Below are positions 1 through 52,701 of a DNA stretch of 52,701 bases, piece by piece. The position numbers were made by a program, and so were the translations under genes. The notes under the pieces are model-generated. The model saw nothing but the letters and a program-made list of their open reading frames with translations, was not told the origin of the DNA and did no database searches. The stretch is from Gammaproteobacteria bacterium (GTDB lineage: Bacteria; Pseudomonadota; Gammaproteobacteria; UBA5861). Position 1 is the stretch's first letter. Every line of letters starts with the position of its first letter. The stretch is taken from contig JAKSCV010000073.1 in the NCBI GenBank assembly GCA_022360445.1, positions 64,657-117,357 of the forward strand, given 5' to 3'.

Positions 1-78
1 CACAACCCGGTGAATGATTACCATGGTTACAAACGGCTCATGCACCGGATCATTTTAAAGGGCGATAGACCATCGTGA
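1..78 (+). CDS. TauD/TfdA-family dioxygenase, C-terminal end (partial)
   Basis: An open frame runs in from the window edge for 25 codons and stops at TGA 76-78. It contains a stretch reading RLMHRIILKGDRP. That resembles the C-terminus of Fe(II)/2-oxoglutarate-dependent TauD/TfdA dioxygenases, where a last His and Arg near 'MHR' bind iron and 2-oxoglutarate. The stop overlaps the GTG start of the next gene (GTGA), which suggests translational coupling with the exporter. Only the tail is visible, so the family call is tentative and the substrate cannot be inferred. Confidence 0.5.
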   Translation, partial: HNPVNDYHGYKRLMHRIILKGDRPS

Positions 79-980
79 CCTCAGGCGCAGGTATTGGTCT
101 TCTTAAACAGCGTATTGAAGCCATACCCACCAGTGTGAGAGGTATATTGCTGGCATTAATTGCCGCCCTATCATTTACCAGTTTGCACACTGCCATACGT
201 TATACCTCGCAAGAATTACACGTTTTCGAGATCACCTTTTTCCGCTACCTGCTCTCTGTACCGATTATCCTGCCCCTGTTGTTGCGTTCAAGGTTTACTG
301 TATTAAAAACCAACTGTTTCCATTTGCACGCTCTGCGGTGTTTCTTCCTTTTGTGCTCGGTGGCGGGTTTGTTTACTGCACTGAGCCTATCGCCATTGTC
401 CCAAGTGACGTCTCTGACGTTTTTAGCGCCTGTACTGGGAGCGGCTTTTGCGATTCTCTTCTTGCAAGAATACGCTGGCTTTTTTCGTTGGGCTGCAGTC
501 ATCGGAGGGTTTATTGGTACGCTTGTTGTGTTGCGTCCAGGCCTTATCGAAATTGAACTGGGCCCCATCCTGGCTATTTTTGGGGCAACGATGTGGGCGC
601 TGTCGATCCTAATTATCAAGGTTATGTCCAAAACAGAATCCAGCACTACTCAAGTCACCTACCTGACCTTGCTGGTAACGCCGGTTTCTATGGTGGCTGC
701 TTTATTTTTTTGGCAGTGGCCTAATCTGGAGCAATGGCTACTGTTATTTTTTATCGCGGGCGTTGCAACCTTAGGACAGTTTACTTACACCCAGTCGTTC
801 ACCTTGGCAGATACAACCGTACTCATGCCTCTGGACTTTACTCGTATGGTTTGGGCGACTTTATTCGGTTATGCTTTTTTTGGTGAATTGCCTGACTTAT
901 GGACATGGATCGGCGGCGCACTGATTTTTGCTAGTGCAGCGATGGTCACCATTACCGAAGCGCGCAGAAAACCCCCATGA
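75..980 (+). CDS. EamA/DMT-superfamily transporter
   Basis: A 301-residue protein with about ten hydrophobic segments arranged as two EamA repeats (roughly residues 21-150 and 160-295). This is the usual length and layout of inner-membrane drug/metabolite transporters that export amino acids, nucleosides or similar small molecules. The GTG start at 75 overlaps the stop of the upstream dioxygenase-like frame by four bases, so the two are probably co-translated. It converges with copD, whose stop lies 13 bases beyond. The substrate is not readable from the sequence. Confidence 0.85.
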   Translation: MTSGAGIGLLKQRIEAIPTSVRGILLALIAALSFTSLHTAIRYTSQELHVFEITFFRYLLSVPIILPLLLRSRFTVLKTNCFHLHALRCFFLLCSVAGLFTALSLSPLSQVTSLTFLAPVLGAAFAILFLQEYAGFFRWAAVIGGFIGTLVVLRPGLIEIELGPILAIFGATMWALSILIIKVMSKTESSTTQVTYLTLLVTPVSMVAALFFWQWPNLEQWLLLFFIAGVATLGQFTYTQSFTLADTTVLMPLDFTRMVWATLFGYAFFGELPDLWTWIGGALIFASAAMVTITEARRKPP

Positions 981-993
981 ATACCGTGTAGAC

Positions 994-1905
994 TTACGCG
1001 GCCATATTGGCTGGAGACAGCCAGGTGGTCAGAATCGTCGTTGTCAGAAAAATAAACAGACCAAGCGCCAATTCCATTTTTATGGAGCGTGCGAGTGCCA
1101 AGTGTCCTTGTCCGTTTGCCAACAGAGGGGTTAAGCGCCACTTATTCAAGGCTGCCAAAGATAACAGACCGGTGACGAAAATAAGTTTCGTCAGTAGCAT
1201 GTTGCCATAGTTTGTTTGGATGAGTTCGGCCGCAGACGCCAGGAGTAGAAAGAGCAAATACCCTCCACTCAACATCAGCAAACCTACGGCCCAAGCGGCC
1301 AGCTGTCCAAATCGGGTCATCAAATCATGCAATGACGTTTGCTCTAGCATATGGCAGGATCGCCAAAGAGGATAGAGTGACCCGAGCCACCAGGAGATTG
1401 CGATCACATGAACCATAATCAACAAGACGGCAATGTCGGGCAAGTCGACGGTATGCCCGGTCTGGTGAAAGGAGTATCCATAAAGCAAAAGGGCACCCGT
1501 TAGTGTTAGATCACGAAAACGCACGGGTAAGGAGGTCAGGGAGGGCACAGTTGTTTCACGCCAGAGTAGTCCCGTGGTGAGTAAAAAAAACAGGCTCGAA
1601 AGTGATCGAGTCAGCGCCTGCTGCCCGATCGGTGAGTCCCATAAAATAGCGGTAAAATCAGGATCCCAAAGGCCACGTAGGCCGTTATCTGCATAGGCGC
1701 CGACCTGAACGACAAAACTCATGACAGCCGACACGGATAAAACCGCAGCGGATAATCCGGCATACCTTAAAAGGTAGCGCCGGAAAGACAGCGGCTTTGA
1801 GGTCATTAACACAATGGAAAGGCCTCCCAAGGAAAAAGCACCACTGATGTACAGGAGTAACGTGTTAGCGAGCGCCACAATATCCCAAGTGGATACATCC
1901 AGCAT
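994..1905 (-). CDS. copD: Copper resistance protein CopD family
   Basis: A 303-residue polytopic membrane protein with about eight hydrophobic helices. The C-terminal third matches the CopD domain (helix ending in LTTTILTTWLSP), and paired His residues sit in central helices (SFHQTGHTVDLP, MVHVIAISWW). CopD is an inner-membrane protein that works with periplasmic CopC in copper uptake or resistance. The start is well placed after an AGAGGAG ribosome-binding site. copC lies immediately upstream on the same strand, so the two probably share a transcript. The family call is firm; direction of copper movement is not. Confidence 0.88.
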   Translation of the reverse strand: MLDVSTWDIVALANTLLLYISGAFSLGGLSIVLMTSKPLSFRRYLLRYAGLSAAVLSVSAVMSFVVQVGAYADNGLRGLWDPDFTAILWDSPIGQQALTRSLSSLFFLLTTGLLWRETTVPSLTSLPVRFRDLTLTGALLLYGYSFHQTGHTVDLPDIAVLLIMVHVIAISWWLGSLYPLWRSCHMLEQTSLHDLMTRFGQLAAWAVGLLMLSGGYLLFLLLASAAELIQTNYGNMLLTKLIFVTGLLSLAALNKWRLTPLLANGQGHLALARSIKMELALGLFIFLTTTILTTWLSPANMAA

Positions 1906-1996
1906 ATAAAGCTCCTCTTTTAATTTTTACATGTTCCATGGCCGCTCGTACTGAAGAGGGAGAGGCCAAGACCTTCGCTTTCAAGCGGATCAAGCC

Positions 1997-2362
1997 CTAC
2001 TTAACAGACTGTATAGCGTCGAGAGTAAAGGTGAGTTTGCCGGAAATTTTGTGTGCATCGGAACCCATCCCCTGCCAATGCACAATAAATTTTGAAGGCG
2101 TTAATGGCGGCAGGGTTATTTTAAACGTGTCTTTCGCTGCTTTTTGGGGTTTAAACTCAAGTGGGATGGCCTGATTTTCTGCATTGACCAAGCGTAGCTT
2201 CAAGAGACGAACCTTGCCAGTAAAGCGCAACTCCAGAAACGCCGGAGGAGCGCTGAGCAAATCGCTGTCATTAGGTGTGGAGCCCGTGAGCTTGGTATGC
2301 GCCAAGGCTTGGGTTGAAATCAATAAGGCCAAACTGAAAAACATGTTTCTCATGACATACAT
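1997..2362 (-). CDS. copC: Copper-binding periplasmic protein CopC
   Basis: A 121-residue precursor with a signal peptide of about 21 residues (cleavage after ALA) that leaves His22 as the mature N-terminus, as in CopC proteins where the N-terminal amine and His1 bind Cu(II). A D-x-H pair (Asp102, His104) near the C-terminus supplies the remaining ligands of a high-affinity Cu(II) site. No Met-rich Cu(I) loop is evident, so it is probably a Cu(II)-only type. The start follows AAGGAAA. It lies upstream of copD on the same strand. Confidence 0.9.
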   Translation of the reverse strand: MYVMRNMFFSLALLISTQALAHTKLTGSTPNDSDLLSAPPAFLELRFTGKVRLLKLRLVNAENQAIPLEFKPQKAAKDTFKITLPPLTPSKFIVHWQGMGSDAHKISGKLTFTLDAIQSVK

Positions 2363-2482
2363 GGTATTTCCTTTTTAAACGAAAGGGCCATATTAAAAAT
2401 CGTGTACCAGCCGTTTTCCACTGATTCTGAAAAACAGATGTTCGGAGATTTTTTGCCTAATACAGCCTCAGAGTTCCACTAA

Positions 2483-2986
2483 CTAGTATTGTTCCTGTTG
2501 TTGTGTGATGGACGAATAAAGCCGGTAGGATCCGTCTTCCCTCATCATCATGACTTGATACGGTGAAAATTGGTGACCGTATTCCATGCCCGGGCTGCCC
2601 GCCGGCATTCTCGGTACGATCAGCCCGCGCGCACCGGATGGTTTTTCTTGTAAAAAGCGCTGAATGAACTTGGCAGGAATATGCCCTTCAAACACATAGC
2701 CTGACGACGAGACCGTTGTGTGGCAGGCTTGGTGGCGGGGGTTGATTTGGTAACGGCGCTTAACGTTGTCTAAACTTTTCCTATGCTGTATTTCTGTTTC
2801 GAATCCGGCTGTTTCAGCGTGTTCGACCCATTTTGTGCAGCACCCGCAAGTCGGGCTTTTATAGACGATGAGTGATTCATAGCCTACTTGTGTCTCCGCT
2901 TGTAGTGAAGGAAAAGCGTGCACACCTGGCAACAACAGGGCAAAAAAATAATGTAAAAAGCGTATTTGTCCGCGCTTACTTAACAT
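2483..2986 (-). CDS. DUF411 metal-binding protein
   Basis: A 167-residue protein with an N-terminal hydrophobic export signal (about residues 9-24) followed by a DUF411 domain. The signature is a Cys cluster in YKSPTCGCCTKW (Cys47, Cys49, Cys50), a later Cys88, and the sequence GHIPAKFIQRFL. DUF411 proteins are periplasmic and often found in copper or mercury gene clusters; a metallochaperone role is inferred. The start follows TAGGAG. Its place upstream of copC and copD in the same direction supports a copper role. Confidence 0.85.
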   Translation of the reverse strand: MLSKRGQIRFLHYFFALLLPGVHAFPSLQAETQVGYESLIVYKSPTCGCCTKWVEHAETAGFETEIQHRKSLDNVKRRYQINPRHQACHTTVSSSGYVFEGHIPAKFIQRFLQEKPSGARGLIVPRMPAGSPGMEYGHQFSPYQVMMMREDGSYRLYSSITQQQEQY

Positions 2987-3103
2987 GATGTTACTCCTAA
3001 GAAATCATAATAAAGGGTATGGCCGCATTTATTTGCAGCCAGTTTTCCGACAGTACGACGCTGCTTTGTCGAACCGCGAGCAAACGAAGGAGAGTACAAC
3101 GTA

Positions 3104-3472
3104 TCAGGTGTTTGGCGGGCGCAAAGGTGGTGTGGAATACCCCGCGCGAGCGAAGGCTAAGAGAAAGGTGTCTGCTTGGCGCTGTAATGGTATAGGCTGG
3201 ATGGGTGCATGAGTGGTTAAAAGGGCGCTTATCGAACAGCCACCTGCAGTGCAGTGAGCGAGTTCCCCACAGCAGTCAGCGTGAGATTGGTGGGTGTTTT
3301 GATGGTGATCGGCAGCCGAACCGTGCAAAGCCGAAGGTGTGATCGTATGCGGGATGATGAAAATATCACTCACCATTTGTGCCTGTTTGGCTTGAAAAGC
3401 CATCAGAAAAAGTAAGGCGATCAGTAGTAGCACAAAGGGCCGGCTCATCCAAAATAACCGTTGGGTTACCAC
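3104..3472 (-). CDS. Cys/His-rich DUF2946-like small protein
   Basis: A 122-residue protein with an N-terminal hydrophobic segment (about residues 12-27) and a Cys/His-rich central stretch at about 49-79 with HH, CC and two further Cys. The C-terminus is Pro/Arg-rich and ends PPLRPPNT. This layout resembles DUF2946 proteins, which often accompany copper genes and TonB receptors. The GTG start at 3472 has no strong ribosome-binding site; an internal ATG eight codons later is also possible. It heads the reverse-strand copper cluster. Family assignment is by overall pattern only. Confidence 0.6.
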   Translation of the reverse strand: MVTQRLFWMSRPFVLLLIALLFLMAFQAKQAQMVSDIFIIPHTITPSALHGSAADHHQNTHQSHADCCGELAHCTAGGCSISALLTTHAPIQPIPLQRQADTFLLAFARAGYSTPPLRPPNT

Positions 3473-3948
3473 AGTTTGATTACGCTATCCATTAAATACG
3501 CAGCCACGACAACACATCGTAATTCATAATCAGTTTAATCGACAGTCTTTGAAAGGCAAAGGTATATTGCTTGGCTGTCATGTTTTTATTTCTCAGCCTG
3601 AGAATAAGGGCGCGATATAAATGTGGTTGTCATGAAAGCCTCTTCTCCGTTTTTCGGACAGGGGATAAACAAAAATTCTCATGTTTGCTCGAGTGACATC
3701 CACTTTGTTCTGGGTAATTTTTTATGTGTCCCATGGGACGCTCTTGCCTGGTGTGATATGTGTTTTGAATCGCATACTTATCCATCTATGCGTCATCATT
3801 CCTGTATGATGGATGGTCGCAAAATCGCTGCATTTGATGCCAGTGATATGACAAAACGTTTTGGCCTGTTGACATCAATGGCGCGTAAGCCGGGTTAATG
3901 CCGTTATCTACTGAAAACTTTGGCAAGTTATTATATTTCCAGGAAATT
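3473..3948. other. Gene-poor stretch between copper cluster and GNAT cassette
   Basis: No convincing gene is seen. It should hold the promoter of the reverse-strand copper cluster and the 5' junction of the GNAT cassette. A 91-codon forward frame at 3623-3898 is open but resembles nothing I recognise and lacks a convincing ribosome-binding site. Possible cassette junction cores (GTTATCT near 3903, GTTAATG near 3893) are too degenerate to assign. Confidence 0.4.
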
Positions 3949-4347
3949 ATGAATTACGGAAACTATCGAATGAGTGATGACCGAAAAGAGGTGCAACTTG
4001 ATCAAGTTGAGCTTCTATTGAGGTCGTCATACTGGGCTAGCAAAAGAACTTTGGAAATGATGAAGGTCTCAATAGAAAATAGTATTTGTTTTTCACTGTT
4101 TTTTGATGATGTTCAAGTTGGGTTTGCTCGGGTAGTCACCGACTTTGCTTCGGTGGCCTATATCGCTGATCTAATAATCCATCCGGATCATCGCGCTAAA
4201 GGCGTTGGGACGTGGATGTTCGGGGTGATCATCAACGATCCACGTTGGTGCTCTAAATTTCAATTTTTAGCCACGGATGACGCACACGGTCTATATGAAA
4301 AATTCGGCTTTTCCGGTAGCCACAAATTAATGAGCACAAAAATATAA
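3949..4347 (+). CDS. GNAT N-acetyltransferase in a lone integron cassette
   Basis: A 132-residue protein with the GNAT acetyl-CoA-binding motif A at residues 77-90 (IIHPDHRAKGVGTW, the RxxGxG loop) and the late YEKFGF motif B. It is a compact single-domain acetyltransferase of unknown substrate. The ATG at 3949 follows AGGAA; an ATG at 3970 is an alternative. The gene is more AT-rich than ycaQ next to it. Its TAA stop (4345-4347) falls inside the left core of an attC site, which is typical of cassette genes and marks recent acquisition. Confidence 0.8.
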   Translation: MNYGNYRMSDDRKEVQLDQVELLLRSSYWASKRTLEMMKVSIENSICFSLFFDDVQVGFARVVTDFASVAYIADLIIHPDHRAKGVGTWMFGVIINDPRWCSKFQFLATDDAHGLYEKFGFSGSHKLMSTKI

Positions 4348-4430
4348 CACGTTGCAGCAACCTTCCCGTCAGTCTCTAGGACGCCCGAAACGCTGTGCTT
4401 ATTTTGATCTCTGATGATGCAGCGTTAGGC
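4342..4430 (+). other. attC site of the GNAT cassette
   Basis: Left core ATATAAC (4342-4348) and right core GTTAGGC (4424-4430) bracket an 89-bp imperfect palindrome. Next to the cores, AACACGTTGCAGCA matches the reverse complement of TGATGCAGCGTT with one extra A on the left arm. That is the extrahelical-base pattern of attC sites. The upstream gene stops inside the left core. The right core lies 8 bp before the ycaQ start and its AGG may serve as that gene's ribosome-binding site. Confidence 0.7.
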
Positions 4431-4438
4431 AAACAAGT

Positions 4439-5653
4439 ATGAGCATGATTGAAATTAAACAGCCCCCAACACTGGCGCGTTTGCGCCGCCTGGCCCTGTC
4501 GGCACAAGGTTTATTGCAGGCTCAACCTTATGGTCGAGGCCTTTCGGGGGCATGTAAAGCGATTAACCATATCGGTTATGTGCAGGTGGATACTATCTCT
4601 GTCGTGGAGCGCGCACACCACCATGTTTTTTATGCCAGGGTGCCTGGTTTTAAGCCGGCTATGACCAATCAAATGCTGTTGAATGGCGATATTTTTGAGT
4701 ACTGGGCGCACGCAGCATCGTTTTTACCCATGGCCGACTTTCGCTTTTCCTTGCCCTACAAGCACGCCATTAAAAACGGCCAAATTCATTGGTACAAAAA
4801 CCCCGATAAAAAACTCATGGGTGAACTGCTGGCACGCGTGCGCTCCGATGGCCCGATACGATCTCGAGATATTGAAGCCAACACTACAAAACGAGCCGGT
4901 TGGTGGGACTGGAAACCGGCCAAAAAAGCGCTTGAACAGCTGTACATGGAAGGTGACCTGATGGTCTGCGACCGTGAGGGCTTTCAAAAAACATATGACC
5001 TAACCGAGCGAGTGCTACCCTCTCACATCAATGCGCAAATGCCCAGTATGGAAGAGTTTGCTGAACACCTTGTTGACCAACAGTTGCGTTGCCACGGGCT
5101 TGTTTCACTCAAAGGCTTGACTTACCAACGCCGGAACACCGAGTTACGTAAAGCCGTGAAAGCCCTCATCGAGGATAGACTGGCGCAGCGTACTTTAGAA
5201 CAAGTACGCTTGAGCGATGGTGACGTTTTTCTATTGGAAGCGGGTGTGCTCGAATGCCCTTTGCCCCGGTTGAATAATCGCCTGTCGATTCTTTCGCCTT
5301 TCGACAACAGTGTGATTCAGCGCGACCGGCTCAAAACTCTGTTCCAATTTAAGTACCAGATAGAATGCTATGTCCCTGAGGCTAAACGACAATACGGTTA
5401 CTTTTGCCTACCGCTGCTTTACCGCGATGCATTTATTGGACGGATGGACTGCAAAGCACATAGAAAAGCCAGCCATCTGGAGATCAAAGCATTGCATTTG
5501 GAACAACACCGTTTTGACGAAGACGCGGTCATGGCCGCCTTTGTCCGCGCCATTAAACGGTTTTGTCAATTTCAACAATGTGATTCCGTATCGTTGACCC
5601 AGGCCTATCCCAAGCACCTTGCCCAGCGTGTGCAACGTGCACTAAATGGCTAG
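4439..5653 (+). CDS. ycaQ: YcaQ/AlkX-family winged-helix DNA glycosylase
   Basis: A 404-residue protein of the HTH_42 (YcaQ/AlkZ) family, usual length. E. coli YcaQ is a DNA glycosylase that unhooks interstrand crosslinks and removes bulky N7-alkylguanines. The catalytic Q-hydrophobic-D motif is visible as Gln49-Val50-Asp51 in IGYVQVDTIS, followed by the conserved HHHVFYAR segment. The Asp-type motif fits the YcaQ branch rather than the antibiotic self-resistance AlkZ branch (QxQ). The ATG at 4439 is 8 bp after the attC core, so the cassette may have changed its promoter. It overlaps the TerC-family gene end by four bases. Confidence 0.88.
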   Translation: MSMIEIKQPPTLARLRRLALSAQGLLQAQPYGRGLSGACKAINHIGYVQVDTISVVERAHHHVFYARVPGFKPAMTNQMLLNGDIFEYWAHAASFLPMADFRFSLPYKHAIKNGQIHWYKNPDKKLMGELLARVRSDGPIRSRDIEANTTKRAGWWDWKPAKKALEQLYMEGDLMVCDREGFQKTYDLTERVLPSHINAQMPSMEEFAEHLVDQQLRCHGLVSLKGLTYQRRNTELRKAVKALIEDRLAQRTLEQVRLSDGDVFLLEAGVLECPLPRLNNRLSILSPFDNSVIQRDRLKTLFQFKYQIECYVPEAKRQYGYFCLPLLYRDAFIGRMDCKAHRKASHLEIKALHLEQHRFDEDAVMAAFVRAIKRFCQFQQCDSVSLTQAYPKHLAQRVQRALNG

Positions 5654-6414
5654 GGGTGGGTTTCATCAGTCATCTTTTTTGAAAGGTGTATGGGCTTCAC
5701 TTCTGTCGTTTTGCGAGATCGCACTCGGATATTCAACAACTCCACAATAAATGAAAACGCCATTGCAAAATAAATATACCCCTTGGGTACATGCACATCG
5801 AAACCCTCTGCCATCAGTGTAAAACCAATGAGCATCAAAAAAGACAGAGCCAACATTTTAATCGTAGGATTTTTGTCGACAAAATTCCCGATGGGTTGGG
5901 CAGCCAGCAACATTACGCCAATTGAAATGACAATCGCAATGACCATGATTGATACGTACTCCACCAACCCCACTGCGGTGATCACCGAGTCGAGTGAAAA
6001 CACAACATCCAAAATGGCAATTTGAATCAGAATGGAGAGAAAGCTGGCGTGTTGAGTGGGTTTACCTGTGTCTGCCGTGATTTCCAGACTGCTGTGAATC
6101 TCATGGGTTGCCTTTGCCAAGAGAAACAGCCCGCCCAAAATTAAAATAATATCCCGCCCGGATATCTCAATATCAAACACCGAGAATAAAGGCTCAATCA
6201 AGCCCATAATCCACACCAGGCTGAATAGCAGCAACAATCGGGTGCCCATGGCTAAACCAATACCCAGCCTTCGTGCCGAATTACGCTGGCTTTCTGGTAA
6301 ACGGCCAACGAGGATAGAAATAAAAATGATATTGTCGATCCCCAGCACAATCTCTAGGGCAACCAAGGTTGTTAAAGCCACCCAGGCTTCTGGGTTGGCA
6401 GCCCACTCAAACAT
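5650..6414 (-). CDS. TerC-family integral membrane protein (YgdQ-like)
   Basis: A 254-residue protein with about seven membrane helices and the two acidic TerC signatures, ALEIVLGIDNIIFIS near residue 20 and DVVFSLDSVITAVGL near 137. TerC-family proteins are linked to tellurite resistance, Mn2+ efflux and metalation of secreted enzymes. The N-terminus and the lack of a CBS/CorC tail are most like E. coli YgdQ. The start follows AAGGATAAACAAC. It converges on ycaQ with a four-base overlap at the stops. The ion transported is not shown by sequence. Confidence 0.88.
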   Translation of the reverse strand: MFEWAANPEAWVALTTLVALEIVLGIDNIIFISILVGRLPESQRNSARRLGIGLAMGTRLLLLFSLVWIMGLIEPLFSVFDIEISGRDIILILGGLFLLAKATHEIHSSLEITADTGKPTQHASFLSILIQIAILDVVFSLDSVITAVGLVEYVSIMVIAIVISIGVMLLAAQPIGNFVDKNPTIKMLALSFLMLIGFTLMAEGFDVHVPKGYIYFAMAFSFIVELLNIRVRSRKTTEVKPIHLSKKMTDETHP

Positions 6415-6991
6415 GTTGTTTATCCTTATTTAAACCCCGCAAACCGGGAGAGGATGTTATTGTAAAGCCTACATTCAGCGAAGGAAGTGTTCATTTCTCG
6501 TTGGATGCCTGGGCATTAAAATCGCACCACAGAAAACTCTCGGATACGTTATTCATCGTTAAGCTATGCTGGTTATAGTTGAAAATCCGCTCATGAAGCG
6601 CCTTGATTGACTGCTTCTGCTTGACACTCATCAACGTCGACTTTCTCTTCCATCAGCTGTTTTTCGGCAAACCTCCTGCATCCGATTTTTACCATAGTCA
6701 ATGTCTACCCACTGTTGGTTCTCCAATCGGATCAACATCCACCAAGTTCCATGTTGGCCTTATTTCGATAAATTTTCTTAATTAAGTTTTGGATAACCTC
6801 CGACATCATGATCCAGCCGTTGGTCGATGACTATGTGATTCAAAAACTGATGGGCCGTTGCTGTATATTATGTGGGCTCTCCACCGGAGCGGTCGCCAAA
6901 ATCCTCCTCTTTTACACCAAATTGTTGATTGCCGATGAGAGTTTCCGCTGTACCTTTCAGGATGTCGACACACCCACCTTCATGATCATGC
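6415..6991. other. Gene-poor stretch between terC-like gene and cassette array
   Basis: About 580 bases without a recognisable gene. It includes the promoter side of the TerC-family gene. Several short frames are open: forward 6808-7002, with a Cys-rich CCILC stretch, and reverse frames of 34-36 codons around 6600-6720. None has a good ribosome-binding site or a family signature. It may be decayed cassette or transposase DNA. No attC core pair was found. Confidence 0.4.
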
Positions 6992-7171
6992 TTATGACAT
7001 AGCTGATTCGTTAACAGGCTGGATCTCAATGATATGTAAGCCAAACCTTGTTAATCCTGTCAAACCACCTAGAGATTGATTTAGTTCGTTTAGCATTCTC
7101 ACTAAGAAAATGAACCTTTGACGTGCCATCAAGGTTTTCAATCTTTTCTTGGTGATCAGGTATTTATCCAC
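6992..7171 (-). CDS. Small hypothetical protein, last cassette of the array
   Basis: A 59-residue frame starting with GTG at 7171 and ending with TAA at 6992. It is basic at the N-terminus (DKYLITKKRLKTLMARQR) and then mildly hydrophobic; I recognise no family. The start is preceded by a strong GGAGGATC ribosome-binding site only a few bases after the GTTAGGC core of the neighbouring attC site, the standard layout for a cassette gene. No attC was found after its stop, so this cassette is probably truncated. Confidence 0.5.
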   Translation of the reverse strand: MDKYLITKKRLKTLMARQRFIFLVRMLNELNQSLGGLTGLTRFGLHIIEIQPVNESAMS

Positions 7172-7186
7172 TGACTGATCCTCCAG

Positions 7187-7288
7187 GCCTAACGTCTACG
7201 ACCACCGGAAAAAGGAGCGGGGAAAGTTATGCTACGCTTGCAGAATACAATTTTGCGTACCGAGATTTTTTCCGGTGCATTGTTTTTT
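7187..7288 (-). other. attC-like site after the GFA gene (imperfect)
   Basis: On the reverse strand a clean right core GTTAGGC (7187-7193) closes a palindrome with perfect 11-bp arms CACCGGAAAAA (7203-7213) and TTTTTCCGGTG (7267-7277), plus a shorter inner pairing. The left core is degenerate (AAAAAAC, 7282-7288), just beyond the GFA stop. An alternative left core, GCATAAC (reverse strand, 7226-7232), would give a short site. Confidence 0.5.
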
Positions 7289-7292
7289 ATGT

Positions 7293-7715
7293 TTATTTGC
7301 TAATTCTTTCGTGTATCCAACTCGGCCATTCTCGATGACTCTCTAAGCTACCGTCTAATTCTAACCAAGGCGCCTTACTATCGGTGAATTGTTGATAACT
7401 AATTTCAATACCTTCGTGAGAATCTAAACTACCCAAAGATAAATAACAGTTTACTGAATCTAACGCATGAACCGACAATAAAAATGAACCGCAATTCGAG
7501 CAAAAGAATCGCTCTAAGTTAGTATTCTGGTGATACGAGTTTAAAACCTCTTCTCCAGACAACCAACTAAATTCACTTTTTCTTACCATTCCATACACTC
7601 CCATCGCAGAGCCCGTTAGACGACGGCAGATAGAACAGCAGCAATAATTGCAATCTGTCGGCTCACTTTCGATTTCATACCGAATCGAACCACATAAGCA
7701 AGAACCCGTTTTCAT
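7293..7715 (-). CDS. GFA/CENP-V zinc-fold protein
   Basis: A 140-residue protein of the glutathione-dependent formaldehyde-activating (GFA) fold. Zinc ligands are visible as CLC (Cys6, Cys8), the CNYCCCSIC cluster (Cys22-Cys30) and FCSNC (Cys72, Cys75). GFA proteins bind glutathione or act in formaldehyde and thiol chemistry, but most family members have no proven reaction. The ATG follows AGGG shortly after an attC core (GTTATGC, 7738-7744), as expected for a cassette gene. It is AT-rich relative to the chromosomal flanks. Confidence 0.85.
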   Translation of the reverse strand: MKTGSCLCGSIRYEIESEPTDCNYCCCSICRRLTGSAMGVYGMVRKSEFSWLSGEEVLNSYHQNTNLERFFCSNCGSFLLSVHALDSVNCYLSLGSLDSHEGIEISYQQFTDSKAPWLELDGSLESHREWPSWIHERISK

Positions 7716-7737
7716 AAATTAATCAACCCTCATAGAG

Positions 7738-7818
7738 GCATAACGCCCACATAAAAGGCGAGCGATAGCGCATTCAGCCCACGCTTTTTGTGAGCGGTTT
7801 TTAATGTGCTTGTTAAGT
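7738..7818 (-). other. attC site after the cupin gene
   Basis: This 81-bp palindrome has reverse-strand left core ACTTAAC (7812-7818) and right core GTTATGC (7738-7744). The adjoining arms pair well: AAGCACATTAAAA on the left against TTTTATGTGGGC on the right, with mismatches typical of attC. The TAA stop of the cupin gene (7813-7815) lies inside the left core. Confidence 0.8.
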
Positions 7819-8241
7819 GATTTTAATTGCATTGCCTAATGGGCTTCCTTCAAAGTAATTGACTATGTGAGACATAGCGCCTTCGAAACCACCAGGAGTA
7901 TTGATTGAAATAAATCCGACTTTGGTGTTGCTTCGATTTTCGAAACCATGTTCGGTTTCACCTGGAATATAAATGTATGAGCCTTTTTCAGCTTCAAACC
8001 ATTCCCTGTCTTCAATGTAAATCGCCAAATTTCCTTCGAGTACATAAAACAGATGGGCTTCTGAATGCTTATGAATATGCGGCCCTTCTGTATTAGCTTC
8101 TAACCACCACTCTGAGACCGAGAGTGTTGAATTTGTCTCCTCAAGATCAGCTTTAAAAACGGCCGACATTCTACCCATTGAGTACTTACGACCTTTGTTT
8201 GGCTCTAATACTATCGGTTTCAAGTTATTTTTCTCGTTCAT
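7813..8241 (-). CDS. Cupin-domain protein
   Basis: A 142-residue single cupin. Motif 1 has His55, His57 or His59 and Glu61 (GPHIHKHSEAHLFYVLEG). Motif 2 is GSYIYIPGETEHGF with His98. These are the usual metal ligands of the fold. The function (dioxygenase, isomerase or binding protein) cannot be read. It follows the DUF1428 gene by 33 bases with no attC between them, so both seem to travel in one two-gene cassette. The TAA stop is embedded in the attC left core. Confidence 0.85.
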   Translation of the reverse strand: MNEKNNLKPIVLEPNKGRKYSMGRMSAVFKADLEETNSTLSVSEWWLEANTEGPHIHKHSEAHLFYVLEGNLAIYIEDREWFEAEKGSYIYIPGETEHGFENRSNTKVGFISINTPGGFEGAMSHIVNYFEGSPLGNAIKIT

Positions 8242-8274
8242 AATTTCAAGTTGCTTAATACGATTAATGCTGTG

Positions 8275-8628
8275 CTAAGATTTTAATACCGTGTTAAAGC
8301 CACCGTAAATTAGACGCTTTCCATCAAAAGGGATTGGGTTATTTTCTGGGGACATTCTGGGGTCTTCCATCATTGCACCCCAACCAGCGTCACGAATTTC
8401 TTTAGATGGCCAAATTACCCACGAAAATACCACCGTTTCATTTTCTTCGGCTTTCACCGCCATTGGAAAAGAAGTTATTTCCCCACCAGGTACATCATCG
8501 CCCCAATTCTCTACGATTTCTAAAGCTCCACTTTCTTTGAATAATTCTGCGGCTACTTTTGCGTGCTCAATATACTTTTCTTTGTTTTCACTCGGTACTG
8601 CTGCAACAAAACAATCTACATATGACAT
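8275..8628 (-). CDS. DUF1428 family protein (YbaA-like)
   Basis: A 117-residue protein matching DUF1428, a dimeric alpha-beta-barrel fold related to E. coli YbaA. The N-terminus MSYVDCFVAAVP, the central FSWVIWPSK and the end PFDGKRLIYGGF are diagnostic. No reaction is established for the family. It starts after a GGAAATTGAA ribosome-binding region and is followed 33 bases later by the cupin gene. The attC separating it from the upstream PAT-like gene is degenerate. Confidence 0.88.
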   Translation of the reverse strand: MSYVDCFVAAVPSENKEKYIEHAKVAAELFKESGALEIVENWGDDVPGGEITSFPMAVKAEENETVVFSWVIWPSKEIRDAGWGAMMEDPRMSPENNPIPFDGKRLIYGGFNTVLKS

Positions 8629-8661
8629 TTCAATTTCCTTTTTTGTTGGTTTTGGCGTACG

Positions 8662-8710
8662 GCGAAACTTTACTCTGGCTTAATGTCTGTATCAGCGGAA
8701 TTTGTTAGAC
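8662..8710 (-). other. Degenerate attC-like site after the PAT-like gene
   Basis: Reverse-strand left core GTCTAAC (8704-8710) is a perfect match and contains the TAA stop of the PAT-like gene, continuing AACAAA as in classical sites. The right side is weak: the best core candidate is GTTTCGC (8662-8668) and the arms do not pair well. This may be a half-deleted site. Confidence 0.4.
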
Positions 8711-9199
8711 GCCGGGTATAACCACTTGCCAATAACCGACATCCAGCCATTTACCATTTTTACGGCCAATGCTATGTAAATGACCGACCTTTTCAAAGCC
8801 AAATTTCTCGTGAAGTGCCACGCTACCTTGATTTGGCAATGCAATAACGCCTATTGCAGTGCGAATTCCATTATCCTTCAAGCGTAGAAGCAACTCCTGA
8901 TATAACAGACTCCCAGTCCCCTGCCTTAACTCTTCATGGTCGAGATATGCAGTGACTTCAACTGTATTTTTATACGCAGCACGCCCATGCCAAGGTGCTG
9001 CATAGCAATACCCTACAATATGGCCTGAAATATCCGCTACTAACCATGGGAGTCCACTCTTTCGAATCTTCTCGACACGGTCCATCATGATGATCGAGTC
9101 AATTTCGGATTCTTCAAATGAGGTTTCTGTACGTCTGATATAGTAGTTGTATATTTCAGTTATTCTTTCTAAATCGCTGTCTTGAAGTTCTCTAACCAT
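8705..9199 (-). CDS. PAT-like GNAT N-acetyltransferase
   Basis: A 164-residue GNAT protein of the phosphinothricin/methionine-derivative acetyltransferase type. Features are the N-terminal IYNYYIRRTETSFEE segment, GYCYAAPWHGRAAYKNTVE, the acetyl-CoA loop LRQGTGSLLY, and the ending NQGSVALHEKFGFEKVGHL. Relatives acetylate phosphinothricin, methionine sulfone or similar amino acids. The ATG follows GAGAG soon after attC core GTTAGAT (9214-9220), and the stop is inside the next attC core. Family is clear; substrate is not. Confidence 0.85.
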   Translation of the reverse strand: MVRELQDSDLERITEIYNYYIRRTETSFEESEIDSIIMMDRVEKIRKSGLPWLVADISGHIVGYCYAAPWHGRAAYKNTVEVTAYLDHEELRQGTGSLLYQELLLRLKDNGIRTAIGVIALPNQGSVALHEKFGFEKVGHLHSIGRKNGKWLDVGYWQVVIPGV

Positions 9200-9213
9200 C
9201 AGACTCTCACAGT

Positions 9214-9284
9214 ATCTAACGTTTATAAGGGCGCAATGTCAGGAACGCCCAGTGAGCGAAAGTGAACGACTTGATGTGTTTGCT
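9214..9284 (-). other. attC site after the small membrane-protein gene
   Basis: Reverse-strand right core GTTAGAT (9214-9220) is perfect. The left core is a weaker AGCAAAC (9278-9284) that overlaps the TAG stop of the preceding gene. Between them is CAAGTCGTTCACTTTCGC, a stretch I associate with many attC left arms, and a GGGCG/CGCCC hairpin. Outer-arm pairing is weak, so this is a moderate call. Confidence 0.5.
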
Positions 9285-9633
9285 ACAAGTCTGGGTAACA
9301 TGGGTCTTTTTCTCCATATGACCATAAAGGTGATACAGACTTCAATTTATCGCTTTCATCAAATTTGAAACCAATCCAGCCTACCCAGGTACACCCATCT
9401 TTTTCAAATGCTTCTTGATCTGTATGTTTACTTGCAGCAGCAATAATTTCTTTTTTCTTGGCATGTTTAGCTACTTCAGGTAACGTAGCCATTAATTGCT
9501 TTCGAGTTTCTTCTAGTTCATAGGTTTGTTGATCTCGGGATGAAAGTATTACCCTAGTGTCCACAACCTGATATAACCAAAAAGCATTAGTAGCTAATAA
9601 AAATACGACAAGTATTGCGATTGTAATTTTCAT
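9283..9633 (-). CDS. Hypothetical membrane-anchored cassette protein
   Basis: A 116-residue protein with one N-terminal hydrophobic segment (about residues 3-22) and a soluble C-terminal part containing a Lys-rich, probably helical stretch and two Cys (GCTWVGWIGF, KDPCYPDL). I do not recognise the family. I chose the ATG at 9633 over a longer frame because AGAAGGAAAA lies directly before it and overlaps the attC core (9640-9646). Any upstream extension would translate through the attC site. Confidence 0.65.
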   Translation of the reverse strand: MKITIAILVVFLLATNAFWLYQVVDTRVILSSRDQQTYELEETRKQLMATLPEVAKHAKKKEIIAAASKHTDQEAFEKDGCTWVGWIGFKFDESDKLKSVSPLWSYGEKDPCYPDL

Positions 9634-9639
9634 TTTTCC

Positions 9640-9711
9640 TTCTAACGACCAAGCTGTGCGGCGCAAATGAAGTGCAGTGTAGATTGCGCCCGGACGAGCG
9701 CCTTGTCATGC
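9640..9711 (-). other. attC-like site after the RibD/DHFR-like gene
   Basis: Reverse-strand cores GCATGAC (9705-9711) and GTTAGAA (9640-9646) flank a strong inner palindrome, GGGCGCAA paired with TTTGCGCC, around a loop holding CACTGCACTTC. The left core departs from RYYYAAC and the right core ends in A, so the site is somewhat degenerate. The next gene starts immediately after it. Confidence 0.6.
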
Positions 9712-9718
9712 CACACTT

Positions 9719-10240
9719 TTAGGCAACTTCATATGTGTTGAATACGATGCCGCAGCTATAGCTTTTTTGGTCAACAAGCTTCAATGAAACATGTTTCGGA
9801 ATTGAACCGAACAAGGGAATTCCGGTGCCAAATACTACGGGGTTTAGCTTAATTACGATTTTGTCTATCAACTCAGCTTTGAGCAATTGCGTGGCGATTT
9901 CTGACCCACCACAAACCCAGATTGGTTTATCCGAGATTGACTTTAGTGCTTTGACAAATTCGACCGGATCCGAAGCTACCAGCTCAACCTCTGGATCGGG
10001 GCTTGTACTCATTGACTTAGAAAAAACAATTTGCCGCATGTCAGGATACGGGCTGGTTTTTCCTTCGTTTAAACCAATCTCATATGTTTTCCTACCCATT
10101 AAAACTGTTCCGAATTGCTTTTGATCATTAAAAAAATCGGAAACGACTTCATCATCCCAAGCGAACCCATCGAATGAGCCATCTTCGTGCGCAATAAAGC
10201 CATCAAGTGTAGATGCAACGTAGTAAATTAGTTTAGACAT
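9719..10240 (-). CDS. RibD C-terminal/dihydrofolate-reductase-like protein
   Basis: A 173-residue protein of the RibD C-terminal (DHFR-like) fold. Signs are LIYYVASTLDGFIAHEDGS at the start, the NADPH-binding MGRKTYE, and WVCGGSEIATQLL near the end. Such stand-alone proteins are NADPH reductases of uncertain substrate and are common in cassettes; trimethoprim resistance is not implied. I chose the ATG at 10240, preceded by AGGTAACC, rather than a Met 12 codons upstream with no ribosome-binding site. The TAA stop lies 8 bases before the attC left core. Confidence 0.85.
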   Translation of the reverse strand: MSKLIYYVASTLDGFIAHEDGSFDGFAWDDEVVSDFFNDQKQFGTVLMGRKTYEIGLNEGKTSPYPDMRQIVFSKSMSTSPDPEVELVASDPVEFVKALKSISDKPIWVCGGSEIATQLLKAELIDKIVIKLNPVVFGTGIPLFGSIPKHVSLKLVDQKSYSCGIVFNTYEVA

Positions 10241-10278
10241 CAGGTTACCTATAATTTTGAGTATGGAGAATAACATCT

Positions 10279-10374
10279 ATTTAACCGACAATTTTTTTCA
10301 GAGTGATTCTGTGTAAAAAATGTAGCGAAGTGAAGCACACAAAAGCGCATAGCAAAAAAACTGCCTGGTTGACA
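10279..10374 (-). other. attC site after the cassette EamA gene
   Basis: A 96-bp site with reverse-strand right core GTTAAAT (10279-10285) and left core TGTCAAC (10368-10374). The arms AACCAGGCAGTTTTTTT and AAAAAAATTGTCGGTT pair almost fully, leaving one extra base on the left arm, as in functional attC hairpins. This is among the best sites in the array. Confidence 0.75.
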
Positions 10375-10380
10375 TATTTG

Positions 10381-11268
10381 TTATATTTTTGGCTTTCTGT
10401 CTATTTTTGATAAATATTTTTTTCCCAATATTACCATTAATACGCCACCGAGAATCAATGTTCCTGATATGAAAAGACGTAGAGTGATAGGCTCAGATAC
10501 AAATATTACACCGCCAAGCGCTGCTATTGCGGGAACTAGCAACTGAAACACAGCAGCTTGAGTTGAGGTTAGGTATGAAAGTGCTGAATACCAAACAGTG
10601 TAGCCAATACCTGAAGCAATACCACCTGATAAAGTGGCTAAAATAACACCATGGAACGAATAATTAGCGCTATTCAATGTAGAAATGACTAAAATTAATG
10701 CAAATGGCATTATTCTTATAAAATTATATGTTGTATCGGATAGTGGATTCTTGGAGCTACGTCCTTTTAATGTATAACCCCCCCATGCAATACCTGATAC
10801 TGTCATGAGTAAAAAACCGGTTAAAGAAGGTGTAGATACGTCGGGAAGGATAAGATATACAAATCCAATAAATGCGATAACTATCCCAATCCACTCGGTT
10901 ATGTGCAAACGAGAGCCAGAATAAATGGATATTAGAATCATTGTGATCTGAACTGAGCCAAAAAGGATTAATGCCCCGGTCCCCGTCTCAAGTGTTAGAT
11001 AGGCGTATGAAAATGAAATTGCGTACAGGAATAACATAAAACTAGCAAGCCAGCTGCCTTTAGCGCTAACTTCGGAACTTTTATTTCGAGTTAAACTCAA
11101 TATGACCAAAAGCACAACTGCTCCGGATATAAGACGTATAACTGTAAAACTGGAAGCATCAATTGCATGATTCTCTAATGCCAATCTAGAGAGTATTGAG
11201 TTAGCTGCGAATGCGACTAGGGCAAATCCAGTCAGTATTATTGATTTCAAAAGAGAATGATGGATCAA
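10381..11268 (-). CDS. EamA/DMT-superfamily transporter in a cassette
   Basis: A 295-residue protein with about ten membrane helices in two EamA repeats, the second beginning near residue 150 (MTVSGIAWGGYTLKGR). It probably exports a small metabolite. The TTG start at 11268 is supported by AGGA eight bases upstream and lies just after an attC right core (ATATAAC on the forward strand, 11285-11291). It is clearly different in sequence and more AT-rich than the chromosomal DMT transporter at the window start. The neighbouring upstream attC is disrupted by an IS element. Confidence 0.8.
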   Translation of the reverse strand: MIHHSLLKSIILTGFALVAFAANSILSRLALENHAIDASSFTVIRLISGAVVLLVILSLTRNKSSEVSAKGSWLASFMLFLYAISFSYAYLTLETGTGALILFGSVQITMILISIYSGSRLHITEWIGIVIAFIGFVYLILPDVSTPSLTGFLLMTVSGIAWGGYTLKGRSSKNPLSDTTYNFIRIMPFALILVISTLNSANYSFHGVILATLSGGIASGIGYTVWYSALSYLTSTQAAVFQLLVPAIAALGGVIFVSEPITLRLFISGTLILGGVLMVILGKKYLSKIDRKPKI

Positions 11269-11284
11269 ATTAAATTCCTAAAAA

Positions 11285-11325
11285 ATATAACACTCGCGCT
11301 CACTGGCGACCTGCAAAGCAGGCCG
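11285..11325 (-). other. Right half of an attC site split by the IS element
   Basis: Reverse-strand right core GTTATAT (11285-11291) is preceded by GCCAGTGAGCGCGAGT and by a terminal hairpin CCTGC-TTT-GCAGG. The sequence stops abruptly at the inverted-repeat end of the IS at 11326. The matching left half lies on the other side of the element at 12571-12596. Confidence 0.55.
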
Positions 11326-11354
11326 TGATCTTTCCCCGATAAAACGGACACGAC

Positions 11355-12227
11355 TTAAGCTGCGTGTTTTTCATAGTGAATAGGACTGTAATATCCGATT
11401 CCCGAATGCAGTCTCGCGCGATTGTAAAACCCATCAATATACGATGACAATGGTCGCCTAAGTGATTCCTCAGTTCTAAATAATCGTCCGCGAATCAACT
11501 CGCCCTTTAGACTGTGGTAAAACGACTCCATGTGGGCGTTGTCAGTACAGTGACCCAGGCGATTGTAGCTACATTTTATTCCGTGTTTCCTAAGCTCGTT
11601 CTGTATCGCATACGCCATAAACTCAATTCCTCTATCGGTATGGAATATCAGCCCCGGTTTCGGACGACGTTTGTTGATGACGCGCTTTAATAGCTGGAGC
11701 ACATCATCAGCTGTCCGATGTTGACGAAGTGACCACCCAAGAATTCGTCGAGAATAAACATCCATTATTGTAATGAGGTGCTGGTATTGTTGGCCCACCT
11801 TGATAAACGTAATGTCTGCCACCCACTCGCTATCACAACTCGTTAGCGGTGGTGTGTTCAAACGAAGATTGTCGCCAGCCTGCTGAAATGCGCGTAATCT
11901 CGGGGTTCGTCTCGTGACTGTCACCACACGACCTTTGAGGCCACTTTCCCGCATTAAACGGGCCACCCGAATACCTTCCAAGCGGAGAGAGCGATGGACC
12001 CTTGGGCTCCCATAGGTCGTTCGACTCGCAGCATGGATGACTTTTATGCGCTCCATCAGTTCAACGTCTTCCTTTTGCCGTTTGCTGGGTTCAAGATTCT
12101 TCCAGTCGTCATCACCACTGGGCGATACATTCAACCATTTGCACAGGTATCTGACAGCTAGGCGTCGTCCGTATCTCTGGATGAATGCAAATTGTTCTGA
12201 TGTGGTTCCGCCAGATACCGTTGCTAC
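11355..12227 (-). CDS. IS3-family transposase OrfB (DDE integrase core)
   Basis: A 290-residue frame carrying the rve/DDE core. The first Asp is in WVADITFI, the second in FHTDRG, and the Glu in NAHMESFYHSLKGE, with the C-terminal RLHSGIGYYSP typical of IS3-family OrfB. The frame continues upstream of its first good start codon to a TTTAAAAAG motif at the orfA end, where a -1 slip would fuse it to OrfA as OrfAB. The N-terminal HTH_21 region is present. No internal stop is seen in orfB itself, but the decayed orfA should leave the element inactive. Confidence 0.85.
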   Translation of the reverse strand, partial: VATVSGGTTSEQFAFIQRYGRRLAVRYLCKWLNVSPSGDDDWKNLEPSKRQKEDVELMERIKVIHAASRTTYGSPRVHRSLRLEGIRVARLMRESGLKGRVVTVTRRTPRLRAFQQAGDNLRLNTPPLTSCDSEWVADITFIKVGQQYQHLITIMDVYSRRILGWSLRQHRTADDVLQLLKRVINKRRPKPGLIFHTDRGIEFMAYAIQNELRKHGIKCSYNRLGHCTDNAHMESFYHSLKGELIRGRLFRTEESLRRPLSSYIDGFYNRARLHSGIGYYSPIHYEKHAA

Positions 12228-12484
12228 TTTTTAAAGAGGTCATTCTCCTGTTTCAATCGGGCGTTTTCAATTTTTAGCTTTCTGACTCAGTCAAGTGTTT
12301 GCTTCTCTTTACTTATCCCGGTGAGCTTCTGTCTTTTATTCGACACGAATTTTCCTTCACGATACTCTTTTCGCCAACGCGAAAGCATAAAAGGGTGGAT
12401 ACCGAGTGTCAGGGCTACGTCCTTGACTGGCACATCCTCCAAATGGGACAACTCGACGGCCTTAGCCTTGAATTCGTCGCTGTA
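12224..12484 (-). pseudogene. Degenerate IS3-family OrfA
   Basis: Translation of the reverse strand gives the start YSDEFKAKAVELSHLEDV, a helix-turn-helix region with ALTLGIHPFMLSRWRKEY, and a leucine-zipper-like end reading KIENARLKQENDLFKK, the standard OrfA layout. The frame is broken: a TAA stands directly before the YSDEF segment in place of a start, and an in-frame TGA occurs at 12287-12289. The terminal TAG at 12224-12226 is probably the natural orfA stop after the slip site. Confidence 0.75.
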
Positions 12485-12570
12485 TTACCAGGTTCTCCTG
12501 GGTTAATTGTACCTCGGCATGTCTGGACTGCTCGAGAGATTGAGGTGTGTGTGCTATCGGGTGAAGTTCA

Positions 12571-12596
12571 GGGTCCGGTTGAACACTTTGTTAGCA
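12571..12596 (-). other. Left half of the IS-split attC site
   Basis: On the reverse strand TGCTAACAAAGTGTTCAACC begins with a left core (TGCTAAC, 12590-12596) that contains the TAA stop of the lipoprotein gene. It continues as an attC left arm until it is cut by the IS end at 12570. Joined to 11285-11325 it would make a site of about 67 bp, although arm pairing is only partial. Confidence 0.55.
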
Positions 12597-12974
12597 ATTT
12601 GTATTTAGATTTACCCTAACACGGTGATCACCAATTTGCCCTATAGATGTATATTTATAAATGGAACCTCTAACACAACGAATACTAACAGTATCGTTAT
12701 CATTCCAAGTTATTTTTAATGCTTCATTAGAATCAATGCGTAAAACATCTAAATCTTTATCGATATTTAAAGGACCAACATTTTTAGAATGTATAAAAAC
12801 CCGAAAAACAAAAGGAACAGTTGCTCCATAATTAAATGTCACAATTGACAGTACATTCATATTATCTGGGCTTTGATACTGGCTGGAAAGTTCACTATGA
12901 GAATACCCATCATCACAGCCGAAGAGTAAAAATATGACAATCAAAAATATTTTAATGGCCACGAAATCTCGCAT
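12591..12974 (-). CDS. Hypothetical lipoprotein, cassette gene
   Basis: A 127-residue protein with a lipoprotein signal: hydrophobic residues 8-18 followed by LLFGC with Cys20 as the probable lipidation site. The mature part is mainly polar with predicted beta character and two Cys near the end; no family was recognised. A GTG five codons downstream is an alternative start. The frame overlaps the preceding 84-codon frame by 23 bases, suggesting coupling. Its TAA stop lies in the left core of the IS-split attC site. Confidence 0.65.
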   Translation of the reverse strand: MRDFVAIKIFLIVIFLLFGCDDGYSHSELSSQYQSPDNMNVLSIVTFNYGATVPFVFRVFIHSKNVGPLNIDKDLDVLRIDSNEALKITWNDNDTVSIRCVRGSIYKYTSIGQIGDHRVRVNLNTNC

Positions 12975-13206
12975 AATCTATCCCCGTCTTAATTTGAACC
13001 TGATCTTGAGGGCCATCTCCGTATGGAGCTTCTTCCCACCATACACCCCATGCATTCAAGGCTGTCCCAGCTCTCGATTGTGCCCAACCAGCAGCCCTTA
13101 ACAAGATAGATTCAGAATTCCTACCGCATAACCAATTGCACCATATCGTTTGAATCTGCCAGGCGATAGAGCCTAGCGATCCGTACAGCGACGAGTTGAA
13201 TGCCAC
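12952..13206 (-). CDS. Hypothetical protein, possibly a C-terminal fragment
   Basis: An 84-codon frame from a GTG, Trp-rich with the segment AWGVWWEEAPYGDGPQDQ. No family was recognised. The same frame stays open upstream (reading NKPPEDQYPVNHVAFN) right back to the stop codon of the enoyl-CoA hydratase at 13252, with no ATG. This suggests the 3' remnant of a longer gene whose beginning was lost when the array was joined to the chromosome. It overlaps the lipoprotein gene by 23 bases. A toxin-like tail paired with an immunity lipoprotein is possible but unsupported. Confidence 0.45.
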   Translation of the reverse strand: MAFNSSLYGSLGSIAWQIQTIWCNWLCGRNSESILLRAAGWAQSRAGTALNAWGVWWEEAPYGDGPQDQVQIKTGIDYARFRGH

Positions 13207-13251
13207 GTGGTTTACTGGGTACTGGTCTTCAGGTGGCTTGTTTTTTGGTAT

Positions 13252-14028
13252 TTAAAATTTGGAAAAGTCTGGTGGGCGTCTTTCCAAAAAGGCGGAGAGC
13301 GCTTCTTTAGCCTCGAGCGATTTTTGTTGTGCGGTAAATACGCGTAATTCGTCAGTGATAACGCTTGCGATGTCTCCCCGATTCTTTTTGACCAATGCTT
13401 TGGTGCTTTGTACCGATTGAGGGGGTTTGGCCGCTAGTTTGTGGGCAATGACCCGTGTTTCCTGCTCCAGTGATGCAGCGGGAAAAATGCGGTTGATTAA
13501 CCCGATGCTGAGCGCTGTCTGTGAATCGAAGGGTTCGGACAGGAGTAACATTTCCGAGGCCTTTGCGTAGCCGGCCAGTTGAGGCAAAAGGGCGCTGGAG
13601 GCGGCTTCTGGTACGAGGCCCAAATCAGTAAAGGGTAGGTGAAAGCGGACGTTGTCCGAGGCGTACACCAGGTCACAGTGTAGGAGCATGGTTGTCCCAA
13701 CACCAATGGCCAGCCCGTCGACCGCTGCGATTACGGGCTTGCTTATGCCATCGATTGCGCGAATAAATTGAGAAAATGGTCGATTGTCTCCGTCAGGGTG
13801 ATCGCCTGCGGGTTGGTTGAGCAAGTCCCCAATGTCGTTCCCGGCGGTAAAGCAACCCGCTGTTCCGGTGATGAGTACAACGCGGGTGTTTGGGTTTTCC
13901 CCGGCAGTATTTAAGCCGTCGGCAAGGCCAAGGTACATGTCGCCGGTGAGGGCGTTTTTTTTGTCCGGGCGATTGAGCCGGAGTATTTGAACATGCCCGT
14001 CTTGTGTTGTGATCACTTGTTGCGTCAT
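13252..14028 (-). CDS. Enoyl-CoA hydratase/isomerase family protein (crotonase 1)
   Basis: A 258-residue crotonase. The oxyanion-hole segment CFTAGNDIGDLL and the second loop AIGVGTTMLLHCDLVYA are present. The glutamate of LGLVPEAASSALLP lies where crotonases place a catalytic acid, and the C-terminus ends in ALSAFLERRPPDFSKF. This pattern fits the hydratase/isomerase branch, close to enoyl-CoA isomerases that act on unusual acyl-CoAs. The start follows GGGGATACGG. It is the last gene of the mutase cluster, 155 bases after mutase 1, with an intervening hairpin. Confidence 0.82.
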   Translation of the reverse strand: MTQQVITTQDGHVQILRLNRPDKKNALTGDMYLGLADGLNTAGENPNTRVVLITGTAGCFTAGNDIGDLLNQPAGDHPDGDNRPFSQFIRAIDGISKPVIAAVDGLAIGVGTTMLLHCDLVYASDNVRFHLPFTDLGLVPEAASSALLPQLAGYAKASEMLLLSEPFDSQTALSIGLINRIFPAASLEQETRVIAHKLAAKPPQSVQSTKALVKKNRGDIASVITDELRVFTAQQKSLEAKEALSAFLERRPPDFSKF

Positions 14029-14129
14029 CCGTATCCCCTATGTGTGCTTAGGTTTATGTATTGAATAACCGTTTTCTGTTTTGTTCGTTTGTCTTTATAC
14101 AAAAGTTAGTGGATGAGTAAAAGCTTGTT

Positions 14130-14167
14130 GCAGCCGTCTTGGCTTGATTGCGGCTCTAGACGGCTGC
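14130..14167 (-). terminator. Hairpin after mutase 1 gene
   Basis: A perfect 10-bp stem, GCAGCCGTCT paired with AGACGGCTGC around an 18-base loop, lies shortly after the mutase 1 stop on the reverse strand. It is followed by AACAAGCTTTT rather than a clean T-run. It could be a weak terminator or an mRNA-stabilising hairpin that separates mutase 1 from crotonase 1. Confidence 0.45.
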
Positions 14168-14183
14168 TTGTGATGCAGAAATG

Positions 14184-15848
14184 TTAGACACCCGTTGGTG
14201 CGTGGAAGGTGCCAAAACTGGCTTTGAGTGTGCCACAAATTTCACCAACGGTTGCATATTGGCGAACGGCTTCAATGAGAGGTTCCATCAGGTTGTCTTC
14301 GCCATCTGCGGCGGTTTTGAGCGCGGCTAGCGCCGCTTGGGCTTTGGCTTCGTCCCGGTGCTCTTTGACCTTTTTGATGCTGTTGGCCTGGTAGTCGTAG
14401 GTTTCTTCAGAGTAAGGGTGCATCATGGTTTCGTATTCTGCACGGGATTTGTCGTCACGGGCAAAGTTAGCGCCGACCATGACTTCTTTTCCGCTTTTGA
14501 TGCGGTCTTCCCACAGGTACGCTTCCTGGGCGATTTTCCGTTGCAGGCGACCATCTTCAATCCATTTGACGGCACCGCCCGTTTCAACAATGTCATTCAC
14601 GACCACGTCGAGCTCGTCCAATATGCTTTGGGTGAGGTTTTCCACGAAGTAGGAACCGGCGAGGGGGTCAACCACTTTGGTGACACCGGACTCGTAAGCC
14701 ACGGTCATTTGTACGTCCAGCGCGTTTTGAATCGCATCTTCTGTGGGGATTTCATACGCTTCGTCGTAGCAGGGTAGCTGCATGGACTGGCAACCGCCAA
14801 GTACGTTCGATAAACAGTACAAGGCGATCCGGCCGATATTGGCCATTGGGCGTTCGAAAGTCATGGAGTCTGTGTCGCCACCCATGTGGATACGCAATTG
14901 CTGCGTTTTAGAGTTTTGGCTGTTGTAGCGTTCTTTGGCCGTTTTAGCCCAAAAGGTTCGCATGGCGCGTAGGCGACAAATACTCTCAAAAAAGTCTCGG
15001 TTAGAGCAGCTCAGCCATGAAAACTGGTGTGCAAACTGGTCGATGCTGTAGCCGCGTTTGACGACTTCGTCGCAGTAGGCAATGGCATTGGCAAATTTGT
15101 AGGCGTCGCACTGGACCATGGTTGCACCCGCACTTTTCATGTGTGCCCCGGCGATGCTGATGGGGTTGAATTTTGGCGCTTTGGTGATGGAGTATTCGAT
15201 GATGTCGCCAACTAAACGCATGGATTCTTTAGGGGGAAACAGGTAGCACCCACGAGCCACAAATTCTTTGAGGATGTCGTTTTGTACCGTGCCGCGGATT
15301 TTTTCCGGTGGAACGTTCTGCTTTTCTGCCGTGACGAGGTACATGGCCAGAATGATGGCCGCTGTGCCGTTGATGGTAAAAGAAGTGCTGACTTTATCCA
15401 GAGGGATGCCGTCGAACAGTTCTTCCATATCCGCTAGGGAATCAATTGCAACGCCGACGCGGCCCACTTCATGCTTGCCGAGCGGGTCTGTGCTGTCCAT
15501 GCCCATTTGAGTGGGTAAATCCAGAGCAACGCTTAGACCCATTTGGCCGGCTGCCATCAGGTCTTTAAACCATTTGTTGGAGTCCTTACCGGTACCAAAA
15601 CCGGCATATTGGCGGCGTGTCCAAAGGCGGTCCCGGTACATGCCCTCGTGAATGCCACGCGTAAAAGGGTAGTCTCCCGGACGGTTCTGGCCGACAGAAG
15701 GGTCGACGTCATCGGCGGTATAGAAGGGCTTTAGCGGGATGCCGGAGTAGCTGAGATCGTTTTCGTTGGCATCGTTAAAGTCCTGGCGGCCTTTCCAACC
15801 GGTTTCGACTTTTATTTTTCCTACTATTTCTTCCTTCGTGACTGACAT
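14184..15848 (-). CDS. B12-dependent acyl-CoA mutase large subunit, paralogue 1
   Basis: A 554-residue catalytic TIM-barrel subunit of the methylmalonyl-CoA mutase family, without a fused B12 domain. Compared with P. shermanii MutB (recalled, constant offset of 8) it keeps Tyr89 (Tyr81, TRRQYAGFG), Gln197 and Arg207 (Gln189, Arg199 in QNDILKEFVAR) and His244 (His236). Tyr89 and Arg207 indicate a carboxylated acyl-CoA substrate, unlike isobutyryl- (Phe/Gln) or hydroxyisobutyryl-CoA mutases (Ile/Gln). However Tyr75 is His67 (RGIHEGMY) and Tyr243 is Ala235 (GAHMKSAGA). The CoA-contacting loop reads IHMGGDTDSMT in place of HSQTSGWSLT. The reaction is unknown. The ATG follows GAGG. Confidence 0.85.
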   Translation of the reverse strand: MSVTKEEIVGKIKVETGWKGRQDFNDANENDLSYSGIPLKPFYTADDVDPSVGQNRPGDYPFTRGIHEGMYRDRLWTRRQYAGFGTGKDSNKWFKDLMAAGQMGLSVALDLPTQMGMDSTDPLGKHEVGRVGVAIDSLADMEELFDGIPLDKVSTSFTINGTAAIILAMYLVTAEKQNVPPEKIRGTVQNDILKEFVARGCYLFPPKESMRLVGDIIEYSITKAPKFNPISIAGAHMKSAGATMVQCDAYKFANAIAYCDEVVKRGYSIDQFAHQFSWLSCSNRDFFESICRLRAMRTFWAKTAKERYNSQNSKTQQLRIHMGGDTDSMTFERPMANIGRIALYCLSNVLGGCQSMQLPCYDEAYEIPTEDAIQNALDVQMTVAYESGVTKVVDPLAGSYFVENLTQSILDELDVVVNDIVETGGAVKWIEDGRLQRKIAQEAYLWEDRIKSGKEVMVGANFARDDKSRAEYETMMHPYSEETYDYQANSIKKVKEHRDEAKAQAALAALKTAADGEDNLMEPLIEAVRQYATVGEICGTLKASFGTFHAPTGV

Positions 15849-15984
15849 GATGAGTGCCTCGCTCGTTAGATGGTTTCCTCAAGGGGACTGTTATGCGGCG
15901 CCCCCTTATTGCTTTCCCCGGTTGCCAGCGGCCATGTTGTGAGCCCGGTAGACCCATTTTTAGTGTGTTTAGAAGACGCGGGTC

Positions 15985-16761
15985 TCAGCGCCCTTGGAAT
16001 TGGGGTTTTCGTTTTTCAAGAAAGGCGTGTTTACCTTCCAGAAAATCTTCGCTTTCAAAAATCTGTTTTCGGATCGCCAGTACTTCTTCCTGCTGCTCTG
16101 CGGGCAGGCTGTCCTGTTGGCTGTGTAGAGTCAGCATGCGCTTAATGCCCTGGACAGATAAAGGTGCGTTGCCCACGATTTCGCGGGCCATGTGGTAGAC
16201 AATTTCTTCTTGTTCTTCCGGATCAACTACTCGGTTCAGAAGGCCCATTTCGTAGCATTTGTCTGCGGGATAAATACGGCCTGTTAAAAACATTTCTTTG
16301 GTGTTAGCTAATCCTACCAAGCTGATAAAACGGCCCAGGCCTTCATAACTGTAGATGACGCCCAGTTTGGCCGGTGGCATGCCAAAGCGGCCCGAATTGT
16401 TTGCGATGCGGATATCACAGTTGACGATCAGGTCGCATGCGGCGCCCATGGCATAACCATTGAGGTAGGCAATCGTGGGGATTTTGCTGTTCCGGATGTA
16501 GCCGTATGTTTGTTCGATGACACTGACTTCAGAACCAGGCGTGCTGTTGCCGAGCGTACTGATATCAAACCCTGATGAAAATGCTTCGTTGCCCACACCG
16601 CGAAGCACAGCCACACGAACCTCGGGCGGTGGGTTTTTAAAAAACGTTTCCAGCGCTTGCAGGATATTCAGTGACAGCGAGTTTTTCTTTCCTGGGCGAT
16701 TAATGCTCAAGGTGGCAATTTGGTCCTTGATCTCAACCAGAAGTTCTTTATTGTCGGTCAT
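15985..16761 (-). CDS. Crotonase 2, methylmalonyl-CoA decarboxylase-like
   Basis: A 258-residue crotonase. Oxyanion-hole residues are in EAFSSGFDIS and YAMGAACDLIVNCDIRIA. Where hydratases have a catalytic Glu it reads PAKLGVIYSYEG, matching the LGVPYN segment of E. coli methylmalonyl-CoA decarboxylase ScpB, in which that Tyr (Tyr140) lines the active site. A decarboxylase role on a malonyl-CoA-type thioester is therefore plausible. Its start is directly adjacent to the CoA-transferase stop (TAAATG), so the two are coupled. The overall neighbourhood parallels the E. coli sbm operon, which contains scpB. Confidence 0.78.
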   Translation of the reverse strand: MTDNKELLVEIKDQIATLSINRPGKKNSLSLNILQALETFFKNPPPEVRVAVLRGVGNEAFSSGFDISTLGNSTPGSEVSVIEQTYGYIRNSKIPTIAYLNGYAMGAACDLIVNCDIRIANNSGRFGMPPAKLGVIYSYEGLGRFISLVGLANTKEMFLTGRIYPADKCYEMGLLNRVVDPEEQEEIVYHMAREIVGNAPLSVQGIKRMLTLHSQQDSLPAEQQEEVLAIRKQIFESEDFLEGKHAFLEKRKPQFQGR

Positions 16762-17958
16762 TTAAATTACACCTTTTTCTTTAAGTTCGGCGATCTTTTC
16801 TTCGGAATAACCCAATTGATCGCGGTAAATTTCGATATTGCTGGCCCCCATTTTTTGACCTGCGTACCGCACTTCTCCAGGCGTGCGAGACATACCAAAC
16901 AGTACATTTTGCATTTTAACAGAGCCCAGTTCGTCATCTTCAACGGTAACGATGTCGCCACGGGCCTGGTAGTGTGGGTCTGAAAAAATATCTTCCACAC
17001 TGAGCACTGGGCCAGATGCGACTTCGTTCGCTTCCATGATTTCCAAGGCTTCCTGGAGTGTTTTGGTGCCTGCCCAGCTTTGCATGATGTCGTCAATTTC
17101 ATCCACCCGGGCGACGCGGCCTTCTGAGGTTTGTAAATCGTCCTGGGTGAGCAGGTCCTCGCGACCAATCGATTTGCAGATACGCTCGAACATACTCGGA
17201 GAGCTACAGGCCACGACCAGCCATTTCTTGTCTTTGGTTTTATAAAGGTTTCGGGGCGCTGCGTTTGGTACCCGGTTGCCCATGCGTTCAGTCACGCAAT
17301 GTAATTGGTCGTACCAGGTTACATGCGGCCCGACGAAGGTGTAAGGCCCCTGATAGATTGTCAGGTCCAGCTCCTGACCTTCCTGGCTGATGGTGTCGCG
17401 TTCGTAGAGCGCCGTCATTACGGCGTAGGCTCCGATGATCGCGGCGACCTGGTCAGAGTACCCGTAAGGAGCCAGCAACGGTTGTTTTTCCGGGTGGCCC
17501 TGTTGGTAGGCCAGCCCGCTAAAGGCATCGGCCACTGTCGCAAATCCGGGCTTTTTGCTGTAGGGGCCTGTTTGGCCGTAGGCTGATAACCGGGCCATAA
17601 CAACACACGGATTAATGGCTTTAATGGCTTCGTAGCCGAGCCCGAAACGTTCCATCACGCCTGGGCGAAAGCTTTCAGTCAAAACATCCGCGTCTTTTAA
17701 CAGGTCCGTGAGGATTTCCTTGCTTTCCTCGGTGTGTAGATCGAGGGTAATGGTTTTTTTGTTACGCGCCATCACTTTGAAATACAAGGGGACACCATTC
17801 TTCATGTGAGGGTAGGTGCGTAGCATGTCGCCTTTTTTGGGGTGTTCTATTTTGATCACTTCGGCACCGTAATCCGAGAGGAAGGTGCCAATGCCAGGAC
17901 CAGCCAGGCCATTGGCCAGTTCGATAACTTTGACGTTTTTCAGCGGGAGGTGGGCCAT
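16762..17958 (-). CDS. Family III (CaiB/BaiF) CoA-transferase
   Basis: A 398-residue class III CoA-transferase of normal length. It has the N-terminal VIELANGLAGPGIGTFLSDYGAEVIKIE, RNKKTITLDL near residue 66, ESFRPGVMERFGLG near 95, and the catalytic Asp at residue 169 (PYGYSDQVAA), the position used to form the aspartyl-CoA anhydride in formyl-CoA transferase. Such enzymes move CoA from succinyl-CoA or another thioester to a free acid. Its place between the B12 subunit and crotonase 2 suggests it activates the mutase substrate or recycles CoA from the product. The start follows GAGGC. Confidence 0.9.
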   Translation of the reverse strand: MAHLPLKNVKVIELANGLAGPGIGTFLSDYGAEVIKIEHPKKGDMLRTYPHMKNGVPLYFKVMARNKKTITLDLHTEESKEILTDLLKDADVLTESFRPGVMERFGLGYEAIKAINPCVVMARLSAYGQTGPYSKKPGFATVADAFSGLAYQQGHPEKQPLLAPYGYSDQVAAIIGAYAVMTALYERDTISQEGQELDLTIYQGPYTFVGPHVTWYDQLHCVTERMGNRVPNAAPRNLYKTKDKKWLVVACSSPSMFERICKSIGREDLLTQDDLQTSEGRVARVDEIDDIMQSWAGTKTLQEALEIMEANEVASGPVLSVEDIFSDPHYQARGDIVTVEDDELGSVKMQNVLFGMSRTPGEVRYAGQKMGASNIEIYRDQLGYSEEKIAELKEKGVI

Positions 17959-17996
17959 GGTCTAGCCTCTATCATTAAAGTGGTGCGAGTGCGTGT

Positions 17997-18392
17997 TCAG
18001 GCTGCGACAAGGTCATTGAATTTGCCAATGATGTCATCGTATGAAGAGCCGCCGGCAAAAATTGCGGCAACGCCCATGGTATCCAATTGGCTAAAGTCGC
18101 GCTCGGGGATGTTGCCGCCGACAATGACTTTCATATGATCAGCGCCGGCTTCTTTCAGTGCGTTAATCACTTCCTGGGTGAGTCCAATGTGAGCACCAGA
18201 CAGGTAGCTGAGTCCAACGATATCCACATCTTCCTGGATAGCCGCACGGGCGACCATTTCGGCTGTTTGATGCAGGCCAGTATAAATCACTTCCATGCCC
18301 GCATCACGGAGTACATTGACAAGCACTTTGGCACCTTTGTCGTGCCCGTCCAAGCCCGGTTTGGCAATAAGTACACGAATTTTACGTTGCAT
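17997..18392 (-). CDS. B12-binding small subunit of acyl-CoA mutase
   Basis: A 131-residue stand-alone cobalamin-binding domain with the base-off signature D-x-H-x-x-G (Asp15, His17, Gly20 in GLDGHDKGA), the S-x-L loop (LSYLSGAH) and the GG motif (VIVGGNIPE). His17 would be the lower cobalt ligand. It must pair with one or both large subunits, since no other B12 domain is in the window. I chose the ATG at 18392, preceded by AGGATGG, over one three codons upstream that overlaps that ribosome-binding site. It begins 15 bases after the meaB stop. Confidence 0.92.
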   Translation of the reverse strand: MQRKIRVLIAKPGLDGHDKGAKVLVNVLRDAGMEVIYTGLHQTAEMVARAAIQEDVDIVGLSYLSGAHIGLTQEVINALKEAGADHMKVIVGGNIPERDFSQLDTMGVAAIFAGGSSYDDIIGKFNDLVAA

Positions 18393-18407
18393 TTTTTCCA
18401 TCCTGAT

Positions 18408-19418
18408 TTATAGATTTTTAGACTGATTTTGCATGTAATCGAGCGTTAAAGGAAGCAGCTTGCCAATCACGGCATGACTAGCATCGTCACCGGCTACCAC
18501 GCGATTGACGAGTGTATGGATGTCGTCACTCTCCTTACATGCTTGTTCCAGGGTTTCCCTCATCAGGTATTGCAGTTGGCTGAGTAAGTCTTCTCGCCGT
18601 CTTTGTTTTCTGCGGTGTTCGAGCTCACCGGAGGCTTGGATAAACTCGCGGTGTTTGTTAATTCGCGCCAGCATTTCACCCACGCCTTCTCCAGAAATAC
18701 CCTGAGTGGCCACAACCGGTACTTCCCACACGTCGTCCCCGGCTGATTCTCGCTTGGTGATGTTGCCGCTGGTGGTGTATTTGAGATGCAAAATGCTCTT
18801 AAGTGCGGAAACAATTTGTGGCGCACCGTCCCGGTCTGCCTTATTTACAACAAAGAGGTCTGCGATTTCCATGAGCCCGGCTTTGAGCATTTGAATCGCG
18901 TCTCCACCTTCAGGGACCAGCACAACGGCGACGGTATCAACGGTTTGCATAACGTCGAGTTCGGTTTGGCCGACGCCGACGGTTTCGACCAGAATAAAGT
19001 CTTTGCCGGAGGCGTCCAAAATTTTGATGGCGTCTTTGGCCGCTCGAGCGAGCCCTCCATGGCTGCCGCGAGATGCCATGCTGCGGATAAAGACGCCCGG
19101 ATCAAGGTAGTGGTCCTCCATGCGGACTCGATCGCCGAGAACAGCTCCGCCGGTGAACGGGCTTGAAGGGTCAATGGCAATGATGCCGACGGTGTAATCC
19201 TGCTGGCGTAATTGCTGGGTGAGTTGATTGGTCAGGCTACTTTTCCCAGCACCTGGCGGCCCAGTGATACCGATGGTGTATGCATGCCCTAACTGTGGTT
19301 GGATTTTCTGCATGACGTCTGAGAGCTGTGGGTCATTCCTTTCGGCCAGCGAGATAAGCCGGGCGAGGGCTGCTTCCTTGCCTGCCCGCATATTGTCAAT
19401 CAATTCGATAATATTCAT
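18408..19418 (-). CDS. meaB: MeaB-type G-protein chaperone of B12 mutase
   Basis: A 336-residue MeaB/ArgK-family GTPase. It has Walker A GPPGAGKS at residues 53-60, VETVGVGQTELDVM (switch region) and the NKAD base-recognition motif. MeaB gates cofactor loading and protects acyl-CoA mutases from inactivation. The gene sits between mutase 2 and the B12 subunit on the same strand, consistent with one operon. Only one such chaperone serves two mutase large subunits here. The ribosome-binding site is weak (AAGG, distant). Confidence 0.93.
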   Translation of the reverse strand: MNIIELIDNMRAGKEAALARLISLAERNDPQLSDVMQKIQPQLGHAYTIGITGPPGAGKSSLTNQLTQQLRQQDYTVGIIAIDPSSPFTGGAVLGDRVRMEDHYLDPGVFIRSMASRGSHGGLARAAKDAIKILDASGKDFILVETVGVGQTELDVMQTVDTVAVVLVPEGGDAIQMLKAGLMEIADLFVVNKADRDGAPQIVSALKSILHLKYTTSGNITKRESAGDDVWEVPVVATQGISGEGVGEMLARINKHREFIQASGELEHRRKQRRREDLLSQLQYLMRETLEQACKESDDIHTLVNRVVAGDDASHAVIGKLLPLTLDYMQNQSKNL

Positions 19419-19491
19419 TTTGTTTTTTTGGTTCTACCTTTTAAAAAAGACAATAGCACCAAAATGGATCCATGGGTATAAGAGATTTTGA

Positions 19492-21156
19492 TCAGACGCC
19501 CGTTGGTGCTCGATAGTGCCCGAAGCACTGTTTGAGTGTATGACAGATTTCGCCGATGGTTGCGTAGCTGCGTACAGCTTCTGTGATGGGCTCCATCAAA
19601 TTGGTGCCCTTGTGTGTGCAACTTTCGAGCGCATTCAGGGCTTGCTCGAGTTTGGCGGAATCCCTGTCTTGTTTGATGCGCGCAATACGGGCGGTTTGTT
19701 GTTCAAGTGTTTTGTCCTGGTAGGGGTGCATCATGGTTTCGTATTCGGAGCGAGGTTTGTCGTCGCGGGCAAAATTGGCGGCGACCATCACTTCCTCACC
19801 GGTTTTCAGCCGTTTTTCCCATTGATAAGCTTCTTCAGCAATTTTGTGTTGCAGGCGGCCTTCCTCGATCCAGCGTACCATGCCGCCGGTATTGACGATG
19901 TCGTTGACAATACGGGTGAATTCAGTGAGTACGTCGGCGGTGAGCTTTTCCACATAATACGAGCCCGCCAGAGGGTCGACCACTTTGGAAACACCGGATT
20001 CGAACGCCACAATCATTTGCACGTCCAATGCATTTTGAATGGCCTCTTCTGTGGGGATTTCATACGCTTCGTCGTAACAGGGGAGCTGGATGGACTGGGC
20101 GCCACCCAATACGGCGGAGAGGCAGGTCAAGGCGATACGGCCAATGTTGGCGTAAGGCCGTTCGAATGTCATGGAGTCTGTGTCTCCACCGGAATGAATT
20201 CGGTATTTTTGTACTTTGTCGTGTTGGCTTCCATAGCGGTTGTGCGCCAGTTCTGCCCAATAGCGGCGGGCCGCGCGAAGCCGGGCGATGCTCTCAAAAA
20301 AGTCCCGATTGACACATTGCAAAAAAGACAGTTGCTGGCCAAAGTCATCCAGCTGGTAGCCGCGCCGGGTGACCTCTTCAATGTAGGCGATGGTATTGGC
20401 GAACATGTACGCGTCTGCTTGTATCAGTGTTGCGCCAGCACTTTTCATATGAGCCTGAGAAATGCTGATGGTGTTGAACTTTGGCGCTTTGGTGATACCG
20501 TATTCGATGATGTCGCCTGCGATCCGAAGCGAAGGCGCGGGGGGAAACAGGTAAGTGCCACGAGCAACAAACTCTTTGAGAATATCATTTTGGACGGTGC
20601 CGCGGATTTGTTCAGGCGGGACACCTTGTTTTTCTGCCGTGACTAAATACATGGCCATAATAATGGCTGCGGTCCCGTTGACAGTGAAGGAGGTACTGAC
20701 TTTATCCAAGGGGATGCCTTCGAATAAGGCTTCCATGTCTGCCAGGGAGTCAATAGCAACCCCGACGCGGCCGACTTCGTGCTTACCCAATGGATCCGTG
20801 CTGTCGAGCCCCATTTGCGTGGGTAGATCGAGTGCGACACTTAAGCCTGTTTGACCTTTTGAGAGTAGGTCTTTGAACCATTGGTTACTGTCTTCGCCGG
20901 TGCCAAAACCAGCATATTGACGCCGGGTCCAGGGGCGGTCGCGATACATGCCTTCATGAATGCCTCGGGTGTAGGGATAAGCCCCTGGCGGTGGAGGAAG
21001 TGGTAAAAACTGGGTGTCCTCTGCGCGGTAAAAAGGTTGAAGGGAAATGCCCGAGTAGCTGAGATTTTTTTCAGATTCATGTTCGAAGCGTAAACGCCCA
21101 GACCAGTCCGCCTCCCGTTTGATTTTTTTGTGATTTTCTGTGTCATGGGTTGGCAT
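19492..21156 (-). CDS. B12-dependent acyl-CoA mutase large subunit, paralogue 2
   Basis: A 554-residue paralogue of mutase 1, the same length and strongly similar throughout. It shares the same key residues: His67 in RGIHEGMY, Tyr81 in TRRQYAGFG, Gln189 and Arg199 in QNDILKEFVAR, and Ala235-His236 in SQAHMKSAGA. The CoA loop reads IHSGGDTDSMT. The ATG at 21156 is chosen because GGGAGGA lies just upstream; a TTG five codons earlier is part of that site. It leads the operon meaB, B12 subunit, CoA-transferase, crotonase 2. Both paralogues look catalytically competent, unlike the inactive second subunit in P. shermanii mutase. Confidence 0.85.
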   Translation of the reverse strand: MPTHDTENHKKIKREADWSGRLRFEHESEKNLSYSGISLQPFYRAEDTQFLPLPPPPGAYPYTRGIHEGMYRDRPWTRRQYAGFGTGEDSNQWFKDLLSKGQTGLSVALDLPTQMGLDSTDPLGKHEVGRVGVAIDSLADMEALFEGIPLDKVSTSFTVNGTAAIIMAMYLVTAEKQGVPPEQIRGTVQNDILKEFVARGTYLFPPAPSLRIAGDIIEYGITKAPKFNTISISQAHMKSAGATLIQADAYMFANTIAYIEEVTRRGYQLDDFGQQLSFLQCVNRDFFESIARLRAARRYWAELAHNRYGSQHDKVQKYRIHSGGDTDSMTFERPYANIGRIALTCLSAVLGGAQSIQLPCYDEAYEIPTEEAIQNALDVQMIVAFESGVSKVVDPLAGSYYVEKLTADVLTEFTRIVNDIVNTGGMVRWIEEGRLQHKIAEEAYQWEKRLKTGEEVMVAANFARDDKPRSEYETMMHPYQDKTLEQQTARIARIKQDRDSAKLEQALNALESCTHKGTNLMEPITEAVRSYATIGEICHTLKQCFGHYRAPTGV

Positions 21157-21491
21157 AGCGATTCCTCCCAAAGATTTATTGCCGTAGTCTGTTTTCTTTA
21201 AGTTTCAGGAACGGATTCCTCATGGCGTTTTTATAAATAACACCTTCTTTTACACACTACTATGGAAACCTAACACCTGATCGGGTTGAAGTGAAGTCAT
21301 TCGTCAGTGGCAAACCAAAATTCATTAATTGTTTAATATTCAATAGGTTTTCTCGGTTTTTTGGGATTTACGCAGCCGTGATGTTTTTGAGGGGTGAGTA
21401 TCGCGCCAGTCGAATGACAAAGAATTTCAAGGTATATTAACGCTTCTTTAAATTTTTAATTCACAAAATCAAATCAACAATGGAGGCTTTC
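21157..21491. promoter_or_regulatory. Divergent control region between mutase operon and crotonase 3
   Basis: An AT-rich gap of about 330 bases separating the reverse-strand mutase operon from the forward crotonase 3 gene. It should hold both promoters. I could not pick convincing -35/-10 pairs or a known operator, and no B12 riboswitch is recognisable by eye. Ribosome-binding sites for both genes lie at its edges. Confidence 0.5.
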
Positions 21492-22274
21492 ATGAGCGAA
21501 GATCTGGTTTTATATGAAGTCGAAAACTATGTTGCGACAATCACCCTCAACCGCCCACACCGACGTAATGCACTGGCGGTTGAGTCGTTTGAGCGTTTAA
21601 ATGCAATTTTCAAGGAGATTGACCAGGACCCTAATGTTCGAGTTGCCATTATCACAGGCAGTGATTGTGGAACTTTTTGTGCGGGAATGGATTTAAAGCA
21701 AGCGGCTGAAATTCGTGAAAAAGAGGGCGTTGATGTACTGACTAAGATTGGCGATCCGGCTTTTGGCAGCATGCGGGACATTAAAACCCCACTGATTGCA
21801 GCGATTAATGGCCATGCACCTGCTGGTGGCATGATGTTGTCATTGAACTGTGATCTCCGTGTCGCAGTTGAGTCTGCAACGCTGGCCATTACCGAAGTCC
21901 ACCGTGGTCGTGGTTCTCCCTGGGCCATGCCTTTGTTCTGGCAAATGCCCCAGTCAATGGTTGAAGAGTTGACCTTGGTGGGGGACCCTATGCCCATCAA
22001 GCGTTTTTATGACGTGGGCTTTATCAACTATCTGGAGCCCACCGTTGAAAAAATGATGGAACGGGCGCGTGCGCTTGCCACCCGCATCGCCAGTGCAGCG
22101 CCTCTTTCTGTCGAAGCGGCCAAACTCAGTGCGATGGCGGCGATGGATCTGACGACTGGCCATGCACTCAAAGAAGCCAGCCGCATTCACGAAAAAGCTT
22201 ATCAAAGTGAAGATGCGATCGAAGGGCCTAAAGCATTTGCTGAAAAGCGTGCACCTGTTTGGAAGGGCCGTTAA
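21492..22274 (+). CDS. Enoyl-CoA hydratase family protein (crotonase 3)
   Basis: A 260-residue crotonase with oxyanion-hole segments GTFCAGMDLKQAAE and GHAPAGGMMLSLNCDLRVA. The active-site loop reads EVHRGRGSPWAMPLFWQM, different from the Glu-bearing loop of classical hydratases, so the reaction is uncertain. I chose the ATG at 21492 because the upstream ATG at 21480 begins the GGAGG ribosome-binding site itself. It is divergent from the mutase operon and probably belongs to the same pathway. It converges with mgtE. Confidence 0.8.
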   Translation: MSEDLVLYEVENYVATITLNRPHRRNALAVESFERLNAIFKEIDQDPNVRVAIITGSDCGTFCAGMDLKQAAEIREKEGVDVLTKIGDPAFGSMRDIKTPLIAAINGHAPAGGMMLSLNCDLRVAVESATLAITEVHRGRGSPWAMPLFWQMPQSMVEELTLVGDPMPIKRFYDVGFINYLEPTVEKMMERARALATRIASAAPLSVEAAKLSAMAAMDLTTGHALKEASRIHEKAYQSEDAIEGPKAFAEKRAPVWKGR

Positions 22275-22289
22275 GCCAGCGCTATTAAG

Positions 22290-22312
22290 AGGTGGGACGA
22301 TTGTGCCCACCT
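22290..22312. terminator. Hairpin between crotonase 3 and mgtE
   Basis: A 7-bp GC-rich stem AGGTGGG/CCCACCT with a 9-base loop lies in the 46-base gap between two convergent genes. There is no strong T-run on either side. A bidirectional terminator is likely from position more than from sequence. Confidence 0.4.
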
Positions 22313-22320
22313 TGCTAACG

Positions 22321-23682
22321 TTAATGCAACAAGAAGAGTGTGGCCATACCTAAAAATGCAACAACGCCTGTAACATCGGTAATTGTTGTGAGCAGTACCC
22401 CTCCTGCAATCGCAGGATCAACACCCAGTTTGCGCAGGACAAAAGGAATAATAACGCCTACCAGAGCTGCCGCGAGCAGATTGATGATCAAGGCGGCGCC
22501 AATAATAATCCCGATCTGGTAATCGCCAAACCACCAGAAGACAATGCCGGCGACCACCAGCGCCCAGAGAATTCCGTTAAATAAACCCACAAGCAATTCT
22601 TTACTCAGAAGCCAACGCGTGTTGGCGATGCCCACTTGACCAGTTGCCTGTCCCCGAATGACCAGTGTGAGTGTCTGGCTACCGGCAATGCCACCCATGC
22701 TGGGCACAATCGACATTAGAATGGCTAAAGCGACAATTTTTTCCAGTGCCGCTTCAAAGTGGCCAATGACCCAGGAGGCAAGAAACGCGGTCATTAAATT
22801 CAAGCCGAGCCAAAAAGCTCTTTTTCGTGCACTGCGAACTGGGCTGGAGAAAATGTCGTCTTCTTGGCTCAACCCCGCCATATTCATGACGGATTGTTCG
22901 CCTTCTTCACGGATGATGTCGACAATGTCATCTACTGTGATACGGCCTAACAGCATGCCTTGGTCATCCACGACAGGCGCGGAAATCAAGTCATGATCTT
23001 CAAATAAACGGGCAACTTCACTGGCTTTTGTTTCCGCAGGTATGGCTTCAAAATCAGCAATCATGACATCAACAACCTGAAAGTCGGGGTCGTGCGTGAG
23101 CAATTTATTAAGTGTGAGTACCCCACGGTAACGCCCAAACCGGTTGACTACGTATAGGCTGTCGAAGTGATCAGGCAGCTCGCCCTTGAGGCGGAGGTAT
23201 CTTAAGACAACATCTAACTCGACGTCTGCGCGTACGGTGACGGTGTTGGTATCCATCAGGCCGCCGGCACAGTCTTCTGGGTATTGCAGAACGGATTCCA
23301 GCCGTACTCTGTTTTGTTGGTCCATGCCGTTGAGCGTGCGTTCTGTCAGCCGCTCCGGCAGGGATTGGATGAAGTCGGCCATGTCATCCAAATCGAGAGA
23401 CTCGGTTGCTGCAATGATTTCGTTGAGGTCCATGGTACGGACCAATGATGCCCTGACTTCATCCCCGAGGCGGGTGAGTACATCGCCTTCAATTTTGGGA
23501 TCAACCATATCCCAGAGTAAAAGTCTTTGCTCCATGGGAACGGATTCCAGCAAACTCGCAATTTCAGACGGGTGCAAAGCCTTCATCATTCGCCGTGCGT
23601 GCACGATGGTCCCGCTGGACAGCAGTTGAGATACAGCTGCGAGGCGGTTTTCCGTCACACTTCTTGTTGCGAATTCAGGCAT
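22321..23682 (-). CDS. mgtE: Magnesium transporter MgtE
   Basis: A 453-residue MgtE with the expected order: an N-terminal superhelical domain (about 10-130, including LHPSEIASLLESVP), a CBS-domain pair (about 135-260, with MLLGRITVDDIVDIIREE), and five C-terminal membrane helices with SMGGIAGSQTLTLVIRG forming the pore. MgtE is a Mg2+ channel gated by intracellular Mg2+ bound to the N and CBS domains. It is the last gene of the rapZ-HPr-EI block, an arrangement seen in several marine gammaproteobacteria. Confidence 0.93.
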   Translation of the reverse strand: MPEFATRSVTENRLAAVSQLLSSGTIVHARRMMKALHPSEIASLLESVPMEQRLLLWDMVDPKIEGDVLTRLGDEVRASLVRTMDLNEIIAATESLDLDDMADFIQSLPERLTERTLNGMDQQNRVRLESVLQYPEDCAGGLMDTNTVTVRADVELDVVLRYLRLKGELPDHFDSLYVVNRFGRYRGVLTLNKLLTHDPDFQVVDVMIADFEAIPAETKASEVARLFEDHDLISAPVVDDQGMLLGRITVDDIVDIIREEGEQSVMNMAGLSQEDDIFSSPVRSARKRAFWLGLNLMTAFLASWVIGHFEAALEKIVALAILMSIVPSMGGIAGSQTLTLVIRGQATGQVGIANTRWLLSKELLVGLFNGILWALVVAGIVFWWFGDYQIGIIIGAALIINLLAAALVGVIIPFVLRKLGVDPAIAGGVLLTTITDVTGVVAFLGMATLFLLH

Positions 23683-23756
23683 GCAGAACTCCGGCTTGGG
23701 TTTGTTGATCCCGTTAATATTATCAGCCTTTTTGAGGGCTGATGATGACGTATTGG

Positions 23757-25508
23757 TTACTCGGAGAGGTTATTCAAGGAATTTATAAGCACGGTTCGTG
23801 CCGTTGAGCTGCCTTCTTCCAGAATGGCTTGAGTGAGGAGCTCGATATCCTCAAGTGAAGTATCAAGAATGACCTTTTTGATTTCCAGGGAAGCACGAGG
23901 TGGTGTGCTGAAAGCACGTAAACCGAGACCTAACAACAGTCGTGTGTAACGAGGGTTGCCAGCCATTTCTCCGCACATGGAGACAGGAATGTTGTATTTT
24001 TTCCCCGTATCAATAGTCCGTTTTATTAAGGTCAAAACCGCCGGCGAAAGTGGGTCAAACAGGTAGTCGACGGCATCGTCTGTGCGGTCTACTGCGAGTG
24101 TATACTGAATCAGATCGTTGGTGCCGATGGAGAGGAAGTCAAGATGGGCGGCGAGGTGTTGTACCGTTAATGCTGCTGAAGGTACCTCGATCATGCCACC
24201 TAGTCGGACCTTCTCTTTGAAGGCGATACCTTCATCTTTTAGTTCGGATTTGATTGATTCAATCAGTTTTTTTAGTTCATGCACTTCACTAACATGGGTA
24301 ATCATCGGAAGGAGTATTTGCACAGGGCCATGGCACGCGGCCCGTAAAATTGCTCGCAGTTGGGGAATGATCAGCCGGGGGTTGTGAAGGCAGTAGCGGA
24401 TGCCGCGCAGCCCAAGCGCCGGGTTATGGTGTGCGATTAAGTCTGGAGCAAGGTGCTTATTGAGTTTATCAGCGCCAAGATCAACGGTTCTGATGGTCAG
24501 AGGTGCGCCTGCGAGCTTACGAATAAGCTGGCGATAGACGGCATAGTGAGTTTCTTCGTCTGGTACATCTTCGCGGTTGAGATAAAGGAATTCTGTTCGA
24601 TAAAGTCCAACGCCACTGAGTCCGGTTTGGTGCATTGCGTCAATATCGTTTTCAGAGTCGATATTGGCTTGCTGGTCAATGGGCTCACCACAGGCCGTGA
24701 TGCAGGGCGTTTCGATCAGTAATTTGAGTTTGCGTCGTTTGCTGAGGAATCGACGTTGTTTCTTCAGGAAATGGCCGATTTCTTGGCGGGTTGCTTGTCC
24801 GAGGGTTAAGCCTAGCTCGCCGTCTATGATGAGACGCTCTCCGTCAGCAACGTAACGTCTGGCCTGGTGCACGCCCACAATGGCAGGAATACCGAGGCTT
24901 CTCGCCAGAATAGCCGTATGCGATAGTTGACCGCCTGACTCGGTAATGAATCCCGCAATACCCATATGCTGTAGAAGTACGGTATCCGCGGGTGAAAGGT
25001 CGTCCGCGATAATAATATCGCCCTGCCAGTGGTCAATTTCAGGTGGTGTTTGAATCAGAGGATTATTGTTTTTTGTCAGAGTACGAAGAATCAGTTGAGC
25101 GATGTGATTGATGTCATCCACCCGTGTTTTCAAATAGTCATCTTCCATTGACTCAAAGACACGAATGATGGAGTCCAGCTGTTGGCGTAATGCCCATTCG
25201 GCGTTGCATGCTTGTTCACGGATAATCCGCGCAGGTGCTTCGCTGAACATGGCGTCTTCCAGCATGAGCAAGTGTGTTGCGATAAATTCACCGACTTCAG
25301 CCGGCGCGGTTTCTGGAATGCTATCCCCAATGGATTGCAGTTGGCGCTTGGCATCAAAGATAGCTCTTTGATACCGTTGAACTTCAGCGTCGACTTTATG
25401 GGCCGGGAGGTCCTCTTTGACCACTTCAATGTCGTCGCGGTGCAAGATGTGTGCTTTGCCTAAGGCGATGCCCTTGGAAACCCCAATACCGTTGAGCTGC
25501 ATGCCCAC
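23757..25508 (-). CDS. ptsI: Phosphoenolpyruvate-protein phosphotransferase (enzyme I)
   Basis: A 583-residue enzyme I. The phosphorylated His197 is in GGQLSHTAILARSLGIPAIVG, the PEP-utilising barrel signature TNDLIQYTLAVDRTDD is present, and the Cys-containing loop VSMCGEMAGNP closes the active site. It passes phosphate from PEP to HPr. There is no N-terminal GAF domain as in EI-Ntr (PtsP), yet the neighbours rapZ and HPr and the absence of sugar EII genes suggest a regulatory rather than sugar-uptake PTS. The start is six bases after the HPr stop. Confidence 0.92.
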   Translation of the reverse strand: MGMQLNGIGVSKGIALGKAHILHRDDIEVVKEDLPAHKVDAEVQRYQRAIFDAKRQLQSIGDSIPETAPAEVGEFIATHLLMLEDAMFSEAPARIIREQACNAEWALRQQLDSIIRVFESMEDDYLKTRVDDINHIAQLILRTLTKNNNPLIQTPPEIDHWQGDIIIADDLSPADTVLLQHMGIAGFITESGGQLSHTAILARSLGIPAIVGVHQARRYVADGERLIIDGELGLTLGQATRQEIGHFLKKQRRFLSKRRKLKLLIETPCITACGEPIDQQANIDSENDIDAMHQTGLSGVGLYRTEFLYLNREDVPDEETHYAVYRQLIRKLAGAPLTIRTVDLGADKLNKHLAPDLIAHHNPALGLRGIRYCLHNPRLIIPQLRAILRAACHGPVQILLPMITHVSEVHELKKLIESIKSELKDEGIAFKEKVRLGGMIEVPSAALTVQHLAAHLDFLSIGTNDLIQYTLAVDRTDDAVDYLFDPLSPAVLTLIKRTIDTGKKYNIPVSMCGEMAGNPRYTRLLLGLGLRAFSTPPRASLEIKKVILDTSLEDIELLTQAILEEGSSTARTVLINSLNNLSE

Positions 25509-25514
25509 TGTGGT

Positions 25515-25784
25515 TTAGTCCGGCTCATCAAAGCGATTGTTGATCAAAGCGACAAGGGCATCTTTGGCCTGCTGCTCGTCTTCACCCTCGATATAAAAGT
25601 TCAATACGCTGCCTTGACTGGCGGCGAGCATCATCACTCCCATAATACTTTTAGCGTCCACACGCTGATCACCTTTTTCAAGCTCTATCGTGCTGTGATA
25701 ATTTCCGCACAGCTTAACCAGTTTGGCGGCTGCACGAGCGTGTAACCCTAATTTATTGGTAATTTCAATGTGTTCTGAAATCAT
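25515..25784 (-). CDS. ptsO: HPr/NPr-type phosphocarrier protein
   Basis: An 89-residue HPr-fold protein. The phosphorylation site His15 is in NKLGLHARAAAKLV, the form typical of NPr (PtsO). Ser46 lies in VDAKSIMGVMMLAA, where Gram-positive HPr is regulated. It would receive phosphate from the enzyme I encoded just downstream. It starts 10 bases after the rapZ stop, as in the common rapZ-ptsO gene pair. Whether it acts in nitrogen PTS or another regulatory branch is inferred from neighbours. Confidence 0.88.
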   Translation of the reverse strand: MISEHIEITNKLGLHARAAAKLVKLCGNYHSTIELEKGDQRVDAKSIMGVMMLAASQGSVLNFYIEGEDEQQAKDALVALINNRFDEPD

Positions 25785-25794
25785 GGTGGGAACT

Positions 25795-26646
25795 TTATAA
25801 CTCTCTATGAAGTAAGGAAACTTCTTTCATTCGAGTGTGGAAATAGGCGTACAGTTTTTCGCTCAGGTAGACTGATCGGTGTTGACCGCCTGTACATCCA
25901 ATACAAACGGTCAGGTAGGCTCTGTTTTCCCGTTGGAAGGCGGGTATCCACTGATCCAGAAAGTCTCGAATGGAATGGAACATGTCTTGTACTTCGGTAT
26001 GGGCATCGAGAAATTCTATCACCTCTTTGTCCCTTCCGGTAAGACTACGTAGAGTAATATCCCAGTGTGGGTTCGGCAAACAGCGTACGTCAAACAGGAA
26101 GTCGGCATCGCCGGGTGCACCATGTTTAAAGCCAAATGATTGGATCTGGAGGCTTAAACCGGCACTTGTTTTTGCGATTAAGGCTTTGATGCGTTGACGC
26201 AGCTGGTGTAGCGTCATTTGCGTGGTGTCAATGGTTAACGTCGCGTTAGCAGCAATTTCAGTTAATAGTTTGCGTTCGTCTTCAATAGCTTTAATCAATG
26301 GCTTGCCAGCACCTGAGAGGGGGTGTCGGCGCCGTGTTTCACTGAATCGTTGAACCAGGCGTTGTGTATCTGTGTGTAGAAAAACAACTTCAACGGCTAT
26401 TCCTGTCTTTTCTATTTTTTTCCGGATATTGGAAAAGTCTTTCAGGCTGCTGGTTTCGCTGCGTGCGTCGAGACTGATGGCGATATGTTCATATAGATTG
26501 ACATAAGTGTCCCGAATGCGCTCCAGTAATTCTGGGATTAATCCGGCGGGTAAATTATCAATACAGTAGAATCCCTCATCCTCAAGGGTATGAAGCGCGA
26601 CGCTTTTCCCCGAGCCGGATAAGCCGCTGATAATCGTTAGTTTCAT
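25795..26646 (-). CDS. rapZ: RapZ RNase adapter / nucleotide-binding protein
   Basis: A 283-residue RapZ. It has Walker A GLSGSGKS at residues 8-15, DEGFYCIDNLP near 24-34, and the C-terminal GFKHGAP, DVRCLPNPHW and IGCTGGQHRSVYL motifs. In E. coli RapZ binds GlmZ/GlmY small RNAs and guides RNase E to control glucosamine-6-phosphate synthesis. Here it heads the rapZ-HPr-EI-mgtE run on the reverse strand. ptsN, hpf and rpoN, often found upstream, are absent. Confidence 0.93.
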   Translation of the reverse strand: MKLTIISGLSGSGKSVALHTLEDEGFYCIDNLPAGLIPELLERIRDTYVNLYEHIAISLDARSETSSLKDFSNIRKKIEKTGIAVEVVFLHTDTQRLVQRFSETRRRHPLSGAGKPLIKAIEDERKLLTEIAANATLTIDTTQMTLHQLRQRIKALIAKTSAGLSLQIQSFGFKHGAPGDADFLFDVRCLPNPHWDITLRSLTGRDKEVIEFLDAHTEVQDMFHSIRDFLDQWIPAFQRENRAYLTVCIGCTGGQHRSVYLSEKLYAYFHTRMKEVSLLHREL

Positions 26647-26806
26647 AAGGGCAGGCCATGGCTATGGTTAAGCTAAAACAGTTTAGCGAAATTTAGCTAA
26701 AGAAGAAGAGTACAAGTTAAAGGAACATCAAGCACAATGTGTATCCTATGTTACTTCACAAATATGAACTGTGAAATTTTTCTCTTCATTAAAAGTAGAT
26801 GGTGAG

Positions 26807-27706
26807 TTAACCAAAACGACCGGTGATGTAGTCCTCAGTCAACTGATGTTTGGGGTTTGTAAAGACCTGATCAGTCTGCCCGACTTCGATAAGATAGCCC
26901 AGGTGGAAGTAGGCTGTTCTTTGAGAAACACGGGCGGCTTGTTGCATGGAATGGGTGACGATAGCAATCGTAAAGTTTTGGCGCAGCTCGTCAATTAAAT
27001 CTTCGATATGTGCTGTGGCAATGGGGTCCAATGCTGAGCAAGGTTCGTCCATCAGGATGACATCAGGGCTGACCGCAATGGCACGGGCAATGCATAAACG
27101 CTGTTGCTGACCACCGGAAAGGCCTGTTCCTGGCTGATCCAAACGGTCTTTCACTTCAGTCCATAGGCCTGCGCGTTTCAAGCTGGATTCAACCACCTCG
27201 TCAAGTTCGACTTTATTTTTCGTTAATCCGTGGATGCGTGGCCCATAGGCGATATTGTCGTAAATGGACTTGGGGAATGGGTTCGGTTTTTGAAAGACCA
27301 TCCCAACGCGAGCTCTTAGCAGTACAACATCCATATTTTTATTGTAGATGTCATCATTATTCATGTGGATGTCGCCCTGAACACGGCAACTGTCAACCGT
27401 ATCATTCATGCGGTTGAGACAGCGCAAGAAAGTGGATTTCCCGCAGCCAGAAGGGCCAATCATCGCGATCACTTCATTCGCGCCAATATCTACGGAGACA
27501 TCATGAATCGCTTGTTTTTCTCCGTAAAAAACATTCACATTTCGACACGTCATGCGCGGGCTTTTTGAAAACGGTTCACCGACGGTGTCGCGAGCATCAC
27601 GATGAATTGAAGCTTTGCTCTCCACCTGTGTGGTGTTGTCTAATTCTGAATTGTCCATTGCACCTATTACGTCTGTTTGGCCTTGCGTGATGATTGTATC
27701 AACCAT
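26807..27706 (-). CDS. pstB: Phosphate ABC transporter ATP-binding protein PstB
   Basis: A 299-residue ABC ATPase with Walker [10 protein letters not shown], signature [14 protein letters not shown], Walker [14 protein letters not shown] and the switch His in IAIVTHSM. It energises high-affinity phosphate uptake. An N-terminal extension of about 45 residues precedes the usual start of the fold. The ATG at 27706 is supported by AGGGGC, so the extension is probably real. It is the last gene of pstSCAB; no phoU follows. Confidence 0.94.
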
Positions 27707-27841
27707 GTGAGCCCCTAATTTTCGCAGTAATTAATTTCTCTGAGCAAGTGTTTGAATATATTTATGTACCGTCTGTATCAATGACACCCACTTTGATTAT
27801 GGTCAGTTCTGATGAAATCCTGTTCACTTCTCTTCATTTCA

Positions 27842-29134
27842 TTACCATCGTCGTTCAAAGCGTTTACGCAATAACACACCGGTGATGTTCATTAATGCCA
27901 AAAAGCCGAGTAACACCATGATGGCCGCTGAGGTCCGCTCTACAAAGGCCCGCTCTGGGCTGTCTGCCCAAAGAAAGACTTGTACGGGCAACGCCGTTGA
28001 GGGATCTGTAATACCCCCCGGTATGTCAACCACAAAAGCAACCATGCCAATGACCAACAGCGGTGCGGTTTCTCCCAATGCTTGCGCCATGCCGATAATT
28101 GTGCCGGTTAGCATGCCGGGCATAGCCAAGGGCAGGACATGATGAGTGACGACTTGCATTTTAGATGCGCCAACACCGAGTGCTGCCTCCCTGATGGAAT
28201 AGGGCACCGACTTTAAAGCGGCACGGCTGGCGATAATAATCGTCGGTAATGTCATTAACGTCAGGACTAGCCCGCCGACAAGTGGTGCGGACCGGGGTAA
28301 GCCCAGGAAGTTGATAAAAATGGCTAAGCCCAGTAATCCGAAGACAATCGACGGTACAGCTGCGAGGTTATTAATGTTAACTTCGATAAAGTCTGTGAAT
28401 CGGTTTTGGGGGGCAAACTCCTCGAGGTAGATTGCTGCGGCAATCCCGATAGGAAAGGATAGCGCCAGTGTGACCAACAACGTATAAAAAGACCCAGCAG
28501 CAGCGCCTAAAATGCCGGCCATTTCTGGGTCTCTGGAATCACCCGACGTAAAAAAAGTCGTGTTAAAGCGCTTTTCGATACGACCATTAGCCATCAGTTG
28601 ATCAACCCATTGGATCTGGTTGTCTTTTAAGCGGCGGTCTTCCTCTGGAATGTCGCGGCTGATATGGCCTTTGATCAGCATGTCGATTTCATCATCAGCC
28701 AGAACCCACACAGACTGCTTTTTGCCGATGAGTTCAGGATGGGCAAGTATCATTTTTCTGAGGGTGTGTGAGGCACCGTTGCTCGCGATAGAGTAGAGCT
28801 TGCGTTTGTCCTGACGGCCGGAAACGTTAGGGAAGGCATCGCGCAGGCTTTGTTTGATAATGCCGCTGTAGTTGCCGTTGATGAGGGTATTTTGATCCAT
28901 TTGACCCTCTGGCGTGATTAAGGCCGGGTCAAAATAAATATCCAGTTTGACGTATGTCTGTTGGAAAGCGGTATAACCCTTGGAAATGATGTCACCAAAG
29001 AGAACACACAAAAATAGCATTGAGATCAGAATCGCACCTATGCCGTAGTATCGAAAGCGCTTCTCTCTTGCGTAGCGTTTTTTTAAACTCGCTCGAACGC
29101 GGTCTTCAACTGAAGGTGTACTGTTGTTATTCAT
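27842..29134 (-). CDS. pstA: Phosphate ABC transporter permease PstA
   Basis: A 430-residue permease. The C-terminal half holds the binding-protein-dependent transport domain with the EAA loop (REAALGVGASKMQ). The N-terminal part has one helix and a periplasmic insert of about 170 residues (DUF3333 type), a form common in Pseudomonas and marine gammaproteobacteria. I chose the ATG at 29134, which follows CGGGAGCA and overlaps the end of pstC, rather than a longer frame without a ribosome-binding site. Confidence 0.93.
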   Translation of the reverse strand: MNNNSTPSVEDRVRASLKKRYAREKRFRYYGIGAILISMLFLCVLFGDIISKGYTAFQQTYVKLDIYFDPALITPEGQMDQNTLINGNYSGIIKQSLRDAFPNVSGRQDKRKLYSIASNGASHTLRKMILAHPELIGKKQSVWVLADDEIDMLIKGHISRDIPEEDRRLKDNQIQWVDQLMANGRIEKRFNTTFFTSGDSRDPEMAGILGAAAGSFYTLLVTLALSFPIGIAAAIYLEEFAPQNRFTDFIEVNINNLAAVPSIVFGLLGLAIFINFLGLPRSAPLVGGLVLTLMTLPTIIIASRAALKSVPYSIREAALGVGASKMQVVTHHVLPLAMPGMLTGTIIGMAQALGETAPLLVIGMVAFVVDIPGGITDPSTALPVQVFLWADSPERAFVERTSAAIMVLLGFLALMNITGVLLRKRFERRW

Positions 29135-30530
29135 ATTGCTCCCGATATTTCCGCACGACGTGCAAGGCAATCACATTCAGAAAAAGGGTGGTGACAAAAA
29201 GCATCAGCCCCAGTGCAAATGCAGCAAGCGTTTTTGCGCTGTCGAATTCCTGGTCACCCACCAAAAGTGTCACAATTTGCACCGTGACTGTGGTGACCGC
29301 TTCCAGAGGGTTGGCGGTTAAATTGGCAGCCAGGCCCGCTGCCATCACAACAATCATCGTCTCCCCGATTGCGCGTGATGCGGCCAGTAAAACACCGCCC
29401 ACGATCCCTGGCAGCGCAGCCGGGATGATGACCCGGCGGATCGTTTCTGACTGTGTGGCACCGAGTCCATAAGACCCATCGCGCATAGCTTGAGGAACTG
29501 CATTGATAACGTCATCCGAAAGAGATGATACAAACGGAATAATCATAACCCCCATCACCAGGCCTGTGACCAAAGCGCTTTCTGAAGAGATTTCCAGCCC
29601 CCAGCTGGTCCCGAATTCCCGAAACAAGGGGGCCACGGTCAGTGCGGCAAAAAATCCGTAAACAACGGTGGGTATCCCCGCTAAGACTTCCAACAGGGGT
29701 TTGACGACAGCGCGCACTTTACTGTTGGCGTATTCCGAGAGATAGATCGCCGCCATCAAACCGATTGGAACCGCAACCAGCAGCGCGATAAAAGAGATCA
29801 GCATCGTGCCGGTAAATAAGGGAATAGCGCCGAACGATCCGGAGGAGCCAACCTGGTCCGCACGGATGGCAGTTTGTGGGCTCCAGTTGAGTCCGAAGAG
29901 AAAGTCGAGCGGTGGAATCATCTGAAAGAAGCGGATCGCTTCGAATAGAACAGACAAGACGATTCCTATCGTGGTGAAAATCGCGATCGTTGAGCAGGCA
30001 ATGAGCAAATATTTCAGTATGTTCTCGACGGCGTTGCGAGCACGTTGAGAGGGGTTGATTTTTTTGAGTGATATAGACAACCCGATAATGGCAACGAGTA
30101 GCACCAGCACGGCTAGAGCCGCCCGGCTGGTGTTATATAAACTGCTGTAATGTGAGACAGCGGCTTCGATGTCGCTGTCTACTTTGCCACTGACAATGCT
30201 GCCATTGGCTGTGTTCTTGATATCGTTAATGGCCAGAGATAACTGGGAGTCTGGAAGGGTTCGGATGTGCTCGGGCAAATCTTGTACAACCAACTGAGTC
30301 ACGATCTGATCTTCCATCGCCAGCCAAGAAGAAAAAACCAGAAGAGAGGGCAGCAAGCACCAGAGGACCGTGTAAAAACCGTAATAACCTGGCCGTGAGT
30401 GAAGGTCCTTCACTTGCCCGCCGGAGACGGAAACAGCCCGCTTGCGGCCAAAGTAATAAGCTAGGCTGCTCAGCAAAAGTAAAACAAAAAGTAGAGTGGT
30501 AAGCTGCATAGGGGTTAACCGTCTGTCCAC
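29127..30530 (-). CDS. pstC: Phosphate ABC transporter permease PstC
   Basis: A 467-residue permease with an extended N-terminus (a first helix and a periplasmic domain of roughly 65 residues around VQDLPEHIRTLPDSQL) and the C-terminal permease core with the EAA loop (GSYGLGATQSETIRR). It pairs with PstA to form the phosphate channel. The GTG at 30530 and an ATG seven codons later are both possible starts; neither has a strong ribosome-binding site. Its stop overlaps the pstA start. A hairpin separates it from pstS. Confidence 0.92.
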   Translation of the reverse strand: MDRRLTPMQLTTLLFVLLLLSSLAYYFGRKRAVSVSGGQVKDLHSRPGYYGFYTVLWCLLPSLLVFSSWLAMEDQIVTQLVVQDLPEHIRTLPDSQLSLAINDIKNTANGSIVSGKVDSDIEAAVSHYSSLYNTSRAALAVLVLLVAIIGLSISLKKINPSQRARNAVENILKYLLIACSTIAIFTTIGIVLSVLFEAIRFFQMIPPLDFLFGLNWSPQTAIRADQVGSSGSFGAIPLFTGTMLISFIALLVAVPIGLMAAIYLSEYANSKVRAVVKPLLEVLAGIPTVVYGFFAALTVAPLFREFGTSWGLEISSESALVTGLVMGVMIIPFVSSLSDDVINAVPQAMRDGSYGLGATQSETIRRVIIPAALPGIVGGVLLAASRAIGETMIVVMAAGLAANLTANPLEAVTTVTVQIVTLLVGDQEFDSAKTLAAFALGLMLFVTTLFLNVIALHVVRKYREQYE

Positions 30531-30534
30531 AAAA

Positions 30535-30561
30535 TGAGGGGAAGCTTAAAGCTTCCCCTCA
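30535..30561 (-). terminator. Perfect hairpin between pstS and pstC
   Basis: A 13-bp perfect stem, TGAGGGGAAGCTT with its complement and a single-base nominal loop, follows pstS on the reverse strand. It is succeeded by TTTT. It probably acts as a leaky terminator or 3' mRNA stabiliser, so that the binding protein is made in excess over the membrane parts. Confidence 0.65.
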
Positions 30562-30590
30562 CAAAATAGTAGTTCAATGTAACGATACGA

Positions 30591-31634
30591 TTACATAGAG
30601 AGAGTATTTAGCGACTTAACGTCATCTGCAAACTGTTTACGCTCTTCAGTTGGCATGGGAATCAGACCTCTGTCCGAAAGGTAACCTTCTTCGCCCCAAG
30701 CTTGCTCGCTAGCGAACTCAGCCAAGAACTCTTCGATTCCAGGGATGGAGCCAATATGAGCTTTTTTGACATAGAAATAAAGGGATCGTGAAACTGGGTA
30801 AGAACCATCGGCGATCGCGTCGAAAGTGGGTTCTACACCGTCCACTTTGGAACCGTGGACCTTGTCAGAGTTTTGATCCAGGAAGCTGAAACCGAAAATA
30901 CCCAGTGCAGAAGGGTTGGCTTCCAGTTTTTGTACGATCAAGTTGTCATTCTCACCGGCTTCAACATAGGCACCGTCTTCGCGTAGTGTGTGGCAAACCC
31001 CTTTGTAGGCTTTTTTATCTTCTTTTTTCATCGCTTTGATGAAATCAAACTTTTTACAGCCACCTTCCATCGCAAGCTCAACGAAGGCATCGCGTGTCCC
31101 AGAGGTAGGAGGTGGGCCAAGGACTTCAATTTTTACTGCCGGCAAGCTTCCGTTAACATCTTTCCAGGTTTCATAAGGGTTAGAAACCAGTTTGTCACCC
31201 CCTTTCGGGTCAGGCACATCTTTCGCTAATGCCAGGAAGATGTCCTTACGGGTCAGGGTTAGTTGGTCAGCTTTTTTGGAGTTGGCGACTACAATGCCAT
31301 CGTAACCAATTTTGACTTCGATAATGTCTTTGACGCCATTGGTCTGGCATTGATCATATTCAGACTTTTTAATGCGACGAGAGGCGTTAGTAATGTCTGG
31401 GTGTTCAACACCGACACCGGCACAAAACAGTTTCAAGCCACCACCGGATCCGGTGGATTCAACGATTGGCGTCTTAAAGCTCGTTTTTTCGCCAAACTGT
31501 TGAGCAACAACTGTTGAGAAAGGGTAGACAGTTGACGAGCCAACAATGCTGATTTGGTCTCGTGAAGCCGCCTGGGCACCGGTCGCTACCAGGACTGCAG
31601 AGAATGCAGCAATTGCGATAGATTTTCTGTTCAC
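30591..31634 (-). CDS. pstS: Phosphate-binding protein PstS
   Basis: A 347-residue periplasmic binding protein with a signal peptide of about 22 residues (cleavage after AQA). Phosphate-contacting loops are visible: IVGSSTVYPFS near the mature N-terminus, ESTGSGGG, and SGTRDAF further on. It delivers phosphate to PstCA. It is first in the pst operon and follows a 110-base leader region holding four Pho-box half-sites, so PhoB control under phosphate limitation is very likely. Confidence 0.95.
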   Translation of the reverse strand: MNRKSIAIAAFSAVLVATGAQAASRDQISIVGSSTVYPFSTVVAQQFGEKTSFKTPIVESTGSGGGLKLFCAGVGVEHPDITNASRRIKKSEYDQCQTNGVKDIIEVKIGYDGIVVANSKKADQLTLTRKDIFLALAKDVPDPKGGDKLVSNPYETWKDVNGSLPAVKIEVLGPPPTSGTRDAFVELAMEGGCKKFDFIKAMKKEDKKAYKGVCHTLREDGAYVEAGENDNLIVQKLEANPSALGIFGFSFLDQNSDKVHGSKVDGVEPTFDAIADGSYPVSRSLYFYVKKAHIGSIPGIEEFLAEFASEQAWGEEGYLSDRGLIPMPTEERKQFADDVKSLNTLSM

Positions 31635-31749
31635 TTAAATAACTCCTAGTAATTTTAACAAAAGTGAAAAATTAACGTCCACAGTTTGGTTCATTCAGCA
31701 GTTTTAAACCATACACTTATCTGCTTAAGCGCGAGAGTAGAGGGTAATT

Positions 31750-31789
31750 GTTACAGTTTTGTTTCAAAGCGAGTTGAATTTTATGACGG
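31750..31789 (-). promoter_or_regulatory. Tandem Pho boxes upstream of pstS
   Basis: On the reverse strand four 7-base units follow each other with 4-base spacers, exactly 11 bases apart: CCGTCAT, TTCAACT, TTGAAAC, CTGTAAC. The spacers include AAAA twice. This matches the PhoB direct-repeat pattern (CTGTCAT, 4-base AT spacer, CTGTCAC). The outer units are the best matches. It lies about 115 bases before the pstS start. Confidence 0.7.
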
Positions 31790-32086
31790 GGTGGTAAGCG
31801 AGGACTTTTCTTGAAAGTTTTAGATGTTCTATCGTGAGAGTATAAAGTTCGAGATATGGAAAGTTAGGCGTTGACCGTAGGCACCCGGCTTAAAAAAGAA
31901 GGCTGAATTGAGTTCCCAGAGCTCTCATAATTTCCAGGACATTAGTCATGACATCTTCGTTGCCTGTGAGCGATCCGTAACTGACCCAACAGAGCGTGCC
32001 ACTGAGTGTATAATTAATTAACTTAAAAATCGGCTTCATAGCGAACATCAATCAATACATGTTGTCTATTGAGTTTCGACTAATCA
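31790..32086. other. Intergenic stretch upstream of HAD gene
   Basis: Together with the pst promoter side this makes about 450 bases without a gene (31635-32086). A TATAAT hexamer occurs at 32009-32014, about 75 bases before the HAD gene, but has no good -35 partner. An isolated GTTAGGC near 31865 has no partner core. Nothing else was recognised. Confidence 0.4.
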
Positions 32087-32812
32087 ATGAGAGTCTTGAA
32101 TGCCATGAACTCGCGTATTCGCGCAATTTCGTTTGATCTGGATGATACGTTGTGGGAACTGGCGCCCGTGATCTATCGTGCTGAGGCGGTACTCCGCGAC
32201 TGGTTGAACGAACACCACCCGCAATTCGCAGCGCACTATCCAGAAAATCAGCTGCGCCAGTTGCGGATCGAGATGATTAAAAAGGAACCTCACTGGATGG
32301 GGGATGTCAGCGAGATGAGGAAGGAAGCACTGCGCCGGGCTGCTGAAGATGTTGGGTATCCTACGCTCTTTATTGAAGAAGCCTTCCGGGTTTTCCTCGA
32401 GGCAAGGAATCAGGTCGCGTTCTATGATGATGCGCTGCCAGTATTGGACCAACTGGCGAAGAGCGATCGCTACAAATTAGCGGCTCTGACCAATGGTAAT
32501 GCCAATCTGGAGCAGGTTGGACTAGACCACCTGTTTCATCTGGAAGTGAGCGCAACTTTTGACATGCCGATGAAACCGAACCCGGACATGTTCTACTACA
32601 CCTGTGAAGTGTTTGACATTGCCCCGTTGCAACTTCTGCATGTTGGTGACAGTCCCAAAAGCGATGTGCTGGGTGCGCAGCGTGCGGGCGTGAAGACGGT
32701 TTGGTTGAACCGTCGGGCAGAAGATTGGCCAGATGATTTGGAGCCGCCGGATTTTGAGTTGACTTCACTTAATGGGTTACTGGGTATTTTGGTCGAGGCT
32801 GATGGAATCTAA
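32087..32812 (+). CDS. HAD-family phosphatase (YigB-like)
   Basis: A 241-residue HAD hydrolase. Motif I is FDLDDTLW (nucleophile Asp17, acid Asp19), motif II is LAALTNGN, motif III Lys is in MKPNPDMF, and motif IV is HVGDSPKSD. The length, the C1 cap and the opening resemble E. coli YigB, an FMN phosphatase of riboflavin metabolism; other small phosphates are possible. An ATG at 32105 is an alternative start. The end overlaps the next gene by 11 bases, indicating coupling. Confidence 0.85.
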   Translation: MRVLNAMNSRIRAISFDLDDTLWELAPVIYRAEAVLRDWLNEHHPQFAAHYPENQLRQLRIEMIKKEPHWMGDVSEMRKEALRRAAEDVGYPTLFIEEAFRVFLEARNQVAFYDDALPVLDQLAKSDRYKLAALTNGNANLEQVGLDHLFHLEVSATFDMPMKPNPDMFYYTCEVFDIAPLQLLHVGDSPKSDVLGAQRAGVKTVWLNRRAEDWPDDLEPPDFELTSLNGLLGILVEADGI

Positions 32813-33569
32813 GATGTACCTGAATGACGGGGAATACTCGCTGGCTTACTGTCATCATACTGGTCGGTCGCCCGGTATTCTTTTTTTAGGGGGATTCCGC
32901 TCGGATATGACGGGTATAAAGGCTATGGCTTTGGACCAGTACTGTCGTGACAAAGGCATTGGCTTCACCCGTTTTGATTACATGGGGCACGGCCAATCGA
33001 GCGGTGATTTTTTTGATGGGCGGATTGGGTTGTGGTTGGATAATGCTCGTCGTATTTTAGCGCATGTTGCCACAGGGCCCCAGATCCTGGTGGGTTCCAG
33101 TATGGGCGGGTGGTTATCTTTGCTCTTGGCTCGTCAGTATCCGGAGAAAATCGTGGGACTGATTGGTGTGGCAGCTGCGCCGGATTTTACCGAGCAGCTC
33201 ATCTGGGATGCATTGAGCAAAACACAGAAAGCACAAGTGGAGCAGCAAGGCTTTATTGAACGGCAATCTGAATATGAGGAAACGCCACACAAAATCTCAA
33301 TGGGTTTTATCATCGAGGCGCGCCAGCACCTTTTGCTGGATACCCCAATATCTTGTCACTTTCCGGTTCACTTGCTGCACGGGCAAAAGGATGTGTCCGT
33401 TCCTTGGTCCGTCGCATTGCGTTTGTTAGAGCACATTGACGGCCATGACGCCCGCTTAACCTTAATCAAAGGAGGGGGCCATCGCCTGTCAGCTCCGGAT
33501 GACATCCAACTGCTCTTGGAAACTGTCGAGGCGATGTATCAAAAAGTAGCAGAAGAACATGATGGCTGA
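32802..33569 (+). CDS. Alpha/beta hydrolase (ABHD10-like serine hydrolase)
   Basis: A 255-residue alpha/beta hydrolase. The nucleophile is Ser100 in GSSMGGW, the Asp is probably in HGQKDVSVPW and the His in KGGGHRLS, with RFDYMGHGQSSG forming the oxyanion side. The compact cap and sequence layout resemble ABHD10-type thioesterases. I chose the ATG at 32802, preceded by GAGGCTG, within the end of the HAD gene. It is followed closely by a UbiH-family gene, so the three may form one operon. Confidence 0.83.
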   Translation: MESKMYLNDGEYSLAYCHHTGRSPGILFLGGFRSDMTGIKAMALDQYCRDKGIGFTRFDYMGHGQSSGDFFDGRIGLWLDNARRILAHVATGPQILVGSSMGGWLSLLLARQYPEKIVGLIGVAAAPDFTEQLIWDALSKTQKAQVEQQGFIERQSEYEETPHKISMGFIIEARQHLLLDTPISCHFPVHLLHGQKDVSVPWSVALRLLEHIDGHDARLTLIKGGGHRLSAPDDIQLLLETVEAMYQKVAEEHDG

Positions 33570-33592
33570 TAATGGCCGAGGGAGAGAGTCTC

Positions 33593-34801
33593 ATGCAAAA
33601 GTACACGTATGATGTTGCTATCGTTGGTGGTGGTATGGTGGGGTCGGCCCTTGCCTGCGCACTTGCCGAGAGTGACCTGAAAGTCGCTCTGGTCGAACCA
33701 CATGCCCCGTCTGTTTTCGATCCTGAAACACCGTGTGGCTTACGGGTGTCAGCAATCAGTTATGCTTCGGAGAATATCCTTAAGGCACTTGGCGTATGGG
33801 AAGGCATCATCAGCCGGCGTGCATGTCCCTATCGCCGTATGCTGGTGTGGGAAAAAGGTCAGTCTGTTGAGACGAACTTCAGTAGTTCATCCTTGGGTCT
33901 GCCACATTTGGGCCACATCGTCGAAAATGCCATTGTTCAGCTTGTACTTCATGAAAGAATGTCGACCCTGGATCAAGTGACGATGTATTGCCCCGCTAAG
34001 AGCGAGACAGTCGACTTTATGGCGCAAAAAATCACACTGAACACGGGTGAGTCGTTCTCCGCAAAATTGATTGTGGCGGCAGATGGTGCACACTCCAGGT
34101 TAAGGGAAATGGCCGGTATCCCCCTCACCCAAAGAACCTATAATCAGCATGCGCTGGTTGCGACCGTTGAAACAGCATTACCCCAGCAGGATATTACCTG
34201 GCAGTGTTACGCGCCGACAGGCCCTCAGGCTTTTTTGCCACTACCCGGTCACCAGGGGTCACTTGTTTGGTATGCGTCGCCCGCGCAGGTCCAGACGTAT
34301 CATCAAATGCCAGAGTTAAAACTCAAGGATGAAATTCAAGGGACTTTCCCTGAACGCTTGGGAGAGATCACAGGTATTTTCTCTAAAGGCCGCTTCCCTT
34401 TGATCCGTCGGCATGCCCAGACATATGTTCGCCCGGGCTTCGTGCTCTTGGGTGATGCGGCACATACAATTCACCCTCAAATAGGCCAGGGCGTTAATAT
34501 GGGGTTTCTTGATATGGCCGCTTTGGCAGAAACCATTCTTCAGGCCCATGCCCAGGGTGAAGACTTTTCACGTGCACGTGTACTCAAACGATTTGAGCGC
34601 TGGCGCCGGTGGGATAATACGTTAATGATTGGGATCACCGATCAGCTGTATTCTATCTTTAGATCTCAATCCAGATTGGCTCAATCTATACGAAATACGA
34701 GTTTCGCACTTGCTGATCGCACACCGCCACTGAACAAGCTATTCGCTTCTTTTGCTGTGGGGAAAATGCCACATTTGCCTCGTGTAACTCGTAAGCTATA
34801 G
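33593..34801 (+). CDS. UbiH/UbiF/VisC-family FAD monooxygenase
   Basis: A 402-residue flavoprotein hydroxylase. It has the Rossmann motif GGGMVGSALA at 12-21, the DG motif AADGAHSRLRE near 165, and the second FAD motif GDAAHTIHPQIGQGVNMG near 290. These are the class A monooxygenase marks of ubiquinone-ring hydroxylases. Which ring carbon it hydroxylates (UbiH, UbiF or UbiI role) cannot be told by eye. The ATG at 33593 is chosen because GGGAGAG precedes it; an ATG seven codons earlier has none. Confidence 0.88.
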   Translation: MQKYTYDVAIVGGGMVGSALACALAESDLKVALVEPHAPSVFDPETPCGLRVSAISYASENILKALGVWEGIISRRACPYRRMLVWEKGQSVETNFSSSSLGLPHLGHIVENAIVQLVLHERMSTLDQVTMYCPAKSETVDFMAQKITLNTGESFSAKLIVAADGAHSRLREMAGIPLTQRTYNQHALVATVETALPQQDITWQCYAPTGPQAFLPLPGHQGSLVWYASPAQVQTYHQMPELKLKDEIQGTFPERLGEITGIFSKGRFPLIRRHAQTYVRPGFVLLGDAAHTIHPQIGQGVNMGFLDMAALAETILQAHAQGEDFSRARVLKRFERWRRWDNTLMIGITDQLYSIFRSQSRLAQSIRNTSFALADRTPPLNKLFASFAVGKMPHLPRVTRKL

Positions 34802-34985
34802 AAGCATCCGCACCACAGTAAGCATTGGAGCCTACTCAGCAATAAACGAGTTTCTCGTTAAAGTCACTTTTTCTTTAGCCGATGACCTATATTAATTTGA
34901 GTATTTACTGTCAGCGTGCTCAGTAGGGTGTCAATCATAGAGCTTTTGATTTGACACAATATAAATAAGCGTAAGGGTTAAACGA

Positions 34986-35783
34986 ATGAGAGTGTTACTG
35001 GTAGAAGATAACTCAATTAATCAAGAAGTTGCGCTTGAAATGTTTGAAGCTTACAACAGCGCTGTAGTGATTGCTTGCAATGGGGAAGAAGCGCTTGAAC
35101 GATATGATAACGACCGTTTTGATCTCATTCTAATGGATATACAAATGCCGAAGATGGGAGGCATTGAAGCCACGCTCGAAATTAGAAAAAAAGAGTATCA
35201 ACACAGTGGGCGCGAAATGGCTACGCCTATTTATGCGGTTTCGGCGAATATCACGGGCAGCATAAAGAAAAGATGCTTGGAAGCCGGCATGAACGGTTTT
35301 CTGAGTAAACCCTTCTCCATCGGAGAGTTGGATCAATTAATTGCAGAGGTAGCAGGAAAAACGACAACACGGGATTTTGACTGTTCCAGGTTACCAGAAA
35401 GTGAGCGCGAAGAGGCTGCAGAAGGACTGATCGATCCGCTTGCCCTGGATAACATTCGCTCCTTACAGCGGCCGGGGGCTCCCGATATCTTGCAGAAACT
35501 TGTGAGTCTCTATACCAGTACCGCGCCGGACCAGTTGAGTCAATTGAGCACCGGCCTGGAAACACGTGATGCAAAAGTGATCGAAGAACAAGCGCACTCA
35601 TTGAAATCCAGCAGTGCAAACTTAGGTGCCAACAAGCTTGCTGCTTTGTTTAAAGAACTGGAGCGTATGGGCCGAGAGAAAACACTCGATGGTGCGGAGG
35701 CCGTATTTTCTGATGTCCAATTGCTCTATCCGTTAGTTTGCCAGCAGTTGTGCGCCAAAGCGAAAGATGGGCAACATGTCTAA
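34986..35783 (+). CDS. REC-HPt phosphorelay protein
   Basis: A 265-residue protein with an N-terminal receiver (phospho-Asp51 in LILMDIQMP, Lys108 in SKPF) and a C-terminal HPt domain with phospho-His204 in QAHSLKSSSANLG. This pair usually forms the tail of hybrid histidine kinases, but here no kinase core precedes it; 185 gene-free bases lie upstream. It may accept phosphate from a separate hybrid kinase and pass it on. It lies 26 bases before a REC-PAS-GGDEF-EAL gene, which is a plausible partner. Confidence 0.88.
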   Translation: MRVLLVEDNSINQEVALEMFEAYNSAVVIACNGEEALERYDNDRFDLILMDIQMPKMGGIEATLEIRKKEYQHSGREMATPIYAVSANITGSIKKRCLEAGMNGFLSKPFSIGELDQLIAEVAGKTTTRDFDCSRLPESEREEAAEGLIDPLALDNIRSLQRPGAPDILQKLVSLYTSTAPDQLSQLSTGLETRDAKVIEEQAHSLKSSSANLGANKLAALFKELERMGREKTLDGAEAVFSDVQLLYPLVCQQLCAKAKDGQHV

Positions 35784-35809
35784 AAGCCAATAAGCTCGTG
35801 TGAAAATTG

Positions 35810-37990
35810 ATGACTGAAAACACGAATATTTTAGTGGTTGATGATGATGTGGCGATGCGTTTCATGGTCTCCGAAGCGCTGGATCAGGCAGGCTATCAGG
35901 TTCATGAAGCAGGAAATGGAATAGAAGCCCTGGACGCACTCCATCGACTTAATTATGACATCATTTTGCTTGATGTCATGATGCCTCAAATGGACGGCTA
36001 CGAATTTTGTCAGCACCTGCAAAGCATGGAAGATAAGCGCCATATCCCTGTGCTTATGATGACAGGCCTCGATGATTTGACCGCGATTCACCGTGCATTT
36101 GAAGTGGGCGCAACCGACTTTATTTCCAAGCCGCTCAATTACACCATGCTTGGCTACCGTGTGCGCTATATGCTACGGACGAAAGCCACTGCTGATTTGC
36201 TTAGGAAAAATGAATTGTTACTGACGCGTGCGCAGAGCCTTGCGCAGTTAGGGCATTGGGAGTGGCAGGTCGGCAGTGACGACGTCTCCTGTTCTGCCGA
36301 GACAATTCGAATTTTTGGCCTAGAAGATAAAGCCTTGCGCCCATCTGGTCTCAATCCCGTGATAAAGCTTGATGCATCAAAAAGCTTATCGGGTGTTGTG
36401 CAACAAGGGATAGAAAAGCACAAAGCGTTTCAGCATGAAGAGCGTTATACCCCTCCCAATGGACAAGACAAAGTACTGAGGTATGACATCCAGGTCAGTA
36501 CCGATGTGGACAACCAGGTCACGCGCTTAATGGGTACGGTACAGGACATTACAGACATACGGAATACTGAGGATGAAGTCCGCTATCTCGCGTATTACGA
36601 CCCTGTGACTGGCCTGCCTAACCGACGATTTTTACTCCAATATTTGCAATTCAATATTGATGCGGCCCGGCGACAACATCATAAGCTTTCCCTACTGTTT
36701 TTGGATTTGGATAACTTCAAGCGCATCAACGATACGATGGGGCACGATGTTGGTGACTTACTGCTACAGGGTGTTTCAAAAAGGCTTTGTCAATGCGTGC
36801 GCTCAGGTGATGTCGTTGCTTATGAGCTTGGACATGTGGGCGGAGGGAAAGGGCATTATGTGGTTGAAAAAGAAGATGAAAATGCTGTTGTTCGCTTAGG
36901 GGGTGATGAGTTTGTGGTTGTTTTAAACAGCTATAAACAAGTGGAAGATGCCGCGGTTGTCGCGGAGCGGATTATTGCCCGTCTTTCCGAACCGTTCATA
37001 TTGAATAACAAGCAAGTGGTTGTGACAACCAGTATTGGAATCAGCTCATTCCCGGCAGATAGCCTTGATGTTTCAGCCATGTTGCAAAATGCGGATACCG
37101 CCATGTATCACGCAAAGGAGCAGGGGAAAAACCGCTACCAGTTTTTTAACAATGATATTCAAGAACGTGCGATTCGGCGTATGTCGATTGAAACAGACTT
37201 ACGCAAAGCCCTTGAGCTTGGAGATCAAATGTTCTTGTGTTATCAGCCTAAAATGAGACTGAAACAGCAGGGCATAGTCGGTGTCGAAGCACTGGTGCGC
37301 TGGAATCATCCGGTCAAAGGCGTTATCCCTCCACTGGAATTTATTGAATTGGCGGAAGAGAGTGGTTTGATTGTGCCATTGGGTGAGTGGGTTTTTTATC
37401 ACGCCTGTCAGCAAGCGAAAGCCTGGGAAAATCAAGGGCTGAAAGATTTGGTCATGTCGGTGAATGTTTCAGCAAGACAGTTTAAAAGCCCGGACTTACA
37501 CGACTCAATATGCCGAATTCTTGATGAAACAGAACTGAGTCCAACATTGCTTGAGCTGGAATTGACGGAAAGTCTGTTGATGGAGAATGTTGAGGAAAGC
37601 ATCACGACAATGCAAAAACTAAAAGATTTAGGGTTGTCAATATCAATTGATGATTTTGGTACCGGCTACTCGTCGCTCGATTACATCACGAAATTTCCCA
37701 TCGATACCTTGAAAATTGATAAGTCATTTGTGTCCGATATGGAAGAGAACCCAGCGCACGACAGTATCGTGAAGGCCACCATCGCATTAGCACATGCTCT
37801 GAAGTTAAAGTTTGTTGCGGAAGGCATTGAAACGAGTGGTCAGCTCAGCCGTTTGGTTGAATTAGGTTGTGATGAAGCACAAGGTTATTTTTTCAGTCAG
37901 CCTTTACCGGCCGATCAGTTCCTCGAGTGGGCGCTTCACTATCAGTGCGAAGCAAAGACGGGCAAAGTCATTGTGTCCAAGAGCTCGTGA
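35810..37990 (+). CDS. REC-PAS-GGDEF-EAL cyclic-di-GMP protein
   Basis: A 726-residue protein: receiver at about 1-125 (phospho-Asp55 in IILLDVMMP), PAS at about 140-250 (LGHWEWQVG), GGDEF domain with intact GGDEF at 364-368, and EAL domain with EALVRW, the ELTES segment, IDDFGTGYSSL and VAEGIET. Both synthesis and breakdown of c-di-GMP look possible. The inhibitory RxxD site (Arg331-Asp334) is separated from GGDEF by 29 residues instead of 5, owing to a Gly-rich, acidic insert. I chose the ATG at 35810 over the adjoining TTG. The 3' end overlaps the convergent uspA gene by 49 bases. Confidence 0.9.
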   Translation: MTENTNILVVDDDVAMRFMVSEALDQAGYQVHEAGNGIEALDALHRLNYDIILLDVMMPQMDGYEFCQHLQSMEDKRHIPVLMMTGLDDLTAIHRAFEVGATDFISKPLNYTMLGYRVRYMLRTKATADLLRKNELLLTRAQSLAQLGHWEWQVGSDDVSCSAETIRIFGLEDKALRPSGLNPVIKLDASKSLSGVVQQGIEKHKAFQHEERYTPPNGQDKVLRYDIQVSTDVDNQVTRLMGTVQDITDIRNTEDEVRYLAYYDPVTGLPNRRFLLQYLQFNIDAARRQHHKLSLLFLDLDNFKRINDTMGHDVGDLLLQGVSKRLCQCVRSGDVVAYELGHVGGGKGHYVVEKEDENAVVRLGGDEFVVVLNSYKQVEDAAVVAERIIARLSEPFILNNKQVVVTTSIGISSFPADSLDVSAMLQNADTAMYHAKEQGKNRYQFFNNDIQERAIRRMSIETDLRKALELGDQMFLCYQPKMRLKQQGIVGVEALVRWNHPVKGVIPPLEFIELAEESGLIVPLGEWVFYHACQQAKAWENQGLKDLVMSVNVSARQFKSPDLHDSICRILDETELSPTLLELELTESLLMENVEESITTMQKLKDLGLSISIDDFGTGYSSLDYITKFPIDTLKIDKSFVSDMEENPAHDSIVKATIALAHALKLKFVAEGIETSGQLSRLVELGCDEAQGYFFSQPLPADQFLEWALHYQCEAKTGKVIVSKSS

Positions 37991-38781
37991 GTGACGCCAC
38001 CAAGAAGCATTTCTTTCCATCGAGAGTGGCCATAAGCGCCAACGACCAGAAGGTCGGCACCAATTTCCCCCGCATGAGTCAACAGTAAGGCTCCTGTGCG
38101 AGTATTTCCATCGCTGCTGACGATGTGTGCCTCCGCTGTCACATCATGGCGAGCAAGGTGAAGGGCGATATCCGTTCCAGTAATAATTTTTTCGGGCTGA
38201 TGTTGTTTTGATTTCTCAATGCTTACGATTTCAACTTTATTGGCCACCTGCAAGATAGGAATGGCATCATTGATTGCTCGAATGGCTTCACGGCTACCGT
38301 TCCAGCCAATCAATACCTGCTTGCCGATACTGGCGTATTCTCCAGAGCGAGGAACGATCAGAACAGGCCTTCCCACGTCGAGTAGTATGTTATCCGGCGA
38401 GTGAATTTGAGCTTGTGCATCGCTGTCCTGAGGGTTTTGCTGCCCGATGATAATGAGGTCAACATAGCGGGCATGCTGTAAAAGTGCTTCCTCGTAAGTG
38501 CCTTCCTCACAGCGCCACTCGCATGAAACAGAGCTCTTTCCCGTGAGTTTTGAAAAAAGCGCCTCGCCTTGTTGAGAGTCTCGTTTAGCCGCATTGTGCA
38601 GTGTTTGGATCGTTTCCAATGGGATTTCAACAGCGACATAGCCGGGCATGGTCAATGGAGCGATGGTGTAAAGGCCAATGAGGTGAGCGCCATGTTGTTT
38701 CGCTAATTGAAGTGCGGTTTTCAACCGGTTTTCACAGCTTACGCTATTGTCAATATGCACGAGAATATCTTTTAGCGCCAT
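37942..38781 (-). CDS. Tandem universal stress protein (UspA family)
   Basis: A 279-residue protein with two Usp domains (about 1-145 and 150-279). The second carries the ATP-binding pattern VGAYGHSRWKEMLLGG (G-x2-G-x9-G). Tandem Usp proteins support survival under stress; the exact role is not known. Its last 49 bases overlap the end of the convergent c-di-GMP gene, so antisense transcription could link them. Confidence 0.9.
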   Translation of the reverse strand: MALKDILVHIDNSVSCENRLKTALQLAKQHGAHLIGLYTIAPLTMPGYVAVEIPLETIQTLHNAAKRDSQQGEALFSKLTGKSSVSCEWRCEEGTYEEALLQHARYVDLIIIGQQNPQDSDAQAQIHSPDNILLDVGRPVLIVPRSGEYASIGKQVLIGWNGSREAIRAINDAIPILQVANKVEIVSIEKSKQHQPEKIITGTDIALHLARHDVTAEAHIVSSDGNTRTGALLLTHAGEIGADLLVVGAYGHSRWKEMLLGGVTHELLDTMTLPVFASH

Positions 38782-38851
38782 GCTCCTTCCCTTTAGATTG
38801 CTTTATACACAATAAACACTATAAAGCGAATGGATGTGAAGGAAAAGCCCC

Positions 38852-39658
38852 TTATTTCGGGAGGTCTTCGCAGTGGTTGAGTAGATCTAAACCGGTACCT
38901 AATCTTAATCGGTGCTCCGATTTTAGGCGTCGGCTGAGGTAATGTTTGCTCAAGGAAACGGATTCATACAAGGTGTGTCCCCACGCCAGGTGTGCAGCAA
39001 TGGCAGAAGAGAGCGTACAACCGGTTCCATGAGGACTTGAGCTGCCCTCTTTTTTAACGGAAAGGACATGATGTTCTTGGCCGGTATCCAGAATGTCCAG
39101 TGCGTCTTCGCCCACCAAATGACCACCTTTGAGTAAACAGGCTTTTGCGCCGCGTGCGCACATTTTTCGTGCGATTTCGGGCATCATTTTCCGAGTGATG
39201 GGGGGAGGGTGCGCAATGAGTGCACAGGCTTCATCAAGATTAGGTGTTATCAAGTCTGTAAGTGGCACCAGTTTCTCCCGCAAGGCCGCCAGCGCTGGTG
39301 GTGAGAGTAGCCTTTTTCCACTACTGGCGATGATCACAGGGTCGAGAACAATGTTCGGTAGTTGATGCTGTTCGATCGCGTGGATCACTGCATTCACACT
39401 GTCCTCATCGCCGAGAGCACCGATTTTGACGGCGGCGATTTCAAAGTCTGAACAAAGCGTATCGATCTGTGCTTTGATCATTTCTGCAGGAATTTGATGC
39501 ACAGAGGCTATGCCCTGCGTGTTTTGAGCTGTGATTGTGCTGATCGCAGAGATGCCATAAACACCCAAGGCCGAGAACGTCTTTAAGTCTGCCTGAATAC
39601 CAGCGCCAGCACTGCTGTCTGAGCCTGCGATTGTCAGTACGACAGGAGGGGTTTGCAT
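38852..39658 (-). CDS. thiD: Hydroxymethylpyrimidine (phosphate) kinase ThiD
   Basis: A 268-residue ribokinase-fold kinase. It has the N-terminal TIAGSDSSAGAGIQADLKTF, the substrate loop with TAQNTQGI, and the C-terminal anion hole SPHGTGCTLSSAIAAHL. ThiD phosphorylates HMP and HMP-phosphate in thiamine synthesis and salvage. It stands alone here, without thiE or other thi genes, and no TPP riboswitch was recognised upstream. Confidence 0.94.
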   Translation of the reverse strand: MQTPPVVLTIAGSDSSAGAGIQADLKTFSALGVYGISAISTITAQNTQGIASVHQIPAEMIKAQIDTLCSDFEIAAVKIGALGDEDSVNAVIHAIEQHQLPNIVLDPVIIASSGKRLLSPPALAALREKLVPLTDLITPNLDEACALIAHPPPITRKMMPEIARKMCARGAKACLLKGGHLVGEDALDILDTGQEHHVLSVKKEGSSSPHGTGCTLSSAIAAHLAWGHTLYESVSLSKHYLSRRLKSEHRLRLGTGLDLLNHCEDLPK

Positions 39659-39972
39659 TGCAAAGAATATTTAACCGTTTTGGACATGGTGAGAGGGAAG
39701 TATACGGCTAAATGTATTGCAAAATCGGGCCGTCTGCCACTTTTAAGGGTGATTTTCGAATGAATCTTTTGGGCATTCAGAGTAGCAATCAGTATGACAA
39801 TTACGGTTGAGTTTTGGTAAAAGTAATAGTAACTCATCCTCATAGTGGGTTATATTCCAAGAGTCAGTCGGTAAGACAGATAACTTTGATTCCTTCCGGT
39901 AAACCAATAAGAGAAGGAGCAAAATCACGGCTAGCTGAATACAGCAGACCGTTTAGGAATGAGGAGGAAAGC
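39659..39972. promoter_or_regulatory. Divergent region between thiD and TRAP operon
   Basis: About 310 bases with no convincing gene. It should carry promoters for thiD (reverse) and the TRAP operon (forward). Open frames across it have no ribosome-binding sites. A strong GAGGAGGAAA ribosome-binding site ends the region, directly before dctQ. No known operator was recognised. Confidence 0.45.
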
Positions 39973-40491
39973 GTGAAAATATTCATACGTGCGCTGAATG
40001 GCGCATCCAATCTGTGTCTGTTTCTTGGAGGTGTTGGCGTTTTTACAATGATGGTACTCGTTGTGAGTGATGTCATTGGTAAATACGTCTTTAACCACCC
40101 GATTCCAGGTGTTTTGGAGATTGTAGCCTTTTACTTTATGACAATGGTTGCATTTTTGCCCTTAGCGATTGTGCAGAAAGAAAAAGGGCATATCGTCATC
40201 GAACTTTTCACACAAAAACTTTCCCCCCGCGGTGCCGCCTTACTTAATGTGCCAGTGACATTGTTCGGGCTGTTTTACATGGGGCTCTACATTTGGGGCA
40301 GCATTAGACAAGCGATCCGAATGACGAACGTTAATCAAACAGCTGATATTTTCAATCTGGATTTATTGATTTGGCCAACACGCTGGATTTTGCCCGTGAG
40401 TTTACTGCTCATGATGATCTGGATGGTGTGTCAAATGCTGATCAACCTGTCGGAAAATGCAGCGCTCAAAAAACAGATCGAAGCGCCTTGA
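39973..40491 (+). CDS. dctQ: TRAP transporter small permease DctQ
   Basis: A 172-residue membrane protein with four helices and typical DctQ features: VSDVIGKYVFNHPIPG, EIVAFYFMTMVAFLPLA and HIVIELFTQ. DctQ is the small inner-membrane part of TRAP transporters that import organic acids with Na+. I chose the GTG at 39973 because a perfect GAGGAGGAAAG site lies just upstream; longer in-frame starts have none. It is followed by dctM. Confidence 0.92.
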   Translation: MKIFIRALNGASNLCLFLGGVGVFTMMVLVVSDVIGKYVFNHPIPGVLEIVAFYFMTMVAFLPLAIVQKEKGHIVIELFTQKLSPRGAALLNVPVTLFGLFYMGLYIWGSIRQAIRMTNVNQTADIFNLDLLIWPTRWILPVSLLLMMIWMVCQMLINLSENAALKKQIEAP

Positions 40492-40578
40492 TTCTCAGGC
40501 TAGCATCAATTTAATAAATAAAAACATATAAATAACAAAAGGCTGCGTACGTAAATAAGCAGCGATTGGAGGGGGATT

Positions 40579-41889
40579 ATGACACCACTTGCGATTGGTT
40601 TTACAGGTATTGGCGTTCTACTGGTGTTAATGGCATTGCGTGTACCTGTTGGGATCGCTTTGGGCGGCGTATCGATCATTGGTATCTGGGTACTTCGAGG
40701 GAGCAATGCGATGGTGGGCTCACTTGCTGTGTTGCCCTATGATTTTGTGGCGCACTGGTCTTTATCAGCGGTTCCCATGTTTTTGTTGATGGGCGCTATT
40801 GTCTATCACACTGGTATGACCGCTAAGTTGTTTAATGTCGCTCGGCTTTGGCTCAGTTTTTTACCTGGTGGTCTGGCGGTTGCAACCAACCTGGCAAGTG
40901 CAGGCTTTGCCGCCGCGTCGGGCTCAAGTATGGCAACGTCTGCAGCGATGGGGCGGCTTGCCATTCCAGAAATGCTCAAATACAAGTATGAAAAAGGCAT
41001 GGCAACGGCTGTGGTGGCCGCAAGTGGCACCTTGGGTTCATTGATTCCACCCAGCATTTTGATGGTCATTTACGGGATCTTTACAGAGCAGCCAATCGGC
41101 AAGCTATTGATTGCTGGTATTCTGCCCGGTCTTTTGACAGCACTGGTTTACACTCTGTTGATCGTGACGCGCTGTATGATCAATCCATCCTTGGCACCAC
41201 GATACGACAGCAGCCAAATCACCTGGAATGAGCGTTTTAATTCTCTGCTGACGATTTGGCCAATCCCGATTCTCGTGTTTGGCGTGATCGCCAGCATTTA
41301 TATGGGAATCGCCACGCCGACAGAGGCAGGGGCGATTGGGGCGGCTTTGGCTCTGGTTATTGCGTTACTACAGGGACAGCTGACCTGGCCGGTCCTTAGA
41401 GACAGTATTAAAGAAACACTGCATAGCACGGCGTCCATTTTTTTCGTCGCGGTCGGTGCAATTTTGCTCACCCGCTTTTTACTCCTGGCCGGTATCCCTC
41501 GTTATCTTGCCGGTTTAATGGGTGATTGGGCCCTCGATCCTTTATGGCTGGTCATTGGGTCGTCCTTAATGTTTGTGGTTTTGGGTATGTTCCTGGATGC
41601 CATCGGTTTAATGTTGCTGGCCCTGCCCATCCTGTTACCCATGTATGAAGAGTTAGGTCTCAATTTGATCTGGATGGGGGTCTTGGTCATTAAATATTTA
41701 GAAATCGGGATGATAACGCCTCCTGTGGGCCTGAATGCTTATGTGGTGAAAGGTGTTGTGGGCGATACAGTTGCCTTACCGACTATTTTTAAGGGCTTGG
41801 TTTGGTTCATGGCGGCTGAAGCGTTCATTGTAGGGCTGCTTATCGCCTTTCCAGAAATCAGTTTATTCCTGCCCAGTTTGATGGAGTAA
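40579..41889 (+). CDS. dctM: TRAP transporter large permease DctM
   Basis: A 436-residue protein with about 12 membrane helices. Conserved DctM stretches are visible: VPMFLLMGAIVYHTGM, AAASGSSMATSAAMGRLAIPEM, GSLIPPSILMVIYG, and TPTEAGAIGAALALV. It forms the Na+/substrate pathway with DctQ. The ATG at 40579 follows GGAGGGGG. Three binding-protein genes follow in the same direction, all presumably served by this one permease pair. Confidence 0.94.
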   Translation: MTPLAIGFTGIGVLLVLMALRVPVGIALGGVSIIGIWVLRGSNAMVGSLAVLPYDFVAHWSLSAVPMFLLMGAIVYHTGMTAKLFNVARLWLSFLPGGLAVATNLASAGFAAASGSSMATSAAMGRLAIPEMLKYKYEKGMATAVVAASGTLGSLIPPSILMVIYGIFTEQPIGKLLIAGILPGLLTALVYTLLIVTRCMINPSLAPRYDSSQITWNERFNSLLTIWPIPILVFGVIASIYMGIATPTEAGAIGAALALVIALLQGQLTWPVLRDSIKETLHSTASIFFVAVGAILLTRFLLLAGIPRYLAGLMGDWALDPLWLVIGSSLMFVVLGMFLDAIGLMLLALPILLPMYEELGLNLIWMGVLVIKYLEIGMITPPVGLNAYVVKGVVGDTVALPTIFKGLVWFMAAEAFIVGLLIAFPEISLFLPSLME

Positions 41890-41946
41890 TTGATACAACA
41901 GTCATACGAGGAAAATATAAAAATAAAACAGCTAAGAGGGAGTGAA

Positions 41947-43065
41947 ATGATTATAAAAATGAAAAGCTCATGGTTTTATTGCACCGCATTCGTATTCTTT
42001 GTTCTCAATAGTGGCTTGTTTGCAGCTAATCAGATTGAGTATGGCAGCCCTCTGCCACCGAGTCATTCAACAACCATTTACGGGGTCAAACCCTGGTTAG
42101 AGGAAATAGAAAAGGCAACGGGAGGTGACATTAAAGGGGTATTCCACCCGGCAGGCGCTATTGCCAGTGGGAAAGCCTCCTTATCCGCACTTCAGGATGG
42201 CCTGATGGATGGTGGCTTTGTGGCCAATATCTACATTCCCGATCAGTTACCTGTCAGTATGGTGATCACCAACCTTGCCTTTCTGAGCAAAAACCCATTG
42301 GTAACTGCGGGGGCCATGAATGAAGTTATGATGGTCGATTGTGTGGAGTGTCAAGAAGAAAACAAAAAAAATGGGATCATCTTCCTTGGGTCGTACGCGA
42401 CGCCGTCCTACAACTTGATGTGTAAAAAAGCAGTGAAAGATCTGAATGATCTGAAAGGTCTCAAGATGCGTGCAGCCGGCTCAACAAATGCGCGTTGGGC
42501 TAAAGCGATGGGTGGCGTTGCGGTGACCATGGCAAATTCACACGCGTATGAAGCCCTTGAACGTGGACAATTGGATTGTGTAATCGGTTCCAAAGCTTGG
42601 TTGAAAACGCTCTCCTTGTGGGATCTGGTACAAACAACTGTCGTTTCACCCATGGGCGCTTTTATGGGCGGGCCCATGTTTGCATTCCGTCATGAAACCT
42701 GGTCTGAATTCACTCCCGAGCAAAAAGAAATCATTATCAAACTATCATCAAAATATTTGGCTAGAACCATCATCGGTTACGCAAACGACGAAAAGGAAGT
42801 GGTGAAAGTGGCGGCATCGAAAGGCGTTAATATGGTCATGCCTGGCCCAAAACTTGTATCGCTGACTCATGAATATGAGAAAGGAGAGCTGAAAGAATCC
42901 GTTGAACTGGCCAAGAAAAAGGGCGTTAAAAACCCTCAGAAAATCGCAGATCTGTTTGTTCAGAAATTAAAGAAATGGGAGGGCATTGTGGCCAAGACAG
43001 ATGAAGACCCTGAAAAGTATGCGCAGGCCTTATGGGATGAGGTGTTTAGCAAAGTCGAACCTTAG
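41947..43065 (+). CDS. dctP: TRAP substrate-binding protein DctP, copy 1
   Basis: A 372-residue periplasmic binding protein with a signal peptide ending about AAN. The conserved Arg of the carboxylate clamp is in LKMRAAGS. Four Cys positions shared with the next two copies are seen: DCVEC, LMCKK and LDCVIG. I chose the ATG at 41947, preceded by GAGGGAGTGAA, in place of a longer frame overlapping the dctM end. It probably binds an organic acid; the ligand is not readable. Confidence 0.9.
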   Translation: MIIKMKSSWFYCTAFVFFVLNSGLFAANQIEYGSPLPPSHSTTIYGVKPWLEEIEKATGGDIKGVFHPAGAIASGKASLSALQDGLMDGGFVANIYIPDQLPVSMVITNLAFLSKNPLVTAGAMNEVMMVDCVECQEENKKNGIIFLGSYATPSYNLMCKKAVKDLNDLKGLKMRAAGSTNARWAKAMGGVAVTMANSHAYEALERGQLDCVIGSKAWLKTLSLWDLVQTTVVSPMGAFMGGPMFAFRHETWSEFTPEQKEIIIKLSSKYLARTIIGYANDEKEVVKVAASKGVNMVMPGPKLVSLTHEYEKGELKESVELAKKKGVKNPQKIADLFVQKLKKWEGIVAKTDEDPEKYAQALWDEVFSKVEP

Positions 43066-43163
43066 CCGGTTGACGCAAAAATTACCTTTAGAGTGTGTAG
43101 TGAAAGCGACAGAGAGCGCGTCATACATGTAATAGAAGAAAACTGTTTGGAGGATTTTAACAA

Positions 43164-44285
43164 ATGAAAAAACAATTAACCTTGAAAAGCGCTTTGTGCT
43201 TTTTGATCTCGTCTCTTTTTATTGGCATGGCCCCGGCTGCTTTTTCTGCTAATGAAGTGGCTTATGGTTCCTTCTTGCCACCACTGCATTCCGTTAATAA
43301 ATACGGTTTGGAGCCCTGGTTGAAAGACATTGAAAAAGAAACCAACGGTGAAATCAAAACGATTTTGCACAGCAGCGGTTCAATAGCCAGTGGCAAAGCT
43401 ACATTGAGCGCAGTGAGAGATGGTCTACTGGACGCAGGTTTTATTGCCAACATCTATATTCCAGACCAAATGCCGGTCAGTATGGTGACCACCAATCTGG
43501 CTTTTTTGAGTAAGAACCCTTTGGTCACTCTTGGGGCACTTAACGAAACCACATTAGTAGGTTGCAAAGAGTGCGATGAAGAGTACAAAAAACTGGGTAT
43601 CAAACAGCTTGGTTCGTATGTGACGCCGTCTTATAACTTGATGTGCAAAAAGGAAATCAAAGATCTTGAGGATGTTAAGGGCCTGAAAATGCGTGCCGCT
43701 GGTGCACTTTATACACGCTGGGCCAAAACGATGGGCGGTGTGCCCGTTACTATGTCCAATGCGAACGCTTATGAAGCACTCGAACGCGGCCAACTGGACT
43801 GTGTGATTGGCTCAACGGCCTGGCTTAAAACATTGTCACTGTGGGATTTAATTAAATATGACGTTGACGCGCCCATGGGGTCTTTTATGGGAGGCCCACT
43901 TTTTGCCTTTAGCGCCGAAAAGTGGAACTCGTTTACAAAGGCACAACAGCAAATCATTGTAAAGCTCGCCAACAAATACGTGGTTAGTACTGTGATGGGC
44001 TATATCCAAGACTCCGAAGAAGTGGCTGCAGCCGCTAAGGCAAAAGGCGTTAACATTGTGCCACCAGGGCCGAAACTGGCTGCTTTGATTGAAGAACATG
44101 CGAAAGGTGAGTTGGATAACGCAGTTGCGGTTGCTGAGAAAAAGAGCGTTAAAAATGCACGAGCGATTGCTGAACGGTTTGTGACCAACCTGAAAAAATG
44201 GGAAGGTATTGTGGCTGAAACCGGTAACGACCAAGAAAAATATACCCAGGCACTTTGGGAGCATGTGTACAGCAAAGTGAAATAA
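43164..44285 (+). CDS. dctP: TRAP substrate-binding protein DctP, copy 2
   Basis: A 373-residue paralogue of copy 1, with signal peptide (cleavage about FSA), clamp Arg in LKMRAAGA and Cys positions GCKEC, LMCKK and LDCVIG. By eye it is the closest relative of copy 1 (shared MVTTNLAFLSKNPLVT-like stretch). The ATG follows GGAGGATTTTAACAA. It is separated from copy 1 by 98 bases and from copy 3 by a hairpin, so expression levels may differ. The ligand is unknown. Confidence 0.9.
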   Translation: MKKQLTLKSALCFLISSLFIGMAPAAFSANEVAYGSFLPPLHSVNKYGLEPWLKDIEKETNGEIKTILHSSGSIASGKATLSAVRDGLLDAGFIANIYIPDQMPVSMVTTNLAFLSKNPLVTLGALNETTLVGCKECDEEYKKLGIKQLGSYVTPSYNLMCKKEIKDLEDVKGLKMRAAGALYTRWAKTMGGVPVTMSNANAYEALERGQLDCVIGSTAWLKTLSLWDLIKYDVDAPMGSFMGGPLFAFSAEKWNSFTKAQQQIIVKLANKYVVSTVMGYIQDSEEVAAAAKAKGVNIVPPGPKLAALIEEHAKGELDNAVAVAEKKSVKNARAIAERFVTNLKKWEGIVAETGNDQEKYTQALWEHVYSKVK

Positions 44286-44290
44286 AAAAC

Positions 44291-44324
44291 TGAAAGTACC
44301 CGTACTTGAGTATGGGTGTTTTCA
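44291..44324 (+). terminator. Intercistronic hairpin between dctP copies 2 and 3
   Basis: TGAAAGTACCCGTAC pairs with GTATGGGTGTTTTCA around a TTGA loop, with a few G-T pairs. It is followed by ATTCTTTTT. It may end part of the transcription after copy 2 or protect the upstream mRNA. Confidence 0.5.
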
Positions 44325-44351
44325 ATTCTTTTTAGTGGAGGAGTATTTAAA

Positions 44352-45464
44352 ATGTATAAAGGGTTAAAGTTAGGACTTGTTTGCCTGGTTGCGGTGATGG
44401 GCTTGTGGCAGCCCGCCATTGCAGAGACCAAAGTCACCTATGGTTCTTTTGTCGGCTTGTCCCATACGGCGAATAAATATGGCATGCAGCCGTTTATTGA
44501 AAATGTCGAGAAAGCGACAGGCGGTAGCATGAAGATTGAACTACACCCTGGCGGGGCGATTGCCAGTGGCAAAGCAACTGCTTCGGCCATCCGCGACGGG
44601 TTAATGGACGGTGGCTTAGTTGTTGCTCTGTATACGCCCAGCGTGTTTCCTGTTAACACGCTCATGTCCGACATGGGGTTTCACAGTGTGGATCCGATTG
44701 TTTCGACCGCCGCGGTGACAGAAGCTACTTTGCTGCATTGCCCTCAGTGTCTTGAGGAATGGCGCAAAAATGGGATCGAATATTTTGGCGCTTATACCAC
44801 GCCTTCTTATAAGCTCATGTGCAAAGATGCCGTCAATAATCTGAGCGATATCAAGGGCCGAAAAATGCGCTCTGCTGGCAGCGTATTTGGCAACTGGGCC
44901 AAAACCATGGAGGGAATTCCCGTAAGTATGCCAAATGCTGAGGCTTATGAAGCACTTGAGAGAGGGCAGCTCGACTGTATTATCGGGTCAAGCGCCTGGC
45001 TGAAGACATTGTCGCTTTGGGATATGGTTAAATATGTGGTGGAAGAACCGATGGGCGCATACATGGGTGGCGCTATCATCGACTTTAATACCGATGTTTG
45101 GGCAAAGTTTTCTCCAAAAGAAAAAGAAGCAATTCTGCGTGAGACGCCTGCTGCATTGATCCGGATTGCGTTTGGCTACGTGAAAGATGAAGAAGAAGTT
45201 GCAAAATTAGCGAAAGAAAAGGGCGTGAATTTTGTGCCATCCAATCCGGAATTATCAGCGTTAAAAAACCAATTTACGGAAGAGCTTAATGTGAGTCAGG
45301 CTGAAGTGGCCAAGAAACGGGGTGTGAAAGACCCAGAGGCCGTGATTGATGCGATTCTAAAAAGCCTTAAAAAGTGGGAAAAAATTGTCGCTGAGGTTGG
45401 TTATGACCAGGACAAACTGGCGGATAGACTCTACACTGAAGTTTTCAGCAAAATTAAGTATTAA
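44352..45464 (+). CDS. dctP: TRAP substrate-binding protein DctP, copy 3
   Basis: A 370-residue paralogue, more diverged than copies 1 and 2. The signal peptide is cleaved about AIA, the clamp Arg is in RKMRSAGS, and the shared Cys occur in HCPQC, LMCKD and LDCIIG. I chose the ATG at 44352, preceded by GGAGGAG; an upstream ATG in the frame has no site. The N-terminal pocket region reads SFVGLSHTANKYG instead of the SPLPPSHSTTIYG type, so the ligand may differ. A strong terminator follows. Confidence 0.9.
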   Translation: MYKGLKLGLVCLVAVMGLWQPAIAETKVTYGSFVGLSHTANKYGMQPFIENVEKATGGSMKIELHPGGAIASGKATASAIRDGLMDGGLVVALYTPSVFPVNTLMSDMGFHSVDPIVSTAAVTEATLLHCPQCLEEWRKNGIEYFGAYTTPSYKLMCKDAVNNLSDIKGRKMRSAGSVFGNWAKTMEGIPVSMPNAEAYEALERGQLDCIIGSSAWLKTLSLWDMVKYVVEEPMGAYMGGAIIDFNTDVWAKFSPKEKEAILRETPAALIRIAFGYVKDEEEVAKLAKEKGVNFVPSNPELSALKNQFTEELNVSQAEVAKKRGVKDPEAVIDAILKSLKKWEKIVAEVGYDQDKLADRLYTEVFSKIKY

Positions 45465-45503
45465 TACTTAAAGGCTGTTTCTGAGTCAGTACCGGCCACA
45501 ACA

Positions 45504-45540
45504 AAATGGAGATCTGTATTTGTAGATCTCCATTTTTTTT
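45504..45540 (+). terminator. Rho-independent terminator of the TRAP operon
   Basis: A perfect 12-bp stem, AAATGGAGATCT with its complement around an 8-base loop, runs into eight consecutive T. It lies 39 bases after the dctP copy 3 stop and ends the TRAP operon before panB. Confidence 0.9.
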
Positions 45541-45678
45541 AGATACACTTAGATATTCTAATATTTTATTGGACCAACCATTAAAACTTCACTTTATTTC
45601 CGCTGATTTCCTTGAAATTAACGTTTAACGTGGCAAAATGACCTCCTTTAAGAGAAGCCTGCCAGTGAGAAATGTCCC

Positions 45679-46500
45679 ATGAGTGTCCAGTCTGCTGCCC
45701 CTAAAGGTGCCATTACCCTCTCTAAACTGAAAAAAATGAAACAAAATAAGCAAAAAATCACCAGCTTGACAGCCTATGACGCGAGCTTTGCGGCAGTCAT
45801 TGACGAGGCAGGTGTTGATTTTGTGCTTGTGGGGGATTCTTTAGGGATGGTTGTGCAAGGTTTGAATACGACATTGCCGGTCACCATGGATGAGATGATT
45901 TACCATTCAAAGATTGTTTCGAGAGGCTTGAGCCGTGCGCTTCTGATGGTTGATATGCCTTTTATGAGCTATGCAACGCCGGAGCAGGCATTGACTAATG
46001 CCGCTCGATTGATGAAAGAGGGTGGCGCAAAGATCATCAAGCTTGAGTGGGGTGCACTGGAAGTCGAAATGGTGCGCAGATTAAGCGAGTGCGGTATCCC
46101 TGTTTGTGCTCATCTAGGTTTAACTCCACAGACAGTCCATAAACTGGGGGGGTACCGTGTTCAAGGCCGCGATAACCCTACGGCAGAAAAAATGCGTAGG
46201 GATGCAAAAATACTGGAAGAAGCTGGTGCTGATATGATTCTACTGGAGTGTGTGCCCGAGTTATTGGCGAAGGAAATCACAGAGTTGGTTCAGGTTCCGG
46301 TTATTGGTATTGGTGCTGGGGCTGATGTGGATGGTCAGATTTTAGTGTTATACGACATAATGGGTATCAGCAAAGGTAAAAGGCCGCTTTTTTCCAAGGA
46401 TTACATGATGGGTGCTGAATCTATTTTGGCTGCTATCCAAATGTATGACAAGCAGGTTCGGGCAGGTACTTTTCCTGCGGCTGAGCATACTTTTTCCTGA
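45679..46500 (+). CDS. panB: 3-methyl-2-oxobutanoate hydroxymethyltransferase PanB
   Basis: A 273-residue PanB of normal length. Marks are TAYDASFAAVIDEAGVDFVLVGDSLGMV (Mg-binding Asp), the Lys-containing GGAKIIKLEWG segment and CAHLGLTPQTVHKLGGYRVQGR. It makes ketopantoate in pantothenate and CoA synthesis. It is followed 29 bases later by panC. The ribosome-binding site before ATG 45679 is weak. Confidence 0.95.
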   Translation: MSVQSAAPKGAITLSKLKKMKQNKQKITSLTAYDASFAAVIDEAGVDFVLVGDSLGMVVQGLNTTLPVTMDEMIYHSKIVSRGLSRALLMVDMPFMSYATPEQALTNAARLMKEGGAKIIKLEWGALEVEMVRRLSECGIPVCAHLGLTPQTVHKLGGYRVQGRDNPTAEKMRRDAKILEEAGADMILLECVPELLAKEITELVQVPVIGIGAGADVDGQILVLYDIMGISKGKRPLFSKDYMMGAESILAAIQMYDKQVRAGTFPAAEHTFS

Positions 46501-46529
46501 GTTGGTCCAGTTTCTAGAGTGACAAGAAT

Positions 46530-47423
46530 ATGCGAGTTGTAACACAGGTTTCCGATTTAAGGAGTCTACTGAACGCTTGGCGGCGGGCAGATGATGAAGT
46601 TTCTTTTGTACCTACCATGGGTAATATTCATGAAGGTCACTTATCACTGATAGAAGAGGCAAGAAAGCGCTCTGATCGCATTGTTTCCAGTATCTTTGTG
46701 AATCCCATGCAATTTGATCGCCCTAACGACTATGGGCGTTATCCACGGACCTTTGAAGAAGATAAACGCCAGCTGCAGGATGCTGGAGTGGATTTGTTAT
46801 TCAATCCACCTGCTGAAGTGATATATCCACGGGGATTTGAAAACAGTACCTATGTTGATGTGCCAGGGATTACGGATATTCTGTGTGGGGCCCACAGACC
46901 GGGGCATTTTAGAGGCGTTGCTACTATTGTTTGCAAGTTATTCAACCTGGTACAACCAAAGCTTGCTGTCTTTGGCGAAAAAGATTACCAGCAGCTGCTG
47001 GTTGTGCGGCGGATGGTTGAAGATTTAAATATCCCGGTAGAGATTGTCGGCGCACCGACTTCGCGTGAACAGAATGGTTTAGCAATGAGCTCGCGCAACA
47101 ACTATCTCTCCGATGCTGAGCGGCAGCAAGCCGCGTTAATCTTTCAGCTCATGTGCGAAACGGCCGAGCAAGTTATTGCTGGAAGTCGTGACTATAAAAT
47201 TTTGGAAGCCAAAGCTAAGCAGGTTTTGGCTGAGGATGGCTTTGAGCCTGATTATTTTTCGATTCTTACTTTAGAGGGGTTAAACACTCCTTCTGACATG
47301 AGTCCGCCTGATGAATTGGTGGTTTTAGTGGCTGCACACCTGGGACAAGCGAGGCTCATCGACAATCTTCCTATCCATCAGTACACAGCCTTGGCTGAAT
47401 CTAAAGCCAGTCACGCAAGCTAG
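46530..47423 (+). CDS. panC: Pantothenate synthetase PanC
   Basis: A 297-residue PanC. The nucleotide-binding MGNIHEGHLSL (HIGH-like) is near residue 28, with FVNPMQF, FGEKDYQQL and the KMSKS-like SSRNNYLS near 188. It joins pantoate and beta-alanine using ATP. It pairs with panB in an operon. The panD gene that often follows is not present in the window. Confidence 0.95.
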   Translation: MRVVTQVSDLRSLLNAWRRADDEVSFVPTMGNIHEGHLSLIEEARKRSDRIVSSIFVNPMQFDRPNDYGRYPRTFEEDKRQLQDAGVDLLFNPPAEVIYPRGFENSTYVDVPGITDILCGAHRPGHFRGVATIVCKLFNLVQPKLAVFGEKDYQQLLVVRRMVEDLNIPVEIVGAPTSREQNGLAMSSRNNYLSDAERQQAALIFQLMCETAEQVIAGSRDYKILEAKAKQVLAEDGFEPDYFSILTLEGLNTPSDMSPPDELVVLVAAHLGQARLIDNLPIHQYTALAESKASHAS

Positions 47424-47802
47424 TGACGAGGGAGTCGCTCACCTCATCCGAAGAAGACAAGTTTAAACCGCATTAAGCTGGTTCATTACGCGCATCAGAG
47501 TGATGTGTGTAAGTTTGCTTAGCGAGGGGTAAGCAGCAGTCTTTTTTGTGCGGTTGTATCAGTGTTTTAGCAATAAAATAGCTGCGCTGACCGGTTGATA
47601 TAGGTTACAGTCAGTACCTAAGAACGTTCTATGGTGAACATACTACCAGCGCTCATCATTCCAGGCGCACGGTGATGCTGGACAAGCATACGTTGATCAA
47701 ACTTGCCCCAGATGTTCAGACCGGGAACTTTTGGGCTATGGCCGTGTGAGAAGAGGTTCCTTTTCTTACCGAGATCAACAAACATAAATTTTTGCTGGAC
47801 GA
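47424..47802. other. Gene-free stretch between panC and pgi
   Basis: About 380 bases with no supported gene. I looked for panD, which often sits here in related bacteria, and found no trace of its start or active-site Ser-containing segment. It should hold the pgi promoter, but no clear hexamers stand out. Short open frames have no ribosome-binding sites. Confidence 0.5.
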
Positions 47803-49434
47803 ATGATGTCGACGCTTACAGAATCCCCTGCCTGGCAAGCGCTTGTTTCACATAAGCAAGCCATTCACCCACTAGACTTACGCGCTGAATTTCGATCGGA
47901 TCCTGGTCGGGTGGAGCGATTCTCCATAGAAGCCGCGGGTATTTTTCTGGACTACTCTAAAAACTTGATCACCAATGAAACGCTCAAAGGCTTGTTGGCG
48001 CTTGCTACACAGCAACAGCTGGAAGTATGGCGCCAGCGGATGTTTGAAGGTGAGGTGATTAACACGACGGAGCAGCGAGCCGTCTTGCATACGGCTCTGC
48101 GTAACCGTTCCGATCAGCCGGTTTATTATGCCGGCCAGGATGTCATGCCAGACATACGGGCTGTGCTCGCGCGCATGAAGTCATTTTGTCACGCCGTACA
48201 TTCCCACGAATGGCGGGGCTATACCGGTCAGCCAATCGATACCATTGTGAGTATAGGTATCGGCGGTTCGTATCTGGGGCCTAAAATGGCCCACTCCGCG
48301 CTGAAACCTTTCACCGTACCGGGTATCGGCACCTATTTTGTCTCGAATGTGGATGCTGACGATCTCCAGGATGTTCTACAAAATTGCAACCCGGAAACAA
48401 CCTTGTTTGTAATTGCTTCCAAAACATTTACCACACAAGAAACCATGTTGAATGCCGATGCAGCAAAAGCATGGTTTCTGGCCAGCAGCTGTGATCAAAA
48501 ACATCTGGCCAAACATTTTGTCGCGGTCTCGGCCAATCGCGAGGGTGCAGTGGCTTACGGCATTGATAACGCCTGTGTTTTTGAATTCTGGGACTGGGTC
48601 GGGGGCCGCTATTCACTGTGGTCAGCGATCGGTTTGCCACTTGCGCTATCGATCGGCATGTCGCATTTTGAACAGCTGTTGGAAGGTGCTTATGCCATGG
48701 ACCAACACTTTATGAACACACCTTTAGCAGACAACATGCCAGTGATTTTGGCTTTGTTGGGTGTGTGGTATCACAATTTTTGTGGCGCAAGCTCTCATGT
48801 AGTTTTGCCCTACAACCAGCATTTGCAGTTTTTGCCGGAATATCTTCAGCAACAGGATATGGAAAGTAATGGCAAATCGATTGATCGCGATGGTCACACT
48901 GTGGACTACACAACAGGCCCGGTTATCTGGGGATCACTGGGGTCGAATGCACAACATGCGTATTATCAACTGATTCACCAGGGAACCCAACTGATACCCT
49001 CGGACCTTATTCTAGCAATACCATCGGAGAGCGAGCATTCAGAACAACAAGTGGCGTTGGCCGCTAACTTCATTGCCCAGTCTGAGGCGTTGATGCGTGG
49101 GAAAAATATCGATGAAGTCAGACGTGAAATGGAGCCCGATATTGATGAAGCACTCGTACCGCATAAAGTCTTTGCCGGAAATCGTCCGTCAAATACCTTA
49201 TTGCTGGATACACTCAATCCCAAAACATTGGGCGCACTGATTGCGTTATATGAACATAAAGTTTTTGTTCAGGGCGTCATCTGGAATATTAATTCATTTG
49301 ATCAGTGGGGTGTTGAGCTGGGTAAACAGCTGGGAAAAACGATTTTAAAAACATTAACTGACACATCCAATAGTCATCACTCCCATGATAGTTCGACGAA
49401 AGCACTCATCTTGCGGTTGATGAATAAGAAATAG
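47803..49434 (+). CDS. pgi: Glucose-6-phosphate isomerase
   Basis: A 543-residue Pgi. Signatures are SIGIGGSYLGPKM near 148, GRYSLWSAIGLPLAL near 268, and FDQWGVELGKQLGK near 505. It interconverts glucose-6-phosphate and fructose-6-phosphate in the cytoplasm. Two adjacent ATGs (47803, 47806) can serve as starts. It is a single gene between the pan genes and an acyl-CoA dehydrogenase, with a 190-base gap after it. Confidence 0.95.
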   Translation: MMSTLTESPAWQALVSHKQAIHPLDLRAEFRSDPGRVERFSIEAAGIFLDYSKNLITNETLKGLLALATQQQLEVWRQRMFEGEVINTTEQRAVLHTALRNRSDQPVYYAGQDVMPDIRAVLARMKSFCHAVHSHEWRGYTGQPIDTIVSIGIGGSYLGPKMAHSALKPFTVPGIGTYFVSNVDADDLQDVLQNCNPETTLFVIASKTFTTQETMLNADAAKAWFLASSCDQKHLAKHFVAVSANREGAVAYGIDNACVFEFWDWVGGRYSLWSAIGLPLALSIGMSHFEQLLEGAYAMDQHFMNTPLADNMPVILALLGVWYHNFCGASSHVVLPYNQHLQFLPEYLQQQDMESNGKSIDRDGHTVDYTTGPVIWGSLGSNAQHAYYQLIHQGTQLIPSDLILAIPSESEHSEQQVALAANFIAQSEALMRGKNIDEVRREMEPDIDEALVPHKVFAGNRPSNTLLLDTLNPKTLGALIALYEHKVFVQGVIWNINSFDQWGVELGKQLGKTILKTLTDTSNSHHSHDSSTKALILRLMNKK

Positions 49435-49624
49435 AACCGTTCACTTATTATTGCTCCCCTAATTTGGACAGTTTTAACACATTTGGTTTAAACTCTTCCG
49501 TTTATGCTCGTTAGCTAAAGGTAGAACAAATCATTATTTTAACGAGCCAGTTTGCCACAGTGAAATAGGCCTCAATCAAAGCCGTTTTCTACCGGCATCA
49601 CACTAATTTGGAGAAGCTGAACCC

Positions 49625-50788
49625 ATGATCCCGTCCACCAGCAAACGATTTTCAGAAATCCGCGAGTCTGTTCAAAAGTTATGTCAGGATTTTCCCGGTG
49701 AATACTGGCGTGAAAAGGATCGTGCCCGCCAATACCCGACGGAGTTTGTACAAGCCCTTAATGAGGCGGGTTACCTTGGGGCCGTTATTCCCGAAGAGTA
49801 TGGTGGTAGTGGATTACCTTTAGGAGCAGCAAGCGCGGTCCTGGAAGAGGTTCAGGCCTCGGGCTGTAATGGCTCTGCCAGTCACGCACAAATGTACATC
49901 ATGGGTACAATTTTGCGGCACGGCAGCGAAGAGCAAAAACGCAAGTGGTTGCCGGGCATCGCCAGTGGCGATTTACGTCTACAGGCCTTTGGTGTCACCG
50001 AGCCTACAAGCGGTACAGATACACTTAGCTTACGCACCACTGCTGTGCGTCAAGGTGACCACTACATTGTCAATGGGCAAAAAGTCTGGACATCTCGCGC
50101 GGAACATTCCGACCTTATGCTGTTGCTGGCCCGAACCACACCGAAAGAAGACGTCAAAAAGCGAACAGATGGGTTGTCCGTTTTTGTGGTCGATATGCGC
50201 GAGGTATTAGGTCAGGGGCTGACCATCAAACCCATCCCAACAATGATCAATCATTCAACAACAGAAATCTTCTTCGACAATATGAAAGTCCCAGCCGAGA
50301 ACCTGATTGGCCTGGAGGGCAAGGGCTTCAAATATATTTTGGATAGCATGAATCCCGAACGTATTCTCATTGCTTCTGAGTGCATTGGGGATGGCCGTTA
50401 TTTTATCGATAAAGCGACCGAGTACTCTAAAGAACGCGTTTTATTTAACCGGCCGATTGGGCAGAATCAAGGCGTTCAATTTCCAATTGCCCGAGCCTAT
50501 ACCGCAATTCAGGCCGCGAGCTTAATGGTTGAGCGTGCATTGGAACTTTATGAAGCAGGAGAAGAATGTGGGGAGCAGGCGAACATGTCGAAACTTCTGG
50601 CTTCAGAGGCCTCCTGGGCTGCGGCGGACACCTGTTTACAGACGTATGGAGGGTTTGGTTTTGCTGAAGAATACGATATTGAACGGAAGTTCCGGGAAAC
50701 GCGTCTTTATCAAATTGCACCCATCTCAACCAATATGATTTTATCTTACGTGTCTGAGCACGTATTAGGCATGCCTCGCTCTTACTAA
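49625..50788 (+). CDS. Acyl-CoA dehydrogenase family protein
   Basis: A 387-residue flavoprotein with the acyl-CoA dehydrogenase order: N-terminal helices, the FAD segment AFGVTEPTSGTDT near 120-132, the second segment KVWTSRAEHSDL, and the C-terminal QTYGGFGFAEEYDIERKFRETR. The usual catalytic Glu of the YEGT loop is missing; the sequence reads LYQIAPISTN. A Glu in MNPERILIA, near residue 242, sits where isovaleryl- and long-chain enzymes carry their base, so it may be the base here. The ATG follows GGAGAAGCTGAACCC. The substrate is unknown. Confidence 0.88.
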   Translation: MIPSTSKRFSEIRESVQKLCQDFPGEYWREKDRARQYPTEFVQALNEAGYLGAVIPEEYGGSGLPLGAASAVLEEVQASGCNGSASHAQMYIMGTILRHGSEEQKRKWLPGIASGDLRLQAFGVTEPTSGTDTLSLRTTAVRQGDHYIVNGQKVWTSRAEHSDLMLLLARTTPKEDVKKRTDGLSVFVVDMREVLGQGLTIKPIPTMINHSTTEIFFDNMKVPAENLIGLEGKGFKYILDSMNPERILIASECIGDGRYFIDKATEYSKERVLFNRPIGQNQGVQFPIARAYTAIQAASLMVERALELYEAGEECGEQANMSKLLASEASWAAADTCLQTYGGFGFAEEYDIERKFRETRLYQIAPISTNMILSYVSEHVLGMPRSY

Positions 50789-50800
50789 GTAAAGCAGAGC

Positions 50801-51457
50801 TTAACGGATTAAGGCGTTAAGCAAGCTTTGGAATTGGGCGCGGGGGATTAACGCCGCGCCCATATTTAGTAAATGCGCTGATTGCATCTGGCAATCGATG
50901 AGCTGGTACTGGTTGGATAATGTCAGAGCTGTCAGAGTTACTTTTGAAGCATTATCGACGTGGGAAAACATCGATTCTCCAAAAAAAACTTTGCCAATGG
51001 CGATTCCGTAGAGGCCTCCCACCAGTTGGTTATCTTGCCAAGCTTCAATGGAGTGAGCATGGCCCAGTGCGTGCATCTGGTTGTAGGCCTTTTTCATTGA
51101 GTCCGTAATCCAAGTCCCAGCTTCGTGCTTTCTGGGCAAAGCGCAAGCATGGATAACTTGCTCAAAGGCTGTATTTTTTCGGATCTCGAACAGGCCGCGT
51201 TTTAGGACTTTGCGTAGGCTCCGGTTAGGTGTGAAATTTTCTGGGAAGATGACACAACGCGGGTCAGGCGACCACCACAGAATGGGGTCTCCTTGACTAA
51301 ACCAGGGGAAAATACCCGCCTCGTATGCCATCAATAAGCGTTCAGGCGATAAGTCTCCACCTGCGGCTACGAGACCGTTGGGCTCTTGCAACGCATTTTC
51401 TGGGCGCGGGAACGGCGTTTTACTGTCGCCTTCGCCGATAAAGGGGATATTAAACAC
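50801..51457 (-). CDS. aat: Leucyl/phenylalanyl-tRNA-protein transferase
   Basis: A 218-residue Aat. Marks are GLVAAGGDLSPERLLMAYEAGIFPWF, the WWSPDPRCV segment, GTWITDSMKKAY and VGGLYGIAIGKVFFGESMFS. It adds Leu or Phe to N-terminal Lys or Arg, targeting proteins for ClpAP via the N-end rule. The GTG at 51457 is the start. It is downstream of trxB on the same strand, a common gammaproteobacterial pairing, and converges with the dehydrogenase gene with only 12 bases between. Confidence 0.95.
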   Translation of the reverse strand: MFNIPFIGEGDSKTPFPRPENALQEPNGLVAAGGDLSPERLLMAYEAGIFPWFSQGDPILWWSPDPRCVIFPENFTPNRSLRKVLKRGLFEIRKNTAFEQVIHACALPRKHEAGTWITDSMKKAYNQMHALGHAHSIEAWQDNQLVGGLYGIAIGKVFFGESMFSHVDNASKVTLTALTLSNQYQLIDCQMQSAHLLNMGAALIPRAQFQSLLNALIR

Positions 51458-51480
51458 CGGATAAACTCAGGCTTGCCGTT

Positions 51481-52494
<1,014 letters not shown>

Positions 52495-52595
52495 TTACCA
52501 ACAATGGTAGTTAATATCCCCTTAACGGTAAAGAGGAGTTGTAGCGGTATCTTGAATGGCTTCGAGAATTTATCATATGGGTGACAATATAGTTC

Positions 52596-52701
52596 ATGGC
52601 GCAAGGAATGAGACGTAAAGCGAGACCGAAACAGGCAAAACGGAAGCCGGTCAAAAAGGCGAGTACGCCACAGTTGACCCACAGAATTAATCGGCATATG
52701 C
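52596..52701 (+). CDS. ftsK: Probable DNA translocase FtsK, N-terminal end (partial)
   Basis: An open forward frame of 35 codons runs to the window edge, starting MAQGMRRKARPKQAKRKP. A short basic leader like this precedes the first membrane helix in many FtsK proteins, and ftsK is the usual gene divergent from trxB in related bacteria. No FtsK domain is inside the window, so the call rests on neighbours. A second ATG four codons in is possible. Confidence 0.45.
   Translation, partial: MAQGMRRKARPKQAKRKPVKKASTPQLTHRINRHM

What the first reader, a model, noticed from the sequence alone, without database searches (positions are those of the whole stretch)
3949..4430. Lone GNAT cassette with attC in the opposite direction, 8 bp before ycaQ
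A second, separate cassette lies about 2.5 kb from the array on the other strand. Its gene stop is within the attC left core and the right core almost touches the ycaQ start. This suggests off-target insertion of a cassette at a secondary site, placing a DNA-repair gene behind foreign DNA.
Basis: partly seen in the sequence, partly recalled or inferred. Interest (0 to 1): 0.65.

Follow-up and report, generated by a model that had tools for sequence, protein, structure and literature searches.

The report
Old lone integron cassette beside ycaQ
A single mobile gene cassette carrying an acetyltransferase gene landed just in front of a DNA-repair gene before two sister species split; its gene has been kept intact while its mobility site has decayed, so it is a natural but known kind of event (a lone cassette outside an integron).

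Summary
A GNAT gene (3949-4347, +) ends inside an attC-like site (4342-4430) that lies 8 bp before ycaQ (4439). An attC covariance model built from 23 other cassette sites has its best hit in the neighbourhood at exactly 4342-4430, but weakly (13.5 bits). The sister species UBA5861 has the same GNAT-attC-ycaQ order, with a better site (27.5 bits, E 1e-4). The GNAT gene's nearest relatives (78-82% aa) include cassettes in Zhongshania and Marinimicrobium with matching ends. So this is a genuine single cassette ("SALIN"). It predates the species split (dS like the neighbours'), its gene is under purifying selection (dN/dS 0.085), and its attC no longer folds. Integrase-mediated insertion at a secondary (attG-like) site in the ycaQ leader is the best explanation, but no close empty site was found: only two genomes of the order are held, and outgroup leaders align too poorly. 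The neighbouring array is probably not off-target: it occupies the place where the sister carries intI beside the same hydratase gene. It looks like the orphaned array of a resident integron, so the lone cassette may instead be that array's end cassette, moved by an inversion. Known kind, modest interest.

The parts
3927..3931 (+). left cassette junction: ..GGCAAG^TTA-TTATATTTC; crossover G3927^T3928 if TTA was duplicated, or 3930^3931 as homology to other cassettes suggests
   Evidence: blastn homology to Zhongshania cassettes begins at 3931-3932; cassettes there read G^TTATATTTC; the sister reads CAAGTTCTTATATTTC
3949..4347 (+). GNAT-family acetyltransferase gene (132 aa), cassette cargo; RBS-like AGGA before the ATG
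   Evidence: ORF and Pfam; 96% aa identical in sister, dN/dS 0.085
4342..4430 (+). decayed attC site (R'' 4342-4348, R' 4424-4430, crossover G4424^T4425)
   Evidence: covariance model R1; sister site 27.5 bits; fold z -0.11
4425..4438 (+). host leader of ycaQ after the right junction (TTAGGCAAACAAGT)
   Evidence: CAAGTATG shared with outgroup G044; TTAG likewise with a gap, p 0.035
4439..5653 (+). ycaQ (AlkZ-like DNA glycosylase), intact downstream neighbour
   Evidence: PF06224; dN/dS 0.13 against sister

Best explanation
The feature is a single integron gene cassette (a SALIN: single attC lacking a nearby integrase). Before the window's species and UBA5861 split, an integron integrase recombined the folded bottom-strand attC of a circular GNAT cassette with a double-stranded G^TT site in the leader of ycaQ (inferred CAAG^TTAGGC), an attC x attG-type reaction. 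The cassette went in with its gene in the direction of ycaQ, so GNAT now lies between ycaQ and its upstream sequence and is probably read from the ycaQ promoter, with ycaQ as second cistron (inferred). Shown: cassette anatomy, homologous cassettes elsewhere with matching ends, presence in both species, purifying selection on the gene, decay of the attC. Inferred: the integrase reaction, the exact left crossover, co-transcription. The enzyme's substrate is unknown.
For: attC model hits at the expected place and strand in both species. GNAT homologues are cassettes in Zhongshania sp. BJYM1 (an array) and Marinimicrobium alkaliphilum (the GNAT cassette's attC scores 32.4 bits); Spongiibacter marinus has it next to an array. 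Nucleotide homology to Zhongshania cassettes is confined to 3931-4346. The GNAT group is patchy across gammaproteobacterial families (clade 99/97) and, in 369 class genomes, strong hits (E below 1e-80) occur only in the two sisters. dS 0.265 lies within the neighbours' 0.15-0.44, dN/dS 0.085. The genus has intact integron integrases (445.8 and 443.5 bits) and several dispersed small attC clusters away from intI. Secondary sites need little more than GNT/GTT (PMC10127599); the attG route is published (cited in PMC12444791 and PMC12901181).
Against: No close empty site: joined-flank matches to outgroup leaders are not significant (p 0.07-0.38; right half only p 0.035 for G044, with several comparisons made). 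The base before the conserved cassette start is A in the window and C in the sister, not G, so a clean G^TT junction needs a small duplication or two substitutions. The site is only 2.76 kb from an integron array, which a random insertion would rarely hit. The window's attC does not fold.
Confidence: 0.62

Rival explanations
1. The GNAT cassette was the last cassette of the resident integron array, with ycaQ as the host gene beyond the array's end; an inversion of the segment about 3928-7187 between G^TT sites (integrase off-target inversion or other) flipped GNAT-ycaQ-TerC away from the array.
For: The array (minus strand, about 7187-12600) lies where the sister carries intI next to the same hydratase gene (window 13239 = L120:8402; intI L120:8474-9418), so this is probably the native integron locus. 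Reversing 3928-7187 would place GNAT in tandem after the array's last attC with the right strand (read). Integrase-mediated inversions between inverted GTT sites are published (PMC10127599). The lone cassette is only 2.76 kb from the array.
Against: The sister has copper genes-GNAT-ycaQ-TerC in the present order, so the inversion would have to predate the split; nothing of 6476-13238 matches the sister, so no trace of the alternative order was found.
Confidence: 0.2
2. The GNAT cassette arrived next to ycaQ by ordinary (homologous or illegitimate) recombination of a DNA piece carrying a cassette, or is the sole survivor of a longer off-target cassette cluster, so that no single attC x attG event took place here.
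For: Small attC clusters of 2 or more sites occur elsewhere in the genome; clusters can erode to one. The left junction is not a clean G^TT at the conserved cassette start.
Against: No further attC relic is seen upstream, the left homology stops at the cassette end within a few bases, and the right junction is a full GTTRRRY core.
Confidence: 0.13
3. GNAT is an old chromosomal neighbour of ycaQ, and the attC-like sequence is chance.
For: The window's site alone is weak (z -0.11, 13.5 bits).
Against: The sister site scores 27.5 bits at the same place; homologues in other genera have attC at the same stop codon; none of the outgroup ycaQ loci examined has GNAT upstream.
Confidence: 0.04

Closest known systems
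[quoted passage not shown]
   Same: one promoterless gene with one attC, no integrase beside it
   Different: scored here with a model made here, not IntegronFinder; the attC is decayed, the insertion is older than a species split and lies in a gene leader
attG integrations (Loot et al. 2024, Nat Microbiol 9:228; known here only through citing papers and memory)
   Same: cassette outside an array, oriented, bordered by G^TT-like junctions, next to a possible host promoter
   Different: published events are, as far as I know, mainly experimental in E. coli; here a natural, old, apparently kept one, with no empty site shown
Fixed CALINs of Xanthomonas (PMC12444791)
   Same: attC clusters at conserved chromosomal places away from intI
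   Different: those have two or more attC sites; here one

Membership tests
Integron gene cassette | ORF followed by an attC whose R'' overlaps or follows the stop codon | tested here: met
   TAA inside ATATAAC; model hit 4342-4430
Integron gene cassette | R' core GTTRRRY | tested here: met
   GTTAGGC 4424-4430
Integron gene cassette | bottom strand folds into an attC hairpin | tested here: not met
   window z -0.11, sister -0.48; the same cassette in Marinimicrobium -4.28. Lost in the window, so it is filed as a relic cassette, probably no longer mobile, not as a working one
Integron gene cassette | same gene found as a cassette elsewhere with the same ends | tested here: met
   Zhongshania, Marinimicrobium
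SALIN | exactly one attC with no integrase close by | tested here: met
   no other credible attC on the + strand in 1-13400; intI on another contig. The minus-strand array 2.76 kb away lies within the 4 kb that IntegronFinder, from memory, uses for clustering, so that program might group them
attG insertion | empty target site in a relative | tested here: inconclusive
   only outgroups with 79% aa ycaQ or less; weak match
attG insertion | G^WT at both junctions | tested here: inconclusive
   right junction G^TT clear; left junction G^TT only if a TTA duplication is assumed
attG insertion | active integrase carries out the reaction | not testable with these tools
   intact intI in both genomes, but no reaction assay

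The most novel reading that the evidence does not exclude
A natural attG-type insertion that became domesticated: the cassette trapped the promoter of a DNA-crosslink-repair gene, giving a stable GNAT-ycaQ operon kept by selection across speciation while the attC decays and locks it in place.
Probability: 0.35. Interest if true: 0.5.

Novelty: new member of a known kind. Interest (0 to 1): 0.3.

Why it matters
It is a natural case, placed relative to a species split, of a cassette leaving the array system and becoming an ordinary chromosomal gene: the gene is kept while the attC decays. It also shows that a lone cassette close to an integron array need not be an independent off-target event, because the array may itself mark the resident integron.

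Tried and rejected
Rfam gave no hit at its gathering thresholds. A first simple arm-matching scan missed the site; a second scored it 16.8, within chance for the region, although the sister scored 22.2. Looking for the empty site in order and family relatives failed for lack of genomes and in outgroup leaders for lack of similarity. The sister's sequence beyond TerC was tested as a possible array: no attC. The GNAT was sought on plasmids: only relatives under 60% identity, best listed about 40%. The idea that the own C49 integrase is the ortholog of the sister's was rejected: 51% aa identity and no flank homology. No promoter or terminator above chance was found between 3100 and 4600. The attG paper itself is not held.

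Full report
What is there. The window carries a GNAT acetyltransferase gene at 3949-4347 on the + strand. Its stop codon lies in ATATAAC (4342-4348), a cassette R'' box; the site ends with GTTAGGC (4424-4430), an R' box, 89 nt in all. ycaQ, an AlkZ-like DNA glycosylase gene, starts 8 bp later at 4439.

Is the site an attC? I collected 23 attC sites from arrays in two Spongiibacteraceae genomes (Zhongshania sp. BJYM1, two contigs; Spongiibacter marinus) and in the window's own genome (none from this GNAT cassette), aligned them and built a covariance model. In the 800 bp around the gene the best hit is exactly 4342-4430 on the + strand, 13.5 bits, E 0.0033; over 13.4 kb E is 0.055. In the sister species the same place scores 27.5 bits, E 1e-4 in 193 kb. 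The window's copy therefore looks decayed: by folding, its bottom strand is no better than shuffled sequence (z -0.11), the sister's hardly (-0.48), while the same cassette's site in Marinimicrobium folds well (-4.28).

Is the gene a cassette elsewhere? The nearest GNAT relatives are in Zhongshania, Marinimicrobium and Spongiibacter (78-82% aa), then Pseudoalteromonas, Catenovulum and Enterovibrio (70-73%). With the window's gene they form one group (99/97) spread across families. In Zhongshania sp. BJYM1 the gene lies in an array and is bordered by G^TTATATTTC..ATG and ..AAATATAG..GCG^TTATG; in Marinimicrobium by G^TTATATTT and an attC of 32.4 bits; in Spongiibacter marinus it follows an attC of 56.5 bits. 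Not every relative is a cassette today: in Pseudoalteromonas, Catenovulum and Spongiibacter thalassae no attC follows the gene. Nucleotide homology between the Zhongshania copies and the window starts at 3931-3932 and ends at 4346, i.e. at the cassette's ends.

Age and selection. Only one other genome of the order is held, UBA5861 (named through its record). It has the same arrangement in an 89% identical 6.5-kb stretch. The GNAT gene's dS (0.265) is within the range of its neighbours (0.15-0.44), so it was there before the split; dN/dS is 0.085, and ycaQ's is 0.13, so both genes are being kept.

How it got there. The genus has intact integron integrases, and the window's genome has several small attC clusters on contigs without a full intI, so cassettes do scatter here. 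Integrases accept sites with little more than GNT/GTT (PMC10127599), and cassette insertion at so-called attG sites is published (cited in PMC12444791 and PMC12901181; the paper itself is not held). The right junction, G4424^T4425 in GTTAGGC, fits. The left one reads CAAG-TTA-TTATATTTC (window) and CAAG-TTC-TTATATTTC (sister): a clean G^TT junction at 3927 if three bases were duplicated, otherwise the base before the cassette is not G. A true empty site was not found: the closest ycaQ genes without GNAT are 79% identical in protein, and their leaders match the joined flanks no better than chance, apart from a weak match of the right half in G044 (TTAG----ACAAGT, p 0.035 among several comparisons).

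The neighbouring array. Homology of the window with sister contig C37 runs from 21632 down to 13239, the end of an enoyl-CoA hydratase gene; directly beyond it the sister has an integrase gene, and then the contig ends. In the window this spot is followed by the minus-strand array (GFA, cupin, DUF1428, GNAT, a small protein, RibD-like, EamA, then an IS3-type transposase and a further cassette-like gene). The array's direction fits an integron whose integrase stood beside the hydratase. So the array is probably a resident integron's, orphaned by loss of its integrase, not an off-target cluster. The integrase on the own contig C49 is a different one (51% aa).

This matters for the lone cassette. 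A random insertion would rarely fall 2.8 kb from the integron. If the segment 3928-7187 is mentally reversed, GNAT becomes the array's last cassette, on the right strand, with ycaQ next. An inversion between G^TT sites is therefore a serious rival, which I put at 0.2; nothing in the sister shows that order, and in the sister the sequence beyond TerC is unrelated and holds no attC.

Likely working. The cassette has no promoter recognisable by consensus. The gene lies in ycaQ's orientation with no terminator found between, so co-transcription from sequence upstream of 3927 is likely, but it is inferred. E. coli YcaQ unhooks DNA interstrand crosslinks (PMC7367128); why an acetyltransferase would be kept with such a gene is unknown, and the pairing may be accidental.

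Verdict. A real, single, old and decayed integron cassette beside ycaQ: a SALIN in the published sense (PMC12690207). New member of a known kind; interest 0.3.

Noticed in passing
window 7187-12600, minus strand; L120:8403-9501: Array of about eight cassettes at the place where the sister species has intI next to the enoyl-CoA hydratase gene; it looks like a resident integron that lost its integrase here.
   Followed up: partly
window 11355-12134, minus strand: IS3-type transposase gene (with further IS-like sequence to about 12480) inserted in the array, apparently between the EamA cassette and a further cassette.
   Followed up: no
window 8705-9199, minus strand: Array cassette encoding a GNAT close to ArsN1 family B (arsinothricin resistance; 179.5 bits, under the 210 cut-off).
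   Followed up: no
L119:8344-12908 (own contig C49): Second, complete integron with an integrase only 51% identical to the sister's, whose open frame begins about 150 aa before the usual integrase domain.
   Followed up: partly
L126, L127, L128, L129, L130, L134: Several small attC clusters (2 or more sites each) on other contigs of the same genome, candidates for attG-type insertion; one (L126) has its left flank and its cassettes on different contigs in the sister.
   Followed up: partly
L026:5962-7936: In Marinimicrobium alkaliphilum the same GNAT cassette is followed by a membrane-protein gene and, after a further attC-like site, a second acetyltransferase gene that looks AAC(3)-I-like by eye.
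   Followed up: no
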